Assembly (NCBI RefSeq): GCF_003314995.1
Contig: NZ_QNRH01000001.1
Location: 745,436 to 809,435, forward strand
DNA length: 64,000 nt
Direction of reading: 5' to 3'
DNA from: Pseudochrobactrum asaccharolyticum
Lineage (GTDB): Bacteria > Pseudomonadota > Alphaproteobacteria > Rhizobiales > Rhizobiaceae
Position 1 is the first letter of the stretch, and each line of letters begins with the position of its first letter. The notes under the pieces were generated by a model. It was given only the letters and a program-made list of their open reading frames with translations, was not told the DNA's origin and did not search any database. Made by a program: the position numbers and the translations under genes. Below are positions 1-64,000 of the stretch, one piece after another.

Positions 1-581
1 GCAACCGAAGTCTGACGCAGAATGTCTGTGAGGCTGATCACGGAAACCAGTGATGTATCTTTCAGCAGAACCATCCACAGATTGGCGAGACCCGGCAGTG
101 CAATTTTAATCAGCTGCGGAAAGATAATTTTGCGCATGGTCTGGAAATTGGTGAGACCGATTGCAAAGGCACCTTCATACTGGCCTTTAGGGATGGCGCG
201 GAATGCCGATAAGAAGACCTCACTGGAGTAGGACGAGAAGACGAAGCCCAGCGCAATCATACCGGCTGCAAAGGCATTGACCTCAACCGAACCTTCAAAT
301 CCGATGAGCGAGAAGAATTTCTGAACTGCAAGCGAGCCGCCAAAATACACCAGAAACAGCGTGAGCAGTTCCGGCAGGCCGCGGAAGATTGTTGTATAAA
401 TATTGGAAGCAAGGCGCAGCGATGGCTCCGCGGATTGCTTGCCCAAAGCAACAAGGAAACCGAGTAACAAACCGATAGGCAAAGTGGCCAGAGCCAGCAG
501 AACGGTTGTTAACAGTCCCCATGCTATGCTCAGCCCCCATCCGTCCGGACCAAAGCCAATCAACACAGCATATTTTTCCAT
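1..581 (-). CDS. Polar amino acid ABC transporter permease (HisQ/ArtQ type), 3' end cut by window edge
   Basis: This is an inner-membrane permease of a polar amino-acid uptake ABC transporter. The ATG at 581 opens a frame that runs off the window after 193 codons without a stop. Hydrophobic segments near residues 12-35 and 55-75 are followed by the conserved loop with EVFLSAFRAIPKGQYEGAFA-like sequence (EAA loop of HisMQ permeases) and by IIFPQLIKIALPGLANLW. The gene lies downstream of a binding-protein gene on the same strand, separated by a terminator (724-758) and a second hairpin (601-629). That arrangement normally lets the binding protein be made in excess. The family is clear. The substrate (probably a basic amino acid, from the binding proteins) is inferred. 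Confidence 0.9.
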   Translation of the reverse strand, partial: MEKYAVLIGFGPDGWGLSIAWGLLTTVLLALATLPIGLLLGFLVALGKQSAEPSLRLASNIYTTIFRGLPELLTLFLVYFGGSLAVQKFFSLIGFEGSVEVNAFAAGMIALGFVFSSYSSEVFLSAFRAIPKGQYEGAFAIGLTNFQTMRKIIFPQLIKIALPGLANLWMVLLKDTSLVSVISLTDILRQTSV

Positions 582-600
582 TTAGTCTATCCCTGTAAGA

Positions 601-629
601 ACGGGTGGTGAAAGTGATATGCCACCCGT
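601..629 (-). other. Hairpin upstream of permease gene
   Basis: An 8-bp perfect inverted repeat (ACGGGTGG at 601-608, CCACCCGT at 622-629) lies 20 bases upstream of the permease start. It has no T-run, so it looks like an mRNA-stabilising or processing hairpin in the binding protein-permease spacer rather than a terminator. A second weaker pairing (GTCGCA 639-644 with TGCGAC 663-668) sits next to it. Confidence 0.45.
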
Positions 630-723
630 CTAGAGCATGTCGCAGTCTGATAACCGCGGCGATGCGACCAATCAAAAATCCGAGCGGGCAGAAGATTAAT
701 CTGTGCCACGCTGCAAATCAGTG

Positions 724-758
724 CTTTAAAAAATACCGGCCAGACGCATCTGACCGGT
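724..758 (-). terminator. Rho-independent terminator after binding-protein gene
   Basis: On the minus strand a 10-bp stem (ACCGGTCAGA pairing with TCTGGCCGGT, one G-T pair) with a 4-base loop is followed directly by ATTTTTT. It begins 10 bases after the stop of the binding-protein gene and precedes the permease, so permease expression needs read-through or its own promoter. Confidence 0.8.
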
Positions 759-768
759 TGTTGCATGC

Positions 769-1593
769 TTATTCGCCGTAAATATCGAAATCGAAATATT
801 TATCGTTGATTTCTTTGTACTTGCCGTTGTCGCGGATGGCGAGAATGGCAGTGTTGAATTTCTCAACCAGCTCTTCACGACCTTTTTTGATCGCAACGCC
901 AACACCCGGACCATGAATTTCAAGGTTAGGTTTGACCGGACCGACCAGCTTACAGCATTCGCCTTCCGGTGTTTTCAGCCAGTCGATCAGCGAGACAATA
1001 TTGTCATTCACGGCATCAACGCGGCCGGAAACCATGTCCATACGGGCTTCATCAACACTACCGTAAGGTGTGATAGTGCTGTCGGTATATTCGTGTTCCG
1101 AAAAAACCGCATGAATGGTCGAAGATTGTACGCCGATTGTTTTGCCGGCCAGATCTTCTTTGGTGGTGCCTTTAACATCAGAATCCTTTGGTACAGCGAT
1201 TGCCGCCGCAGGATTGTAATATTTGTTGCTGAAATCGACCTGCTCTTTACGAGCCGGTGTAATCGACATGGATGAAATAACTGCATCCAGCTTGCCGGAT
1301 TGCAGTGCAGGGATCATACCATCCCAATCCTGCACGATGATCTCGCATTTGGCTTTCAGCTCTTCACAAAGAGCATTCGCAATATCAATCTCGAAACCGG
1401 CAACGCTGCCGTCAGCCTTGACGAAATTATAAGGAGGATAGGCGCCTTCCGAACCGATTTTAAGTGTCAGCTGCTCTTGTGCCTGTGCTGCGATATTCAG
1501 GCTTGCAACAGCACCGGCTGTCACCAAACCTGCAATTGCCAGATTGCGCAGAGCTTTGCTGAAAAAGCGGTTTGCTCCTGTCGTCGTTCTCAT
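769..1593 (-). CDS. Periplasmic amino acid-binding protein of ABC transporter (ArgT/HisJ-like), copy 1
   Basis: This is a 274-residue solute-binding protein (SBP family 3) that captures a polar, probably basic, amino acid in the periplasm. It has a cleavable signal peptide (basic start, hydrophobic stretch about residues 16-33, AQAQE cleavage region). The typical core follows, with EGAYPPYNF, GFEIDIANALCEE, VQDWDGMIPALQSGKLDAVISSMSIT and DFSNKYY. A Cys pair (CC) near residue 212 and a C-terminal KYKEINDKYFDFDIYG also occur in its neighbour. It is a close paralogue of the 2089-2901 gene. The ATG at 1593 has GGAGA almost touching it, so the start is slightly uncertain. Confidence 0.93.
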   Translation of the reverse strand: MRTTTGANRFFSKALRNLAIAGLVTAGAVASLNIAAQAQEQLTLKIGSEGAYPPYNFVKADGSVAGFEIDIANALCEELKAKCEIIVQDWDGMIPALQSGKLDAVISSMSITPARKEQVDFSNKYYNPAAAIAVPKDSDVKGTTKEDLAGKTIGVQSSTIHAVFSEHEYTDSTITPYGSVDEARMDMVSGRVDAVNDNIVSLIDWLKTPEGECCKLVGPVKPNLEIHGPGVGVAIKKGREELVEKFNTAILAIRDNGKYKEINDKYFDFDIYGE

Positions 1594-1698
1594 TCTCCAG
1601 ATACCCCCATGAGATGCAGTATAAAAGCAGTCTTGTTTCTTAATTCTACGCTTGTTTTTGGTTTTGTTCTCAATGCGAAGAAAAATTTGTTAACAGCG

Positions 1699-1728
1699 AT
1701 ATTCCCATCATTTTGGCTGCAAAGGCAA
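1699..1728 (-). promoter_or_regulatory. Predicted promoter of binding-protein gene, copy 1
   Basis: Read on the minus strand, TTGCCT (1728-1723) and GAATAT (1704-1699) are 18 bases apart, about 105 bases upstream of the start codon. The same two hexamers at the same spacing occur upstream of the paralogue (3041-3012), with AATG-TGG conserved just before the -10. Conservation between otherwise diverged upstream regions is the main support. Confidence 0.5.
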
Positions 1729-1995
1729 GTATCAAAAACGTATTTTGCACTGTCGTGGAAAAATAAAGCGCTGGACAAATATAATAATGTAGCTATATGC
1801 GCTTTTTAAAATTCAAGAATGATTATTCTTCATTAAAAACAAAATGTTATATGGTATATATAATCCGGTTTCTCATAGGGATATTAAGCTTCCGCTTAAA
1901 AATGCAGGTTGCGATCCTGTTGTGTTTGCGACACTTTGTTGGCGGCTTTCAGATAAAACGGCATAAGATTATGCGTATTGGTCATGAGTGTCGGA

Positions 1996-2030
1996 TATCA
2001 AAAAAAGCTGCATATAAATATGCAGCTTTT
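1996..2030 (-). terminator. Rho-independent terminator after binding-protein gene copy 2
   Basis: A perfect 12-bp inverted repeat (2003-2014 with 2019-2030, loop TAAA) is followed on the minus strand by seven T. It lies about 60 bases past the stop of the 2089-2901 gene. The rest of the 495-bp spacer 1594-2088 is AT-rich and holds only the copy 1 promoter. Confidence 0.85.
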
Positions 2031-2088
2031 CTTTTTATTCTGATGCATGTCGCAAGCATGTTAGGACATGCGTTAAAGAAAGCGATGA

Positions 2089-2901
2089 TTATTCTTTGAT
2101 TTCCGCACCATAGGCATCGAAATCGAAATATTTGTCGTTCACTTCTTTATATTTGCCATTAGCGCGGATCGCTTTGATCGCCGCGTTGAATTTAGCAATC
2201 AGTTCAGGATTGCCCTTCTTGAAGGCAACGCCTGCACCCGGACCATGAATTTCCGGCACGGCCGGCCATGTGCCGACCATCTCACAACATGCGCCATCTT
2301 CAGTTTTCAGCCACTGGGAGAGCGTGACGCTATCGTCGCTGGCGGCGTCAAGGCGGCCATTGGCCAGATCAAGACGATATTCTTCGGCAGTCGGATAGGA
2401 CTTGATGGTACTGTCGGTGAAGGTCTTTTCAGCATAATTGGCATGAGTGGTGGAGATCTGTACGCCGATGGTTTTACCAGCCAGATCTTCTTTGGTGGTG
2501 CCTTTGATGTCGCTGTTTTTTGGTGCAGCCAGACCCGGAGGGGTGTTGTAATATTTGTTGCTGAAATCAACCTGCTTCTGACGATCCGGTGTGATCGACA
2601 TGGAGGCAATGAAAGCATCAAATTTACCGGCCTGCAGGCTCGGAATGGCGCCATCCCATTCAATGGTGATGAACTTACACTCAGCTTTCATTTCTTCACA
2701 AAGTGCGCGGCCGATATCCACGTCAAAGCCGGAGAGTTCACCGGCAGCATTGATAAAGTTGAAAGGAGGATAGGCACCTTCTGTCGCGATTGTCAGCTTG
2801 AGAGGTTCCTGCGCCTGTGCTGCTGTTGCAGACAGGGAAATGGCACCTGTCATCAGAACGGCAGACAGTGTTGCTCCGATAATATTTTTATAAGTCTTCA
2901 T
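2089..2901 (-). CDS. Periplasmic amino acid-binding protein of ABC transporter (ArgT/HisJ-like), copy 2
   Basis: This is a second SBP family 3 protein. It has a signal peptide (hydrophobic about residues 9-28, ending ATAAQAQE) and the same landmarks as copy 1: EGAYPPFNF, GFDVDIGRALCEE, EWDGAIPSLQAGKFDAFIASMSIT, DFSNKYY, paired Cys (CC) and KYKEVNDKYFDFDAYG. I chose the ATG at 2901 because GGTGA lies eight bases upstream; an in-frame GTG at 2913 is possible. The two copies differ in the ligand-lobe residues around the GLAAPKN/AIAVPKD segment, so they may prefer different amino acids. Only one permease gene is visible, so they may share it. Confidence 0.92.
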   Translation of the reverse strand: MKTYKNIIGATLSAVLMTGAISLSATAAQAQEPLKLTIATEGAYPPFNFINAAGELSGFDVDIGRALCEEMKAECKFITIEWDGAIPSLQAGKFDAFIASMSITPDRQKQVDFSNKYYNTPPGLAAPKNSDIKGTTKEDLAGKTIGVQISTTHANYAEKTFTDSTIKSYPTAEEYRLDLANGRLDAASDDSVTLSQWLKTEDGACCEMVGTWPAVPEIHGPGAGVAFKKGNPELIAKFNAAIKAIRANGKYKEVNDKYFDFDAYGAEIKE

Positions 2902-3011
2902 TGTACTTTTCACCCGTTGAACCCATCCAAAGTTGCAATGATTACGCCGCTATCTGATTGATTTAATCGGTTTATATTTTAGCGGTTTCAAACGTAATTA
3001 TTGTTCGCTGG

Positions 3012-3041
3012 ATATTCCCACCATTTTTTAGGGAAAGGCAA
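3012..3041 (-). promoter_or_regulatory. Predicted promoter of binding-protein gene, copy 2
   Basis: On the minus strand TTGCCT (3041-3036) and GAATAT (3017-3012) are 18 bases apart. This is identical in hexamers and spacing to the promoter proposed for the paralogue at 1728-1699. Confidence 0.5.
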
Positions 3042-3176
3042 GAGCAAAAAAATGTTTTAAAACAATGTTTGAAATTATGGTGCCAAAGTATTGGCTGATT
3101 GTATGAATTTGTAATGGTAGATTTCTGTAATTTTTAATAAAACCAATAGGATATCCGATTTTATTCGCGTATTGAA

Positions 3177-3686
3177 TTAATTTTCCAATTCGCAATAGTG
3201 CTCAATGAAATCGCTGACAGCGGCGATATTGTTGAGATCCAGAACGGGTACGGTTTGGCCGTGTAGCGCTTCATCCGTTGCAATGGCCACGATGGAATAT
3301 TGCTCTGCATTCAGCGGGATTTGAGTCGGACTGTCTTTGCGACGCACTTCAATCTTAGCGTGCTTATCATTTTTATAGCCCTCGACAATTATCAGATCGC
3401 ACGGTGCCATGCGGCTGACAATATCATCCAGTGACGGCTCTGTTGCATCGCGCAGTTCATGCATCAGTGCCCAGCGGCTGAAAGAGACAATGGCAACTTC
3501 CTGTGCACCGGCTTCACGGTGGCGGTAGGAGTCTGTGCCTTCTGTATCAATGTCGAAACTATGATGGGCATGTTTGACGGTCGAAATTTTGTAACCGCGC
3601 CGGCTCAGCTCCCGCACAACACATTCTGTCAGGGTGGTTTTTCCGGAGTTTTTCCAGCCGGTAATGCCAAAGATTTTCTGTGTCAT
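3177..3686 (-). CDS. mobB: Molybdopterin-guanine dinucleotide biosynthesis adaptor MobB
   Basis: MobB is a small GTP-binding protein that assists MobA in attaching GMP to molybdopterin. The 169-residue frame starts with a P-loop (GWKNSGKTTLTE, about residues 8-19). It carries the family segments TVKHAHHSFDIDTEGTDSYRHREAGA and LIIVEGYKNDKHAKIEV. The start at 3686 was chosen because its ATG overlaps the mobA stop as ATGA, indicating translational coupling. A longer in-frame start at 3728 would lie inside mobA and lacks family similarity. Cytoplasmic. Confidence 0.93.
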   Translation of the reverse strand: MTQKIFGITGWKNSGKTTLTECVVRELSRRGYKISTVKHAHHSFDIDTEGTDSYRHREAGAQEVAIVSFSRWALMHELRDATEPSLDDIVSRMAPCDLIIVEGYKNDKHAKIEVRRKDSPTQIPLNAEQYSIVAIATDEALHGQTVPVLDLNNIAAVSDFIEHYCELEN

Positions 3687-4369
3687 TTCGCTTGCTCCTG
3701 CTGGTCGTCTGCTTCCTGCAATTGCCATGCGGTTCTGGCTTGTGCCAGCTCAGCCTGAGTGTTGATATTGAAGAAGGGATCCAGCCCGCTGATTTTATCA
3801 GCCTCGGTAAAATCTGTATAGGCAATCGTATGATTGGCGGCGAATACGCGGATGCTGCGCCTTTTAGTTTCGCTCAGCCAGTTCTGCAATGAACCGGCAA
3901 GAGAGGCAGGCCACAACGCAAATGTCGGATGAGAACCGAAATCGGAACGGGCAAAGACGATGGTGTCTTTTATTTCCGAGGGTGATGAGAGGAGCGTTTC
4001 CGCAAAGCGTTGCAAAAGATTCGGCGGGAAGAACGGCGTATCAGCGGCAACGCTCATCACATGGCTATAACCCAGCTGAGAGGCGTAACGGCAACCGGCT
4101 AGAACACCGGCCAGCGGTCCGCTATGAAGCCATTCACCATCATTGATAATCGGGTAGCCGAAACTGGTGAAAAAGGCCGGATCACTATTGGCGCTGATAA
4201 CAATTTGTTCCGTTTGCGGTTTCAGCCGTGCGCAGACCTGATGCAGGATCGTATGATCGCCAAACGGGCGCAGGGATTTATCACCGCCGCCAAGCCGCTG
4301 GCTGCTGCCTCCGGCGAGGATAAGCCCCAGCACATTCTTACCGGTCAGAATTTGTTTCTCATCCGCCAT
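3683..4369 (-). CDS. mobA: Molybdenum cofactor guanylyltransferase MobA
   Basis: MobA transfers GMP from GTP to Mo-molybdopterin to make the MGD form of the cofactor used by DMSO-reductase-family enzymes. The 228-residue protein opens with the nucleotidyltransferase signature LILAGGSSQRLGGGDKSL (about residues 15-32). It contains the metal-binding VAADTPFF motif, and the usual fold follows. It overlaps mobB by the ATGA junction. With moaA nearby (5577-6614), the locus covers first and last steps of cofactor synthesis, though moaBCDE and moeA are not in view. Confidence 0.94.
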   Translation of the reverse strand: MADEKQILTGKNVLGLILAGGSSQRLGGGDKSLRPFGDHTILHQVCARLKPQTEQIVISANSDPAFFTSFGYPIINDGEWLHSGPLAGVLAGCRYASQLGYSHVMSVAADTPFFPPNLLQRFAETLLSSPSEIKDTIVFARSDFGSHPTFALWPASLAGSLQNWLSETKRRSIRVFAANHTIAYTDFTEADKISGLDPFFNINTQAELAQARTAWQLQEADDQQEQAK

Positions 4370-4408
4370 GTCAATTCTGCCTTTGCTGTGCGGGTGAAAG
4401 CTTTGTGA

Positions 4409-5338
4409 TCAGGCGGAAACATTCTTTTGCTTACGCAATTCCTTGCGCTGACGATAACCTGTTATCGCTTCACGATAAAGCATGTAGCAGCCGCTGGCGA
4501 CCACGATTGCGGCGCCGATCAGCGTATTCTGATCCGGTGCCTGATTGAAGACGATATAACTGAGTACAATCGCCCAGAGCAAGCTGGTGTAGCGAAACGG
4601 AGAGGCAAAGGACATATCGCCCGCACGGGTGGCAAGAATGATGCAGTGATAGCCGATGATCAGCAGCACAGCAGCAATACCGACATGCAGCAGATCGGTG
4701 CTTGTTGGTTGTTGCCAGCCGGTATTCAGCTGCATCATCACAAAGCCGGTCATGGTCACCAGAACTGAGGTCATAGCTGAAATCAGAGCGGTCGGGATTT
4801 GCATATTAATGCGGCGGGTTGAAAGATCTCGCAATGCAGTGAAGCAGACACCAACCAGCAGCAACAGGGCATAGGCATTCATGCCAGTGCCGTCGCCATC
4901 TCCGCCGGGGCGAATGATAATCAGCACGCCGATAAAGCCGATGCTGATCGACAACCAGCGCCGCCAGCCTACTTTTTCACCAAGAAACAACACAGCCCCA
5001 AGCGTTACTGCCAGCGGCACTGCCTGATAGACTGATGAGACAAAAGCCAGCGATAAATGGGTGAGGGCAACAAGATAGCAGGTGGTTGCGCCGATTTCAC
5101 CAAGGCCGCGCAAAATCGTAACCTTATCCAGCGTATCGCGCCAGCGATGCAGAACACCTTGTCTTGACGCAATCAGAACCAGCAAAAGGATGCATAATAT
5201 TCCGCGTAGAAACATAAACTGCCCGAGATTGAGCGTTTGTGTGGAATATTTCGTCAGGGCATCGCCGATGGCAAAGACGCCCATGCCGAGCATCATAAAA
5301 ATACTGGAACGAATATTTGCTGAAAGTGCCACGTTCAT
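4409..5338 (-). CDS. EamA/DMT-family membrane transporter
   Basis: This is a 309-residue integral membrane protein with about ten hydrophobic segments arranged as two EamA repeats. The first spans about residues 12-145 and the second about 160-290. Such proteins export small metabolites, often amino acids or nucleosides. Landmarks include KYSTQTLNLGQFMFLRGILC in the first repeat, FLGEKVGWRRWLSISIGFIGVLIIIRP at the repeat end, and SPFRYTSLLWAIVLSYIVFNQAPD in the second. The C-terminus is basic (YRQRKELRKQKN). It sits between mobA and moaA on the same strand, but nothing ties it to cofactor synthesis. The substrate is unknown. Confidence 0.88.
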   Translation of the reverse strand: MNVALSANIRSSIFMMLGMGVFAIGDALTKYSTQTLNLGQFMFLRGILCILLLVLIASRQGVLHRWRDTLDKVTILRGLGEIGATTCYLVALTHLSLAFVSSVYQAVPLAVTLGAVLFLGEKVGWRRWLSISIGFIGVLIIIRPGGDGDGTGMNAYALLLLVGVCFTALRDLSTRRINMQIPTALISAMTSVLVTMTGFVMMQLNTGWQQPTSTDLLHVGIAAVLLIIGYHCIILATRAGDMSFASPFRYTSLLWAIVLSYIVFNQAPDQNTLIGAAIVVASGCYMLYREAITGYRQRKELRKQKNVSA

Positions 5339-5442
5339 GATCCTGCGGAAAAGCTGGAGAGCTTTTCATTCTAATACGGACTTATAACAAGTATTTATGC
5401 GACATGGTCACTTGTTTGCGTCATGCACAGCAAAATAATCTT

Positions 5443-5545
5443 AGAGCATAATTCCTTGAATTTGGAACAATTCAAGGTGAAATTATGCTCTAATTTTAAA
5501 GTGTTAGAGCGACCTTTGTGTGCCAGTTCTGGCACACGGCGCTCT
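5443..5545 (+). repeat. Two-module palindromic intergenic element, type A, copy 1
   Basis: This 103-bp element has two parts. Module 1 (5443-5491) is an inverted repeat bounded by AGAGCATAATT and AATTATGCTCT. Module 2 (5506-5545) is bounded by AGAGCG and CGCTCT with an inner GTGTGCC/GGCACAC stem. They are joined by ATTTTAAAGTGTT. A second complete copy of the same length lies in opposite orientation at 47880-47982, and a solo module 2 lies at 19591-19630. The structure resembles rhizobial intergenic mosaic elements (RIME-like). Confidence 0.85.
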
Positions 5546-5576
5546 GATAAAATCAAAGAAGTGCAGGGATGTGTTT

Positions 5577-6614
5577 TTAACCGCCTGTAACGCTCATATG
5601 GCGCGAAACTGCGGGGCGGTTATTGCGGCGGTCGATGATGAAGTCATGACCTTTTGGTTTGCGCAGAATTGCATTGTCAATTGCCTCAGACAACAGCGCA
5701 TTGTCAGTGCTTGCCCGCAACGGTTCACGCAGATCGGCCGCATCTTCCTGACCAAGGCACATATAGAGCGTGCCGGTGCAGGTAATGCGAACACGGTTGC
5801 AGCTTTCGCAGAAATTATGGGTCATCGGCGTAATAAAGCCGAGACGGCCACCGGTTTCCGCAATTTGCACATAACGGGCAGGGCCGCCAGTCTGGTACGG
5901 AATATCTGTCATAGTGAACTGACGGGCAAGTGAAGCACGCAGCATAGAGAGCGGCAGATACTGATCTGTGCGGTCGAGATCAATCTCACCCATCGGCATG
6001 GTTTCAATCAGCGTCATATCCATACCGCGACCATGCGCCCAGCGCAGCATGTCCGGAATTTCATGATCATTGAAACCTTTGAGCGCCACAGCATTCAGCT
6101 TGATATGCAGGCCTGCTTTTTGAGCCGCATCAATGCCGCGCAGCACCTGTGCCAGATCACCCCAGCGGGTGATTGTCTTGAACTTTTCCGCATCCAGCGT
6201 GTCGAGAGAGACGTTGATACGTTTAATACCGCAGGCGGCAAGTTCTTCCGCATAGCGTGCGAGCTGGGAGCCGTTGGTGGTCAGTGTCAGTTCATCAAGG
6301 CGGTCTGCCTCAATATGGCGCGACAGACTGCCAATGAGATGCATGATGTTCTTGCGTACCAGAGGCTCACCACCCGTGAGGCGGATTTTGCGTACGCCTT
6401 TATCAATAAAAGTTGAACAGAGGCGGTCGAGTTCTTCCAGCGATAGCAGATCTTTTTTGGGCAAAAAGGTCATATGTTCCGCCATGCAATAGGTACAGCG
6501 GAAGTCACAGCGATCAGTCACAGAAACGCGCAAATAGGTGATCGCCCGCCCGAAAGGGTCGATCATTGGGGCTTCAGGCGCAGTTTTGCTGATGTTTTGT
6601 GCTGTTAAATCCAT
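5577..6614 (-). CDS. moaA: GTP 3',8-cyclase MoaA
   Basis: MoaA is a radical-SAM enzyme that, with MoaC, converts GTP to cyclic pyranopterin monophosphate, the first step of molybdenum cofactor synthesis. The 345-residue protein has the N-terminal cluster motif C36-x3-C40-x2-C43. It also has a GGEPL SAM-binding motif, a C-terminal cluster region ([15 protein letters not shown]...C) and the essential C-terminal Gly-Gly tail (MSVTGG). It is transcribed away from the DUF971 gene. It is full length for the family, and no frameshift is seen. Confidence 0.96.
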
Positions 6615-6770
6615 ATTTCCGTATGCCGGTTTGCTTAAATATCATGTCTATATAAGAGAGATAAGATCAACACATAGTGCTGTCCAGTTGCATTATGTCA
6701 CGCAAGGGGGCAGCAGCCTGTAAACAAAGCCTTGTCCTGTTGTCATTCTGCGACTACCACAGAGAAAGAT

Positions 6771-7160
6771 ATGAATATGGTGGATCATTCAATGAGCGAT
6801 ATCTGGCCGGAAGAACTTCGGGTTTCCCAAGACCGGAAAACCCTGTCTGTGACATTCAATAACGGACATAATTATTCATTCCCTGCGGAAATGCTGCGCG
6901 TATTGTCGCCGTCAGCTGAAGTGCAGGGACATTCACCGGAACAGCGCGTGACTGTGCCGGGGAAAATTAATGTTGGTATTATGAAGATTGATCCGGTCGG
7001 CAATTATGCCGTGCGCATCAGTTTTGACGATATGCACGATACCGGTCTGTTCACATGGATTTATCTGCATCAGCTGGGGGAAGAATATGAAACCCGCTGG
7101 CAAGGCTATCTTGATGAGCTGAAAGAGAAAAACCTCAGCCGCGAACCGAAGTTTCACTAA
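6771..7160 (+). CDS. DUF971 domain protein (GBBH-like N-terminal fold)
   Basis: This 129-residue protein consists of one DUF971 domain, a fold also found at the N-terminus of gamma-butyrobetaine hydroxylase and often linked with Fe-S or molybdenum enzymes. Recognisable segments are WPEELRVSQDRKTLSVTFNNG, FPAEMLRVLSPSAEVQGH, VGNYAVRISFDDMHDTGLFTW and YLHQLG. I chose the ATG at 6771, preceded by AGAGAAAGAT; an upstream in-frame start at 6732 would add non-conserved residues. The gene is divergent from moaA. Its molecular function is not established. Confidence 0.88.
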   Translation: MNMVDHSMSDIWPEELRVSQDRKTLSVTFNNGHNYSFPAEMLRVLSPSAEVQGHSPEQRVTVPGKINVGIMKIDPVGNYAVRISFDDMHDTGLFTWIYLHQLGEEYETRWQGYLDELKEKNLSREPKFH

Positions 7161-7192
7161 AAAAAGCCGGAGTTTCCTCCGGCTTTTTTTGT
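7161..7192. terminator. Bidirectional terminator between DUF971 gene and fumarase gene
   Basis: A GC-rich 7-bp stem (GCCGGAG 7166-7172, CTCCGGC 7177-7183, 4-base loop) is flanked by five A and seven T. It can stop transcription from both convergent genes. Confidence 0.9.
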
Positions 7193-7198
7193 TTAATC

Positions 7199-8818
7199 TT
7201 ATGACAGGTTCAGTTCCTTGAAGAAGTCATTACCCTTGTCATCAATAACGATGAAGGCAGGGAAGTCTTCAACTTCAATGCGCCAGATGGCTTCCATGCC
7301 GAGTTCAGCATATTCAACAACTTCGACTTTCTTGATGCAGTCCTGAGCCAGACGTGCAGCAGGGCCGCCGATGGAGCCGAGATAGAAACCACCGTGTTTG
7401 GCGCAGGCATCACGTACCTGACGGGAGCGGTTGCCTTTAGCCAGCATGACCATAGAACCGCCGAAAGACTGGAACTGATCTACATAGGAATCCATACGGC
7501 CGGCTGTTGTCGGGCCGAAGGAACCTGATGCGTAACCGGTAGGGGTCTTGGCAGGGCCAGCATAATAAATCGGATGATTTTTGAAATAATCCGGCATGCT
7601 TTCGCCGTTTTCCAGACGTTCACGGATTTTCGCATGTGCAAGATCACGTGCCACGATGATGGAGCCGGTCAGCGACAGGCGGGTTTTCACCGGATGCTGC
7701 GACAGGGTCTTGAGAATCTCTGCCATTGGCTGGTTGAGATCAATCTTCACTACGCTGTCGGAGAGCTTGGCTTCATCAATGTCCGGCATATATTTCGCCG
7801 GATTGGTTTCCAGTTGCTCAAGGAAAATACCTTCTTTGGTGATCTTGCCCTTAGCCTGACGGTCAGCCGAGCAGGAAACACCCAGACCAATCGGCAGCGA
7901 TGCGCCGTGGCGCGGCAGGCGGATAACGCGGACATCATGGCAGAAATATTTACCACCAAACTGTGCACCCACGCCCAGAGACTGGGTGAGTTTGTGGATT
8001 TCCTGTTCCATTTCCAGATCGCGGAACGCATGGCCGTCTTCGGAGCCTTTGGTTGGCAGGCTATCGAGATAACGGGTGGAGGCGAGCTTAACAGTCTTGA
8101 GGTTCTGTTCTGCCGATGTGCCGCCGATCACAATCGCGAGATGGTATGGCGGGCAGGCCGATGTGCCGAGTGTCAGGATTTTCTCTTTGAGAAATTCGAT
8201 CATCCGGTCATGGGTCAACAGGGAAGGTGTGCCCTGAAACAGGAATGTCTTGTTGGCTGAACCACCGCCTTTGGCGACAAACAGGAATTTATAGGCGTCT
8301 TCGCCTTCCTGATAAATGTCGATCTGTGCAGGCAGGTTGTTCTTGGTGTTCTGTTCTTTGAACATTTCCAGCGGTGCCAGCTGGGAATAGCGCAGGTTCT
8401 TTTTGAAATAGGCATCCATCACGCCGGAACCCAGCGCGTTTTCATCGCCGCCTTCAGTCCAGACGCGGCGGCCTTTTTTACCCATAATGATCGCGGTGCC
8501 GGTATCCTGACACATCGGCAGAACACCACCGGCGGCAATATTGGCATTCTTCAAAAGATCATAGGCAACGAAGCGGTCATTATCGGTCGCTTCCGGATCT
8601 TTCATAATATTGCTGAGCTGCTGCAAGTGACCAGGTCGCAGCAAATGATTGATATCGGCAAAAGCAGCCTCGGCCAGCAAGCGCAGACCTTCCGGTTCAA
8701 CGGTCAGAACTTCCTGACCTTTGAATGTATCAACCGAAACATGCTCGGATGTCAGTTTACGATAGGGGGTTGTATCCTCACCAAGCGGAAACATTCCGGT
8801 ATTTAATTGCTCAGCCAT
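7199..8818 (-). CDS. Class I fumarate hydratase (iron-sulfur dependent)
   Basis: This enzyme interconverts fumarate and L-malate in the TCA cycle using a [4Fe-4S] cluster. The 539-residue protein has the N-terminal catalytic half, with [17 protein letters not shown] and [12 protein letters not shown] (about residues 99-215) and [17 protein letters not shown] (about residue 225). The C-terminal beta-type half starts around residue 350 and contains [13 protein letters not shown] and [13 protein letters not shown]. The domain organisation matches E. coli FumA/FumB. The ATG at 8818 is preceded by AAGGTGATAT. The spacer 8819-9131 between this gene and the divergent transpeptidase must hold both promoters; I see no clear motif in it. 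Confidence 0.95.
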
Positions 8819-9131
8819 ATATCACCTTATTGTCCGCTTTCACCGCACATGATCTGAGGTGCAGCGGATAGACATAAAATTATCAGATGACGGGCTTTTA
8901 GCGTTTGTAACCGCTGTTGCCACTGCGGCAGATTGATCTTTTTGCTGGAATTCGCCGGTAAGGCTGCTTTGAGTGCTAAAATTATATTTATTGTTAAAAG
9001 TTTCTAAATCAGAATGGCGCAGATTATTGGGAGTGAATCATTGCAGTGCTTAGGCGGGGCAGGTGTGGTACCGGATTGCTGCCCGAGAACTGCATATATT
9101 GCTTGTTTTTCTCCAGAACTGACGGACAGAT

Positions 9132-11210
9132 ATGACTACTCCGCTGAAATCCCGCTGCCTGATCCTAAGTTCTTCTATGCGTCATGCTTTTCTGACGACC
9201 GCGCTTGCTGCTGTAACCGGCATTGCAGTTTTGGCGCCTGTGCAGCAAGCGGATGCGGCGAGCAATCTGTTTGATCTGTTCCGTCAGAAGCGCGAAGCGC
9301 GTGAAGCCGCGCAACAACAGCCGCAGCCTGTGCAACAAGCACCACAGGTGAAGCAGCCGGTCGCACGCACTGCAAAATCTGCCGCACCAGCCAATGTGGT
9401 TAAACCGGCTGCGCCTGTTGCCAAGGCGGTTGCTGTTAAAGGCCCGCAGATTTATGACTACCGGCCGGAAAAACTGGTGAAGGTAGATTTTACCGCTGTT
9501 GATATGCAGGTAACCGCTGCGATTTCTGAAAAAGAGGGCAGCTTATCGCCTTCTGCACTGTATGCGGAAGCGGTTGATTTTATCAGCACTGTGCCGCAGC
9601 GTGCTGACGGGCTGATCAATCCGCCTGCAAAGACTGCTGAAAAACAGCTTGATCCTGCACTGGTAACTGCTGTGCTTGATGCCATGAAGGCGACCGATGT
9701 AAAGGCCGAGCAGTCTTTAGCCGAGGCAATTGTTACTTTCTATGCAACGGAGCAGACATTGCTCTGGTCGGATGGTTTGGCCGTCTCATCGCGTGCTGAA
9801 GAGGTTTTGGCCTTGTTCGAGCGCGCTGAAGCAGATGGTCTGGTATCAGCAGAATACGCTGTCAAAGTACCGGATCTGGACTTTGACGCTGCACAAAAAG
9901 ATATGCGCATCCGTGAGATAGCTGCTTTTGAAGTGGCGCTGACCGCACGGGCATTGCGCTATGCGCTGGATGCTGGTGAGGGACGGGTGATCGCCAATCG
10001 TCTGAGTGGCTTTCATGATTTGCCGCGCAAACGCATTCAGCCTGATCTGGTGTTGAAAGCTCTTGAGGATGCCACTGATCCGACACAGGTTTTGGCTGAT
10101 TTTAATCCGCAGAATAGCTATTATCAGAAGCTGAAAGAGCAGCTTGCTGCGATGAAGCCGGAAGGCAAGAAGATTGCCCGTGTTGCACCGGATACGCTGA
10201 TTAAGCCGGGGCAAAATAATGCGGAACTGCCTAAAATTCTGGCGCTGATCGCGCAAAAAGCACCAGCCGGTTACCTTAACTCTTATCAGGATGTTTTTGA
10301 TCGTCATAAAGATGGAACACTCTATGATCCGGAACTGGTGACTGCGGTCAAAGACTATCAGAAGCTGATGGGCAAGACGCCGGATGGCATTATTGGCCGC
10401 GCTACAATTACTGCTTTGCAGGGCGAGACATCCTCGGTCAAGCGTGAGCGTATTCTCTATTCCATGGAGCGTCTGCGCTGGTTGCCGCGTGATTTCGGTC
10501 AGCGCTATGTTTTCGTCAATCAGCCGGCTTATCGCGCTCAGTATTTTGATCAGGGCAAAGAGCAGCTGGCAATGGATGTGGTGATCGGCTCTGCGCGTAA
10601 TCAAACCCATTTCTTCTATGATACAATCAGCACCGTGGTGTTTAACCCGTCTTGGGGTGTGCCGCGCTCGATTGTGATGAATGAAATGATGCCGCGCATT
10701 CTGGCTGATTCCGGTTATCTTGATCGCAACAATTACGAGGTGGTTGTTGGCGGCAAGGTTGTGTCATCAACTGCGGTCAATTGGTCAGCTGTCGCACAGG
10801 GCAAGGCGCATGTTGGTGTACGCCAGAAGCCGGGCCCGAATAATGCGCTGGGTGAATTGAAAATCCTGTTCCCGAACAGCCACGATATTTATCTGCATGA
10901 CACGCCGTCAAAAGCTGCGTTCAAGCGTGATATGCGCGCTGTCAGTCACGGCTGTATCCGTCTTGCCGATCCGCGTGCCATGGCCTCTGCGGTGATGAGT
11001 ACCGGCAAAGAAAATCTGACTAAATATTTCGGCAAGAATGAGCGCGGTATTAAAGTGCCGTCCGGTGTGCCGATTTACCTGACCTATTTCACCGCATGGC
11101 CGGATGAAGCGAGTGGTAAAATCCGTTATTTTGACGATGTTTATGCACGTGATGAAGGTCTGGCAAAGGCTTTCCAGAAAACGGAACAGAGTCGGGTTGC
11201 AGCAATGTAA
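9132..11210 (+). CDS. L,D-transpeptidase (YkuD/YcbB type) with peptidoglycan-binding domain
   Basis: This 692-residue exported protein is likely to make 3-3 peptidoglycan cross-links or to attach proteins to the wall. After a signal peptide (hydrophobic about residues 20-40) there is a low-complexity Gln/Pro/Ala/Lys region to about residue 110. A long scaffold domain and a peptidoglycan-binding motif (ELVTAVKDYQKLMGKTPDG, about residues 400-420) follow. The YkuD catalytic domain has H...SHGCIRL with the nucleophile Cys608. The length fits the large YcbB class. A second possible start is the ATG at 9180, nearer the signal peptide core. Confidence 0.9.
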   Translation: MTTPLKSRCLILSSSMRHAFLTTALAAVTGIAVLAPVQQADAASNLFDLFRQKREAREAAQQQPQPVQQAPQVKQPVARTAKSAAPANVVKPAAPVAKAVAVKGPQIYDYRPEKLVKVDFTAVDMQVTAAISEKEGSLSPSALYAEAVDFISTVPQRADGLINPPAKTAEKQLDPALVTAVLDAMKATDVKAEQSLAEAIVTFYATEQTLLWSDGLAVSSRAEEVLALFERAEADGLVSAEYAVKVPDLDFDAAQKDMRIREIAAFEVALTARALRYALDAGEGRVIANRLSGFHDLPRKRIQPDLVLKALEDATDPTQVLADFNPQNSYYQKLKEQLAAMKPEGKKIARVAPDTLIKPGQNNAELPKILALIAQKAPAGYLNSYQDVFDRHKDGTLYDPELVTAVKDYQKLMGKTPDGIIGRATITALQGETSSVKRERILYSMERLRWLPRDFGQRYVFVNQPAYRAQYFDQGKEQLAMDVVIGSARNQTHFFYDTISTVVFNPSWGVPRSIVMNEMMPRILADSGYLDRNNYEVVVGGKVVSSTAVNWSAVAQGKAHVGVRQKPGPNNALGELKILFPNSHDIYLHDTPSKAAFKRDMRAVSHGCIRLADPRAMASAVMSTGKENLTKYFGKNERGIKVPSGVPIYLTYFTAWPDEASGKIRYFDDVYARDEGLAKAFQKTEQSRVAAM

Positions 11211-11218
11211 GCAAGCGA

Positions 11219-11246
11219 AAAGAGCGGTTAAACCGCTCTTTTTTTG
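11219..11246 (+). terminator. Rho-independent terminator after L,D-transpeptidase gene
   Basis: A 9-bp stem (AGAGCGGTT 11221-11229 with AACCGCTCT 11231-11239) is followed by a run of T, starting ten bases past the stop codon. Confidence 0.85.
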
Positions 11247-11484
11247 TTTGAAACAGAATGATTGCGCGCGCTGTCGCAAACTCTTCACTTTAATATCGTT
11301 TGAAAATCTCAAAATTAACATCTGATTGGCCGAAGTCCTTTGCGTCCGGCAATCTGATTGGTTATCAATAGCGCGAAATTTTGTAATACCGTATCGGCTG
11401 ATGAGGGCGGCGCGGTATTGGCTCTACCGGTTTGTTTCACGCATTTGCCTTGTTCAGAAGTGCTTGGTCATTTCGGGCTCGTAA

Positions 11485-12786
<1,302 letters not shown>

Positions 12787-12821
12787 GCGCTGAAATTTCA
12801 GCTCTGAGATGAATTAATAAG

Positions 12822-12850
12822 AGGCCTGCACGAAAGTGCGGGCCTTTTTT
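12822..12850 (+). terminator. Rho-independent terminator after eno
   Basis: A 9-bp stem (GGCCTGCAC with GTGCGGGCC, one T-G pair) with loop GAAA is followed by TTTTTT. Confidence 0.88.
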
Positions 12851-13009
12851 GTGTTGAATGGTGGTTTTGATCCTGCCCTGTAAAGTCTCTGTTAAGGCTA
12901 ATATGCTTTAAATAAATATCGGACGGGATTTATCGTGTTTTGATAATTTAGTCCTTATTTTCGGGCAGATATCCGCGTATCGGATGCGTATTGCCTCAGA
13001 GGTGTGAGT

Positions 13010-13339
13010 ATGTGGACAAAACAAAAGCGTAAAAGCATCAAGGGTCGACTGGTTGTGCCGGTTCTGGCCACTGCGTTTTTGTCCTATTTCGGTTTTCATG
13101 CTTATAATGGTGCCTACGGGATTTATTCCAAGGAACAATTGCAGGCGCAGACCGTTGTATTGAATAAGCAGCTTGCAGATCTGACGGAGCAGAGGGAGTC
13201 TCTGGAACGTCAGGTTTTGCAGTTGCGCGACGGCTCAATTGATAAAGATATTCTGGATGAACAGGCGCGCCGCGCATTGAATCTGTCTCATGCGGATGAG
13301 GTCACGATTATCGTTGATCGCGGTAAAAAGACGAATTAA
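13010..13339 (+). CDS. Septum formation initiator (FtsB/DivIC family)
   Basis: This is a small bitopic membrane protein of about 109 residues that probably acts in the divisome. It has a basic cytoplasmic N-terminus (TKQKRKSIKGR) and one membrane segment (VVPVLATAFLSYFGFHAYNG, about residues 14-34). A periplasmic coiled coil follows (LQAQTVVLNKQLADLTEQRE and ESLERQVLQLRDG). The DILDEQARRALNLSHADEVTII segment is typical of the family. An in-frame GTG at 13004 is the alternative, but GAGGTG is better spaced for the ATG. It precedes pdhA, as in relatives. Confidence 0.85.
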   Translation: MWTKQKRKSIKGRLVVPVLATAFLSYFGFHAYNGAYGIYSKEQLQAQTVVLNKQLADLTEQRESLERQVLQLRDGSIDKDILDEQARRALNLSHADEVTIIVDRGKKTN

Positions 13340-13470
13340 CCGAATTGCAGTTAATTGGATGTTTTCTTTGTATTTTCAATTAGTTAACTAGTGCAAAATT
13401 ACACATTTATGTGTATTGTAACTTTTGCCGATGAGGTTTATTCTGCGCCCACCATAACAGGGAGCAAAAT

Positions 13471-14511
13471 ATGGCACCTAGGGCACAAAAAACTGCTGCG
13501 GCTAAATCGCAGGCAGCTCTGTCTAATACTCTCAAGGCACCACAGCCTAACCAGTTTACCAAGGAAGAAGATCTTCACGCTTATCGTGAGATGCTGCTGA
13601 TCCGTCGCTTCGAAGAGAAGGCCGGTCAGCTCTATGGTATGGGCTTCATCGGCGGTTTCTGTCACCTTTATATCGGTCAGGAAGCTGTTGTTGTCGGTAT
13701 GCAGAAAGCAATGCGTGAAGGCGATCAGGTTATCACTGCCTATCGTGACCACGGTCATATGCTTGCAGCCGGTATGAGCGCGCGCGGCGTGATGGCTGAG
13801 TTGACCGGTCGTCAGGGCGGCTTGTCGAAAGGCAAGGGCGGCTCGATGCACATGTTCTCGAAAGAGAAACATTTCTACGGCGGTCACGGTATCGTTGGTG
13901 CGCAGGTGCCGCTCGGCACCGGTCTGGCTTTTGCAAACCGTTACCGTGGTAATGACAGCGTTTCCATCACCTATTTCGGTGACGGTGCTGCCAACCAGGG
14001 TCAGGTTTACGAAAGCTTCAACATGGCATCGCTCTGGAAGCTGCCTGTTGTTTATGTGATTGAAAACAACCGTTATGCAATGGGTACAGCTGTAACCCGC
14101 GCTTCGGCTGAAACCGATTTCTCCCGTCGCGGTCTGTCCTTCAATATTCCTGGTATTCAGGTTGACGGTATGGATGTGCGCGCTGTGAACGCCGCCAGTG
14201 AAGAAGCACTGGAATGGGCACGTTCCGGCAAGGGTCCAATCATTCTCGAAATGCAGACCTATCGTTATCGTGGTCACTCGATGTCCGATCCTGCGAAATA
14301 CCGCAGTAAAGATGAAGTGCAGAAGATGCGCTCCGAGCATGATCCGATCGAGCAGGTTAAATACCGCATGATGGATAATGGCTGGTTCTCGGAAGATGAC
14401 CTGAAGGCGATTGATAAGGAAGTGCGTGACATTGTTGCTGACTCAGCAGACTTTGCACAGCATGATCCGGAGCCGGATGCATCTGAACTCTACACTGATA
14501 TTCTGCTGTAA
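13471..14511 (+). CDS. pdhA: Pyruvate dehydrogenase E1 component, alpha subunit
   Basis: PdhA forms, with PdhB, the thiamine-diphosphate E1 enzyme that decarboxylates pyruvate and transfers the acetyl group to lipoyl-E2. The 346-residue protein has an Ala/Lys-rich N-terminal extension of about 30 residues. It shows GHGIVGAQVPLGTGLAFA and the thiamine-diphosphate/magnesium motif FGDGAANQGQVYESFNMA...VIENN. The phosphorylation-loop-like YRGHSMSDPAKYR is also present. AGGGAGCAAAAT precedes the ATG. pdhB follows after 12 bases, so the two are co-translated. Confidence 0.97.
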   Translation: MAPRAQKTAAAKSQAALSNTLKAPQPNQFTKEEDLHAYREMLLIRRFEEKAGQLYGMGFIGGFCHLYIGQEAVVVGMQKAMREGDQVITAYRDHGHMLAAGMSARGVMAELTGRQGGLSKGKGGSMHMFSKEKHFYGGHGIVGAQVPLGTGLAFANRYRGNDSVSITYFGDGAANQGQVYESFNMASLWKLPVVYVIENNRYAMGTAVTRASAETDFSRRGLSFNIPGIQVDGMDVRAVNAASEEALEWARSGKGPIILEMQTYRYRGHSMSDPAKYRSKDEVQKMRSEHDPIEQVKYRMMDNGWFSEDDLKAIDKEVRDIVADSADFAQHDPEPDASELYTDILL

Positions 14512-14523
14512 GGAGCGAGCGCT

Positions 14524-15927
14524 ATGCCTGTTGAAATTCTTATGCCAGCGCTCTCCCCGACAATGGAAGAGGGCAAACTCTCCAAGTGGCTGAAAAAGGA
14601 AGGCGACAAAGTCACTTCCGGTGATGTCATTGCTGAGATTGAAACCGATAAAGCAACCATGGAAGTGGAAGCTGTTGACGAAGGCACTATCGGTAAGCTG
14701 CTCGTTGCTGAAGGTACCGAAGGCGTAAAAGTGAATACAGCAATTGCTGTATTGCTTGCTGACGGCGAAAGCGCTGACAGCATTGGCGCAGCTGCGCCTG
14801 CTGCTCCTCAGCAGACAATGGTCACTTCTGAAGCGCCGGTTGTTGGCGGCGAGAAGCCAGGTGCTTCAACACCTGCTGCTCCGGTTCCTGCTGCGCCTAA
14901 ACTCGAAGTTGCCAATGATCCGGATATTCCGGCTGGTACAAAGATGGTGCCGACCACTGTTCGTGACGCTTTGCGTGACGCGATGGCTGAAGAAATGCGC
15001 CGTGACCCTGACGTTTTCGTTATGGGTGAAGAAGTTGCTGAATATGAAGGTGCCTATAAGGTAACCAAAGGCCTTCTGGCTGAGTTCGGTGACAAGCGCG
15101 TTGTTGATACACCAATTACCGAACACGGCTTCGCCGGTATCGGTGTCGGTGCGGCTTACACCGGCTTGCGTCCGATTGTTGAGTTCATGACCTTCAACTT
15201 CGCCATGCAGGCAATCGACCAGATCATCAACTCTGCTGCCAAGACATTGTACATGTCCGGTGGTCAGATGGGTGCACCTATGGTGTTCCGCGGTCCTTCG
15301 GGTGCCGCTGCCCGCGTTGGCGCACAGCACTCCCAGTGCTATGCTGCATGGTACAGCCATATTCCGGGTCTGAAGGTCATCATGCCTTATTCGGCTGCTG
15401 ATGCTAAAGGTCTGCTCAAGGCTGCGATCCGTGATCCGAATCCGGTGATCTTCCTTGAAAACGAAGTTATGTACGGCCACACATTTGATGTGCCGGACAT
15501 TGAAGATTTCGTATTGCCAATCGGTAAAGCCCGCATTCATAAAGTCGGTAAAGATGCGACCATCGTATCCTTCGGTATCGGCATGACCTATGCGATCAAG
15601 GCTGCTGAAGAACTGGCTGAAATCGGCATCGACGTTGAAATCATTGATCTGCGTACCATCCGTCCGATGGATATGCCGACTGTGATTGAATCGGTCAAAA
15701 AGACCGGTCGTCTGGTCACTGTTGAAGAAGGCTACCCGCAGTCTTCCGTGGGTACAGAAATTGCAACCCGCGTCATGCAGCAGGCTTTCGATTATCTCGA
15801 TGCGCCGATCATGACCATTGCCGGTAAAGACGTGCCAATGCCATATGCCGCTAACCTCGAAAAGCTGGCTTTGCCATCGGTTGCGGAAGTTGTTGAGGCC
15901 GTTAAAGCTGTAACCTACACTCGTTAA
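14524..15927 (+). CDS. pdhB: Pyruvate dehydrogenase E1 component, beta subunit, with N-terminal lipoyl domain
   Basis: PdhB is the beta subunit of heterotetrameric E1. The 467-residue protein is longer than a plain E1 beta because residues 1-80 form a lipoyl domain with the modified Lys in ETDKATME (Lys43). An Ala/Pro linker (about 85-130) and the transketolase-like domain follow. The latter contains [37 protein letters not shown] and [15 protein letters not shown]. Lipoyl-bearing E1 beta is typical of rhizobia and Brucella. The lipoyl domain closely matches that of PdhC next door. Confidence 0.97.
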
Positions 15928-15943
15928 GGGGAAGGACAAAACC

Positions 15944-17299
15944 ATGGCTATCAAAATTACGATGCCGGCTCTTTCTCCGACAATGGAAGAAGGTAATCTG
16001 GCGAAATGGCTGGTCAAAGAAGGCGATAAAGTCTCCGCAGGTGACGTTATTGCCGAAATCGAAACCGACAAAGCGACCATGGAAGTGGAAGCTGTTGATG
16101 AAGGTATCGTGGCCAAGCTGGTTGTTGCCGGCGGCACTGAAGGCGTGAAGGTCAATGCCCTGATCGCCGTTCTGGCGGAAGACGGTGAAGATGTTGCTGA
16201 AGCTGCCAAGGCAGCTTCCGGTGATGCACCTGCCGCTGCTCCAAAGGCTGAAGCTGCACCGGCAGCCGCACCGGCACCAGTTGCTGCGGCGCCAGCTGCA
16301 ACACCAGCGCCTGTTGCTGCTCCGGCTCCGGTTGCAACACCTGCCGCAAAAGGCGAGCGTCTGTTCGCTTCGCCGCTGGCACGTCGCATCGCTAAAGAAG
16401 CTGGTGTTGAGCTGTCTGCTGTTTCCGGCACCGGCCCGCACGGCCGCATCGTTCGTAAGGACGTTGAAGCTGCGATTGCTTCCGGCGTTAAAGCACCTGC
16501 TGCTGCAACGCCAAGTGCTGCAGCGCCTCAGGCTGCTGTTGCTTCCGGCGCATCGGATGAAGCGACCCTCAAAATGTTTGAGGAAGGTTCATATGAGCTG
16601 GTACCGCATGACGGTATGCGTAAGACAATTGCGCGCCGCCTGATGGAATCCAAGCTGACTGTTCCGCATTTCTATCTGACGATTGATTGCGAACTCGATG
16701 CTCTGCTGGCTCTGCGGGCACAGCTCAATGCTGCTGCACCGGTTATCAAGACTGAAAAAGGCGAAGTACCTGCGTACAAGCTGTCGGTCAACGATCTGGT
16801 GATCAAGGCAACAGCTCTGGCATTGCGTGACATTCCTGAAGCCAACGTGTCCTGGACAGATGCAGGCATGGTCAAACACAAACATTCGGATGTCGGCGTT
16901 GCCGTTTCCATTCCGGGTGGTCTGATTACGCCAATCGTTCGCGGTGCAGAAACCAAGGCTCTTTCCGCCATCTCGAATGAGATGAAAGATCTGGCCAAGC
17001 GCGCCCGTGACCGTAAGCTGAAGCCTTCCGAATATCAGGGCGGTACCACTTCGGTGTCCAACCTCGGTATGTTCGGCGTGAAAGACTTCGCTGCGATCAT
17101 CAACCCGCCACATGCAACAATCTTTGCAGTTGGTGCCGGTGAACAGCGTGCGGTTGTTAAAAATGGCGAACTGGCCGTGGCAAACGTAATGTCTGTTACG
17201 CTTTCCACCGACCACCGTGCTGTTGACGGCGCTCTGGCTGCAGAACTGGCGAAAGTTTTCAAGAACTACATTGAAAACCCGTTGAGCCTGCTGGTCTAA
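15944..17299 (+). CDS. pdhC: Dihydrolipoamide acetyltransferase, E2 of pyruvate dehydrogenase
   Basis: This E2 core protein accepts the acetyl group on its lipoyl arm and transfers it to CoA. The 451-residue protein has one lipoyl domain (1-80, Lys43 in ETDKATME) and an Ala/Pro linker (about 85-130). A peripheral subunit-binding domain follows ([20 protein letters not shown], about 140-175), then a second Ala-rich linker and the catalytic domain with His424 in [10 protein letters not shown]. It starts 16 bases after pdhB with AAGGGGAAGGA as ribosome-binding site. Confidence 0.97.
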
Positions 17300-17309
17300 G
17301 AAAAATAGT

Positions 17310-17340
17310 GGCGCCTCAGCTTTCTGGGGCGCCGTTCCTT
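17310..17340 (+). terminator. Hairpin after pdhC, weak terminator or attenuator
   Basis: A 10-bp stem (GGCGCCTCAG 17310-17319 with CTGGGGCGCC 17324-17333, one T-G pair) follows the pdhC stop. The tail GTTCCTTTCT is a poor T-run, so partial termination before the esterase and lpdA is more likely than a full stop. Confidence 0.55.
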
Positions 17341-17359
17341 TCTCGCAAAAGGCGGAAAC

Positions 17360-17998
17360 ATGAAGTCAGTTTTGTGTTTTGGTGATTCACTGACCTGGGG
17401 CTATCAGGCACCGGATGGTGTACGTTTGCCTCTCGAAGACCGCTGGCCGTCTGTGTTGCAGAAGGCGCTCGGTTCTCAGGCACATGTGATTGCTGAAGGA
17501 CTGAACGGGCGTACAACTGCCTTTGACGATTATACTGCGCCGGAAGATCGTAACGGTTCGCGTATCCTGCCGACCTTGCTGGGTACCCATGCACCGCTAG
17601 ATCTGGTGATCATTCTGCTGGGCAGCAATGATATGAAGCCGCAGGTCGCAGGTGATGCTTTTTCCAGTCATTGCGGTATGCGCAGACTGATCCAGCAAAT
17701 CCGCAGCCATCCGTATCAGGAGGGTTATGCGGTGCCGGATATTCTGATTGTTGCGCCGCCGCATATTTGTGAAAGCGCTGATCCGTTTTTTGCCTCGCTT
17801 TTTGCCGGTGGTATTGCGGAATCGCGCAAGCTGGGATTGCTGCTGTCGGATCTTGCTGATGAGACGGAATGCAATTTCTTTGATGCATCCGGCGTTGCCA
17901 AAACCACACCACTGGATGGTGTACATCTGGATGCAGAGAATACACGGGCAATCGGGCAGGCACTGGAGCCTGTTGTGCGCCTGATACTGGGTTTGTAG
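17360..17998 (+). CDS. SGNH/GDSL hydrolase (MsAcT-like esterase or acyltransferase)
   Basis: This 212-residue SGNH-fold hydrolase has the nucleophile Ser10 in CFGDSLTWGY, the conserved Gly/Asn blocks (EGLNGRTTAFDD, LGSNDMK) and the catalytic Asp/His pair in DGVHLD near residue 188. The pattern ECLxGRTT...APLDLVIILLGxND resembles the arylesterase/acyltransferase of Mycobacterium smegmatis (MsAcT). It has no signal peptide, so it is cytoplasmic. It lies between pdhC and lpdA on the same strand. The substrate is unknown, and a link to acetyl metabolism is only suggested by position. Confidence 0.88.
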   Translation: MKSVLCFGDSLTWGYQAPDGVRLPLEDRWPSVLQKALGSQAHVIAEGLNGRTTAFDDYTAPEDRNGSRILPTLLGTHAPLDLVIILLGSNDMKPQVAGDAFSSHCGMRRLIQQIRSHPYQEGYAVPDILIVAPPHICESADPFFASLFAGGIAESRKLGLLLSDLADETECNFFDASGVAKTTPLDGVHLDAENTRAIGQALEPVVRLILGL

Positions 17999-18003
17999 TT
18001 ATA

Positions 18004-18057
18004 AGAGCGTATCCCGAAAAGTGTAAAACGGTTTTCGGATAAGATACGCGAAAACAA
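18004..18057 (-). repeat. Palindromic intergenic element, solo module of type C
   Basis: This 54-bp sequence holds the paired blocks CCGAAAAGTGT and ACGGTTTTCGG and ends with GAGCGTATC/GATACGC. Reverse-complemented, it aligns with the right-hand module of the element at 45803-45895. It fills much of the spacer between the esterase gene and lpdA. Confidence 0.8.
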
Positions 18058-18116
18058 ATAGATAAAATGAATGATGCGCCGGTAACCGGCATAGAAACCA
18101 TTCAAGGAGAATGAGC

Positions 18117-19562
18117 GTGTCCAACAGTTACGACGTTATTGTAGTCGGTGCCGGTCCGGGTGGTTATGTGGCCGCTATTCGTGCAGCGCAGCTTGGCTTG
18201 AAAACCGCTGTTGTTGAGCGTGAACATCTGGCTGGTATCTGCTCGAACTGGGGTTGTATCCCGACCAAGGCACTGCTGCGCTCCGCTGAAGTTAAGCATC
18301 TGGCAGAACATGCCAAAAATTACGGCCTGAAGCTTGAAGGTACTATCGTGCCGGACATTAAAGCTGTTGTTTCCCGTTCGCGCGGCATTGCCGAGCGCAT
18401 GAACGGCGGCGTTGGCTTCCTGATGAAAAAAAACAAGGTTGATGTGATCTGGGGCGAAGCCAAGATCACCAAACCGGGTGAAATCATTGTTGGCAAAACC
18501 AGCAAGGCACCGATGCAGCCGCAGGCTCCGCAGCCGAAAAATACACTCGGCGAAGGAACTTACACAGCCAAGCACATCATCATTGCGACTGGTGCACGTC
18601 CGCGTGCATTGCCGGGCATTGAGCCGGATGGCAAGCTGATCTGGACCTATTTCGAAGCCATGGTTCCGCAGGAACTGCCAAAGAGCATGCTGGTTATGGG
18701 TTCTGGCGCGATCGGTATCGAATTCGCTTCGTTCTATAACGACATGGGCGTTGATGTGACTGTTGTTGAGCTGATGTCCAATATCATGCCGGTTGAAGAT
18801 GCGGAAATCTCTGCCTTTGCCCGTAAGCAGCTTGAAAAGCGCGGCCTGAAAATCATCACTGAAGCCAAGGTTTCCAAAGTTGAGAAGGGCGCGAATTCCG
18901 TGACCGCTCATGTTGAAACCAAAGACGGCAAAGTGCAGACACTGACTGTAGATCGTATGATCTCGGCTGTTGGTGTGCAGGGCAATATCGAGAATATCGG
19001 CCTTGAAGCTGTTGGTGTAAAAACCGACCGTGGCTGCATCGTTGCTGACGAATATTGCAAGACCAGCGTTGCCGGTATTTATGCCATTGGTGACGTGGCC
19101 GGTGCGCCGATGCTGGCACATAAAGCTGAGCATGAAGCAGTTATCTGCGTTGAGAAAATCGCAGGTCTGCCAAATGTTCATCCGCTGGATAAAGCCAAGG
19201 TTCCGGGTTGCACCTATTGTAACCCGCAGGTTGCTTCTGTCGGCCTGACCGAAGCAAAAGCCAAAGAGCAGGGCTATGATATCCGCGTTGGCCGCTTCCC
19301 GTTTGTTGCGAATGGTAAAGCGATTGCTCTGGGCGAGGATCAGGGTCTGGTTAAGACCGTTTTCGATAAGAAGACCGGTCAGTTGCTCGGCGCCCATCTG
19401 GTTGGTGCAGAAGTAACCGAGCTCATTCAGGGCTTTGTGGTTGCCATGAATTTGGAAACCACTGAAGAAGAACTGATGCACACTGTATTCCCGCATCCGA
19501 CAATTTCCGAGACTATGAAGGAAAGTGTGCTAGATGCTTATGGCAAGGCTATCAATATCTAA
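18117..19562 (+). CDS. lpdA: Dihydrolipoyl dehydrogenase (E3)
   Basis: E3 is the FAD-dependent enzyme that reoxidises dihydrolipoyl groups of E2 with NAD. The protein of about 481 residues has the FAD-binding GAGPGGYVAAIRAAQLG at the N-terminus. The redox disulfide is in GICSNWGCIPTKALL, with Ser where many E3 enzymes have Leu/Val. The NAD-binding GSGAIGIEFASF is near residue 200, and the C-terminal dimer motif HPHPTISE appears as HTVFPHPTISETMKE. Start choice: AAGGAG (18104-18109) touches the ATG at 18111 but is ideally spaced for the in-frame GTG at 18117. Only the first two residues differ. Confidence 0.95.
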   Translation: MSNSYDVIVVGAGPGGYVAAIRAAQLGLKTAVVEREHLAGICSNWGCIPTKALLRSAEVKHLAEHAKNYGLKLEGTIVPDIKAVVSRSRGIAERMNGGVGFLMKKNKVDVIWGEAKITKPGEIIVGKTSKAPMQPQAPQPKNTLGEGTYTAKHIIIATGARPRALPGIEPDGKLIWTYFEAMVPQELPKSMLVMGSGAIGIEFASFYNDMGVDVTVVELMSNIMPVEDAEISAFARKQLEKRGLKIITEAKVSKVEKGANSVTAHVETKDGKVQTLTVDRMISAVGVQGNIENIGLEAVGVKTDRGCIVADEYCKTSVAGIYAIGDVAGAPMLAHKAEHEAVICVEKIAGLPNVHPLDKAKVPGCTYCNPQVASVGLTEAKAKEQGYDIRVGRFPFVANGKAIALGEDQGLVKTVFDKKTGQLLGAHLVGAEVTELIQGFVVAMNLETTEEELMHTVFPHPTISETMKESVLDAYGKAINI

Positions 19563-19579
19563 GTGCTGAAATGCAGATG

Positions 19580-19641
19580 TGGCCGGAGTTAGAGCGACCT
19601 TTGTGTGCCAGATTGGGCACACAGCGCTCTAACTCCGGCCA
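19580..19641 (+). repeat. Solo module 2 of type A element inside a longer palindrome
   Basis: Bases 19591-19630 match module 2 of the 5443-5545 element (same length of 40, same AGAGCGACC...GCGCTCT ends). Here it is flanked by a perfect extra inverted repeat, TGGCCGGAGTT (19580-19590) and AACTCCGGCCA (19631-19641), giving a 62-bp hairpin after lpdA. No T-run follows, so it is not an ordinary terminator. Confidence 0.8.
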
Positions 19642-19661
19642 CTCGAACCAAAGGAAATTAT

Positions 19662-19925
19662 GTGCCGCTGATTAAAGACGGATATCCCTTTCGTAAAGCC
19701 GCTCTGACAGTGTTGAAATATTCAACGCTGATTGGCCTCGGGCTTGGTTTTGGTGTATCTGCGCTTAGCTTTTTGGCTGGCAACGTGATTTCAATCAATG
19801 GCTATGCGCTTTCCGGCTGGTATGGCGTATGGACAGTGACACTGGCGCTGGGTGCAGCCGGATTTTGTTTCGGTCTGATCTGGGCATTGGTGTTCAAAGC
19901 ACTGGGTGAGGCGGCGCGACGCTGA
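19662..19925 (+). CDS. Small membrane protein, function unknown
   Basis: This is an 87-residue protein with two strong hydrophobic segments (about residues 17-42 and 53-78) and charged ends (KDGYPFRK at the start, EAARR at the end). I chose the GTG at 19662 with AAAGGAAA just upstream. The longer frame from 19605 would be encoded largely by the palindromic repeat and is unlikely to be native. It lies between lpdA and lipA on the same strand. No known motif was recognised. Confidence 0.7.
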   Translation: MPLIKDGYPFRKAALTVLKYSTLIGLGLGFGVSALSFLAGNVISINGYALSGWYGVWTVTLALGAAGFCFGLIWALVFKALGEAARR

Positions 19926-20105
19926 GTCCGGTTGTATAAAAAGCCGAACAGCCTATATGAGCTGTTACGACATTTGAGGTGGGCAGGGTTTAAAGCATAT
20001 TTGTTTACCTTGGCAGTCCTCCCTGCTATGCAGGCGCAATATTCTGGCCGGTTTTTCCGGTAATACGAAATCTGAAGGCCTTTTCGGCCGTTTTGGGAAA
20101 GACAT

Positions 20106-21074
20106 ATGGTTACGCTTCTGGACACGGTAAACGACGACAGAAAACGCCTTCGTCATCCTGAGAAGGCCAACCGGCCCGACACAGCACTTTTGAAAAAGCC
20201 TGACTGGATTCGTGTGAAGGCACCGACCTCACGCGGTTATGGCGAAACCCGCGATATCGTGCGCTCAAACAAGCTGGTGACAGTTTGTGAGGAAGCAGGT
20301 TGCCCGAATATCGGCGAGTGCTGGGATAAGAAACACGCAACATTCATGATCATGGGTGAAATTTGCACCCGTGCCTGTGCTTTCTGTAACGTATCGACCG
20401 GTATCCCGACCGCTCTTGATCCTAATGAGCCGGAAAATGTGGCGAAGGCCGTGAAGCAGATGGGGCTGACCCATGTGGTTATCACTTCCGTTGACCGCGA
20501 TGATCTGGCCGATGGCGGCGCACAGCATTTTGCTGAAGTGATTCACGCAATCCGTGCAGCCAGCCCGCAAACCACAATTGAAATTCTGACACCGGACTTC
20601 CTGCGTAAGGAAGGTGCTCTTGAGATCGTTGTTAAGGCACGTCCGGATGTGTTCAACCACAATCTGGAAACTGTGCCGTCCAACTATCTGAAAGTGCGTC
20701 CGGGTGCCCGTTACTTCCACTCCCTGCGTCTGTTGCAGCGCGTGAAAGAGCTCGATCCGACCATTTTCACCAAATCCGGTATCATGGTTGGTCTAGGTGA
20801 AGAACGTAACGAAGTGCTGCAGCTGATGGATGATCTGCGCTCGGCTGATGTGGATTTCATGACCATTGGTCAGTATCTGCAGCCAACCCGTAAGCACCAT
20901 GCGGTTATCCGTTATGTGACACCGGATGAGTTCAAATCTTTCGCAACAATCGGTAAAACCAAGGGTTTCCTGCTGGTTGCTTCAAGCCCGCTGACACGCT
21001 CTTCGCACCATGCGGGCGATGATTTTGCCAAGCTGCGTGCGGCTCGTGAAGCCCTTATCGCCAGCCGTAACTAA
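20106..21074 (+). CDS. lipA: Lipoyl synthase LipA
   Basis: LipA is a radical-SAM enzyme that inserts two sulfur atoms into octanoyl groups bound to E2-type lipoyl domains. The 322-residue protein has both [4Fe-4S] motifs: the auxiliary cluster cysteines C61, C66 and C72 and the SAM-cluster motif C87-x3-C91-x2-C94. The [11 protein letters not shown] segment contains the conserved C-terminal Ser. Its position downstream of pdhABC-lpdA places lipoate maturation beside its main client enzyme. Confidence 0.97.
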
Positions 21075-21095
21075 AACAGTATAACTGATAAGCTT

Positions 21096-21554
21096 ATGCC
21101 GCAATTTACTGCCACACGTCAGGTTCAGCACCGCGCGGAGCAAATGTTTGCTCTTGTCGCGGATGTTGAGACTTATCCGCAATTTGTCCCGATGTGTGAG
21201 GCATTGACCATTCGCTCCCGTAAAGAGCGCGATGGGAAAACACTGCTGGTTGCAGATATGACAGTCGGTTACAAGCTGATCCGTGAGACCTTCACTACAC
21301 AGGTGCTGCTGAAACCGGATGAGCGGGTGATCGAGGTCAAATATATTGACGGCCCGTTCCGCTATCTCGACAACCGCTGGACATTTGTGCCGGTGGGTGA
21401 TGGCACGCAGAGCGATGTGGATTTCTTCATTGATTATGAATTTAAAAGCCGCACGCTCGGATTGGTGATGGGCTCAATGTTTGATCTGGCATTCCGCAAA
21501 TTTGCGGAAGCTTTTGAAAAGCGTGCCGATCAGATTTATGGCATTCAAGCCTGA
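21096..21554 (+). CDS. RatA/COQ10-type START domain protein
   Basis: This 152-residue protein is made of one polyketide cyclase/START-like domain. It begins MPQFTATRQVQHRAEQMFALVADVETYPQFVP, with the YPQFVPMCEA motif typical of the RatA/YfjG and COQ10 families. It also has VKYIDGPFRYLDNRW and a C-terminal amphipathic helix with FEKRADQIYG. In related alphaproteobacteria this family is a ubiquinone-binding protein of respiration; in E. coli RatA was described as a ribosome-association toxin. The ubiquinone role is the more likely here. It follows lipA by 21 bases. Confidence 0.9.
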   Translation: MPQFTATRQVQHRAEQMFALVADVETYPQFVPMCEALTIRSRKERDGKTLLVADMTVGYKLIRETFTTQVLLKPDERVIEVKYIDGPFRYLDNRWTFVPVGDGTQSDVDFFIDYEFKSRTLGLVMGSMFDLAFRKFAEAFEKRADQIYGIQA

Positions 21555-21571
21555 TCTATATAAGTGATCAA

Positions 21572-21607
21572 AAAGCCGGACTGTTTTGCAGTCCGGCTTT
21601 TTTATTT
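21572..21607. terminator. Bidirectional terminator between ratA-like and SDR genes
   Basis: A perfect 12-bp stem (21572-21583 with 21589-21600, loop TTTTG) has A on one side and a long T-run on the other. It lies between two convergent genes. Confidence 0.9.
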
Positions 21608-21613
21608 GTCTTT

Positions 21614-22351
21614 TTATTGTGCGGTATAGCCGCCATCGACCATCAGTGATGAGCCGGTGACAAAGGAGGCCTCATCACTGGCGAGAAACAGTACTGCATT
21701 CGCGACTTCTTCCGCGCGGCCAAGCCTGCCCATCGGGTGTAGGGCAACTAACTTCTCTTTGGCGTCATCCGGAATATGACTGAGCAGTGGTGTGTCGATA
21801 TAACCGGGGCAGACAGCATTCACGCGAATACCTTTCGCGCCATACTCAATCCCTAAAGTCTGGGTGAGTAGTTTCACGCCGCCTTTGGCAGCAGCATAGG
21901 CTGTTACACCGCGTTTGCCGACATGGCTGTGAATGGAGCCACAATTAACAATGACACCGCCGCCCTGTTTGAGAAATTGCTGAATGGCATATTTATCGCA
22001 GAGATAAACACCGCCGAGGTTAATATCGATGGTGCGTTGCCACGCGCTTTCTTCCAGTTCATCAATCGGGCCATCAGCGGCAATACCGGCATTGGCAAAC
22101 ATCACATCGAGACGACCGAACTGAGCCACGGTTTGGGTAATCATCGCCTGAACAGCTTCAGAATCTGTCACATCAATTTTGATGAATAGCGCTTTATCCG
22201 CTCCCAGTTCATCGGCCAGTGCCTGTCCGTGATCAGCGAAGTCGGCAATCACCACTTTAGCGCCTTGACGGGTAAAGGCACGGGCACTGGCTTCACCAAT
22301 ACCGCTTGCACCACCGGTGACGATCACGACTTTATCTTTGAAACGCATCAT
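21614..22351 (-). CDS. SDR-family NAD(P)-dependent oxidoreductase
   Basis: This is a 245-residue classical short-chain dehydrogenase/reductase. It has the cofactor-binding TGGASGIG (residues 12-19), NAG near residue 89 (MFANAGIAADG), catalytic Ser and Tyr-x3-Lys (CGSIHSH then YAAAKGG) and the C-terminal FVTGSSLMVDGGYTAQ. The Asp in VVIADFAD after the second strand favours NAD over NADP. The substrate cannot be told from sequence. It lies alone on the minus strand ahead of cinA. Confidence 0.92.
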   Translation of the reverse strand: MMRFKDKVVIVTGGASGIGEASARAFTRQGAKVVIADFADHGQALADELGADKALFIKIDVTDSEAVQAMITQTVAQFGRLDVMFANAGIAADGPIDELEESAWQRTIDINLGGVYLCDKYAIQQFLKQGGGVIVNCGSIHSHVGKRGVTAYAAAKGGVKLLTQTLGIEYGAKGIRVNAVCPGYIDTPLLSHIPDDAKEKLVALHPMGRLGRAEEVANAVLFLASDEASFVTGSSLMVDGGYTAQ

Positions 22352-22424
22352 ACAATTCCTTGAGCTGAGGGAGGATTGAAGATTAAATTCTAAAGTCTGC
22401 CGCTGTGGATTACATTGATACGGA

Positions 22425-22922
22425 TCAATCGCTCAATGCTTGTAGAATAAGAGCAAAAGCAGCCTGCACTGTGGCTAACCGGATAGCATCACGCGATTGG
22501 TCGCCGAAACGGCACTCCTGATGCAGTGTTTCAAAATTCTGTCCGGCGCAGGCAATATGTACCAGCCCGACCGGTTTTTCAGTTGTGCCGCCGGAAGGGC
22601 CTGCAACGCCGGTCACAGCAATAGAGATGCCAGCTTGAGGGGCATGTTTCAGCGCACCTTCGGCCATGGCGATGGCGACTGGTTTGGATACGGCACCAAA
22701 TTCGCGCAGCAGACTGTGTGAAACGCCGATCAGTGAAGCTTTTGCTTCATTGCTATAGGTGACAAAGCCGCAATCAACGACATCGGAGGAACCGGCAATG
22801 TCGGTCAGTGCGGCGGCAATCATGCCGCCGGTGCAGGATTCGGCTGTGGTAATCATGAGTTGCGCCTTGCGGCAGGCATCAAGAACGGCGAGGGCTTGTG
22901 TGGTTGTTTTATTATTGCACAT
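22425..22922 (-). CDS. CinA-family nicotinamide-nucleotide amidohydrolase (PncC type)
   Basis: This is a stand-alone C-terminal CinA domain (about 165 residues) that deamidates nicotinamide mononucleotide in pyridine-nucleotide salvage. It has TTAESCTGGMIAAALTDIAGSS, VDCGFVTYSNEAKASLIGV and AVTGVAGPSGGTTEKPVGLVHIA. The start is unusual. The ATG at 22922 lies in one arm of a palindromic repeat (22917-22968). The well-placed ribosome-binding site (AAAAGGA, near 22990) instead serves an ATG at 22980 in another frame. In-frame upstream alternatives (ATG 22961, TTG 22973) would encode repeat-derived residues. Confidence 0.85.
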   Translation of the reverse strand: MCNNKTTTQALAVLDACRKAQLMITTAESCTGGMIAAALTDIAGSSDVVDCGFVTYSNEAKASLIGVSHSLLREFGAVSKPVAIAMAEGALKHAPQAGISIAVTGVAGPSGGTTEKPVGLVHIACAGQNFETLHQECRFGDQSRDAIRLATVQAAFALILQALSD

Positions 22923-22980
22923 GTTCTTGTCCCAAAACCGCTGCACACTTTTGGGGAACATGATGTGCAACAATACTCAT
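22912..22980 (-). other. Possible 22-codon upstream ORF overlapping the cinA start
   Basis: An ATG at 22980, eight bases after AAAAGGA, opens a 22-codon frame through the palindromic repeat. It stops (TAA, 22914-22912) just past the cinA ATG at 22922. The overlap would allow cinA to be translated by coupling. It may equally be a by-product of repeat insertion. Confidence 0.35.
22917..22968 (-). repeat. Palindromic element (type E) at the cinA start
   Basis: This 52-bp inverted repeat has GCACAT/ATGTGC ends and an inner CCCAAAA...TTTTGGG stem around CCGCTGCACAC. The core resembles intergenic palindromes common in rhizobial genomes (CCAAAACCG-TGCACACTTTTGG type) and is related in layout to the type C module (CCGAAAACCG-TTCACACTTTTCGG). 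Confidence 0.75.
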
Positions 22981-22993
22981 GATTAGTTTCCTT

Positions 22994-24223
22994 TTATGCG
23001 GGGACTTCACCCGGATAGATAACACTGACGGTTACAATCGAGGCAATGCCTTCCTTGCGGCCGACAAAGCCCATTTTCTCATTGGTCGTGGCTTTGACCG
23101 AAACTCTGTCAGCACTCACACCCAGCATATCGCTGAGTTCTGCAGTCATAGCTTCACGATGCGGGCCGATTTTCGGCTCTTCGGCAATTAGTGTAATATC
23201 GGCATTAGCAATGCGTCCACCGGCTTCACGCACGGTTTTGACGGCAAACTCGACAAATTGTCGTGAGGCAGCGCCTTTCCATTGCGGGTCAGACGGTGGA
23301 AAATGTGTGCCGATATCGCCTGCGCCACGGGTGGCAAGCAAAGCATCGGTCAGCGCGTGTAGCGCCACATCGGCATCGGAATGTCCGTTGAGCTTAAAGT
23401 CATGCGGGATTTTCACGCCGCAGAGCCACACATGGTCGCCCGGTTCGAAACTATGGACGTCGTAACCATTACCCGTGCGGATGTCCGGAAAAGCAACCAT
23501 ATCCTGACGCAAGCGCTGATCAGCCATTTCAATATCCTTTGCCCATGTAATTTTAGTGTTGTCGGCTGAGCCTTCGACAACACGAACAGGAATGCTCTGC
23601 CATTCAGCAATGGCGGCATCATCGGTAAAATCTGTGCGTCCCAGTACAAATGCTGCATTATGCGCATCCAATATGGGCGCAAAGGGGAAGCTCTGTGGTG
23701 TTTGTGCTGCAAATAGTCCCGCACGCGGCACCGTTTTGGTGACCAGTGCATCGCCGCCAGCCTGTTTCAGTGTGTCTGATACGGCAAGCGCAGGCAGCAC
23801 ACCGGTCTGCGGGTGCAGGGCTATCATAATGCGCTTGAGCAGGTCTTGGGTGATGAAAGGGCGCACGCCATCATGGATCATCACATAATCCGGCGCATCG
23901 TCCTGCAAAGCCAGCAGGCCGAGACGCGTTGATTCCTGACGGGTCGGGCCGCCGGTTACGAGCTTCAGGCGCGCGGCATCAATATCAGCACGTTTCAGCG
24001 CAGTGTGATAAAGGTCGTGATCGTCGGCATGGATGACCACAACAACGGGCGAAATCTGCTCGCAAGCCAGAAAGGTGCGTAAAGTATGCGCCAGCACGGC
24101 CTGACCGCCGATGCGGCGATATTGTTTAGGACCTTCGGTGCTCTGACCGGCGCGTTCTCCGCGTCCTGCGGCGACTATAACTGCTGCTGTGCGAATGAGA
24201 TAAGCCTTTCCGAGCTGCCACAC
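22994..24223 (-). CDS. ispDF: Bifunctional IspD/IspF of the MEP isoprenoid pathway
   Basis: This fusion carries two non-consecutive steps of the MEP pathway. The N-terminal domain (about 1-235) is IspD, MEP cytidylyltransferase, with [32 protein letters not shown] and TPQSF. The C-terminal domain (about 250-409) is IspF, MECDP synthase, with [45 protein letters not shown] and [16 protein letters not shown]. Such fusions are standard in alphaproteobacteria. No ATG precedes the conserved start; a GTG at 24223 without a clear ribosome-binding site is the only common start codon before an upstream stop. Confidence 0.95.
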
Positions 24224-24398
24224 CTGTGTTTATAGCGAATACCGCCTTGATAAACGAAATACCAGTGATGTTTTTTTGATAATGGATTCATCGGTTAATC
24301 GCATTGCGACGAATCCGCTTTTTCTTGCATGAAGATGATAAAACCTATAAATCTGCTTAAAGTTTGAGCGTTTTTAATATTGCACATTTTTTAGGCTG

Positions 24399-25421
24399 AT
24401 GATGACGACTGCTACCCTGCCATTAAAGATCGGACCCGTAGAAATTCGCAATCGTGTGTTTCTGGCACCGATGTCCGGTGTATCCGACTTGCCGTTTCGT
24501 CGTCGGGCATGGGAGGCCGGTGCAGGGTTGGTGGTCTCGGAAATGGTGGCCAGTGCGGAACTGTGCAATCATCATTCTGAAAGCCGCAAGCGTATGGAAC
24601 GCGGCGATCTTCAGACCCATGTGGTGCAGCTCGCGGGGCGCGAAGCCCATTGGATGGGCGAGGCCGCCAAGATTGCCGAAGGTGAGGGTGCGGATATTGT
24701 TGATATCAATATGGGCTGCCCTGCAAAAAAGGTAACCGGCGGTTATTCCGGTTCAGCATTGATGCGCGATCTGGATCATGCGCTGACGCTGATTGAAGCG
24801 ACTGTGCAAGCGGTGAAAGTACCGGTAACGCTGAAGATGCGGCTTGGCTGGGATCATAACTCTATCAATGCACCGGAACTGGCACGACGTGCTGTCGATG
24901 CCGGTGTGCAGATGATTACCGTACATGGCCGCACACGCTGTCAGTTCTATACCGGTCACGCCGATTGGGATGCTATCCGCGCCGTACGTGAGGTGATCTC
25001 TGTGCCGCTTGTTGCCAATGGCGATGTTGGCAGTGCTGCCGATGTGCAGGAAATTATGCAGCGTTCCGGCGCGGATGCAGTGATGATTGGCCGTGCAGCC
25101 TATGGTCAGCCTTGGCTGGCGGGTCAAATCGCTGATGCGTTGCGCGGTGGTGCAAATAAGGCCGCTCCGGCTAGCTTAAGTGATTATGTGCTCGCCCATT
25201 ACCATGCCATGCTTGAGCATTATGGGGAGAAAACCGGTGTGCGCCATGCCCGTAAACATCTGGGCTGGTATATGGAGCGCCATACGGAGAATGTCCCTGA
25301 TACAGTCAAAAAAGCACTGATGACTTCCGGCAATGCACAGGAAGTTTCCACCATACTGGCAGAGATATTCTCAGGAGTAGCACCGGTATCCGGCAATAAA
25401 TCGCTCAAGGATGCAGCCTGA
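24399..25421 (+). CDS. dusB: tRNA-dihydrouridine synthase DusB
   Basis: This FMN enzyme reduces specific uridines in tRNA to dihydrouridine. The 340-residue protein has LAPMSGVSDLPFRR, the Dus signature VDINMGCPAKKVTGGYSGSALM with the catalytic Cys, LKMRLGWDH, VHGRTRCQFY and MIGRAAYGQPW. It is divergent from ispDF and starts the nitrogen-regulation run, as NifR3/DusB does in many alphaproteobacteria. Its stop overlaps the ntrB start (TGATG), so ntrB translation is probably coupled to it. Confidence 0.96.
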   Translation: MMTTATLPLKIGPVEIRNRVFLAPMSGVSDLPFRRRAWEAGAGLVVSEMVASAELCNHHSESRKRMERGDLQTHVVQLAGREAHWMGEAAKIAEGEGADIVDINMGCPAKKVTGGYSGSALMRDLDHALTLIEATVQAVKVPVTLKMRLGWDHNSINAPELARRAVDAGVQMITVHGRTRCQFYTGHADWDAIRAVREVISVPLVANGDVGSAADVQEIMQRSGADAVMIGRAAYGQPWLAGQIADALRGGANKAAPASLSDYVLAHYHAMLEHYGEKTGVRHARKHLGWYMERHTENVPDTVKKALMTSGNAQEVSTILAEIFSGVAPVSGNKSLKDAA

Positions 25422-26542
25422 TGGATAATATCACGCTGCCTCTGTCCGATTATGTGCTGAATACGCTGCCGCAGGCTGTGATTATGGCCGGAGCAAACGG
25501 ACAGATCAGCTATGCCAATGCCCAGGCTGAAGTGTTTTTCCGCTCCAGTGCTGCAATCATCCGGCGGCACGGGCTTGAATATTTCCTGCCGCCTGCAAGT
25601 CCGCTGATCAGTTTAATCGCACAGGTCATTCATAGCGGCACTGCAGTCAATGAATATCATATTGATATGTCTTCGCCACGCATGGGCGCAGAGCGGATGG
25701 TGGATGTGCAGGTTACGCCGGTCAGCGAAAAGCCGGATCACGTGGTTATCCTGTTTAAAGAAACAGCCATGGCGGAGAAGCTCAATCGCCAGATGAGTCA
25801 TCGTGGCGCGGCGCGCTCCGTTACCGGTTTGGCAGCAATGCTGGCGCATGAAATCAAGAACCCGCTTTCGGGCATTCGTGGTGCGGCGCAATTGCTGGAA
25901 ATGTCTGCCCGTGATGCTGCGAATGAAGCTGATTGCGAGCTGACCCAGCTGATCCGTGATGAGGCTGACCGTATTGTCGCTCTGGTCGACCGGATGAATG
26001 TGTTTTCGGACGAGCGTCCGATTGAGCGCTCTGCCGTCAATCTGCATACCGTTCTGGGGCATGTCAAAACGCTGGCCAGCCATGGTTTCGCTTCGCATGT
26101 CACTATTCGTGAGGAATATGACCCGTCCTTGCCACGTGTCTGGGGTAATCGGGATCAGCTGATACAGGTTTTTCTTAACCTGATTAAAAATGCGGCTGAG
26201 GCGATTGAACCGGAAGAGCGCTCGGGGCGAAAAGGTGAAATCCTTCTGACCTCTGCCTATAAAGCCGGTATGCATATGACTGTTCCGGCAACCGGCGAGC
26301 GCATGTCTTTGCCGTTGGAATTTTGTGTCATTGATAATGGCGGCGGTGTTGCATCAGATATTTTGCCGATCCTGTTTGATCCGTTTATCACCACCAAAAC
26401 CAATGGCTCAGGGCTGGGCTTGCCATTGGTTGCCAAGATCATTGCAGATCATGGCGGTATGATTGAATGCGAAAGTTTTTCAGGAAAAACCATCTTCCGC
26501 ATTTTGCTACCGGTCTGGAAGAATGAACATCCTGATATTTAA
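25421..26542 (+). CDS. ntrB: Nitrogen regulation sensor histidine kinase NtrB
   Basis: NtrB is the cytoplasmic kinase that phosphorylates NtrC under nitrogen limitation and acts as phosphatase when bound by PII. The 373-residue protein has an N-terminal PAS-like domain (about 10-115) and a dimerisation domain with the phospho-acceptor His143 in AHEIKNPLSGIRGA. The ATP-binding domain has an N box (LIKNAAEA), G1 (CVIDNGGGV), DPFITTKTNGSGLGL and LVAKIIADHGG. There is no membrane segment. It shares a TGATG junction with dusB. Confidence 0.95.
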   Translation: MDNITLPLSDYVLNTLPQAVIMAGANGQISYANAQAEVFFRSSAAIIRRHGLEYFLPPASPLISLIAQVIHSGTAVNEYHIDMSSPRMGAERMVDVQVTPVSEKPDHVVILFKETAMAEKLNRQMSHRGAARSVTGLAAMLAHEIKNPLSGIRGAAQLLEMSARDAANEADCELTQLIRDEADRIVALVDRMNVFSDERPIERSAVNLHTVLGHVKTLASHGFASHVTIREEYDPSLPRVWGNRDQLIQVFLNLIKNAAEAIEPEERSGRKGEILLTSAYKAGMHMTVPATGERMSLPLEFCVIDNGGGVASDILPILFDPFITTKTNGSGLGLPLVAKIIADHGGMIECESFSGKTIFRILLPVWKNEHPDI

Positions 26543-26608
26543 ATTTAACTATCAGAAAATTGATATAATTATCTGTAATATAATGTTTTATGTGTTGGGA
26601 GTAAGACA

Positions 26609-28060
26609 TTGAATGAACCGGTTATCATCGTTGCTGAAGATGATGCAGCCATGCGCACAGTGCTCAATCAGGCGCTGACAAGGGCTGGTTATACTGTGCG
26701 TCTTGCCAGCAATCGTGCAGCTCTCTGGGCACTTGTCACGGGTGGCGAAGGCGATCTGGTCATCAGTGATGTGAATATGCCGGATGGTTCTGTCTTTGAA
26801 ATTTTGCCGCGTATCCGCAAAGCACGCCCCGATCTGCCGGTGGTGGTGATGAGTGCGCAAAATACTTTCATGACGGCTATCCGTGCCTCGGAGGCCGGAG
26901 CCTATGATTATCTGCCCAAGCCTTTTGACCTGAGCGAGATGGTGAGTCTGCTGCGTCGCGCGCTGTCTGAGCCAAAGCCGGTACAGGCAAAGCAGGAAAG
27001 CGATGAGCAGGCCGAAAATATGCCGCTCGTTGGTCGCTCGGTGGCGATGCAGGATGTTTACCGTGTGCTGGCGCGGATGATGCAGACTGATCTGACACTC
27101 ATGATCACGGGGGAATCCGGTACAGGCAAAGAGCTGGTTGCCCGCGCTTTGCATGAATATGGCCGCCGCCGTAACGGGCCGTTTGTCGCGATCAATATGG
27201 CGGCAATCCCGCGCGATCTGATTGAGTCTGAATTGTTTGGCCATGAAAAAGGAGCCTTTACCGGCGCACAGCAGCGCTTTTCAGGGCGCTTTGAACAGGC
27301 CAATGGCGGTACGCTGTTTCTCGATGAAATCGGCGATATGCCGATGGAAGCGCAAACGCGTTTGCTGCGCGTGCTCCAGCAGGGCGAATATATGACCGTT
27401 GGCGGGCGCACACCGATTAAGACCGATGTGCGTATTGTGGCTGCGACCAACAAGGATTTGCTCAAGCAAATTCAAAAAGGCCAGTTCCGCGAGGATTTAT
27501 ACTACCGGCTCAATGTTGTGCCGCTGCGTATGCCGCCTTTGCGCGAGCGTGTTGAGGACGTGCCGGATTTGGTGCAGCATTTCTTCCGTCTGGTGGAAAA
27601 GGAAGGTCTGTCGCCGAAACAGATCACTGCCGAAGGATTTGCCGTGCTGCGCCATTACGCATGGCCCGGCAATGTGCGCGAGCTGGAAAATCTGGTGCGC
27701 CGCTTGGCAGCGCTTTATCCGCAGGATGAAATCAATGCCGAGATTATCCGTCATGAGTTGCAACATTTGCCTGCATCTGTGCCTGCCGGCGAGGCGGGAT
27801 TGAAAGCGGATCAGATCACCAATCTGCGGGATGCGGCAGAGATTTATCTGCGTCAGTATTTTGCGTCTTTTAATGGTGAGCTACCGCCACAGGGGCTTTA
27901 TGACCGGATTTTGCAGGAGATTGAATATCCGCTTCTGGCGGCAAGCCTCACGGCTACATCCGGTAACCAGATTAAAGCTGCGGAATTGCTGGGTTTAAAC
28001 CGTAATACGCTGCGTAAGAAAATCCGCGATCATGACCTCAATATTTTCAAGCCAAACTAA
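26609..28060 (+). CDS. ntrC: Nitrogen regulation response regulator NtrC
   Basis: NtrC is a sigma-54-dependent activator of nitrogen assimilation genes. The 483-residue protein has a receiver domain (1-120, phosphorylation site Asp54). The AAA+ domain (about 142-375) has Walker A GESGTGKE, the sigma-54 contact loop GAFTGA and Walker [11 protein letters not shown] Fis-type helix-turn-helix lies at the C-terminus ([21 protein letters not shown]). The start is a TTG with GGGAG seven bases upstream. An ATG four bases further is out of frame. The rare start may keep its level low. Confidence 0.95.
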
Positions 28061-28211
28061 GATAGACAGCTTGTTTAAAGCATGAATACACCGCCCTGTA
28101 ATCGCTGGCTGCTGCGGGCTTGGCGGGTATATTGAAGGGCGCCATGCACTATCGTTGCATATGTGCAACATTCTGTTGCATGAAGGCAACGGTTTATAAT
28201 AGATTAACCAA

Positions 28212-30473
28212 ATGGATAAGACGAGTCTGGTTGAATGGTTGCGTGAATTGAAACCTGCCGGAGGGAGTGAACATCGACGTTTGCTCGCTCTGCCGGGCGT
28301 GATCATTGTTGTTCTGTCGATTGTTGCGTCACTTGCATCCTTTCTGATCATGATCGGTGTTACGCCGATTATTCCTAATCTGCATGTGACTTTGGCACTG
28401 ATCATTATCAACGTGGTGCTGGTCGTCAGTCTGCTGGCGCTGATTATCCGCGAAATTTATCGTATTACGCAGGCGCGCCGTCATGGTCGCGCAGCGGCAC
28501 GGCTGCATGTGCGTATTGTGGCGCTGTTCTCGCTGATTGCTGCGGTTCCGGCAATTGTGGTTGCGATTGTTGCCAGTGTCACGCTCAATCTCGGGCTCGA
28601 TCGCTGGTTTGAAACCAATACGCGTAATATCGTCAATTCATCGATCAGTCTGACGCAGGCCTATCTCACAGATACAGCCCGTAATTTGCAGAGCGCGACC
28701 TATTCCATGTTGCAGGATATGGATGGTCAGCGCACGCTTTACAGTCTCGATCGCAATGGTTTTGTGCAATTGCTCACTTTGCAGGCACTGGGGCGTGGTT
28801 TGCTTGGTGCTCAGCTCTTACGCGAAGATGGCTCTATTGCCGTGCGCAGTGAACAGGGCGGAGCTAATCTGCCGCAACCGCCGTCAGAAGCGCTGGAGAC
28901 AGCGAAGGACGGCAATCCGGTAATTATCCCGCCGGGCCCGACCAGCAATTTTGTTGGTGCCATTATCAAAATGCGTGAAATACCGGATGCGTATCTCTAC
29001 ACTGTACGTGCCGTTGATGCGCAAATTCTGGATTCTATGCGTCTGATGGAAGCAAATACGGCGCGTTATCAGGATATGGAAGCGAACCGTATTCCGACGC
29101 AGGTCATTTTTGCGCTGCTTTATTTCGGGCTGATGCTGATCGTGTTGCTGCCTGCGATATGGACAGGGATTGCTGTGGCTGACCGTCTGGTGCGTCCGAT
29201 CCGTTCGCTGATCGGCGCTGCGGATGAGGTGACGGCCGGTAATCTGGATGTTTCTGTGCCGGTGCGCTCCAGCGACGGTGATTTGGGTGCACTTGCCGGT
29301 ACCTTCAATAACATGGTTGCCGAGTTGAAAAGCCAGCGTACCGACCTGATTGCTGCCAAGGATCAGATTGATGAACGCCGCCGCTTCTCTGAAGCTGTGT
29401 TGTCCGGTGTTACTGCTGCGGTGATCGGCGTTGATGCGCTAGGGCTGATCAATATCGTCAACCGTTCGGCAGAGCAGATGTTCTGTCTCGAGCCGGATGC
29501 CGTTATCGGCACCAGTCTCAGCACACATATTCCGGAAATCGGACAGGTGTTTGAGGTTGCGCATGATTCCGGTCGTGCGGTTTATCGCGAGCAGGTCTCG
29601 ATGATGCGTGGCGGGCTGACCAGTACTTTCAACGTGCAGATCACGATTGAAGACGGCACCAGTGACGAACGCTCTTATGTGGTGACGATCGACGATATTA
29701 CCGATCTGGTACAGGCGCAGCGTTCAACCGCTTGGGCGGATGTGGCACGTCGTATTGCCCATGAGATCAAGAACCCGCTGACACCGATCCAGCTTTCTGC
29801 TGAACGTATCCGCCGCCGTTACGGCAAGGTGATTACCGAGGACAGAGAAGTCTTTGACCAATGTGTCGAAACCATTGTCCGTCAGGTTGGTGATATTGGC
29901 CGTATGGTGGATGAGTTCTCGTCTTTTGCAAGGATGCCGAAGCCGAAAATGGAAACCATTGATTTGCGCAACTCTCTGAAAGAAGCCGCATTTCTGGTGG
30001 AAGTTAGCCGCAGTGAAATCAGCTTTGAACAGCGCCTGAGCGAAACGCCGCTATATGGTCATTTCGACAGTCGTCTGCTGGGACAGGCTTTTGGTAACAT
30101 TATCAAAAATGCGAGTGAGGCGATTGAAGCTGTAACCGGCGAAGATGATTATCGCGGACATATTTTGCTGAAGGCTTATCAGGACAAAGATCAGCTGGTT
30201 GTAGAAGTGATCGATAATGGTAAGGGCTTGCCCGGCGATAACCGCCAGCGTTTGCTCGAGCCTTATATGACAACGCGTGAGAAGGGCACCGGCCTCGGTC
30301 TCGCGATTGTCCGTAAAATTGTTGAAGATCATGGCGGCCATATGGAGCTGCATGATGCACCAGCCGATTTCTATAATGGCCGCGGTGCTATGATCCGTAT
30401 GGTTTTTCCTGCAACATCGCCGGATGCGGTGGTTGAAACAGACAGTAATACAACTGAGGAGCTGCAGGCATGA
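28212..30473 (+). CDS. ntrY: Nitrogen regulation sensor histidine kinase NtrY
   Basis: NtrY is the membrane sensor kinase partner of NtrX. In Brucella this pair responds to low oxygen and redox state; here that role is inferred from family. The 753-residue protein has membrane segments near residues 30-55, 62-85 and 105-130 and a periplasmic region. A further segment lies near 298-320, with a HAMP domain (about 320-375) and a PAS domain (about 390-495). The kinase core has His517 in IAHEIKNPLTPIQLSAERI and ATP-binding motifs (NIIKNASEA, VIDNGKGLP, EKGTGLGLAIV). It is 151 bases after ntrC, so it may have its own promoter. Confidence 0.94.
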   Translation: MDKTSLVEWLRELKPAGGSEHRRLLALPGVIIVVLSIVASLASFLIMIGVTPIIPNLHVTLALIIINVVLVVSLLALIIREIYRITQARRHGRAAARLHVRIVALFSLIAAVPAIVVAIVASVTLNLGLDRWFETNTRNIVNSSISLTQAYLTDTARNLQSATYSMLQDMDGQRTLYSLDRNGFVQLLTLQALGRGLLGAQLLREDGSIAVRSEQGGANLPQPPSEALETAKDGNPVIIPPGPTSNFVGAIIKMREIPDAYLYTVRAVDAQILDSMRLMEANTARYQDMEANRIPTQVIFALLYFGLMLIVLLPAIWTGIAVADRLVRPIRSLIGAADEVTAGNLDVSVPVRSSDGDLGALAGTFNNMVAELKSQRTDLIAAKDQIDERRRFSEAVLSGVTAAVIGVDALGLINIVNRSAEQMFCLEPDAVIGTSLSTHIPEIGQVFEVAHDSGRAVYREQVSMMRGGLTSTFNVQITIEDGTSDERSYVVTIDDITDLVQAQRSTAWADVARRIAHEIKNPLTPIQLSAERIRRRYGKVITEDREVFDQCVETIVRQVGDIGRMVDEFSSFARMPKPKMETIDLRNSLKEAAFLVEVSRSEISFEQRLSETPLYGHFDSRLLGQAFGNIIKNASEAIEAVTGEDDYRGHILLKAYQDKDQLVVEVIDNGKGLPGDNRQRLLEPYMTTREKGTGLGLAIVRKIVEDHGGHMELHDAPADFYNGRGAMIRMVFPATSPDAVVETDSNTTEELQA

Positions 30474-30566
30474 CGCTAAGATGCGGGCAGTTTAATTATA
30501 AATACTTGCTAATATACCGAGATATGGTGCATCAGCAGGGCAATGGGAACAAGGCAGGTGGATTAA

Positions 30567-31928
30567 ATGGCTTCTGATATTCTCGTCGTCGATGATGAAA
30601 CGGACATCCGTGATCTGGTTGCTGGTATTTTAAGCGACGAAGGTCATGAAACCCGTACCGCATTTGATTCAGACAGCGCGCTGGCTGCGATCAATGATCG
30701 TGTGCCGCGCCTGATTTTTCTGGATATCTGGCTGCAGGGCAGCCGTCTGGACGGATTGGCATTGCTGGATGAAATCAAAAAACTGCATCCGGATTTACCG
30801 GTGGTGATGATTTCCGGTCACGGCAATATTGAAACTGCTGTTTCGGCGATCCGTCGCGGTGCCTATGACTTCATCGAAAAGCCGTTCAAGGCGGATCGTC
30901 TGATCCTTGTGGCCGAGCGCGCACTGGAAACATCCAATCTCAAACGTGAGGTTTCCAATCTGCGTAAGCGCTCGGGTGACAGTTTTGAACTGCTCGGCAA
31001 TTCGCTGGCGATGAATCAGCTGCGCCAGACTATCGAGCGTGTTGCCCCGACCAATAGCCGTATCATGATCACCGGACCTTCTGGCTCCGGTAAGGAAATG
31101 GCTGCACGTGCAATCCATGCACTGTCGAGCCGTGCCAATGGCCCTTTTGTTACGGTGAATGCCGCAACAATTACGCCTGAACGTATGGAAATTGAGCTGT
31201 TCGGTACCGAAATGGATGGTGGCGAACGCAAAGTCGGTGCGCTGGAAGAGGCCCATGGCGGCATTCTTTATCTCGATGAAATTGCCGATATGCCGCGCGA
31301 AACGCAGAATAAGATTTTGCGCGTGCTGGTTGATCAGCAATTTGAACGTGTCGGCGGTACCAAGCGCGTGAAGGTTGATGTACGCATCATTTCTTCCACA
31401 GCACAAAATCTTGAAGGCATGATTGCCGAAGGCCTGTTCCGCGAAGATCTGTTCCACCGTCTGGCCGTTGTGCCGGTGCAGGTGCCGCCTCTGGCACAGC
31501 GCCGCGATGATATTCCGTCGCTGGTGTCCTTCTTTATCAATCAGGTCGCCGAGCAGGCTGGTATCAAGCCACGCCGTATCAGCGATGATGCTATGGCCGT
31601 TCTGCAGTCTCATAGCTGGCCCGGCAATGTGCGTCAGTTGCGTAACAATGTGGAACGCCTGATGATCTTGGCGCGTGGTGATGATGCCGATGAGCCAGTG
31701 ACAGCCGACTTGTTGCCTGCGGAAATCGGCGATGCGCTGCCGCGCACACCAACGGATTCTGATCAGCACATTATGGCGCTGCCGCTGCGTGAAGCCCGTG
31801 AAATGTTTGAAAAGGAATATCTGGTCGCCCAGATCAACCGTTTCAGCGGCAATATTTCCCGTACGGCTGAGTTTGTGGGCATGGAGCGTTCCGCGCTGCA
31901 CCGCAAACTGAAATCGCTCGGAGTGTAA
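30567..31928 (+). CDS. ntrX: Response regulator NtrX
   Basis: NtrX is the response regulator for NtrY. The 453-residue protein has a receiver domain (phosphorylation site Asp53 in FLDIWLQG), an AAA+ domain with GPSGSGKEMAARAIH and YLDEIADMP, and a C-terminal Fis-like helix-turn-helix (GNISRTAEFVGMERSALHRKLKSLG). The GAFTGA sigma-54 contact loop is absent. At its place (about residues 212-222) the sequence reads MDGGERKVGAL. It is therefore probably a direct DNA-binding regulator and not a sigma-54 activator, as reported for other alphaproteobacterial NtrX proteins. trkA follows after two bases. Confidence 0.94.
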   Translation: MASDILVVDDETDIRDLVAGILSDEGHETRTAFDSDSALAAINDRVPRLIFLDIWLQGSRLDGLALLDEIKKLHPDLPVVMISGHGNIETAVSAIRRGAYDFIEKPFKADRLILVAERALETSNLKREVSNLRKRSGDSFELLGNSLAMNQLRQTIERVAPTNSRIMITGPSGSGKEMAARAIHALSSRANGPFVTVNAATITPERMEIELFGTEMDGGERKVGALEEAHGGILYLDEIADMPRETQNKILRVLVDQQFERVGGTKRVKVDVRIISSTAQNLEGMIAEGLFREDLFHRLAVVPVQVPPLAQRRDDIPSLVSFFINQVAEQAGIKPRRISDDAMAVLQSHSWPGNVRQLRNNVERLMILARGDDADEPVTADLLPAEIGDALPRTPTDSDQHIMALPLREAREMFEKEYLVAQINRFSGNISRTAEFVGMERSALHRKLKSLGV

Positions 31929-31930
31929 TT

Positions 31931-33307
31931 ATGCGCATCATCATCTGCGGTGCCGGTCAGGTCGGCTTTGGTATCGCTGAGCGGCTTTCTGCCGAGCAGA
32001 ATGATGTTTCGGTGATCGATACATCGGAAAAGCTGATTCACGCGGTGCGTGATTTGCTTGATGTACGCGGTTTCGTCGGTCACGGCTCGCATCCGGATGT
32101 TCTGGAAGCGGCCGGTGCCGAAGAAGCGGATATGATCATCGCTGTTACGCTCTATGATGAGATCAATATGGTAGCCTGTCAGGTTGCCCATTCGCTGTTT
32201 AACGTGCCGACCAAGATTGCCCGCATCCGTGCACAGACCTATCTGCAAAAGCAGTATCAGGAGATGTTCTCGCGCGATAATATGCCGATTGATGTGGTGA
32301 TTTCGCCCGAGCTTGAGGTCGGCGATATGGTGCTGCGCCGTATTGCTCTGCCCGGCGCATCGGACGTGCTGCGCTTTGCCGATGACAAGGTGGTGGCTTT
32401 CGCTATTGAATGTCTGGAAGATTGCCCGATTATCAATACACCGCTGAAACAGCTCACCGATCTGTTTCCTGATCTGCCATCAACTGTGGTTGGCGTGGTG
32501 CGCAATGATCGTTTGTTCGTTCCCCGTTCAGAGGACCATCTGCTGGCCGGTGATATCGCCTATGTGGTGACAACAAGCGAGCAGGTACGCCGTACACTCG
32601 GGCTGTTCGGTCATGATAAGCCGGAAGCGCGCCGCATCATTATCGCCGGTGGTGGTAATATCGGGCTCTATGTAGCGCAGAAGATGGAAGAGCGTCAGCC
32701 GCATACCCGTCTGAAAATCATCGAGCATAATCGTGAGCGTGCGGCCTTTGTTGCGGATGAACTCAACAAGACGATTGTGCTGAACGGCAGTGCGCTGGAT
32801 CAGGAACTGCTGCGTGAAGCAGAAGTACAGGACGCCGATCTGATGGTGGCTCTGACCAACCAGGATCAGGCGAATATTCTGTCTGGTATCATGGCCAAAC
32901 GTCTTGGCTGTAAGTCGAATATGGTGCTGATTAATAACTCAGCCTATCAGGAATTTATTCATACGGTTGGCATTGATTCCTATGTCAGTCCGAAAAGCGT
33001 GACCATTTCCAAGATTTTGCAGCATGTACGTCGTGGCCGTATCCGTTCTGTCCATAGTGTCTATGACGGGCGGGCGGAACTGATTGAGGCAGAAGCGCTG
33101 GAAACTTCGCCGCTGGTCGGGGCACCATTGCGTGATATTTCATTGCCTGCCGGTTTGCGTGTAGGCGCTGTCTATCGTGACGGAAAAGTTATCAAGCCGC
33201 ATGGTGATTTGCATATCCGCCGTAATGATCGTGTAGTAATGTTTGCAACCAGTGATGCAGTGAAGCATGTGGAACAGATGTTCCGTGTGAGCCTCGATTT
33301 CTTCTGA
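31931..33307 (+). CDS. trkA: Trk potassium uptake system regulatory protein TrkA
   Basis: TrkA is the peripheral cytoplasmic subunit that gates the TrkH/TrkG potassium channel by binding NAD(H) or ATP. The 458-residue protein has two tandem RCK units. Each has a Rossmann N-domain (MRIIICGAGQVGFGIAERL at 1-19 and RRIIIAGGGNIGLYVAQKM near 235) followed by a TrkA-C domain (ending near 220 and 455). It starts two bases after ntrX, so it is the last gene of that transcript before the glycosyltransferase. No trkH is in the window. Confidence 0.95.
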   Translation: MRIIICGAGQVGFGIAERLSAEQNDVSVIDTSEKLIHAVRDLLDVRGFVGHGSHPDVLEAAGAEEADMIIAVTLYDEINMVACQVAHSLFNVPTKIARIRAQTYLQKQYQEMFSRDNMPIDVVISPELEVGDMVLRRIALPGASDVLRFADDKVVAFAIECLEDCPIINTPLKQLTDLFPDLPSTVVGVVRNDRLFVPRSEDHLLAGDIAYVVTTSEQVRRTLGLFGHDKPEARRIIIAGGGNIGLYVAQKMEERQPHTRLKIIEHNRERAAFVADELNKTIVLNGSALDQELLREAEVQDADLMVALTNQDQANILSGIMAKRLGCKSNMVLINNSAYQEFIHTVGIDSYVSPKSVTISKILQHVRRGRIRSVHSVYDGRAELIEAEALETSPLVGAPLRDISLPAGLRVGAVYRDGKVIKPHGDLHIRRNDRVVMFATSDAVKHVEQMFRVSLDFF

Positions 33308-33326
33308 TATTTGAGAATAGTATTTT

Positions 33327-34121
33327 ATGGATATTTGCACTTTCTGGTACGGCACCAGATTACGTCCGGTAGATCATATGTGCCTGACCTCTATGGTTAA
33401 GACCGGCCAAAAGGTGAAGCTGTTCAGCTATCAGCCGGTTGAGAACCTGCCGGAAGGTGTGGAGCAGCATGATGCCGCAACTATTCTGCCGATTGAATCT
33501 TTCCGTCGTCTTGATCCGGCTTTTCCGGATCTGAAAGAATATGTGACGATTGTTCAGTTCAGCGATATTTTCCGTATTAATCTGATGAAACAGGGGCAGG
33601 GCGTCTGGCTGGATACGGATGTTTATCTGCATAAACAGTTCCATCCGGATGCGTCCAAACCTTATCTGGCGCGTGAAAACAAAGAGCGCGTTGGGGTTTC
33701 TGCGCTGTATTTCCCGCCGGATCATCCGGTGATTGCCGAATTTGATGCCTATATGGCTGGTGATTATCCATTGCCGAAATGGCTTGGTCTGCGCCGCCGT
33801 ATTTTGCGTCCGCTCTGGTATCGCCTGACGGGGAAGGAAGTCACCCCTGCGGCAATCGGAATTACGATCTTTGGTAATGATGGTATTTCAAGGCTCGCCA
33901 AAAAATATGGCTGTTTTGATAATGCTGCGCCGAAAGAGAGTTTCTATTACTGGACAGGGCGTGAATGCCTGAACATGTTCAACCCGCAATACGGGTTGGA
34001 GCCGCTGGATCATCCGGAGTTTATCGGCTTTCATGTCCATCGCAAAAGCCCTGAGGAACTGGTGGTGCGTGAGGGCAGTTTCTATGAGTGGATGCTGAAG
34101 CAGACGGGCGAATTGCGCTGA
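33327..34121 (+). CDS. Glycosyltransferase with DXD motif (GT32-like)
   Basis: This 264-residue cytoplasmic protein resembles sugar-transferases with a DXD motif (Gly_transf_sug, capsular polysaccharide type). Supporting features are the N-terminal WYGTRLRPVDHMCLTSMVKTGQKVKLFSY, FSDIFRINLMKQGQGVWLDTDVYLHK with Asp-Thr-Asp near residue 95, and a C-terminal region rich in aromatic residues. Donor and acceptor are unknown; cell-surface polysaccharide or glycolipid is likely. It starts 19 bases after trkA and so may be co-transcribed. It is not part of the usual ntrX-trkA-hfq core set that I know. Confidence 0.75.
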   Translation: MDICTFWYGTRLRPVDHMCLTSMVKTGQKVKLFSYQPVENLPEGVEQHDAATILPIESFRRLDPAFPDLKEYVTIVQFSDIFRINLMKQGQGVWLDTDVYLHKQFHPDASKPYLARENKERVGVSALYFPPDHPVIAEFDAYMAGDYPLPKWLGLRRRILRPLWYRLTGKEVTPAAIGITIFGNDGISRLAKKYGCFDNAAPKESFYYWTGRECLNMFNPQYGLEPLDHPEFIGFHVHRKSPEELVVREGSFYEWMLKQTGELR

Positions 34122-34179
34122 TCGTCTCAAGGTTTATAGCTGCTTCTGGGAATTTTCTACTCATTCATACAGATTGTGA

Positions 34180-34282
34180 CTAGAGCGGTTTGCGTTCCTG
34201 TTAGATCGCAGTGCTCGCTCTAGATTCTTTAGTGGGCGCATTCTCACAGACGTCAAGTGATGCCACTGACTGTGAAATGCTC
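34180..34282 (-). repeat. Two-module palindromic intergenic element, type D, copy 1
   Basis: This 103-bp element reads in reverse complement as GAGCATTTCACAGTC...GAATGCG, then ACTAAAGAATCTAGAGCG, then ...AACCGCTCTAG. The same order and ends occur on the plus strand at 42002-42109. It occupies the 382-bp spacer between the glycosyltransferase gene and hfq. The hfq promoter must lie between it and 34503, but I cannot define it. Confidence 0.85.
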
Positions 34283-34503
34283 TCGACATCATTCACTATA
34301 CAACATTTTGACGTTGCGGAAAAAATAGCGGCCTGTTAACCCTTTGCAGAATGTGGGATTATTCCCGCAACTATTGATTCTGTATCAATATACAGGTGCA
34401 ATATCTGAGGCGGATGATAAAACCGGAGCGCAGGAAATATTTTTCGGGTGCTCGTCTCATCCAAGTCAGTATTGGTTGCGGATCGAAATAAAGGAATAAA
34501 AAA

Positions 34504-34740
34504 ATGGCTGAACGATCGCAAAATCTGCAGGATCTCTTTCTGAATTCTGTACGTAAGCAGAAAATCTCTCTGACGATCTTTTTGATTAATGGCGTTAAAC
34601 TGACCGGTATTGTCACATCTTTCGACAATTTCTGCGTGTTGCTACGCCGTGACGGACATTCACAGCTGGTATATAAACATGCCATCTCAACCATTATGCC
34701 AAGCCAGCCTGTGCAGATGTTTGAAGGTGAAGAAGAGTAA
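34504..34740 (+). CDS. hfq: RNA chaperone Hfq
   Basis: Hfq is a hexameric Sm-like RNA chaperone that pairs small RNAs with mRNAs. The 78-residue protein has the Sm1 motif ([25 protein letters not shown]...DNF) and Sm2 ([14 protein letters not shown]), including the proximal-face residues of KHAIST. The short acidic tail (FEGEEE) and overall length match Brucella-type Hfq. hflX follows, the conserved order in proteobacteria, but a terminator separates them here. Confidence 0.97.
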
Positions 34741-34785
34741 GTTTTACAGTTCATTCTGACTGTAGCTGAAATTTAAAGATGTTTT

Positions 34786-34826
34786 TATATCCGCAGTGCC
34801 CCGTGGCCTGCGGATATATTTGTTTG
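34786..34826 (+). terminator. Rho-independent terminator after hfq
   Basis: A perfect 11-bp stem (TATATCCGCAG 34787-34797 with CTGCGGATATA 34808-34818) is followed by TTTGTTTG. It would uncouple hfq from hflX in part. Confidence 0.75.
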
Positions 34827-34970
34827 TAAGTTTGAGAATAATTATCTCACGTCTGTGCATTGATGCAGGCAGGCCGGATGATTATCTGATGGGAACGGAC
34901 ATGCGGGTAAATATCGGACGCTTTGGCGCTGTTTTACCCTCATAATGAATTAAGAAATCAGGATACACAT

Positions 34971-36440
34971 TTGAAAAAACGAAATGATCCGGCAGATGAT
35001 CTGGTGCCAGAAACAGATATGGCAGACACATATGAATTATCAGAAGATGATAATTATGATGATGGCGCCAGACTGAAAAGCAGCAGAAAGCCCTTCACAA
35101 CAAAGGTGGAAGAGACACGTGCTTTTGTTGTGGTGCCGATTTTGCCGGAACGCTATGCGCTGGTCGTTGACCAGGATGAGAGCGAACGCCCGAAATACCG
35201 CCGCAGTGATGAGGCGCGGCTTGAAGAAGCTGCAGGTCTGGCACGGGCGATTGATCTGAATATTATCGACAGTTTTCTGGTGCAGACTTCGCAACCGCGT
35301 CCAGCGACATTGCTCGGCACCGGTAAAGTCGAAGATATTGCTGATCGTATCGAGCGTGAAGAAATCGAGCTGGTGATTGTTGATCACCCGCTGACACCGG
35401 TACAGCAGCGCAATCTTGAGCGGGAATGGAAGGTCAAGGTAATTGACCGTACCGGCTTGATTTTGGAGATTTTCGGCCGCCGTGCGCAAACCCGTGAGGG
35501 TAGTTTGCAGGTAGAGCTGGCACATCTGAACTATCAGAAGGGCCGGCTGGTTCGCAGTTGGACGCACTTGGAGCGTCAGCGTGGTGGTGGCGGCTTTATG
35601 GGCGGTCCGGGTGAAACCCAGATCGAGGCTGACCGTCGTATGCTGCAGGAAAAAATCCTGCGTATTAAGCGTGAGCTGGATACGGTCGTTCGCACCCGTC
35701 AGTTGCACCGACAGAAGCGGCGTAAGGTGCCGCATCCGGTGATTGCACTGGTTGGCTATACCAATGCGGGCAAATCAACATTGTTCAACCGTCTGACCGG
35801 CGCTGATGTGCTGGCCGAGGATATGCTGTTTGCGACACTTGATCCGACCCTGCGCCGGTTGCGTCTGCCCCATGGTGACATGATCATCCTGTCGGATACG
35901 GTTGGTTTTATTTCCAACCTGCCGCACCATCTGGTCGCGGCCTTTAAAGCGACTTTGGAAGAAGTGGTCGAAGCAGACCTTATCTTGCATGTGCGTGATA
36001 TGTCTGACCCCGACAATGCGGCACAGGCAGAGGATGTGGAAACTATTCTCAGCGGGCTTGGCATTAAAAAAGGCGATGAGCGCGTTATTGAACTCTGGAA
36101 CAAGATCGATCGCCTGAGCGAGCCGATGCAGGACAGTGCGGAAAATCTGAGCAGCGGCAGCCATGAAGATGTGCGTCCGATCCCGCTTTCCGCGTTGACG
36201 GGACAGGGTACGCGCGAATTGCTGGCTTTGATCGAGAGCCGTATTTCCGGTGCCATGGAAAAAGTGCAGGTTAGTCTGCAACCACACCAGTTCAGCCTGA
36301 TCGACTGGATTTATCGTCATGGCAGTAATGTGCGCCGTCAGGACGAGGAAGACGGTTCGGTCATTATTGATGTTGATATGACAGCTGGTTCCGCGCAGAA
36401 ATTTCGCGATAAATATGCGTCAGTATCAAAGCGGGGGTAA
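34971..36440 (+). CDS. hflX: Ribosome-associated GTPase HflX
   Basis: HflX binds and splits ribosomes, especially under heat stress. The protein of about 489 residues has an N-terminal HflX domain (about 40-215) with LLGTGKVEDIADRI and QVELAHLNYQKGRLVRSWTHLERQRGGGGFMGGPGE. The G domain has G1 GYTNAGKST, G3 DTVGF and G4 NKID. I chose the TTG at 34971 because AGGA lies seven bases upstream; the alternatives are TTG 34923 (no ribosome-binding site) and ATG 35019. The first 25 residues are acidic and not conserved, so the start is uncertain. Confidence 0.93.
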   Translation: MKKRNDPADDLVPETDMADTYELSEDDNYDDGARLKSSRKPFTTKVEETRAFVVVPILPERYALVVDQDESERPKYRRSDEARLEEAAGLARAIDLNIIDSFLVQTSQPRPATLLGTGKVEDIADRIEREEIELVIVDHPLTPVQQRNLEREWKVKVIDRTGLILEIFGRRAQTREGSLQVELAHLNYQKGRLVRSWTHLERQRGGGGFMGGPGETQIEADRRMLQEKILRIKRELDTVVRTRQLHRQKRRKVPHPVIALVGYTNAGKSTLFNRLTGADVLAEDMLFATLDPTLRRLRLPHGDMIILSDTVGFISNLPHHLVAAFKATLEEVVEADLILHVRDMSDPDNAAQAEDVETILSGLGIKKGDERVIELWNKIDRLSEPMQDSAENLSSGSHEDVRPIPLSALTGQGTRELLALIESRISGAMEKVQVSLQPHQFSLIDWIYRHGSNVRRQDEEDGSVIIDVDMTAGSAQKFRDKYASVSKRG

Positions 36441-36749
36441 GCAGTTCACCGCTCAACGGATATATTGAGTACCCGTGATGACACGAAAATCAAAAAGCCG
36501 GGGCGTGTATCGCGGTTAAGACTAAATGCGACACGCTCCAGAATATACAAGCTTTTCAAATATCTGCTGTTTACAGAGATTTCGGCAGCCTATTTAGAAT
36601 TCAGTAAGTATGAAAGATTAGACAGAAGCAGAATATGGCGTTTATGGCTCAGCATCTTGCGAAACCATAGTGCCTCGCCCTATGTATGGAATATCCACGA
36701 ATCCTGACGGCAGTGCTTCGCTCCGTTTACCGATAGCCAAAGGCAGTTA
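36441..36749 (+). other. hflX-clpP spacer with imperfect hairpin; no gene recognised
   Basis: The 309-bp spacer holds an inverted repeat (GGGCGTGT near 36500 and ACACGCTCC near 36532). A short TTG-initiated frame (36465-36707) has no recognisable features and is probably not a gene. The clpP promoter should lie here. Confidence 0.4.
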
Positions 36750-37379
36750 ATGATGAGAGATCCAATTGAAACCGTTATGAATCTGGTCCCGATGGTAGTT
36801 GAGCAGACTGCACGCGGCGAACGGGCTTATGATATTTTCTCGCGCCTTCTGAAAGAGCGTGTGATTTTCGTAAACGGTCCGGTTGAAGACGGCATGGCTA
36901 TGCTGATCTGCGCGCAGTTGCTGTTTCTTGAGGCAGAAAACCCGAATAAGCCGATTGAAATGTACATCAATTCGCCAGGTGGTGTGGTCACTTCCGGTAT
37001 GGCAATTTATGACACTATGCAGTTCATCAAGCCTCCGGTTTCCACACTCTGCATGGGGCAGGCTGCTTCCATGGGCTCGCTGCTGCTGACAGCCGGCGCA
37101 ACCGGCCAGCGTCTGGCATTGCCAAATGCACGTATCATGGTTCACCAGCCATCCGGTGGTTTTCAGGGGCAGGCTTCCGATATCGAGCGTCATGCGCAGG
37201 ATATCATCAAGATGAAGCGTCGCCTCAACGAAATCTACGTCAAGCATACCGGTCGTGATTACGACACCATTGAGCGCACACTTGATCGCGATCATTTCAT
37301 GACCGCACAGGAAGCGCTGGAATTCGGCCTGATCGATAAAGTGATCGAATCACGCGAACTGGCTGAAAAGAAAGACTGA
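36750..37379 (+). CDS. clpP: ATP-dependent Clp protease proteolytic subunit ClpP
   Basis: ClpP is the serine peptidase of the ClpXP/ClpAP proteases. The 209-residue protein has the catalytic Ser107 in [11 protein letters not shown], His132 in MVHQPSGG and an Asp in the TLDRDHFM segment near 180. It begins with the usual [23 protein letters not shown]. The first codon may be either of two adjacent ATGs (36750, 36753). clpX follows after a long spacer with a hairpin, so the two genes are probably expressed from separate promoters. Confidence 0.97.
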
Positions 37380-37390
37380 GTAACCGGAAA

Positions 37391-37426
37391 CTGATCCGTT
37401 TTCTTGTAAAAGCGGATCAGATTTTG
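37391..37426 (+). terminator. Probable terminator after clpP
   Basis: The arms CTGATCCG (37391-37398) and CGGATCAG (37413-37420) form a stem extended by TTTT/AAAA with a one-base bulge. ATTTTGG follows. The rest of the clpP-clpX spacer (to 37857) shows no gene I can support. Confidence 0.6.
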
Positions 37427-37857
37427 GATTGAGGTATTTTCTGAAACGGGAGTTGCGGCAAGAAATTAATGGCTTTGTATAATTTTAGCCATATTTTATC
37501 TGCCATTACCGCTTTAACTGCTCTGTCGCGCAAAACAGTGCGGCAGACAGGTTGTAAAACATTCTTTTGCCTGTTTAAGCTGGTTGCTGCGTTAAGTGAT
37601 TGTTTGGGTCTTGAGCCTAAAAACAGATGTTGAGTGCGTACAGGCGCAAGAGTTCTATCAGGTTCATTCAGCCTGATTGTACTTATAAGTATGTTGCAAA
37701 GCCGCTTGTGCTGACATCTTGTCAATGGCACAAGAAGCCAATAACAGACGAATACATGACGACTGCCGTTAATGTCGGTTTCGGTCGGGAAGACATAACG
37801 GTTAGAACTTGGTGCCTGTTGCGGACAGCGGGTGGCCATTACTGAAAGGAAACTGCG

Positions 37858-39132
37858 ATGAGCAAAGTCAGCAACGGCGGTGGCGATTCCAAGAATACGC
37901 TCTATTGCTCCTTTTGCGGAAAAAGCCAGCATGAGGTGCGCAAGCTAATTGCGGGGCCGACCGTATTTATCTGTGACGAGTGTGTCGAGCTCTGCATGGA
38001 CATCATTCGCGAGGAAAACAAATCCTCGATGGTGAAGTCGCGTGAAGGTGTGCCGACCCCGCAGGAAATTATGGCTGTTCTCGATGATTATGTCATTGGT
38101 CAGAGCCAAGCCAAGCGTGTGCTTTCGGTAGCAGTTCACAATCACTATAAGCGTCTGGCTAATCAGCCGAAGGCCGGTGATGTTGAACTGGCAAAATCAA
38201 ATATTCTGCTTGTTGGCCCTACCGGTTGCGGTAAGACCTATCTGGCACAGACATTGGCGCGCATCATTGATGTGCCGTTCACCATGGCTGACGCCACGAC
38301 ACTGACCGAAGCCGGTTATGTCGGTGAAGATGTTGAAAATATCATTCTCAAACTGTTGCAGGCTGCCGACTACAATGTTGAGCGTGCACAGCGCGGTATC
38401 GTCTATATCGACGAAGTGGATAAAATCAGCCGTAAGGCCGACAATCCGTCGATTACCCGTGACGTATCAGGTGAGGGTGTACAGCAGGCTCTGCTGAAGA
38501 TCATGGAAGGCACTGTGGCTTCTGTCCCACCGCAGGGTGGACGCAAGCATCCGCAGCAGGAATTCCTGCAGGTGGACACAACCAACATCCTGTTCATTTG
38601 CGGTGGTGCGTTTGCCGGTCTTGATAAGATCATTTCATCGCGTGGTGAAAAGACCTCTATCGGCTTTAGCGCAACTGTAAAAGCGCCGGATGAACGCCGT
38701 ATCGGTGCGATTTTCCACGAGCTGGAACCGGAAGATCTGACAAAATTCGGCCTTATTCCTGAATTTGTCGGTCGTCTGCCGGTTATTGCAACACTGGAAG
38801 ATCTGGATATTCCGTCACTGGTCAAGATCCTGTCCGAGCCGAAAAATGCTCTGGTGAAGCAGTATCAGCGTCTTTTCGAGATGGAAGAAGTTGAACTGAC
38901 TTTCCACGATGATGCTCTGCAGGCAATTGCTGCCAAAGCCGTTGAGCGTAAAACCGGTGCGCGTGGTCTGCGTTCGATCATGGAAAAAATCCTGCTCGAT
39001 ACAATGTTTGACCTGCCAACACTGGAAGGTGTTCAGGAAGTTGTCATCTCTAGCGATGTCGTAGAAGGTAAGGCGCAGCCGCTTTATATCTACGGCGAAC
39101 GCAAGGAAGAAAAAGGCACTGCCTCTGCATAA
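37858..39132 (+). CDS. clpX: ATP-dependent Clp protease ATP-binding subunit ClpX
   Basis: ClpX is the AAA+ unfoldase that selects substrates and feeds them to ClpP. In alphaproteobacteria it also drives cell-cycle proteolysis. The 424-residue protein has an N-terminal zinc-binding domain (C17, C20, C39, C42). The AAA+ domain has Walker [13 protein letters not shown], the GYVGEDVE pore loop, Walker [12 protein letters not shown] and a sensor II region. The IGF-type ClpP-binding loop appears as IGFSA. GAAAGGAAACTGCG precedes the ATG. Confidence 0.98.
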
Positions 39133-39156
39133 GGCACATGTCCGAATGAATTTTAG

Positions 39157-39190
39157 AAAACGCCCGGAAGAAATTTCGGGCGTTTTTGTG
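39157..39190 (+). terminator. Rho-independent terminator after clpX
   Basis: AAAACGCCCG (39157-39166) pairs with CGGGCGTTTT (39177-39186), followed by TGTG. The T-rich arm itself supplies the T-run. Confidence 0.8.
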
Positions 39191-39407
39191 TTTACGAATA
39201 TTTTTTAACGAGAAATGATTTTAATATGATTTATTTTATCATATTAAGCTGCGCGTGGTTGTGGACTATAGCCCGAATGGGCGAAAACCGGCGTTTTAGG
39301 CGTTTCATTCGTTGTAAAAGGGTTTAAAGTGTTGGTCTGCAATTTGCATTTTGATCCGGTGGTCATAAATGCGCTGATTTATTCTGCTGTATGAGGCACA
39401 GGAAGTG

Positions 39408-39440
39408 CTTGAAATACGGGCAGTGGGTGGCCAATTATAT
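39408..39440 (+). promoter_or_regulatory. Candidate heat-shock (RpoH-type) promoter upstream of lon
   Basis: CTTGAAA (39408-39414) and CCAATTATAT (39431-39440) are 16 bases apart, about 80 bases before the lon ATG. The -35 is a perfect heat-shock hexamer; the -10 is a partial match to CCCCATNT. lon is a known heat-shock gene in many bacteria. Confidence 0.45.
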
Positions 39441-39521
39441 AGTCGATGCACGCAGTGATTTGCTGATGAAACGGGGATCATTGTGTGGCGATCGGGTGGT
39501 TTACCCGGGAAAGGACTTAAA

Positions 39522-41945
39522 ATGACGGATACAGAGTTGAAGACATCCGCGGGTGGTCAGGACGGGCTTTATGCCGTGTTGCCGTTGCGCGATATTGTTG
39601 TCTTCCCGCATATGATTGTGCCGCTGTTTGTCGGCCGCGAAAGATCAATCCGTGCGCTTGAAGAAGTGATGGGCGTTGATAAGCAGATTCTGCTTGCGAC
39701 CCAGAAAAATGCTGCCGACGATGAGCCGGCCAATGATGCGATTTATGAAATCGGTACAGTGGCAAATGTGCTGCAGCTGCTGAAACTGCCGGACGGCACT
39801 GTGAAAGTGCTGGTCGAAGGTATCGCTCGCGCTAAAATCACCAAATTCAGTGATCGTGAAGATTATCACGAAGCCTATGCTGATATTCTGGAGCTGCCGG
39901 AAGAAGATTCGGTAGAGATTGAAGCGCTGTCCCGCTCAGTGATGAGCGACTTTGAAAATTACGTAAAGCTGAACAAGAAGATTTCGCCTGAAGTTGTCGG
40001 CGCGACCGGTCAGATCGATGATCATTCGAAACTGGCAGATACAGTTGCCTCGCATCTGGCGATCAAGATTGCTGAAAAGCAGGAAATGCTTTCGATCCTG
40101 TCGGTTCGTGAGCGTCTTGAAAAAGCTTTGGAATATATGGAATCCGAAATCTCGGTTCTTCAGGTCGAGAAGCGCATCCGCTCGCGTGTTAAGCGCCAGA
40201 TGGAAAAGACCCAGCGCGAATATTACCTGAACGAACAGATGAAGGCTATCCAGAAGGAACTGGGCGATGGCGAAGACGGCAAGGATGAACTGGCCGAGCT
40301 GGAAGAACGCATTGCCAAGACCAAGCTGAGCAAGGAAGCTGCGGAAAAAGCGCAGGCTGAAATGAAGAAGCTGCGGTCGATGAGCCCGATGTCTGCGGAA
40401 GCTTCCGTGGTGCGCAACTACCTCGACTGGCTGTTGTCACTGCCATGGGGCAAGAAGTCTAAGGTTAAAACTGATCTGGCTTTTGCTGAAGGCGTGCTGG
40501 ATACAGAGCATTTTGGTCTGGAAAAGGTCAAAGAGCGTATTGTCGAGTATCTCGCGGTACAGTCACGCGCTGCCAAGATCAAAGGCCCGATCATTTGTCT
40601 CGTTGGCCCTCCGGGGGTTGGTAAGACCTCGCTTGCGCGTTCTATCGCCAATGCAACCGGTCGTGAATATGTACGTATGTCGCTGGGCGGCGTGCGTGAT
40701 GAGGCTGAAATCCGCGGTCACCGCAGAACCTATATCGGCTCTATGCCGGGTAAGGTTATTCAGTCGATGAAGAAAGCCAAGAAGTCCAACCCGCTGTTCC
40801 TTCTCGATGAGATCGACAAAATGGGTCAGGATTTCCGTGGCGATCCGTCATCGGCAATGCTGGAAGTGCTGGATCCGGAACAGAATGCAACCTTCATGGA
40901 TCATTATCTGGAGGTCGAATATGACCTGTCCAACGTAATGTTCGTGACGACTGCAAACTCGCTGAATATTCCGGGCCCTCTGCTTGACCGTATGGAGATC
41001 ATCCGTATCGCCGGTTACACCGAGGATGAAAAACTTGAAATTGCCAAGCGGCATTTGCTGCCAAAGGCAATCAAGGAACATGCTTTGCAGCCGAATGAAT
41101 TCTCGGTTGATGAAGCAGCCATTCTTGCTGTGATCCAGCACTACACCCGCGAAGCCGGTGTGCGTAGTCTTGAGCGTGAAATGATGAAACTGGCGCGTAA
41201 AGCTGTCACGGAAATCGCACGTAAGAAGACCAAGTCGGTTCATGTGACGAAAGATAATATTTCTGATTATCTCGGTGTCATGAAGTTCCGTTACGGACAG
41301 ATCGACGGTGAAGATCAGATTGGTGTTGTAACCGGTCTGGCATGGACGGAAGTGGGCGGCGAATTGCTGACCATTGAAGGCGTGATGATGCCAGGTAAAG
41401 GTCGCATGACTGTTACCGGTAACCTGCGTGATGTGATGAAGGAATCCATTTCGGCTGCGGCATCCTATGTCCGCTCCCGTGCGGTGGATTTCGGCATCGA
41501 ACCTCCGCTGTTTGACAAACGTGATATCCACGTGCACGTGCCGGAAGGTGCGACACCAAAGGATGGTCCGTCTGCCGGTACAGCAATGGTAACTGCGATT
41601 GTTTCTGTGCTGACCGGTATTCCGGTACGCAAAGACGTTGCTATGACCGGTGAGGTCACATTGCGTGGTCGTGTTCTGCCGATTGGCGGCCTGAAGGAAA
41701 AACTGCTTGCAGCTCTGCGCGGCGGTATCAAGAAGGTGCTGATTCCGGAAGAAAACGCCAAGGATCTGGCTGAAATTCCGGACAATGTGAAAAACGCATT
41801 GGAAATCATTCCGGTTTCTTATGTCGGTGAAGTGCTTGAACATGCACTGACCCGCAAGCCGGAGCCGATCGAATGGGTTGAACCGGAAACGCCGGCAATT
41901 GCAAAAGCCGGTGAAGATGATGCTGTTGTGGGCATGGCTCACTAA
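39522..41945 (+). CDS. lon: ATP-dependent protease Lon
   Basis: Lon degrades misfolded and regulatory proteins; in alphaproteobacteria its substrates include CcrM and SciP. The 807-residue protein has the N-terminal substrate domain (about 15-220) and a coiled-coil region. The AAA+ module has [13 protein letters not shown] and [11 protein letters not shown]. The protease domain has the catalytic Ser684 in [11 protein letters not shown] and a Lys about 43 residues later. I chose the ATG at 39522 with AAAGGA upstream; a GTG at 39483 would add 13 unconserved residues. Confidence 0.97.
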
Positions 41946-41965
41946 TCATCTGATCTGAGATATTT

Positions 41966-41998
41966 AAAGCCCCGCAAGTCTGACTTGCGGGGCTTTTT
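41966..41998 (+). terminator. Rho-independent terminator after lon
   Basis: A perfect 14-bp stem (41966-41979 with 41983-41996) with a 3-base loop is followed by TTTT within the arm and tail. Confidence 0.92.
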
Positions 41999-42001
41999 GC
42001 T

Positions 42002-42109
42002 GAGCATTTCACAGTCAAGTTGGATCAACTTGGACAGTCCGTGACAATGCGATAAACTAAAGAATCTAGAGCGGACGCTATGATCCAATCCAGATATAAA
42101 CCGCTCTAG
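42002..42109 (+). repeat. Two-module palindromic intergenic element, type D, copy 2
   Basis: This 108-bp element has module 1 GAGCATTTCACAGTC...GTGACAATGCG and the joining segment ACTAAAGAATCTAGAGCG. Module 2 ends CCGCTCTAG. It aligns with the reverse complement of 34180-34282, with the ends and joining segment conserved and the palindrome interiors diverged. It lies between the lon terminator and the end of the next gene and overlaps the last four bases of the 42106-42684 frame (its stop codon). Confidence 0.85.
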
Positions 42110-42684
42110 TTTGGATAGATCGGCAAAGTTACATTCCAGCGATCTTGCGGGGCTGGTCGTCCGGTATCAGCGCAACTGACACTGATACGCTTTGCCTGAT
42201 CCGCATCATCGCGCCATGCTGTATCCAGTGGCAGCAGACATTCGGGCACAACCACCTTGGCATTAACAACAGGAAATGCCCAATTGCTGTTCTGCTCAAT
42301 GTTTTGATAATTGATGAAACGTGCTGCAACGGCAGCAATCTCATCAAGGTCTTGCATGGTTGTATTTACCTGCCTTTGGTGCTCGGCAAAAATCGCATGG
42401 CACATACGCAGATTGTCGAGGCCAAAACGCTGGCGGCAATAAGTGCGAATTTCCTCAATATTCGCCACTGACAGCTTTTCAAAAGCCTCAACGTCACACT
42501 CACCACAAACAATCGGATTAACAAAGAAGAGCTGAAGAGACGGCTGTTGCTTGACGAAAAAGCTGTAATCCGTGTCATGCTCGCCATATTTCACCTCAAT
42601 ACCAGTGAAAAGAGCGGCTGCCAGTAACAACGGTGTCAGAGCCAAAGCGGCAAGCAATATGAATTTTCTCATGAAATACGCCAT
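42106..42684 (-). CDS. Exported or membrane-anchored protein with CxxC motif, function unknown
   Basis: I do not recognise this 192-residue protein. It has a basic start (MRKF) and one hydrophobic segment (about residues 8-28), so it is secreted or anchored in the inner membrane. A mature part follows with a CxxC motif (VCGEC, near residue 60) and at least four more cysteines (TYC, MCHA, PEC, VSC). That number suggests disulfides or metal binding. The stop codon lies in the end of a palindromic repeat. The start may be at 42684 or at an ATG at 42672. It is on the same strand as aztD, but a terminator lies between them. Confidence 0.7.
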   Translation of the reverse strand: MAYFMRKFILLAALALTPLLLAAALFTGIEVKYGEHDTDYSFFVKQQPSLQLFFVNPIVCGECDVEAFEKLSVANIEEIRTYCRQRFGLDNLRMCHAIFAEHQRQVNTTMQDLDEIAAVAARFINYQNIEQNSNWAFPVVNAKVVVPECLLPLDTAWRDDADQAKRISVSCADTGRPAPQDRWNVTLPIYPN

Positions 42685-42732
42685 TCGTGAAACAGACTAT
42701 GACTGCCTTAAGCAGCGAACATCCGAATGGCA

Positions 42733-42766
42733 AATACAAAAAAGACCGGCGTTAAACCGGTCTTTT
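42733..42766 (-). terminator. Rho-independent terminator after aztD
   Basis: A 10-bp stem (42740-42749 with 42757-42766) is followed on the minus strand by seven T. It lies 20 bases past the aztD stop. Confidence 0.85.
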
Positions 42767-42786
42767 CATTTTGGGTGCGTTGGAGC

Positions 42787-44013
42787 TTAATGCACGGCAC
42801 CGGAGCCGCCGACAGCAACAATACTAAATGGCTGATCAGCCACCGCAATGGTGCGGTCTTCTTTGAAACTCTCAATATTGATCAGACGAACCAGACTGTG
42901 GCGTGGATCCGTGATCGCGATATGATCACCTGCAACCGCCAGACGCGGGCGCGGATCACGCCAGTGACCATCTTTACTGTAAGGCTCGGTCACTTTAGCT
43001 GAACGAACAATTGTCCCGTCCAGAATATTGATGAGATGCAACTGGCCGTCTTCTGTCAGCACATAGGCGTTTTTCAGACGGGCAGGGTCGAGTGCGAAAT
43101 CCACGCGACGGGTCGGCAGATCGACTAGGCGATAAGGCGTATCACTTTCCGGATCAATCAGCGCAATTTTGTCCTCACCATAATTTCCGAGAAAAAACTG
43201 AATCGCTTTGCTGCCAAGTAAGGTGCTGACTTTGCCTTTTGGCAGATCAGCACCATAGCTCAGCATTTTCAGCTCGGCTTGTTTGTCTTTAGACGGGCTG
43301 GCAATCAGCACACCTTCTTCACAACCAAAGGCCACAAGACTGGCGGAGAAAGCTTCGCCATGCAAAGCTGTGCAGGTTGCGACATCGCCGTTCTGCTTGC
43401 CATCAGAATCAAGTACACGCAGGCCAAGGCGCGGCGGCAGGGCATCCGGTTTGGTTTCTGCTTCGAGATTTGGCACGGAAGCCAGATATTGATTGCCGAA
43501 TGGCACAACCACACCATGATGCGGCGCTGTGGCATCAATGATCTTAGCCTGCGGATTTCCTTTCAGAATATCCTGCTCGGACAATTCATGCGCTTTGCCT
43601 TCACGGTCAAAGAACAGCACGACATTGTCGCCATGCATCACGGCATGAACCGGCCGCTTACCTTCAAATTTTTCTTTCAGCAAAGCTGTATCCGAAATCT
43701 CAAGATCACGATGATCGCCATGATCTTCGAGCTTGATGCCTGTCTTGATAACATTCACCACATCATCTTCGGTTTGCACTGCAAAGACGGTTTCACCTGA
43801 ATTACTGGCCGCCAGTGCCGCATAGCCTTTAAGGTCGAATTTCCCGAGTTCTTTACCGCTTTCCAGATCAATCGCACGAACCACCGGTTTGGTGTGATCG
43901 GCAACAAACAGCCGCCAGACCTGTTTATGCTCCTCATCAGCATTGGCATGGCCTGTAATTAATACGGATCCTAACATGCTTAGCGCAGTCGCGCTTTTCA
44001 GCCACATACCCAT
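42787..44013 (-). CDS. aztD: Periplasmic zinc metallochaperone AztD
   Basis: AztD is a beta-propeller protein that delivers zinc to the binding protein AztC of the AztABC uptake transporter. The 408-residue frame has a signal peptide ending near residue 25 and the family landmarks VWRLFVADHTKPVVRAIDLESG and TEDDVVNVI. It has the His/Asp-rich loop DHGDHRDLE proposed for zinc transfer, HGEAFSASLVAFGCEEGV, FLGNYGEDKIALIDP, RRVDFALDPA, EPYSKDGHWRDPRPRLA and the C-terminal GGSGAVH. GAGG precedes the ATG at 44013. Unusually, aztA, aztB and aztC are not adjacent. Zur-like palindromes lie upstream. Confidence 0.9.
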   Translation of the reverse strand: MGMWLKSATALSMLGSVLITGHANADEEHKQVWRLFVADHTKPVVRAIDLESGKELGKFDLKGYAALAASNSGETVFAVQTEDDVVNVIKTGIKLEDHGDHRDLEISDTALLKEKFEGKRPVHAVMHGDNVVLFFDREGKAHELSEQDILKGNPQAKIIDATAPHHGVVVPFGNQYLASVPNLEAETKPDALPPRLGLRVLDSDGKQNGDVATCTALHGEAFSASLVAFGCEEGVLIASPSKDKQAELKMLSYGADLPKGKVSTLLGSKAIQFFLGNYGEDKIALIDPESDTPYRLVDLPTRRVDFALDPARLKNAYVLTEDGQLHLINILDGTIVRSAKVTEPYSKDGHWRDPRPRLAVAGDHIAITDPRHSLVRLINIESFKEDRTIAVADQPFSIVAVGGSGAVH

Positions 44014-44029
44014 CAATAACCTCGAATCT

Positions 44030-44114
44030 GAAATGTAATAACATTACGATTGGTAATTATGATTGCAGAGTATGTCTATGCCGGAATGGAAATTAATTGT
44101 AACTATATAACATT
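44030..44114 (-). promoter_or_regulatory. Zur-like palindromes upstream of aztD
   Basis: Two AT-rich imperfect palindromes resemble zinc-repressor (Zur) operators. One is GAAATGTAATAACATTAC at 44030-44047, 17 bases before the ATG and overlapping the leader. The other is TGTAACTATATAACATT at 44098-44114. Zur boxes in proteobacteria centre on TGTTATA-TATAACA. The match is partial, and regulation by zinc is inferred also from the gene's function. Confidence 0.45.
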
Positions 44115-44175
44115 TTAATGTGTATTTGGAAAACCGGGCAGAGATTTCGCAATAAACGGTGCGTAAATATAATTT

Positions 44176-44209
44176 GGGCGCCGTGTGTTCGGAGAAACAC
44201 ACGGCGCCC
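44176..44209 (-). terminator. Strong hairpin after the dioxygenase-hydrolase gene
   Basis: A perfect 14-bp GC-rich stem (44176-44189 with 44196-44209) lies just past the stop. The minus-strand tail AAATTATAT has few T, so termination may be incomplete. Confidence 0.65.
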
Positions 44210-44221
44210 GAAGAGTACGAT

Positions 44222-45739
44222 TTATAAACTCAACCAGTTTTTGGCACGGGCAATATCTTCCGGCGACAGGGCGTGTCCTGTTTCAAGCTTCTCTGCTGTC
44301 AGCTCCACACCACAACTTTCCAGCCATGTGTTAAGTGCCGGTGCAAATTCACTGAACGGGTCTTTGCTGCCGGTGAGGGTGAGGGCAGCCGTGCCTTTCA
44401 GATCAACTTGCGGGGCATCTTCCAGCACCTGCATCGGGCGGGACAGAATCGCACGACGGATCAGTTGCGGATAAAGCGCCATAACTGCTGCCGCAAAATT
44501 TGCACCGTTTGAATAGCCGAGCACGGTGATATTCTCCGCTTTCAGACCATAGGCAGCTATTGCCCCTTCATAAAAGGCTTTGAAAGCCTCTGCTTCAGAG
44601 CGGATATCCGCCTGATCGAACTGCGTTGCACCAAAACGGCGGAACCAGCGTGCAGTGCCTTCTTCATGACTGCGGCCACGCACGCCAAGCAGCGTAGCAC
44701 GTGGATTTATGCGATGTGCCATAGGCATCAGATCAGCTTCATTGCCGCCGGTACCATGCAATAACAGCATAATGCTGCCGTCCGGATCTTGCGGTGTATA
44801 GAAGCGATGCACAAAGGGCAGGTCGCGCATCACAATGCGCTCTTCACCCGGCATGGCAAATTGCGGCATCAGCACTTTCAGGTCTTGTGCGCGTTCCTGA
44901 TCATGGGGCGGCACGAATAAGGTTTCGCCCAGATGCTCCGGTGTCTCGTCAATGGTAAAGCCCGGTCCGTCTGTTGCCAGCTCAATCAATATGCCGCCTG
45001 GTTCACGCACATAGAGCGAGGTGAAATAATTGCGGTCGTGATAATTGGTGACAGAGGAGTTGAGGCGCGACAGTTCGGCCTCAGCAGCTTTAACCGCATC
45101 AACATCCTTGGCGCGGAAGGCCACATGATCGGCAATTCCTGTGCCTGGAATCCCCTGAACGAATCCGGTGACATTACGCACATCAATAAAATCCGTATCG
45201 GACACCATGCGCAGCACAGAATCTTCGCGTTGGCCTTCGCTATAGCCGAAGCGTTTGACGAAAGCGGCGGTTTCTTCCTGCGTTTCCGTAAAGAGTGTCA
45301 CGCTATGCAGGCGCGAAGGTGCGGATTTCCAAGGATGTCCGGTGGACATCTCATGGCCGACCAGTTTGACGATCACACCATCCGGATCTTTAAGGCGCAA
45401 TACAGATTCGCCGAATTCGCGTTTTGGCCCTTCAACCTGAATATGCTGCGATAAAGCACACGTCAGCCAGTCACCGATTGATTCCGGCGGTACAGCCAAA
45501 GCAATCTCCGCCACCTGACCATGGCCAACACGGCCACGTGCACCTTCTTCCCAGACCAGAAAGGTAATCAGCGAGCCGGGAGAACCGACAGCATCGCCGT
45601 AAAACAGGTGTAATTGTTCGCCGTCTTCATAGCCGCCGGTTTGCTTCACCAGCCGCAGTCCCAGAAAACCGGCATAAAAATCAATATTAGCCTGCACATT
45701 ACGCGTGATCAGAGTCACATGATGAATACCGGAGGTCAT
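44222..45739 (-). CDS. Fusion of ring-cleaving dioxygenase (VOC, MhqO-like) and serine hydrolase (MhqD-like)
   Basis: This 505-residue protein joins two activities that are separate neighbours (mhqO, mhqD) in Bacillus quinone-stress operons. Residues 1-135 and 150-290 are two VOC/glyoxalase modules (GIHHVTLITRNVQANIDFYAGFLG; RLHSVTLFTE). Metal ligands are plausible at the His of GIHHVT and the Glu of LIELATDGPGF. Residues about 310-505 form an alpha/beta hydrolase with LHGTGGNE and the triad Ser410 (GYSNG), Asp460 and His489. The likely role is detoxification of hydroquinones or catechols. No adjacent MarR-type regulator is seen. Confidence 0.88.
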   Translation of the reverse strand: MTSGIHHVTLITRNVQANIDFYAGFLGLRLVKQTGGYEDGEQLHLFYGDAVGSPGSLITFLVWEEGARGRVGHGQVAEIALAVPPESIGDWLTCALSQHIQVEGPKREFGESVLRLKDPDGVIVKLVGHEMSTGHPWKSAPSRLHSVTLFTETQEETAAFVKRFGYSEGQREDSVLRMVSDTDFIDVRNVTGFVQGIPGTGIADHVAFRAKDVDAVKAAEAELSRLNSSVTNYHDRNYFTSLYVREPGGILIELATDGPGFTIDETPEHLGETLFVPPHDQERAQDLKVLMPQFAMPGEERIVMRDLPFVHRFYTPQDPDGSIMLLLHGTGGNEADLMPMAHRINPRATLLGVRGRSHEEGTARWFRRFGATQFDQADIRSEAEAFKAFYEGAIAAYGLKAENITVLGYSNGANFAAAVMALYPQLIRRAILSRPMQVLEDAPQVDLKGTAALTLTGSKDPFSEFAPALNTWLESCGVELTAEKLETGHALSPEDIARAKNWLSL

Positions 45740-45802
45740 GGTCGCCTTTCTGAATACGGATAAGCAGAGATTCGCTTTATCCGTAATGATATCGCTGCGT
45801 TT

Positions 45803-45895
45803 AGAGCGGTTTCAGTACATGCTGAAACCGCTCTAGCTTTTGTTTTTACGCGCATTTTATCCGAAAACCGTTTCACACTTTTCGGAATGCGCTCT
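45803..45895 (+). repeat. Two-module palindromic intergenic element, type C
   Basis: Module 1 (45803-45834) is a perfect hairpin AGAGCGGTTTCAG...CTGAAACCGCTCT. Module 2 (45835-45895) holds CCGAAAACCGTTTCACACTTTTCGG and ends GCGCTCT. Module 2 recurs alone and inverted at 18004-18057. It lies in the 409-bp spacer between the dioxygenase-hydrolase gene and the tRNA genes. Confidence 0.82.
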
Positions 45896-45981
45896 GATTG
45901 CTTGCTAATATGGAGAGGCGGGCGATGTTTATCAATTAGAGACTTATGACGTGCCGGTAATTTATGGCTCAGGATCAATAT

Positions 45982-46017
45982 AAAAAAAGACCCCGTTCTG
46001 ACAAACAAAACGGGGCT
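45982..46017 (-). terminator. Terminator, probably of the tRNA-Lys transcript
   Basis: On the minus strand an ACGGGG/CCCCGT stem (46015-46008 with 45996-45991) is followed by TCTTTTTTT. It lies about 130 bases downstream of the first tRNA-Lys gene, the only gene it could serve on that strand. Confidence 0.65.
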
Positions 46018-46144
46018 GATTTGAGTAGGTATCATGAGGAGATCAACTTGGTGAAAAATCATCTGTTGACGTACCCACTATACGCAGGCTGCTGCGTTTA
46101 AATAGTCCAATTAGATATAAGCTATATATTGGGAAGTTTTGAGA

Positions 46145-46304
46145 GAGATGGTGAGCGCGCACGGGTTCGAACCGTGGACCTACTGATTAAAAGTCAGTTG
46201 CTCTACCGGCTGAGCTACGCGCTCTTGCAATCTCTTGAAAGACCTTGTGGTCTTTATCGGAGCACCTCGGTAATGCTCTGCAAGTGAGGCGATACATAAG
46301 GGGG
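46145..46304 (-). repeat. Tandem duplication unit with tRNA-Lys, unit 1
   Basis: About 160 bases, comprising the tRNA, a short leader hairpin (AAAGACC/GGTCTTT) and the conserved block CGGAGCACCTCGGTAATGCTC to ACATAAGGGG, recur at 46451-46609. The tRNA is identical and the flank is nearly so. The block probably holds the promoter (TTGCAG near 46283 and CGATAA near 46259 on the minus strand). Confidence 0.8.
46149..46224 (-). tRNA. tRNA-Lys (anticodon TTT), copy 1
   Basis: On the minus strand the 76-base sequence folds as a cloverleaf. The acceptor stem is GAGCGCG/CGCGCTC, the D arm starts TAGCTCAGCCGGTAGAGC, and the anticodon arm is CTGACTTTTAATCAG with anticodon TTT. The T arm has GGTTCGAACCC, with discriminator A and an encoded CCA. 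It is identical to the second copy 306 bases away. Confidence 0.97.
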
Positions 46305-46450
46305 ATTGATTAGAACGTCAATACTAAAAATCACTGTTTAAATTCAAAATCTTAAGTTTATACACAGGTTGCGTAAACAGGCGGATTCAGAGCGTGAAAC
46401 GGAAATATTATCAGTAACGCGGATTGTATGTTTTGTTTTGGGAAGAGAAG

Positions 46451-46609
46451 GAGATGGTGAGCGCGCACGGGTTCGAACCGTGGACCTACTGATTAAAAGT
46501 CAGTTGCTCTACCGGCTGAGCTACGCGCTCTTGCAATCTCGTAAAGACACATGGTCTTTTATCGGAGCACCTCGGTAATGCTCAGCAAGTGGGGCGATAC
46601 ATAAGGGGC
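46451..46609 (-). repeat. Tandem duplication unit with tRNA-Lys, unit 2
   Basis: This is the partner of 46145-46304. The leader hairpin is kept but with different bases (AAAGAC/GTCTTT). The rest of the spacer up to ccdA (46610-47012) has no gene I can support. Confidence 0.8.
46455..46530 (-). tRNA. tRNA-Lys (anticodon TTT), copy 2
   Basis: It is identical over 76 bases to the copy at 46149-46224, including the encoded CCA. It is the upstream of the two in transcription direction. Its own promoter-like block is also duplicated. Confidence 0.97.
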
Positions 46610-47012
46610 GATGTTGGTATGGTCAACACCTGCAACCGATATTTTTTGCTGAAAATGCCGTTTTTTTATATTTTCCCCAAAACTTAACGGCAAATAGCCC
46701 TGAATGCATGTGGAAAGGGCGCTTTATTGCGCAGTAAACGATGCAATCAGGGATAAAAAGAATTGTTTTGATCGGGCAATCAGAAAAACGATTCTTTCAA
46801 GTCATTGTTTTTATACCGATGATTCTAACAAGAAGGTGTTTGGCTCAACGCACAGAGGCGACAGGCTGCATATATCTATCGCGGCGGTTTACCGTTATAA
46901 GAGCCTCACTTGATAAACGCTTACAGTAGCCGATTAGTTATAATCCGGCTTAAGCAGAGTTTAAGCTACGGGTTCTACCGGCAGAATTACAGCAGCATGA
47001 CAGGATAAGAAT

Positions 47013-47759
47013 ATGGCAGTTGATATTTCCATTCTCACGGCTTTAGGCGCGGGTGCGCTGTCTTTCTTGTCTCCCTGCGTGCTGCCTTTGGTGCCGCCTT
47101 ATCTTTGTTATATGGCTGGCGTGAGTGTGGATGATTTCCGCAATGATAAAGAATCGTCGGAAGCCATGCGTAACCGCATCCGGCTTTTGACGACGGCTTT
47201 TACATTCGTTCTCGGCTTTACGACTGTTTTCGTGGCGCTTGGGGCAGGCGCTACCTCTATTGGTCACTTCCTGCGCCAGTGGCAGCAAGAGATGGCCATT
47301 GCGGCCGGTCTGGTCATTATTCTTATGGGCTTGAATTTCCTCGGACTTATCCGCATTCCGTTTTTGTCGCGAGAAGCACGTTTTCAGGCCAATTCTGCAC
47401 CGGCGACACCTCTTGGTGCTTATGTCATGGGGCTGGCTTTCGCATTCGGCTGGACACCTTGTATCGGGCCGGTGCTGGGGCCGATTCTATCCATGGCGAG
47501 TGTGCAGACTTCCGTTGCTGACGGTGTGTTCCTGCTTTTCGTCTATTCAATGGGCTTAGGTATTCCGTTTATGTTGGCCGCGCTGTTCTCCGGTCGCTTC
47601 ATGCGCTTTCTGGCGCGCTTCCGTATGCATATGGGCAAGGTCGAGAAGGTTATGGGCGTTCTGCTGGTGCTGGCAGGTATCCTGTTCCTGACCGGCGGTA
47701 TGCAGGCCTTTGCCTATTGGCTGCTTGAGACATTCCCGATACTTGGTAAAATCGGATAA
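47013..47759 (+). CDS. ccdA: Cytochrome c biogenesis protein CcdA (DsbD-type membrane thiol transporter)
   Basis: CcdA carries reducing equivalents from cytoplasmic thioredoxin across the inner membrane to periplasmic thiol proteins used in cytochrome c maturation. The 248-residue protein has six hydrophobic segments. The two redox cysteines lie in membrane-embedded motifs, Cys22 in LSFLSPCVLPLVPPY and the Cys of FGWTPCIGPVLG (about residue 150). AGGATAAGAAT precedes the ATG. No thioredoxin-like partner is adjacent. Confidence 0.94.
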   Translation: MAVDISILTALGAGALSFLSPCVLPLVPPYLCYMAGVSVDDFRNDKESSEAMRNRIRLLTTAFTFVLGFTTVFVALGAGATSIGHFLRQWQQEMAIAAGLVIILMGLNFLGLIRIPFLSREARFQANSAPATPLGAYVMGLAFAFGWTPCIGPVLGPILSMASVQTSVADGVFLLFVYSMGLGIPFMLAALFSGRFMRFLARFRMHMGKVEKVMGVLLVLAGILFLTGGMQAFAYWLLETFPILGKIG

Positions 47760-47767
47760 TCACAGAT

Positions 47768-47805
47768 CATGCCGGTCATTTTATAAAAGTGACCGGCATT
47801 TTGTG
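47768..47805 (+). terminator. Rho-independent terminator after ccdA
   Basis: ATGCCGGTCA (47769-47778) pairs with TGACCGGCAT (47790-47799), followed by TTTG, just past the stop codon. Confidence 0.75.
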
Positions 47806-47879
47806 ATTCAGCACTAAAACCTGTTTAAAAACGAGTTTATGCACTGATTCATGCAAAACTACCACGCTTGCCTTGTTTT

Positions 47880-47982
47880 AGAGCGCCGTGTGCCATACTT
47901 GGCACGCAAAGGTCGCTCTAACACTTTAAAATGAGAGCATAATTTCATCCTGAACTGATCTAAGTTTAAGGAATTATGCTCT
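47880..47982 (-). repeat. Two-module palindromic intergenic element, type A, copy 2
   Basis: This 103-bp inverted copy of the element at 5443-5545 has the same length. Module ends and the joining ATTTTAAAGTGTTAGAGCG segment are conserved. The interior of the AGAGCATAATT palindrome has diverged but still pairs. It lies between ccdA and glmU. Confidence 0.85.
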
Positions 47983-48065
47983 AGGTAAATGAATCTATAC
48001 GTTTCGCCTTTAAAGTGGTTCTGATAAATCAGACCTCTCTGCCAGTTATGAAACACGGAATTAAT

Positions 48066-49439
48066 ATGGCTTCCAGATCCTGCCTGACCATCATCCTCGC
48101 TGCCGGTGAGGGTACCCGCATGAAATCTTCCATGTCCAAAGTCTTGCACGAGATTGCCGGTCTTCCGCTTGTCGGTCATGTGGTTAAGGCTGTGCAGGGC
48201 GCAGGTGCCCCTCATGAGGAAAGCAGCGATCTGGCTGTTGTGGTCGGGCGCGGCGCGGCGGATGTGCAAAAAGCTGTCGGCAAAATCAGCGATACAGCAC
48301 GTTTCTACGAGCAGACTGAGCGCCTGGGCACTGCGCACGCTGTGCTTGCTGCCCGCGAAGCGCTGGCAGAGCCGCATGATGATGTGCTGGTGGTTTTCGG
48401 CGATACGCCGCTGATTGAAGAAACATCACTGCGCGCCGCCCGTGGCAAGCTGGCCGAGGGCGCAGATATTGTGGTGATGGGGTTCCGTCCGGAAAACCCG
48501 ACTGGCTATGGTCGTCTGATCGAGCAGGACGGCAAACTGGTAGCGATTGTCGAAGAAAAAGATGCGACAGACGAGCAGCGCAAAATCACCTTTTGTAATG
48601 GCGGGTTGATGGCGCTGAGCGGCAAATATGCGCTGCAGCTGATTTCCGCTGTCAAAAATGATAATTCCAAAGGCGAGTATTATCTCACCGATGTGGTGAA
48701 GCTGGCGCATGCGCAAGGGCTGAATGTTATTGCCATTGATGTACCGGTTGAGAATGTTATCGGCATTAATAATCGTGCTGAACTGGCAGAGGCTGAAGCG
48801 CTATGGCAGGCACGGAAGCGCCGTGATGTTATGTTCTCCGGTGTGACACTGATTGCACCGGAGACAGTGTTCTTCGCGCATGACACGTTGATTGAAGCGG
48901 ATGTGCTGATTGAGCCGAATGTTTTCTTCGGTACCAAAGTGACCGTTGAAAGCGGTGCGGTGATTCACGCATTCTCGCATATTGAAGGGGCACATATTGG
49001 CGCCAATACCAGCGTAGGGCCGTTTGCGCGTCTGCGACCGGGTGCAAAACTGGCCGAGAAAGCCAAGGTTGGCAATTTCTGTGAAGTCAAAAATGCAGAT
49101 ATCGGTGCCGGTGCCAAGGTCAATCATCTGTCCTATATCGGCGATGCAACTGTGGGCGCTGACACCAATATCGGTGCGGGCGTGATCACCTGCAATTATG
49201 ACGGCTATAACAAGTTTAAAACCACAATCGGCAGCAATGCCTTTGTTGGTTCTAACTCTGCCCTGATTGCGCCGCTGACCATTGGTAATGGTGTTTATGT
49301 GGCTTCCGGCAGCGTGATTACAGATGAAGTGCCTGAAAATGCACTGGCTCTGGGGCGTGCCCGTCAGGTGAATAAAGAAGGCCGCGCAGAAATTTTACGC
49401 GAAAAATACAAGGCCATTAAGGCAAGCAAAAACAAATAA
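48066..49439 (+). CDS. glmU: Bifunctional GlmU (glucosamine-1-phosphate acetyltransferase / UDP-GlcNAc pyrophosphorylase)
   Basis: GlmU makes UDP-N-acetylglucosamine for peptidoglycan and lipopolysaccharide. The 457-residue protein has an N-terminal uridyltransferase domain (1-230; [41 protein letters not shown]). The left-handed beta-helix acetyltransferase domain (about 250-440) has [26 protein letters not shown] and [14 protein letters not shown] chose the ATG at 48066, where conserved sequence begins; a longer frame from 48015 adds unconserved residues. glmS follows, the usual pairing. Confidence 0.97.
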
Positions 49440-49544
49440 TTATCATAAAATCATCATTATTAGATTTAATATGATGATGGAGTTTGTACGGGCTATGCTT
49501 TGAATGGCAAGCCGGAGTGCAAAGACGCAACAGGAACAGACAGA

Positions 49545-51368
49545 ATGTGCGGAATTATTGGTATTGTCGGCAATCAGCCGGTTGCTATGCGGCTTGTGGA
49601 TGCGCTGAAGCGTCTGGAATATCGCGGTTATGATTCAGCCGGTATTGCCACTCTGGTGGATAATCAGATCGCACGCAGCCGTGCCGAGGGCAAGCTGGTC
49701 AATCTGGAAAACCGTCTGGCAGCAGAGCCGCTGAGTGGTGCAATCGGTATCGGCCACACACGCTGGGCAACCCATGGTGCGCCGACAGAGCGTAATGCTC
49801 ACCCGCATGCGACTGAACAGGTTGCCATTGTTCATAATGGTATCATTGAAAACTTTGCCGAACTGCGCACGGAGTTGGAAGCAGAAGGCGTAAAATTCCA
49901 GAGCGATACGGATACTGAAACCGTGGCGCAGCTCGTCGCCCGCAATATCCGTTCCGGCGATGCACCTGTTGAAGCCGTGCGTAAAGTGCTTGGCCGCCTG
50001 CGCGGTGCTTTTGCACTGGCTTTCCTGTTTACCGGCGAAAATGAAATGCTGGTTGCAGCGCGTCGCGGTTCACCGCTGGCCATCGGCTATGGCGAAGGCG
50101 AAATGTTCCTCGGCTCCGATGCTATTGCACTGGCACCATTCACCGATAAAATCAGCTATCTGGAAGATGGTGACTGGGCAGTTCTGACCCGCGACAGCGT
50201 AACCGTTTATGATGAGGGTAATCATCCGGTCACCCGTGTTGTGCAACAGTCTTCCGGCGCTGCCTATGTCGTCAATAAAGGCAATTACCGCCACTTCATG
50301 GAAAAAGAAGTCTATGAACAGCCTGAAGTGATTTCCCGCACACTGGCGCATTATCTGGATTTCTCATCCTCGTCGATCCGCACCGATGTTAACAATATTG
50401 ACTGGTCAAAGATCAATCGCATGGCAATGTCGGCCTGCGGCACGGCTTATTATGCTGCAACTATCGGCAAATACTGGATGGAGCGCTATGCGCGTCTGCC
50501 GGTTGAAATCGATATTGCATCGGAGTTCCGCTATCGCGAAATGCCGCTTTCAACTGATACGCTGGCATTGTTTGTGTCGCAGTCGGGTGAAACCGCCGAT
50601 ACGCTGGCCTCGCTACGTTATTGCCGTTCACAGGGGCTGCCTATTGCCGCCGTGGTCAATGTGCGCGAATCTACCATTGCCCGCGAGTCAGACATTGTAC
50701 TGCCGACACTGGCAGGCCCTGAAATCGGTGTGGCTTCCACCAAGGCTTTCACGTGTCAGCTTTCGGTTCTGGCTTCATTGGCGCTGTCTGCTGCCAAGGC
50801 GCGTGGAACGATCACTCCGGCAGAAGAAAAAGAGCTGGTTGATCAGCTCGGCAATCTCTCGGGTGTGCTGCATGAAGCGCTCAAACTGGCACCAAAAGTC
50901 GAGGCCATCTGCCGCGATCTGATGAATGTTAAAGATGTGCTTTATCTCGGTCGCGGTACTTCCTATCCGCTGGCTCTTGAAGGTGCGCTCAAGCTCAAGG
51001 AAATCTCCTATATTCACGCAGAAGGCTATGCAGCCGGTGAGCTGAAGCACGGACCGATTGCCCTGATTGATGAAACCATGCCGGTGATTGTGATTGCACC
51101 ATTCGATCGCCTCTATGAAAAGACCGTGTCGAACATGCAGGAAGTGGCAGCCCGTGGCGGCCGTATCATCCTGATCACGGACAAAGAAGGTGCAAAACAC
51201 GCCAATGTGGATGCCCATTCCGTGCTGATTATGCCGGATGTGCCGGAATTCATTTCGCCTCTGGTTTATGCGCTGCCGATCCAGATGCTGGCTTATTATA
51301 CTGCCGTCTTCATGGGGACAGACGTGGATCAGCCGCGCAATCTGGCGAAATCCGTGACTGTTGAATAA
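49545..51368 (+). CDS. glmS: Glutamine-fructose-6-phosphate aminotransferase (isomerizing) GlmS
   Basis: GlmS makes glucosamine-6-phosphate from fructose-6-phosphate and glutamine, committing carbon to amino-sugar synthesis. The 607-residue protein starts with Met-Cys, so the nucleophile Cys2 is exposed after Met removal (MCGIIGIVGNQ). The glutaminase domain (2-240) has GHTRWATHGAPTERNAHPH. Two SIS domains follow, with SQSGETADTLASLR and the C-terminal NLAKSVTVE. Frames extended upstream to 49500 would bury Cys2 and are rejected. I see no glmS ribozyme upstream, as expected outside Gram-positives. Confidence 0.97.
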   Translation: MCGIIGIVGNQPVAMRLVDALKRLEYRGYDSAGIATLVDNQIARSRAEGKLVNLENRLAAEPLSGAIGIGHTRWATHGAPTERNAHPHATEQVAIVHNGIIENFAELRTELEAEGVKFQSDTDTETVAQLVARNIRSGDAPVEAVRKVLGRLRGAFALAFLFTGENEMLVAARRGSPLAIGYGEGEMFLGSDAIALAPFTDKISYLEDGDWAVLTRDSVTVYDEGNHPVTRVVQQSSGAAYVVNKGNYRHFMEKEVYEQPEVISRTLAHYLDFSSSSIRTDVNNIDWSKINRMAMSACGTAYYAATIGKYWMERYARLPVEIDIASEFRYREMPLSTDTLALFVSQSGETADTLASLRYCRSQGLPIAAVVNVRESTIARESDIVLPTLAGPEIGVASTKAFTCQLSVLASLALSAAKARGTITPAEEKELVDQLGNLSGVLHEALKLAPKVEAICRDLMNVKDVLYLGRGTSYPLALEGALKLKEISYIHAEGYAAGELKHGPIALIDETMPVIVIAPFDRLYEKTVSNMQEVAARGGRIILITDKEGAKHANVDAHSVLIMPDVPEFISPLVYALPIQMLAYYTAVFMGTDVDQPRNLAKSVTVE

Positions 51369-51387
51369 GCTTTCAGCAATTTTTTTC

Positions 51388-51422
51388 AAAGCCCTCTTGT
51401 CTCCGATAAGCGGGCTTTTTAT
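51388..51422 (+). terminator. Rho-independent terminator after glmS
   Basis: AAAGCCC (51388-51394) pairs with GGGCTTT (51412-51418), with extra TCTT/AAG pairing in the loop, and a T-run follows. Confidence 0.75.
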
Positions 51423-51452
51423 TTATAGATCAGGAGCAGCGGGAGAGTGGTT

Positions 51453-52025
51453 ATGCTGGTGCAGCAAGGCAGATTGGCAATACGTGCATTACAGAAAAGC
51501 GATGCGCCGGTGATGCTGCGCTGGCTGCAGGATGAGCGGGTGCTGGAATTTTACGAAGGGCGTGACAAACACTTCGATCTGCAAACGGTCATTGAAGTTT
51601 TTATCGAGGATCAGGGGGAAACCACACCGTGTCTGGTGTTACTGGATGATAAACCGCTTGGTTATGTGCAGTTCTACCCGCTGGATAGCGAAGATAAACA
51701 GGCGCTGGAACTACCGGTTGAGGATGTGATCTACGGGCTGGATCAGTTTATCGGCGAACCGGATTTCTGGGGGCTGGGACTTGGTACTGAGCTTGTCTCG
51801 CTGGTGCGCGATTATCTCATAACAGACAAGGCCGCACAGCGCCTTGTTCTCGACCCGCAAAGCCGCAACTCACGCGCAATTGCCTGCTATGAAAAATGCG
51901 GCTTTGAAAAACTCCGCTTGCTGCCCGCCCATGAAATGCATGAAGGGCAGCTGCAAGATTGCTGGCTGATGCAGTATTATCCCGCGCGCAGCAGTCTGAT
52001 GGCTTCGTCACGCCCGAAAATATAG
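51453..52025 (+). CDS. GNAT-family N-acetyltransferase (AAC(6')-like)
   Basis: This protein of about 190 residues has a GNAT fold. The start IRALQKSDAPVMLRWLQDERVLEFYEGRD, the YVQFYPL strand, the acetyl-CoA loop WGLGLGTELVSLV and the LDPQSRNSRAIACYEKCGFEK segment resemble aminoglycoside 6'-N-acetyltransferases and RimJ/RimL enzymes. The true substrate is unknown. An in-frame GTG lies at 51447. The last 16 codons run into recG on the other strand (overlap 51977-52025), beyond the point where family members usually end. Confidence 0.85.
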   Translation: MLVQQGRLAIRALQKSDAPVMLRWLQDERVLEFYEGRDKHFDLQTVIEVFIEDQGETTPCLVLLDDKPLGYVQFYPLDSEDKQALELPVEDVIYGLDQFIGEPDFWGLGLGTELVSLVRDYLITDKAAQRLVLDPQSRNSRAIACYEKCGFEKLRLLPAHEMHEGQLQDCWLMQYYPARSSLMASSRPKI

Positions 52026-54109
52026 AGCAGCAGACGAAGTGCCTGACCGCGCTCAGATTGCAGATCAATATCGCGCTCCAGCATCAGACGGGCATCTTTA
52101 CGAGCGATCTCCAGAAGATCAGTATGCGCTTCCATCGAGGCGAGTTTAAAGCCCGGCGTGCCGGATTGACGGGTGCCGAGTAACTCGCCTTCACCGCGCA
52201 GTTTCAGGTCTTCTTCGGCAATGCGGAAGCCGTCTTCTGTCTCGCGCATCACTTGCAAACGTGCCTTGGCAATCTCACCCAGCGGGCCTTTATAGAGCAG
52301 CAGACAGGTGGATGGTTTGTCACCACGCCCGACACGACCGCGTAGCTGATGCAATTGCGACAGGCCGAAACGCTCAGCATGTTCAATCACAATCACGGTT
52401 GCATCTGGCACGTCTACGCCGACTTCAATAACGGTGGTGGCAATCAGCAGGCGGGTATCACCACGCTTGAAGGCCAGCATCGCATCGTCTTTTTCCTGTC
52501 CTGTCATGCGGCCATGAATGAGGCCGAGTTTGTCACCAAACACCGGCAGAAATGATTGAAAGCGTTCTTCGGCAGAGGTCAGCTCAACATGTTCTGATTC
52601 TTCCACCAGCGGGCAGATCCAGTAAATTTTCTGCCCCTCGGAGATTGCTTTACGCATCCGGTCAACAATTTCACTCAACCGCTCACTCGGCACAATCGCT
52701 GTGGTGATCGGCTGGCGGCCTGCCGGTTTTTCTGTGAGCTTGGAAACATCCATATCGCCAAAGGCGGTCAGAACCAGCGTGCGCGGGATCGGCGTTGCAG
52801 TCATCACCAGCATATCCGGCGCAGCGCCTTTGGCGGTAAGCTGCAAGCGCTGATGCACACCGAACCGGTGCTGCTCATCAATGATCACAAACACCAGATC
52901 ATGATATTCAACTTTATCCTGAAACAGCGCATGGGTGCCGATAATGATATGGATAGTACCATCAGCCAGTTCATCGAGAATGCGCTGGCGCTCTTTGCCT
53001 TTTTCACGCCCTGTCAGTAAAGCAGCTTTCAATCCGGCTTTTTCAGCCAGCGGTGCTATGGTGGCAAAGTGCTGTCGTGCCAGCACCTCTGTCGGTGCCA
53101 TCAAGGCGGATTGTCCGCCCGATTCTGCCGCATGTGCCATGGACAACAGGCCGACCACGGTTTTACCGGCGCCGACATCACCTTGCAGCAGACGCAGCAT
53201 ACGTTCCGGCTGCTTGAGGTCGCCGATAATATCTTTAACCGCCTGTTCCTGACCTTTCGTCAGGCTATAGGGCAAGTTGGCCAATATCTGTGCGGTGATT
53301 TTGCCTGTGCCATTGAGCGGGCGACCGGAGAGACGCTTGGTCTTGGCGCGCACCAGTGCCAGTGCCATTTGTCCGGCGAGAAATTCATCATAGGCGAGGC
53401 GGCGGCGCGAAGGACTGTCCTGTGCAATATCCTCCGGTTCTTCCGGCAAATGCAGATGATGCAGTGCTTGTGTGAAAGACGGAAAATTCTCCCGCTGCAT
53501 CAGCGTCCTGTCCTGCCATTCCGGCAGATCAGGAATGCGTGTCAGCGCATCGCGCATCGCGCGTGCCAGTGTTTTAGGCGAAAGGCCGGCAGTGAGCGGA
53601 TAAACCGGCTCAATCAATGGCAGATCATCGCTGCCGTCAATCGGCGCAATATGATCGGGATGCACCATAGAGGCGCGACCGTTGAACCATTCCACCTTAC
53701 CGGAGACGATAACCTTTTCGCCAAGTGGCAGGCTCTTTTCAAGCCACGGGCGCTGGGCACGGAAGAAAACCAGCGTTACTTCGCCCGTATCATCATGGGC
53801 ATAAATGCGGTGGGGCACGGAGCCACGCATAAAAGCACCTGATTTCCCACCCGATGGTGAGAACTGATATTCATCAACCGTCACTTCCAGCGTGACCACG
53901 GCACCTTCCTGCGCAAAAGCCACACCCGGACGGTTGCGCCGGTCGATCACACTGTTTGGTGCCAGAAACAGCAATTGTCCCACACGCGGCTCAAGCATCG
54001 CCGCGCTTTCCGCGCCGAGCAGTTTCAGCAGCAAAGCAGAGACTTTAGGCCCGATACCGGTGAGGGTACGAACCGATGCAAACAGGGGATCAAGCAGACT
54101 TGGGCGCAT
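51977..54109 (-). CDS. recG: ATP-dependent DNA helicase RecG
   Basis: RecG remodels stalled replication forks and branch-migrates Holliday junctions. The 710-residue protein has the N-terminal wedge/OB domain (about 1-240, with FFRAQRPWLEKSLPLGEKVIVSGKVE). Superfamily 2 helicase motifs follow: LLQGDVGAGKTVVG (Walker A), VIIDEQHRFG, MTATPIPRTL, TTVIEVGVDVPDATVIVIEHAERFGLSQLHQLRGRVGRG. The RecG wedge-to-tail GEGELLGTRQSG is also present. It is divergent from sdhE and mfd, a common alphaproteobacterial arrangement. Its end overlaps the acetyltransferase tail-to-tail. Confidence 0.97.
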   Translation of the reverse strand: MRPSLLDPLFASVRTLTGIGPKVSALLLKLLGAESAAMLEPRVGQLLFLAPNSVIDRRNRPGVAFAQEGAVVTLEVTVDEYQFSPSGGKSGAFMRGSVPHRIYAHDDTGEVTLVFFRAQRPWLEKSLPLGEKVIVSGKVEWFNGRASMVHPDHIAPIDGSDDLPLIEPVYPLTAGLSPKTLARAMRDALTRIPDLPEWQDRTLMQRENFPSFTQALHHLHLPEEPEDIAQDSPSRRRLAYDEFLAGQMALALVRAKTKRLSGRPLNGTGKITAQILANLPYSLTKGQEQAVKDIIGDLKQPERMLRLLQGDVGAGKTVVGLLSMAHAAESGGQSALMAPTEVLARQHFATIAPLAEKAGLKAALLTGREKGKERQRILDELADGTIHIIIGTHALFQDKVEYHDLVFVIIDEQHRFGVHQRLQLTAKGAAPDMLVMTATPIPRTLVLTAFGDMDVSKLTEKPAGRQPITTAIVPSERLSEIVDRMRKAISEGQKIYWICPLVEESEHVELTSAEERFQSFLPVFGDKLGLIHGRMTGQEKDDAMLAFKRGDTRLLIATTVIEVGVDVPDATVIVIEHAERFGLSQLHQLRGRVGRGDKPSTCLLLYKGPLGEIAKARLQVMRETEDGFRIAEEDLKLRGEGELLGTRQSGTPGFKLASMEAHTDLLEIARKDARLMLERDIDLQSERGQALRLLLYIFGRDEAIRLLRAG

Positions 54110-54220
54110 AAAAACTAACTTACCCGCTTCTTATTGACTTGCAAGGCTGACATCGCGTTCATCCCGCGTTATATGGCTGGTAATGTTATTGAATGCACAG
54201 ATGTTAATCCGGAGAATGTT

Positions 54221-54523
54221 ATGAGCACAGGCAGTAAATTATCGGGCACCGAAGCAGGCGCACAGCTGGATCCGCGTCGCCGCAAGCTGCTGTTCCGCTC
54301 GTGGCACCGTGGTATGAAAGAAATGGATCTGATCTTCGGTCAATATGCTGATCAGCATATTGCGACGATGGATGAAGATACTTTGAATGAATTTGAACGT
54401 CTGCTCGAAGTGCTCGACCGCGATCTGTTCAAGTGGATTACCGGTGAAGACAAAACACCTGAGGCTTTTGACACGATTTTGTTCCGTGATCTTATTTTGT
54501 TCCGCGATAAAATCGACTATTGA
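54221..54523 (+). CDS. sdhE: Succinate dehydrogenase assembly factor SdhE
   Basis: SdhE helps attach FAD covalently to the succinate dehydrogenase flavoprotein. The 100-residue protein has the defining RRRKLLFRSWHRGMKEMDLIFG motif (the RGxxE loop reads RGMKEMD), then LNEFERLLEVLDRDLFKWITG. I chose the ATG at 54221 with GGAGA upstream; the open frame continues to 54134 but without conservation. It lies between recG (divergent) and mfd (same strand, 43 bases on). Confidence 0.93.
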   Translation: MSTGSKLSGTEAGAQLDPRRRKLLFRSWHRGMKEMDLIFGQYADQHIATMDEDTLNEFERLLEVLDRDLFKWITGEDKTPEAFDTILFRDLILFRDKIDY

Positions 54524-54566
54524 TTTTTCTCAATCAGAAGCTCGAGTAATATAGCAGAGACATCCT

Positions 54567-57500
54567 ATGCCCGTATTTTCCAAACTTGGTCTGAAACCGG
54601 TTCTTGTCAATCATGTACTGATTGATGGTGTCGCCGATGGTTATGAAGCCTTTGTGCTGGCCAAGATTTTGGAAGAGGCGGGTGATAAGGGGCCTGTCCT
54701 GTTTATCGCACGCGACGGGCAGCGCGTGGCCGATATTGAGCAGGTGATCGGCTTTATCATGCCGGAACTGCCGGTATTGCATATTCCGGCATGGGACTGT
54801 CTGCCCTATGACCGCGTTTCTCCCGGTGCAACAGTCTCTGCCAGACGTCTGAATGCGCTGAGCCAGTTGAGCGCTTTGCGGGACCAGAAACATCCGGCGC
54901 TGATTATTGCCACAGCCAATGCGGTGTTGCAGAAACTGCCGCCGCGCGCTGTGCTGGCTGAACAGAGTTTCTCCGCACGTCCGGGCAACCGCGTGAATAT
55001 GGATGAACTGACCCAGCGCCTTGAGCGCAACGGCTTTGAGCGTGTGCCGACCGTGCGCGATGTCGGTGAATTTGCTGTACGTGGTGGTATTCTTGATCTG
55101 TTCGTACCGGGTGCAGAAGAGCCGCTGCGACTGGATTTCTTCGGCGATACACTGGAGAGCATCCGCGCGTTTGATCCGGCTTCGCAGCGCACCACCGAAA
55201 CACGCAAGGAGTTCACTCTCCAGCCGATGAGCGAGATTACGCTCTCACCGGATATGATCAGCCGCTTCCGTAAGAACTATATCGCTGCCTTTGGTGCGCC
55301 GTCACGCGATGATGCGCTTTATGCCGCCATCTCGGAAGGTCGCCGCTTTGCCGGTATGGAGCACTGGCTGCCGTTGTTCTATGACGAGATGGAAACGCTG
55401 TTTGATCATACAGGGCCGATGCCTGTTGTATTCGATCATCTGGTGCCGGAAGCCATTGCCGAGCGTCACAAGCTGGTGCTTGACCATTATGACGCCCGTC
55501 AGAAACAGGCAGAAGGCAAAGAAGCCGCTGATGCTATTCCCTATAAGCCGGTAGCACCAAGCCAGCTTTATATGTCGCTGCGCAAGGTGGAAGAGGCGGC
55601 AGAGGCCAATGGCAAGCGTTATGACCTCACGCCTTTTGAAGCACCGGAAGCCAGTGACCGGCATATTATTCATGCGGGTGCCCATAAAGGCCGCAGCTTT
55701 GCCGAGGAACGTGCAGCTAAAGACGTTAATCTGTTCGAAGCCGTAACCAAATATATCGCTGAACTTCGCGCAAGCGGTAAAAAGATCATGGTCGCCGCAT
55801 GGACCGAAGGCTCGCTCGACCGTCTGCTGCAGGTGCTGGACGAGCATGGTCTGGAAAAGATCGAGACGGTTAAAGACTTGCGTACGGTCAAAGCACTGTC
55901 GCGCGATAAGATCACGGCGACTGTGCTGGCAGTGGAAAGCGGTTTTGATGCCGGTGATCTGGTTGTGGTGGCCGAGCAGGATATTCTCGGTGACCGTCTG
56001 ATCCGCCGCACGAAGAAACGCAAACGTGATGCGGATTTTATCTCTGAGGCCGGTAGTCTGACCGCAGGTGATATCGTGGTGCATGTCGATCACGGTATCG
56101 GTAAGTTTATCGGCTTGCGCACAATCACCGCTGCCGGTGCGCCGCATGATTGCCTTGAACTGCATTATGCTGGTGACGACCGCCTGTTTCTGCCGGTTGA
56201 AAATATCGAACTGCTGTCACGCTATGGCTCGGAAGGCTCATCTGCCGTTCTGGATAAGCTCGGCGGCGGCGCATGGCAGGCACGTAAAGCCAAGCTCAAG
56301 AAACAGCTGCTGGAAATGGCCGGACAGCTCATTCGTATTGCCGCAGAACGTGCAATGCGTGGTGCGCCGGTGCTGACCCCGCCGGAAGGTGTCTATGGCG
56401 AATTTGCTGCCCGTTTCCCTTATGATGAGACAGAAGACCAGCAACGCGCTATTGATGCGATCTTTGACGATCTTGGTGACGGTAAGCCGATGGATCGTCT
56501 GGTTTGCGGCGATGTTGGTTTCGGCAAAACCGAAGTCGCGCTGCGTGCCGCTTTTGTAGCGGCACTCAACGGCTATCAGGTGGCGGTTGTTGTGCCGACA
56601 ACGCTGCTATCGCGCCAGCATTTCAAGACCTTCTCCACGCGCTTTAATGGCCTGCCGATCAATGTTGCCCATGCCTCTCGTCTTGTCGGTGCCAAAGAAC
56701 TGGCGCTGACCAAGAAGGGCGTTGAAGAAGGCACAGTTGATATCGTTGTCGGTACCCATGCGCTGCTCGGCAATTCGATCAAGTTCAAAAATCTCGGCCT
56801 GCTGATTATCGACGAAGAACAGCATTTCGGTGTGAAACATAAAGAACGCCTGAAAGACCTGAAATCCGATATTCACGTGCTGACACTCACCGCAACGCCG
56901 ATCCCGCGCACCTTGCAGCTGGCACTCACTGGTGTTCGTGAATTGTCGCTGATTACCACGCCGCCGGTTGACCGTATGGCGGTGCGTACCTTCATTTCGC
57001 CTTTTGACGCGCTGGTCATCCGCGAAACTCTGATGCGCGAGCGTTATCGCGGCGGTCAGAGCTTCTATGTCTGCCCACGTATTTCCGACCTTGCCGAGAT
57101 CAAAGAATTCCTCGACCAGCATGTGCCGGAACTTAAAGTTGCTGTGGCCTTCGGGCAGATGCCTGCCGGTGAGCTGGAAGACATTATGAATGCCTTCTAT
57201 GACGGGCAATATGATGTGCTGCTTTCCACAACCATCGTGGAATCCGGTCTGGATATTCCGACTGCCAATACCATGATAGTGCATCGTGCGGATATGTTTG
57301 GTCTTGCTCAGCTCTATCAGCTGCGTGGCCGCGTTGGCCGTTCCAAGCAGCGTGCATTTGCGCTGTTCACGCTGCCTGCAGGCAAAACGCTGACGCAGAC
57401 AGCCGAACGCCGCCTTAAAGTGCTGCAATCGCTGGATACACTGGGCGCTGGTTTCCAGCTTGCCAGCCACGATATGGATATTCGCGGTGCGGGTAATTTG

Positions 57501-58064
57501 CTCGGTGATGAGCAGTCCGGTCATATCAAGGAAGTCGGTTTTGAGCTCTACCAGCAGATGCTGGAAGAGGCGGTTGCCGAGCTGAAATCCGAAGGCCCTG
57601 TGGTGGATAGCCATTGGTCGCCACAAATTGCGGTTGGCACGGCGGTCATGATACCGGAAACTTATGTGCCTGATTTGCAATTGCGTCTGGGGCTTTATCG
57701 CCGTCTGGCCGATCTGGAAACAACGCAGGAAATCGACGGTTTTGGTGCCGAGTTGATCGACCGGTTTGGGCCGTTGCCGGAAGAAGTGCAGCACCTGCTC
57801 AAGATCGTATTTATCAAGGCGCTGTGCCGCAAGGCCAATGTTGAGAAGCTGGATGCAGGGCCGAAGGGCATTGTTATCCAGTTCCGTGAGAAGACCTTCC
57901 CGAATCCGGCAGGTCTGGTGCAGATGATTGCGGCACAGGGCTCGCTGGCAAAGATCCGGCCGGATCAGAGCATTGTATTTATTCGTGATTATCCGACTGC
58001 TGAAAAACGCCTGACCGGTTCAGCCGTGATCATGACACAGCTGGCGAAAATTGCGGGTGAATGA
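54567..58064 (+). CDS. mfd: Transcription-repair coupling factor Mfd
   Basis: Mfd removes RNA polymerase stalled at DNA lesions and recruits UvrA. The 1165-residue protein has the UvrB-like N-terminal region (about 10-340, with VPTVRDVGEFAVRGGILDLFVPG). The RNA-polymerase-interacting domain (about 490-570) has DIVVHVDHGIGKFIGL. The RecG-like translocase has VCGDVGFGKTEVALRAAF, LLIIDEEQHFGVKHKERL, LTATPIPRTLQLAL and LYQLRGRVGRSKQRAFA. The C-terminal regulatory domain (about 1000-1120) is complete. Full length, with no lesion seen. Confidence 0.98.
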   Translation: MPVFSKLGLKPVLVNHVLIDGVADGYEAFVLAKILEEAGDKGPVLFIARDGQRVADIEQVIGFIMPELPVLHIPAWDCLPYDRVSPGATVSARRLNALSQLSALRDQKHPALIIATANAVLQKLPPRAVLAEQSFSARPGNRVNMDELTQRLERNGFERVPTVRDVGEFAVRGGILDLFVPGAEEPLRLDFFGDTLESIRAFDPASQRTTETRKEFTLQPMSEITLSPDMISRFRKNYIAAFGAPSRDDALYAAISEGRRFAGMEHWLPLFYDEMETLFDHTGPMPVVFDHLVPEAIAERHKLVLDHYDARQKQAEGKEAADAIPYKPVAPSQLYMSLRKVEEAAEANGKRYDLTPFEAPEASDRHIIHAGAHKGRSFAEERAAKDVNLFEAVTKYIAELRASGKKIMVAAWTEGSLDRLLQVLDEHGLEKIETVKDLRTVKALSRDKITATVLAVESGFDAGDLVVVAEQDILGDRLIRRTKKRKRDADFISEAGSLTAGDIVVHVDHGIGKFIGLRTITAAGAPHDCLELHYAGDDRLFLPVENIELLSRYGSEGSSAVLDKLGGGAWQARKAKLKKQLLEMAGQLIRIAAERAMRGAPVLTPPEGVYGEFAARFPYDETEDQQRAIDAIFDDLGDGKPMDRLVCGDVGFGKTEVALRAAFVAALNGYQVAVVVPTTLLSRQHFKTFSTRFNGLPINVAHASRLVGAKELALTKKGVEEGTVDIVVGTHALLGNSIKFKNLGLLIIDEEQHFGVKHKERLKDLKSDIHVLTLTATPIPRTLQLALTGVRELSLITTPPVDRMAVRTFISPFDALVIRETLMRERYRGGQSFYVCPRISDLAEIKEFLDQHVPELKVAVAFGQMPAGELEDIMNAFYDGQYDVLLSTTIVESGLDIPTANTMIVHRADMFGLAQLYQLRGRVGRSKQRAFALFTLPAGKTLTQTAERRLKVLQSLDTLGAGFQLASHDMDIRGAGNLLGDEQSGHIKEVGFELYQQMLEEAVAELKSEGPVVDSHWSPQIAVGTAVMIPETYVPDLQLRLGLYRRLADLETTQEIDGFGAELIDRFGPLPEEVQHLLKIVFIKALCRKANVEKLDAGPKGIVIQFREKTFPNPAGLVQMIAAQGSLAKIRPDQSIVFIRDYPTAEKRLTGSAVIMTQLAKIAGE

Positions 58065-58085
58065 GCAAAACCAAGGGGGAATAGA

Positions 58086-58898
58086 ATGCAAAAACAGCAT
58101 GTTGAAACCAGACATGGTCGCCTTGAAGTGATGATAAGCGCAGGCAAGGGCGCTGCAGTTTTGCTTATTCATGGCAACTCAGCCTGCAAAGAAGTGTTTC
58201 ACAAGCAGTTTGAATCCGGTCTCGCGCATGATTTCCGGCTGATCGCTTTTGACCTGCCGGGACATGGCGCTTCTGCTGATTCTGCCGAGCCGCAAAAGAG
58301 CTATACATTGCATGGTTATGCTCAGGCGGCAGCCGATGTGCTAAAGGCGCTGGATGTATCATCTGCTGCCGTTTTTGGCTGGTCGCTCGGCGGGCATATT
58401 GGTCTGGAAATGATTGCACAGCAGGCACCAGTCAGCCGTTTAATGATCACCGGCACGCCACCTTTCTCGAAAGAGCCGGACTCCGTAGGACAGGCATTTG
58501 TGCCAAGCGAAGCGCTGAAATATGGTGGTCAGCGTGATCTTGACGATGAACAGGCGCAATCCTATGCGCGTCATGTGGTGCATCCTGATAAACCGACGCC
58601 GGATTTTGTGGTGGATGCTGTGCGCAGAACCGACGGGCTGACACGTCAGACAATGTTTGAGAATATTCTGGCTGATAATATCGCCGACCAGCAGCATATG
58701 GCTGAAAATTGCCCTGTACCGCTGGCTATTCTCAACGGCGCCGAAGATGCCTTTATCAATAATGCGCATATTGCATCATTGAATTATAAGAACCTCTGGG
58801 AAGAAACGATCTTTCTGCTGCCTCAGGTCGGCCATGCGGCTTTTCTGGAGAAACCGCAGGTCTTTAATCGTATTCTGTCGCGTTTCCTGCGCGGTTAA
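58086..58898 (+). CDS. Alpha/beta-fold hydrolase
   Basis: This 270-residue alpha/beta hydrolase has the oxyanion region LLIHGNSACKEVF and the DLPGHGASADS loop. The nucleophile Ser100 is in GWSLGGH, an Asp lies in LNGAEDAFI and the catalytic His in VGHAAFLEKP. It has no signal peptide. The pattern fits esterases, haloperoxidase-like enzymes or ring-cleavage product hydrolases; the substrate cannot be told. It starts 21 bases after mfd, with AAGGGGGAATAGA as ribosome-binding site. Confidence 0.9.
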   Translation: MQKQHVETRHGRLEVMISAGKGAAVLLIHGNSACKEVFHKQFESGLAHDFRLIAFDLPGHGASADSAEPQKSYTLHGYAQAAADVLKALDVSSAAVFGWSLGGHIGLEMIAQQAPVSRLMITGTPPFSKEPDSVGQAFVPSEALKYGGQRDLDDEQAQSYARHVVHPDKPTPDFVVDAVRRTDGLTRQTMFENILADNIADQQHMAENCPVPLAILNGAEDAFINNAHIASLNYKNLWEETIFLLPQVGHAAFLEKPQVFNRILSRFLRG

Positions 58899-58921
58899 TA
58901 ATAGCTTTCTTATTATAACTG

Positions 58922-58963
58922 AGGTTCAAATTAACTATGCCAGTTGATCTGAACCTTTTTTAT
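58922..58963 (+). terminator. Rho-independent terminator after alpha/beta hydrolase gene
   Basis: AGGTTCA...TTAAC pairs with GTTGA..TGAACCT around an internal mismatch, followed by TTTTTT. Confidence 0.75.
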
Positions 58964-59084
58964 ATTGTAATATTATTTTTTAAGTTCGTTTAAATAATAC
59001 TTAATAAGTATTATTGTTTAAATTAAGAGTATTTTCTACTGATGAATATTAATGTTTATAAACTTTGATATTCAGAGGGAAATT

Positions 59085-59618
59085 ATGCGTATTGGTGTTT
59101 TGCTTGTTTCTGGATTGCTGTTATCTGGCTGCGTTAAGACTGTAGAAGAGCGAAATAAAGAGCGGGAAGCATCTCCTGAAATTCAGACGATAATGCCGGT
59201 TATTATCGAGCAATGCCGCCTGTCAGCTGAAGGGCAAAACCCCGCTGTTTCCTATGCTGCTTTACAAAAGCACGGTTTTCAAAAGGCGAATTTAAATAGT
59301 GGGTACGCGATTGGACTGAAAACGCGTGAAGAAAAGACCATATTCAGTGCGTGGGATCACATTCATGTCGTATTTAATCCAAAGCATCTGTTCGGTGAGT
59401 ATAAAGGATGTTCGATAACAACAAATATTACCGACTATGTCATTCTCTTAAATTTGGAAGTGCTTAAAAATTTTACAAAGGCCAGTTATTCAGTTGAAGT
59501 GATAAATAAAGGTGTGTTCTCCCTGAAAAAAGGAAGCACACGTATAAGCTCCATGGCGACCATAACGCGGTCACAAGGTAGTAGCTATCTGGAAATTTCG
59601 ATTACCAAAAGAAACTAA
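59085..59618 (+). CDS. Putative lipoprotein, AT-rich, function unknown
   Basis: This 177-residue protein has a lipoprotein signal peptide: MRIGVLLVSGLLLSGC with lipobox LLSGC and acylated Cys16. It should be anchored to a membrane facing the periplasm. The mature part is basic, with two more Cys (EQCRLS, KGCSIT) that could pair. I recognise no family. I chose the ATG at 59085, with AGAGGGA upstream. The gene and the roughly 150 bases before it are clearly richer in A and T than neighbours, with AAA/TTT and rarer codons, which suggests horizontal acquisition. Confidence 0.75.
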   Translation: MRIGVLLVSGLLLSGCVKTVEERNKEREASPEIQTIMPVIIEQCRLSAEGQNPAVSYAALQKHGFQKANLNSGYAIGLKTREEKTIFSAWDHIHVVFNPKHLFGEYKGCSITTNITDYVILLNLEVLKNFTKASYSVEVINKGVFSLKKGSTRISSMATITRSQGSSYLEISITKRN

Positions 59619-59638
59619 GGAAGCATAAGCTTCCTTAG
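59607..59638 (-). terminator. Hairpin shared by convergent lipoprotein and methyltransferase genes
   Basis: A perfect 10-bp stem (CTAAGGAAGC 59615-59624 with GCTTCCTTAG 59629-59638) overlaps the lipoprotein stop. On the minus strand it is followed by TTTCTTTT, so it best serves the methyltransferase gene. Confidence 0.7.
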
Positions 59639-59658
59639 AGTTAAGCCTGCGCTACTCG

Positions 59659-60468
59659 TTATGATTTACGCAGGCGAACGATCCATGCAATCGGCGTAAT
59701 GCGTGTGTCGGCAACCACATCTTCTTGTGCGGCTAATTCTTCAGAGGCCATTGGTTCAACACTGGCCTCGAGAATGAAACCTGCAGTGGTAATCATCCCG
59801 ATCCATTCACTCAATGTCCGGTGAAATCGCGGAATATTGAATGGTTTGGATTGTTCACGCTCTTCCTTAGGCAGGCTTGAGAACCACCATGTCTCCACAT
59901 TACTGTCGATATTGGCAAAATAATCTGCTACTTGTACCGCAACGGCTTTACCATTCTCATCACGAATATTCTTGCGAAACGGCGGCACAAAGCACGGGTG
60001 CAGAATGGTGAACTGGAAGAAGCCCTGTGGTTTGAGAATGCGGAACACTTCTTTCAGCACATCGCCTTGTTGCGGCATATCCATCATCGACATAAAGGCG
60101 CTGGCAAATTCAAATTGTGCATCATCGAACGGCAAGTGCAGGGCATCTGCGGTTTGATAACGGATACCGAGTGGATCCTGTTGCTCATACTCTGTTGCAT
60201 GGCGCACAAAAGTCGGAGCAATATCAATGCCGGTCATCGTGGCGCCGGCACGAGCCAGTGAACGGGTATTAGCACCTTCACCGCAACCTACATCCAAGCC
60301 GTTTAAGCCTTTGATGTGCGGCAGCATTTCCAGAAATGCCGGTGTATGCAGTGCGTCACGATAAATATCGTATCCGGCACGGACATGCTTCGTCCATGTC
60401 TCGGCATTGGCTTCCCAGTGGTCGGATACCGAGCGTTTCAGCATATCATTTGTGGTTTGGTCGCTCAT
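59659..60468 (-). CDS. Class I SAM-dependent methyltransferase
   Basis: This 269-residue Rossmann-fold methyltransferase has the SAM-binding motif I GLDVGCGEGANTRSLA (about residues 54-69). The acidic residue of motif II is in MTGIDIAP, motif III-like YQTADALHLPFDDAQFEFASAFMSMMDM follows, and ILKPQGFFQFTILHPCF comes after. It resembles the UbiE/Methyltransf_11 group. The substrate is unknown. It is followed by a terminator and preceded by the 60496-60532 terminator, so it is a single-gene unit. Confidence 0.9.
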   Translation of the reverse strand: MSDQTTNDMLKRSVSDHWEANAETWTKHVRAGYDIYRDALHTPAFLEMLPHIKGLNGLDVGCGEGANTRSLARAGATMTGIDIAPTFVRHATEYEQQDPLGIRYQTADALHLPFDDAQFEFASAFMSMMDMPQQGDVLKEVFRILKPQGFFQFTILHPCFVPPFRKNIRDENGKAVAVQVADYFANIDSNVETWWFSSLPKEEREQSKPFNIPRFHRTLSEWIGMITTAGFILEASVEPMASEELAAQEDVVADTRITPIAWIVRLRKS

Positions 60469-60494
60469 GGAAACGCCTTTCAGAGAATAACTAA

Positions 60495-60532
60495 AGATGA
60501 AAAAGGCTCTTTGATAAGCATCAAAGAGCCTT
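60495..60532 (-). terminator. Rho-independent terminator after FrnE-like gene
   Basis: A perfect 13-bp stem (60503-60515 with 60520-60532, loop AAGC) is followed on the minus strand by TTTTTC. Confidence 0.85.
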
Positions 60533-60561
60533 AATACGGATTTGTTACAATGATTTAAAAA

Positions 60562-61254
60562 TCAGCGATCTTCGCTCAGACCCGGCTCATAACCTTCGGA
60601 AATCTGGCGAATGGCATCAGCCATTGCTTCAGCAGATTGCGCGCCCATCACGGCATATTTCTGATCAAGGATGAAGCAAGGAACACCGGTAACGCCCATC
60701 TGTCCGGCAACGGCGATTTCCGAGCGTACATTCTCGCTGTCAGTATCACCTTCGAGCAGAGTTTCGATGATGGTATATTCCATACCGGCATCTTCTGCAG
60801 CTTCAACGAGAATTTCGTGGCTGCCGATATCTTCACCCTGTTCAAAATACAACGAGAACAATTCACCGACAACGCGATCCTGTACTTCTGCACTGACTTC
60901 ACCCGCCCAGCGGATGAGGCGATGGGCATCCAGCGTATTCGGCGCAACTTCGATTGCGTCAAAGTCGAACTCAATACCTTCTTCTTTGCCGATGGCGATC
61001 AGCTGGTCGTGTACTTCATTCACGCGGCTCTGGGAGCCAAGCTTTTCAACCAGATAGCGTTTACGTTCTTTGCCACCCGCCGGAATAGTCGGGTCAAGCT
61101 GAAACGGACGCCAGCGCACTTCAATATTCAGATCCGGCAGCATTTCCAGTGCAGCTTTCAAACGCTGGCGGCCAAGAAAGCACCACGGGCAGACGACATC
61201 GGAAATGACATCGATTGTGATTTGTTTGTTTGTCATGGAATTACCAGTCATCAT
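60562..61254 (-). CDS. DsbA-family oxidoreductase (FrnE-like)
   Basis: This 230-residue thioredoxin-fold protein is of the FrnE/2-hydroxychromene-2-carboxylate isomerase group. It has the CPWC motif (Cys22, Cys25 in DVVCPWCFLGRQR), VRWRPFQLDPTIPAGGKERK, DAHRLIRWA and the cis-Pro region GVTGVPCFILDQKYAVMGAQ with an extra Cys. It has no signal peptide, so it acts in the cytoplasm, probably as a disulfide isomerase or glutathione-type oxidoreductase. Its ATG overlaps the stop of the peptide-binding protein gene (TAATG). A start at 61236 is also possible. Confidence 0.9.
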   Translation of the reverse strand: MMTGNSMTNKQITIDVISDVVCPWCFLGRQRLKAALEMLPDLNIEVRWRPFQLDPTIPAGGKERKRYLVEKLGSQSRVNEVHDQLIAIGKEEGIEFDFDAIEVAPNTLDAHRLIRWAGEVSAEVQDRVVGELFSLYFEQGEDIGSHEILVEAAEDAGMEYTIIETLLEGDTDSENVRSEIAVAGQMGVTGVPCFILDQKYAVMGAQSAEAMADAIRQISEGYEPGLSEDR

Positions 61255-63176
61255 TAGTTAGCAGAGGTGGTTTCAGCCCACCATGTAGGGAATTGATAGC
61301 CGTAAAGCGAGGTTTTTTCCGGATATTTAATATGTGACCACCGCGCAACCTGCTGTTTCGGCAAATAATACAGCGGTAAATAATAACTGCCGGATATCAG
61401 TAACCGGTCAAATGCCCGCACAGTATCAACGAAAGCAGAGCGGTCTTTGGCGGCGAGCATAGCCTCGATCATTGCATCAAGTGCTTCATCCTGTGCACCC
61501 GGATAGTTGAAACTGCCAAGAGCATCACGCGAGCCGGAACCCCAACGCATCCACTGCTCATTGCCGGGCGAGAGAGACGCGGTGAGGGCACCGATAATCA
61601 TATCATAATCAAAGTTCTGCAGGCGCTGCTGATATTGTGCATCATCGGCGCTGCGGATTTCAGCGATAATACCGAGACGTGCGAGATTACGCTTATAGGC
61701 CAATGCAAGCTTTTCCTCATCGACCGAACGGGTCATGATTTCAAAGCTCAAGCGCGTTCCTTGCGGTGTGGTTGCCACACCATTGTTGAAGGTAAAACCC
61801 GCTTCAATCAACAGATCATAGGCCTTTTTCGCCGGTTCTCGGTCATGGCCGCTGCCATCAGTCATGGCTGGCTGCCATGTGCCGTTCAGCGCTTCCGGTA
61901 ACAACTTGTCATTATAGGCTGCCAGCAGTTGTTTTTCGCCATCAGAGGCCGGACGGCCGACAGATGATAGTTCCGAGCCCTGCCAGAAACTGGCCATGCG
62001 GTCATATTGACCAGCGAACAGGGAGCGGTTTGCCCATTCAAAATCAAACAGCTCTGAAAGCGCACGGCGCACTTTAACATCGGCAAATTTCTCGCGCCGT
62101 GTATTGAAAACAAAGCCGAGCATATTGGCTGGTGTGCCTTTGACAAAAGTGTCTTTGATGATCTTGCCCTGTGTTACTGCAGGGAAATTATAGGCTTTGC
62201 TCCAGTGATTAGGCGAGCCGTCAATATACACATCGACAAGCCCTTTTTTGAAAGCCTCGAAATAGGAGGTTTCATTGCGGAAATACTCAATGGTGATCGT
62301 ATCAAAATTGTTGAAACCGGCGCGGCTTGGCAAGTCTTTTGCCCAGTAGTCCGGATTGCGCTGATAGGTAATACGCTCGCCCGGCTTTACATCTTTAATA
62401 ATATAAGGACCGCTTGCGACCGGCGGTTTCAGAGATGCCTTGCCGAAAGTTTCCGGATCAACAGCATGTTTCGGCAGCACCGGCATAGTACTTGCCAAGA
62501 GCAGCGGAAATTCGCGGTTCGCCTTGTCATTGAAGGTAATACGAATGCCGCGCTCGCCGGTTCTCTCAATCTTGTCGATCTGCTTCATACGGGCATTAAA
62601 TGGCGGACGGCCTTTTTCCGTCAGAATTTCATAGGTGAAAAGCACATCATCCGGTGTTACCGGTTTGCCGTCTGACCATCGGGCTTTCGGGTTCAGCGTA
62701 AATTCGATGAAGCTGCGCGCATCATCAATCTCAACGCTTTCGGCGAGCAAGCCATAGAGTGTAAAAGGCTCATCGGTTGAGCGCTGCATCAGCGGCTCAA
62801 ACACCAGATTGCCGAAATCACCGTCAATGAACATGCCGCGCGCTGTAGTACGCATGCTCTGTAAAACAAACGGGTTCAGACTGTCGAAAGTACCGACGAC
62901 CCCATAGGTGATTTTTCCCGCCTTAGGAGCTTCAGGATTAGTATAGGCGAAGTGTTTATAGTCTGCTGGCAGCGCAACATCACCATGCATCGAGAGTGCA
63001 TAAGAGGGGGCCGAGCCTTGTGCCACTGCATCTGTCTGTAAAGGCGCGGTTTGCGCTTGAGCCGAAATATCCGCAAGCGAAACTCCGGATGCGGCTGCCA
63101 AAGCAGATGTTCCCAGCATGGCAAGCAGATGACGCCTGTTAATGGTGCGAGGGAAAGGCTGGTATGGCTGTCTCAT
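61254..63176 (-). CDS. Peptide ABC transporter substrate-binding protein (SBP family 5, YejA-like)
   Basis: This 640-residue periplasmic binding protein is for peptides or related compounds. The N-terminus has a twin-arginine-like signal (TINRRHLLAMLGTSALAAASG, ending near AQAQ at residue 42). The mature protein has the YejA-type opening HGDVALPADYKHFAYTNPEAPKAGKITYGV followed by DSLNPFVLQ, and the family 5 core segments ARWSDGKPVTPDDVLFTYEIL, GPYIIKDVKPGERITYQRNPDYWA and FVFNTRR. No yejB, yejE or yejF permease/ATPase genes are adjacent. It is coupled to the FrnE-like gene downstream. Confidence 0.92.
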   Translation of the reverse strand: MRQPYQPFPRTINRRHLLAMLGTSALAAASGVSLADISAQAQTAPLQTDAVAQGSAPSYALSMHGDVALPADYKHFAYTNPEAPKAGKITYGVVGTFDSLNPFVLQSMRTTARGMFIDGDFGNLVFEPLMQRSTDEPFTLYGLLAESVEIDDARSFIEFTLNPKARWSDGKPVTPDDVLFTYEILTEKGRPPFNARMKQIDKIERTGERGIRITFNDKANREFPLLLASTMPVLPKHAVDPETFGKASLKPPVASGPYIIKDVKPGERITYQRNPDYWAKDLPSRAGFNNFDTITIEYFRNETSYFEAFKKGLVDVYIDGSPNHWSKAYNFPAVTQGKIIKDTFVKGTPANMLGFVFNTRREKFADVKVRRALSELFDFEWANRSLFAGQYDRMASFWQGSELSSVGRPASDGEKQLLAAYNDKLLPEALNGTWQPAMTDGSGHDREPAKKAYDLLIEAGFTFNNGVATTPQGTRLSFEIMTRSVDEEKLALAYKRNLARLGIIAEIRSADDAQYQQRLQNFDYDMIIGALTASLSPGNEQWMRWGSGSRDALGSFNYPGAQDEALDAMIEAMLAAKDRSAFVDTVRAFDRLLISGSYYLPLYYLPKQQVARWSHIKYPEKTSLYGYQFPTWWAETTSAN

Positions 63177-63552
63177 TGGTCAATCACTATCCGAAATCTT
63201 GTCAATATGCGTCGTTTTGTCAGGAATTGGCTTGGTTTTATTGAGGTTTACTCTGTTTCGGAAATATCCGTAAACTCTTGTAAATTTGATTCGTATCAGA
63301 TGCACCGCATAAAATGCCTGTTTGGCGCGAATATGCAGCAAACCACAGAAATATAATACCCGCAATTCGCCTTCCGCTTTTGTTTTTCTGGTCAGATAAT
63401 CCGCAAATGCGTTGTTTTTATAGTGCAAATCGACGTTAAAAAACTATGGTTAACAATTCGGTACTGGATAAAACGATACAGGCGGTGTAACACCGCAAGT
63501 AACGTGAGGTCACGCTGTTGCCGTATTTTATTCGCACTCATAGCTGCGAAAT

Positions 63553-63655
63553 GCGGATCATCGGCTGATCCGCAACGGATAATGCTGTCTTGCATTGCGA
63601 TACAGCTGCCTCCCATAGCAAATAAGCGCTGTTTGTTTTTGCAAGACAGTGCATT
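63553..63655 (+). promoter_or_regulatory. Structured leader upstream of ialB
   Basis: Two inverted repeats lie in the 518-bp spacer before ialB. One is a perfect 8-bp stem GCGGATCA/TGATCCGC (63553-63573). The other pairs AATGCTGTCTTGCA (63581-63594) with TGCAAGACAGTGCATT (63640-63655), which has a two-base insertion. The second ends 39 bases before the start codon. It could be a 5' UTR structure or an operator. The rest of 63177-63552 shows no gene I can support. Confidence 0.45.
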
Positions 63656-63694
63656 CAGAATTCAGATCAGAGTGTTGAAAGGAACCTGTTGATC

Positions 63695-64000
63695 ATGACC
63701 AACACGAAGACATTCGCTGCCGCATCCGCAATTGCCGGCGCTGTTGCCCTGCTTGCAACTGCATCCATTCCGGCCTCAGCTCAACAGCTGCCGCCGCAGG
63801 GATGGTTCAAGGTCTGCTCGAAGCAGGAAGACAATGACATCTGCAATACGCAGAATATTGTTACTGCGGATTCCGGTCAGCTTTTGACTGCGATCAACCT
63901 GATCGAAATCAAAGGCAAGATTAACCGTAAGATTTTCCAGGTTTCTGTTCCGACCGGTCGTCTGATCCCTGCAGGCATCGGCATGCAGATCGATGCCAAC
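63695..64000 (+). CDS. Invasion-associated locus B (IalB) family protein, 3' end cut by window edge
   Basis: The first 102 codons are present and the frame is open to the window end. A signal peptide (hydrophobic about residues 8-30, ending PASAQQ) is followed by the IalB-type start WFKVCSKQEDNDICNTQNIV and LLTAINLIEIKGKINRKIFQVSVPTGRLIPAGIGMQID. Family members are periplasmic or outer-membrane associated; the Bartonella protein was linked to red-cell invasion, but homologues occur widely in free-living relatives. GAAAGGAACC precedes the ATG at 63695. Confidence 0.9.
   Translation, partial: MTNTKTFAAASAIAGAVALLATASIPASAQQLPPQGWFKVCSKQEDNDICNTQNIVTADSGQLLTAINLIEIKGKINRKIFQVSVPTGRLIPAGIGMQIDAN

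Follow-up and report, generated by a model that had tools for sequence, protein, structure and literature searches.

A dispersed palindromic repeat within cinA of Pseudochrobactrum parts the native start codon from the reading frame and carries a probable replacement start

Palindromic repeats located in bacterial genes are already known, and the case of cinA in Pseudochrobactrum is a variant of that kind. The Rickettsia palindromic elements (RPEs) are described as short dispersed palindromes lying inside conserved protein genes that remain in use (PMC2229807), and the cinA repeat is likewise a short dispersed palindrome within a conserved gene still in use. However, RPEs are described as in-frame fusions, whereas the cinA insert shifts the frame by its 61 additional nucleotides, and it is the start of the protein that is replaced rather than its middle. 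Among related Alphaproteobacteria, the Brucella elements Bru-RS1 and Bru-RS2 (repeated palindromic elements, with copies given as 103 and 106 bp) and the Rhizobium-specific intergenic mosaic elements (RIMEs) are also short repeats, compared here by description only; the cinA copy is intragenic, whereas the name RIME implies an intergenic location. A text search of the literature for the core strings of the cinA repeat returned no repeat paper by title.

Translationally coupled gene pairs, described as relying on termination-reinitiation or on hairpin unfolding (PMC12548453; PMC10666635), offer a second comparison. In all three genomes carrying the insert, a short leader has its stop codon overlapping the following start, and this overlap lies in a hairpin that would be opened by ribosomes translating the leader. 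The cinA pair differs in its overlap, which is 11 nt versus 4 or 1, and in its upstream "gene", which consists of the cut-off beginning of cinA. A search of titles and abstract openings found no comparable start donated by a repeat.

The window is a stretch of 64,000 nucleotides from Pseudochrobactrum asaccharolyticum (contig NZ_QNRH01000001.1), and positions given below are those of the window (Table 1). It was compared within a set of seven Pseudochrobactrum genomes, namely its own (G000) and G001 to G006. The filled allele is found in P. asaccharolyticum, P. kiredjianiae CCUG 49584 (G003) and P. saccharolyticum CCUG 33852 (G005), hereafter the carriers. The repeat-free congeners, with an empty allele, are G001 (a record titled Bacillus subtilis SK6B4), G002 (a Brucellaceae MAG, 61% complete), G004 (Pseudochrobactrum sp. 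sp1633) and G006 (isolate AFS058694). The CinA of record JAHREI010000002.1 (L069, titled Bacillus subtilis strain SK6B4) shares 97% identity with the window CinA and groups with Pseudochrobactrum; this record is probably mislabelled or mixed. Of 25 loci entered in the junction comparison, 24 gave a row (L013 gave none): 13 belong to the genus, 6 of these being repeat entries of the same contigs with record names, and 11 are outgroup rows, of which 8 are titled Brucella or Ochrobactrum. The insert is absent from all 11 outgroup rows.

Table 1. Features of the ispDF-cinA junction and a further repeat copy in the window.
Feature	Position	Strand	Basis
ispDF, upstream neighbour of cinA	22994..24223	-	ORF; Pfam IspD + YgbB (IspD + YgbB/IspF domains)
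Shine-Dalgarno (SD) AAAAGGA of the ancestral cinA start, overlapping the ispDF stop codon	22989..22995	-	sequence
22-codon leader ORF, severed ancestral cinA 5' end (ATG 22980, TAA 22914-22912)	22912..22980	-	alignment with 4/4 repeat-free congeners
Inserted segment (palindrome + A-rich tail), about 64 nt replacing one GAA codon (net +61 nt); boundaries accurate to within a few bases	22902..22965	-	ATG-to-Ala distance; family profile match
52-bp imperfect palindrome (RNA hairpin)	22917..22968	-	predicted fold
CCC-C in the leader phase; a +1 slip there would lead to the cinA frame	22953..22956	-	codon reading
Weak SD-like GGGA, 7 nt ahead of ATG 22922	22930..22933	-	sequence
cinA (PncC-type domain), likeliest current translation, 165 aa from the distal-arm ATG	22425..22922	-	Pfam CinA residues 10-162; selection
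Alternative in-frame ATG, proximal arm	22959..22961	-	sequence; badly placed per initiation model
Alternative in-frame TTG codons (22970 in 3/3 carriers, 22973 in P. asaccharolyticum only)	22968..22973	-	sequence
Another copy of the cinA repeat family (G000:C1:791296-791320)	45861..45885	+	sequence

Comparing the filled allele with the empty one establishes the insertion, its place and the change of frame; the continued selection on cinA is likewise established. From the ATG corresponding to 22980 to a conserved Ala codon, the distance is 24 nt in the four repeat-free congeners and 85 nt in the three carriers. The difference, 61 nt, equals 1 modulo 3 in every carrier, and the host frame is not kept. 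The empty allele reads ATG AGT YTS RTW GCW GAA GAR CAR, i.e. MSL(I/V)AEEQ, and cinA reads there, in four of the seven genus genomes, from the ATG equivalent to 22980 (MSLIAEEQALAVL...). Judging from this alignment, the repeat sits within cinA, past codon 5, which means that the 22-codon ORF (MSIVAHHVPQKCAAVLGQEHVQ) is not a new one but the cut-off 5' end of cinA. The first-pass annotation had placed the repeat between the ribosome-binding signal and the gene. The insertion does part the SD and the start codon from the cinA frame, but it is located inside cinA; the idea that it had created an upstream ORF was abandoned, as the leader aligns with the cinA start of all four repeat-free congeners. 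Read from the sequence, the cinA frame of these four opens at the ancestral ATG, 12-14 nt past the ispDF stop, and the ATGTGC start, looked for in repeat-free relatives, is absent from all of them. A sequencing error was ruled out, the insert being common to assemblies from three species. That the repeat inserted twice, independently, at this site was also judged unlikely, since the ends, the loss of the GAA codon and a variant are all common to the carriers and since the best non-cinA match to the insert in the seven genomes (at E 0.001) is 94% identical over 33 of 63 nt.

The sequence features read at this junction in the first-pass annotation were confirmed. On the minus strand, AAAAGGA (22995-22989) stands ahead of ATG 22980, whose frame closes after 22 codons; in a simplified initiation model, the pairing of AAAGGAA to the anti-SD is worth -5.6 kcal/mol, with a spacing of 5. 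The cinA frame is a different one (+1 relative to the leader frame), and ATG 22922, in the distal arm, lies 8 nt before the leader stop. The 52-bp palindrome was also found as described, and a 111-nt segment containing it folds at -34 kcal/mol (z -4.57), with none of 200 shuffles equally stable. Leader stop and ATG 22922 share an 11-nt overlap (-11, ATGTGCAATAA); this overlap and the GGGA spacing are both identical in the three carriers. What had been missed is a second in-frame ATG (22961) and TTG codons 22970 and 22973, all upstream of ATG 22922 and each with an open frame to it. GTG 22946 is a further in-frame candidate in P. asaccharolyticum and P. kiredjianiae. In the cinA frame, a TGA overlaps the old ATG 22980. 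Thus, without frameshift, the start is confined to TTG 22973/22970 or to the repeat, and any ATG start falls within the repeat.

Translated from ATG 22922, the product is MCNNKTTTQALAV in P. asaccharolyticum and MCNNKSTEQALAV in P. saccharolyticum, exceeding the ancestral protein by one residue, with MCNNKTTTQ at its N-terminus in place of MSLIAEEQ. The Pfam CinA match starts at residue 10 of this product (10-162). In NCBIfam, the PncC domain model scores above its cutoff and the nicotinamide-nucleotide amidase equivalog below, and the enzyme is therefore named by its domain only. Among solved structures, 2a9s (171 aa) is the best-scoring relative. The cinA body contains no stop in eight of eight genomes. 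Between carriers, pN/pS is 0.124 for P. asaccharolyticum and P. kiredjianiae (25 synonymous and 9 non-synonymous changes; p=1.6e-9), the cleanest pair since both carry the insert, and 0.149 (P. asaccharolyticum-P. saccharolyticum) and 0.198 (P. kiredjianiae-P. saccharolyticum) for the other two pairs, whose divergence may partly predate the insert; the six repeat-free congener pairs give 0.095-0.176. The cinA body is still under purifying selection in the carriers.

As the start is severed and cinA is nevertheless still selected, translation probably restarts from a start codon that the repeat provides. Initiation energies were calculated with a simplified thermodynamic model. In P. asaccharolyticum they are -0.7 kcal/mol at the ancestral ATG, +4.3 at ATG 22922, +11.6 at TTG 22970 and +15.1 at ATG 22961; the ranking is unchanged in the other two carriers, and the repeat-free congeners give -3.1 to +2.7 kcal/mol at their ATG. 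The favoured start candidate on sequence grounds is ATG 22922 in the distal arm and, in agreement with the first-pass annotation, the likeliest new start would thus be one supplied by the repeat. The 200-nt fold does not separate this codon from the ancestral ATG, since they are similarly paired (98% and 100%, respectively). At AUGUG sites, the choice between AUG and GUG is reported as possibly ambiguous (PMC9841429); the GUG of the cinA AUGUG site belongs to the leader frame.

We propose an account that we regard, as a whole, as reasonably probable: insertion of the repeat after codon 5, translation of a leader from the old start, and coupled restart of cinA at ATG 22922. A palindrome of the dispersed family would have inserted past codon 5 in a Pseudochrobactrum ancestor (net +61 nt). 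From then on, the old SD and ATG would serve a 22-codon leader terminating at the TAA in the repeat tail. Ribosomes translating the leader would unfold the hairpin, terminate 8 nt beyond ATG 22922 and restart at this codon in the distal arm, helped by the weak GGGA, with the cinA body read one frame over. The enzyme would retain its complete domain with a replaced N-terminus. Both the start used and its coupling to the leader are what we infer from the arrangement of the junction, and a coupled restart at ATG 22922 after leader translation seems likely. Short overlaps are reported to favour translational coupling (PMC10666635), and coupling drops as the overlap grows from -4 to -25 according to work cited in a review (PMC12548453). 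The 11-nt overlap at cinA, compared with the common -4 or -1, counts against coupling.

Ribosomes might also initiate directly at ATG 22922, the leader being an unneeded, passive remnant. The GGGA at a spacing of 7 nt and the energy of +4.3 kcal/mol, obtained with the local fold counted, are compatible with this; but the predicted fold leaves this ATG 98% paired, the leader signal is stronger and the leader runs through the site, and we consider this reading unlikely. If ribosomes initiated directly, without coupling, at ATG 22961 or TTG 22970, CinA would gain an N-terminal extension of 13-16 residues, mostly encoded by the repeat. Both codons are in frame, present in the three carriers and open to cinA. 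Yet both overlap the leader and are located in the hairpin or next to it, and in the simplified model they have no usable SD (+15.1 and +11.6 kcal/mol, respectively) next to a competitor, the ancestral ATG, at -0.7; we give such starts a small probability too.

Improbable as well is a start at the old ATG 22980 followed by a +1 slip on the CCC-C at the hairpin base (22956-22953), which would yield a fused MSIVAHHVPKSVQRFWDKNMCNNKTTTQALAV... with a repeat-encoded insert. A single step at codon 9 suffices for an unbroken frame in all three carriers, and CCCC stands directly before AAAAGTG in 1 of the 84 P. asaccharolyticum copies of the repeat and in 1 of the 61 P. saccharolyticum copies, each time the cinA copy. 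Also, CCC-C is described as a slippery context for tRNA-Pro (e.g., PMC4519876). However, CCCC is found in a G002 copy elsewhere (L147), so that the slip site is not peculiar to cinA within the genus; it was noticed post hoc, in a single lineage, and the slip is unnecessary given the downstream start codon. Spontaneous +1 slippage is generally low with normal tRNA modification. The corresponding view that the insertion made cinA a recoded gene, read through the repeat by a +1 slip at a CCC-C rare in the family, is in our opinion likewise improbable. Finally, the view that cinA has become a pseudogene in the carriers is extremely improbable and was rejected because of the purifying selection on its body: the native start is cut from the frame, but the body is free of stops and pN/pS is 0.124-0.198 between carriers versus 0.095-0.176 between repeat-free congeners.

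The inserted segment belongs to a dispersed palindromic family with the core AAAACCGNTNCNCACTTTT, which the cinA copy carries exactly (G000:C1:768369-768387). Exact cores number 84 in P. asaccharolyticum, 76 in P. kiredjianiae, 61 in P. saccharolyticum, 52 in G006, 50 in G001, 34 in G004 and 32 in the 61%-complete G002; the reversed control pattern gave 0 in all seven genomes. At least one core is present in 32 of 61 sampled family-level genomes, P. asaccharolyticum included. A family profile made from 143 copies of two genomes, with the cinA copies excluded, matches the cinA inserts of P. asaccharolyticum (35.4 bits), P. kiredjianiae (35.5) and P. saccharolyticum (43.3); the same search of two empty alleles (G001, G006) gave no match. 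In the P. saccharolyticum insert, the profile alignment extends through the A-rich tail to an AGAGC common to the host. An Rfam scan returned nothing at the cinA insertion site. Tandem arrays of three palindromes were observed at G000:C2:842139-842281 (59-bp period) and G005:C1:327116-327248 (57-bp period). In the window, a pair of tRNA genes of equal scores (46152-46224 and 46458-46530, minus strand, about 230 bases apart) begins at less than 300 bases from the repeat copy at 45861-45885.

The corresponding arm region contains an ATG in 73 of the 84 P. asaccharolyticum copies and in 44 of the 61 P. saccharolyticum copies, and start replacement may therefore be easy for this family. The long ORFs that extend from other copies (27 rows for P. 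asaccharolyticum and 21 for P. saccharolyticum, cinA included; 15 translated) showed no second clear donated start by eye. An acetyltransferase-like gene (G000:C6:40513-41025, L304; GNAT-type, named by eye) has also received a member of this family, as a 63-nt insertion that keeps the frame, with ends TTGGAGCG / TTAGAGCG, which is missing from G001, G003, G004, G005 and G006; the G002 fragment does not reach the site. Thus, with one insertion in frame and the cinA one out of frame, the family entered genes at least twice.

For the history of the insert, a tree was drawn from 12 genes of the neighbourhood, without cinA and one divergent gene (G002 and G022 gap-rich). P. asaccharolyticum, G001 and P. 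kiredjianiae fall on one side, and P. saccharolyticum, G006, G004 and G002 on the other. Carriers are thus present on both sides, and single-gene trees often conflict. Recombination at the ispDF-cinA site is visible in the alignments. Over the last 140 nt of ispDF, G001 shows 8/9 differences from G006/G004 versus 17/21 from P. asaccharolyticum/P. kiredjianiae, and its 14-nt spacer is that of G004; over the final 314 nt of cinA, G001 resembles P. asaccharolyticum, with 22 differences versus 70 from G004. The cinA of G006 is P. saccharolyticum-like over its first 160 nt and then closer to P. asaccharolyticum. A single insertion, with empty alleles spread by recombination, would best account for the patchy distribution, and we infer a single origin of the insert; transfer of the filled allele may also have occurred. 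Elsewhere in the window, the gene at 18111-19562 is alike in P. asaccharolyticum and P. kiredjianiae and far from G001, P. saccharolyticum and G006 (dS about 0.8-1.0, dN about 0.1), a pattern that suggests allele replacement.

Between P. asaccharolyticum and P. saccharolyticum, the cinA repeat differs at 1 position in 55 nt and the whole 64-nt insert at 4 (counted by hand), for a dS of about 0.6 in cinA and ispDF. Low repeat divergence as a sign of selection for coupling was rejected after comparing the 84 and 61 copies of these two genomes (17 row pairs, many from tandem arrays; 8 shared loci counted; two rows excluded, with elements differing at 20-21 of 44 sites). At cinA, the two copies agree at all but 1 of the 44 sites. 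Taking the best pair at each of the other seven shared loci, four have 0 mismatch, two have 1 and one, a tandem array, has 3-13 over the 44 nt, in a control biased to conserved cores because an exact core served as the query in both genomes. Other shared copies being about equally conserved (0-1 mismatch in six of the seven), the cinA copy is not unusually conserved.

The coexistence of filled and empty alleles within one genus constitutes a natural experiment on a gene surviving a frame-shifting insertion in its first codons. Also, our data suggest that automatic start calling may misplace the CinA N-terminus at this locus. If the ATG of the repeat is used, a conserved enzyme would owe its present start codon to a selfish-looking palindrome, which would also have forced a leader upon it.
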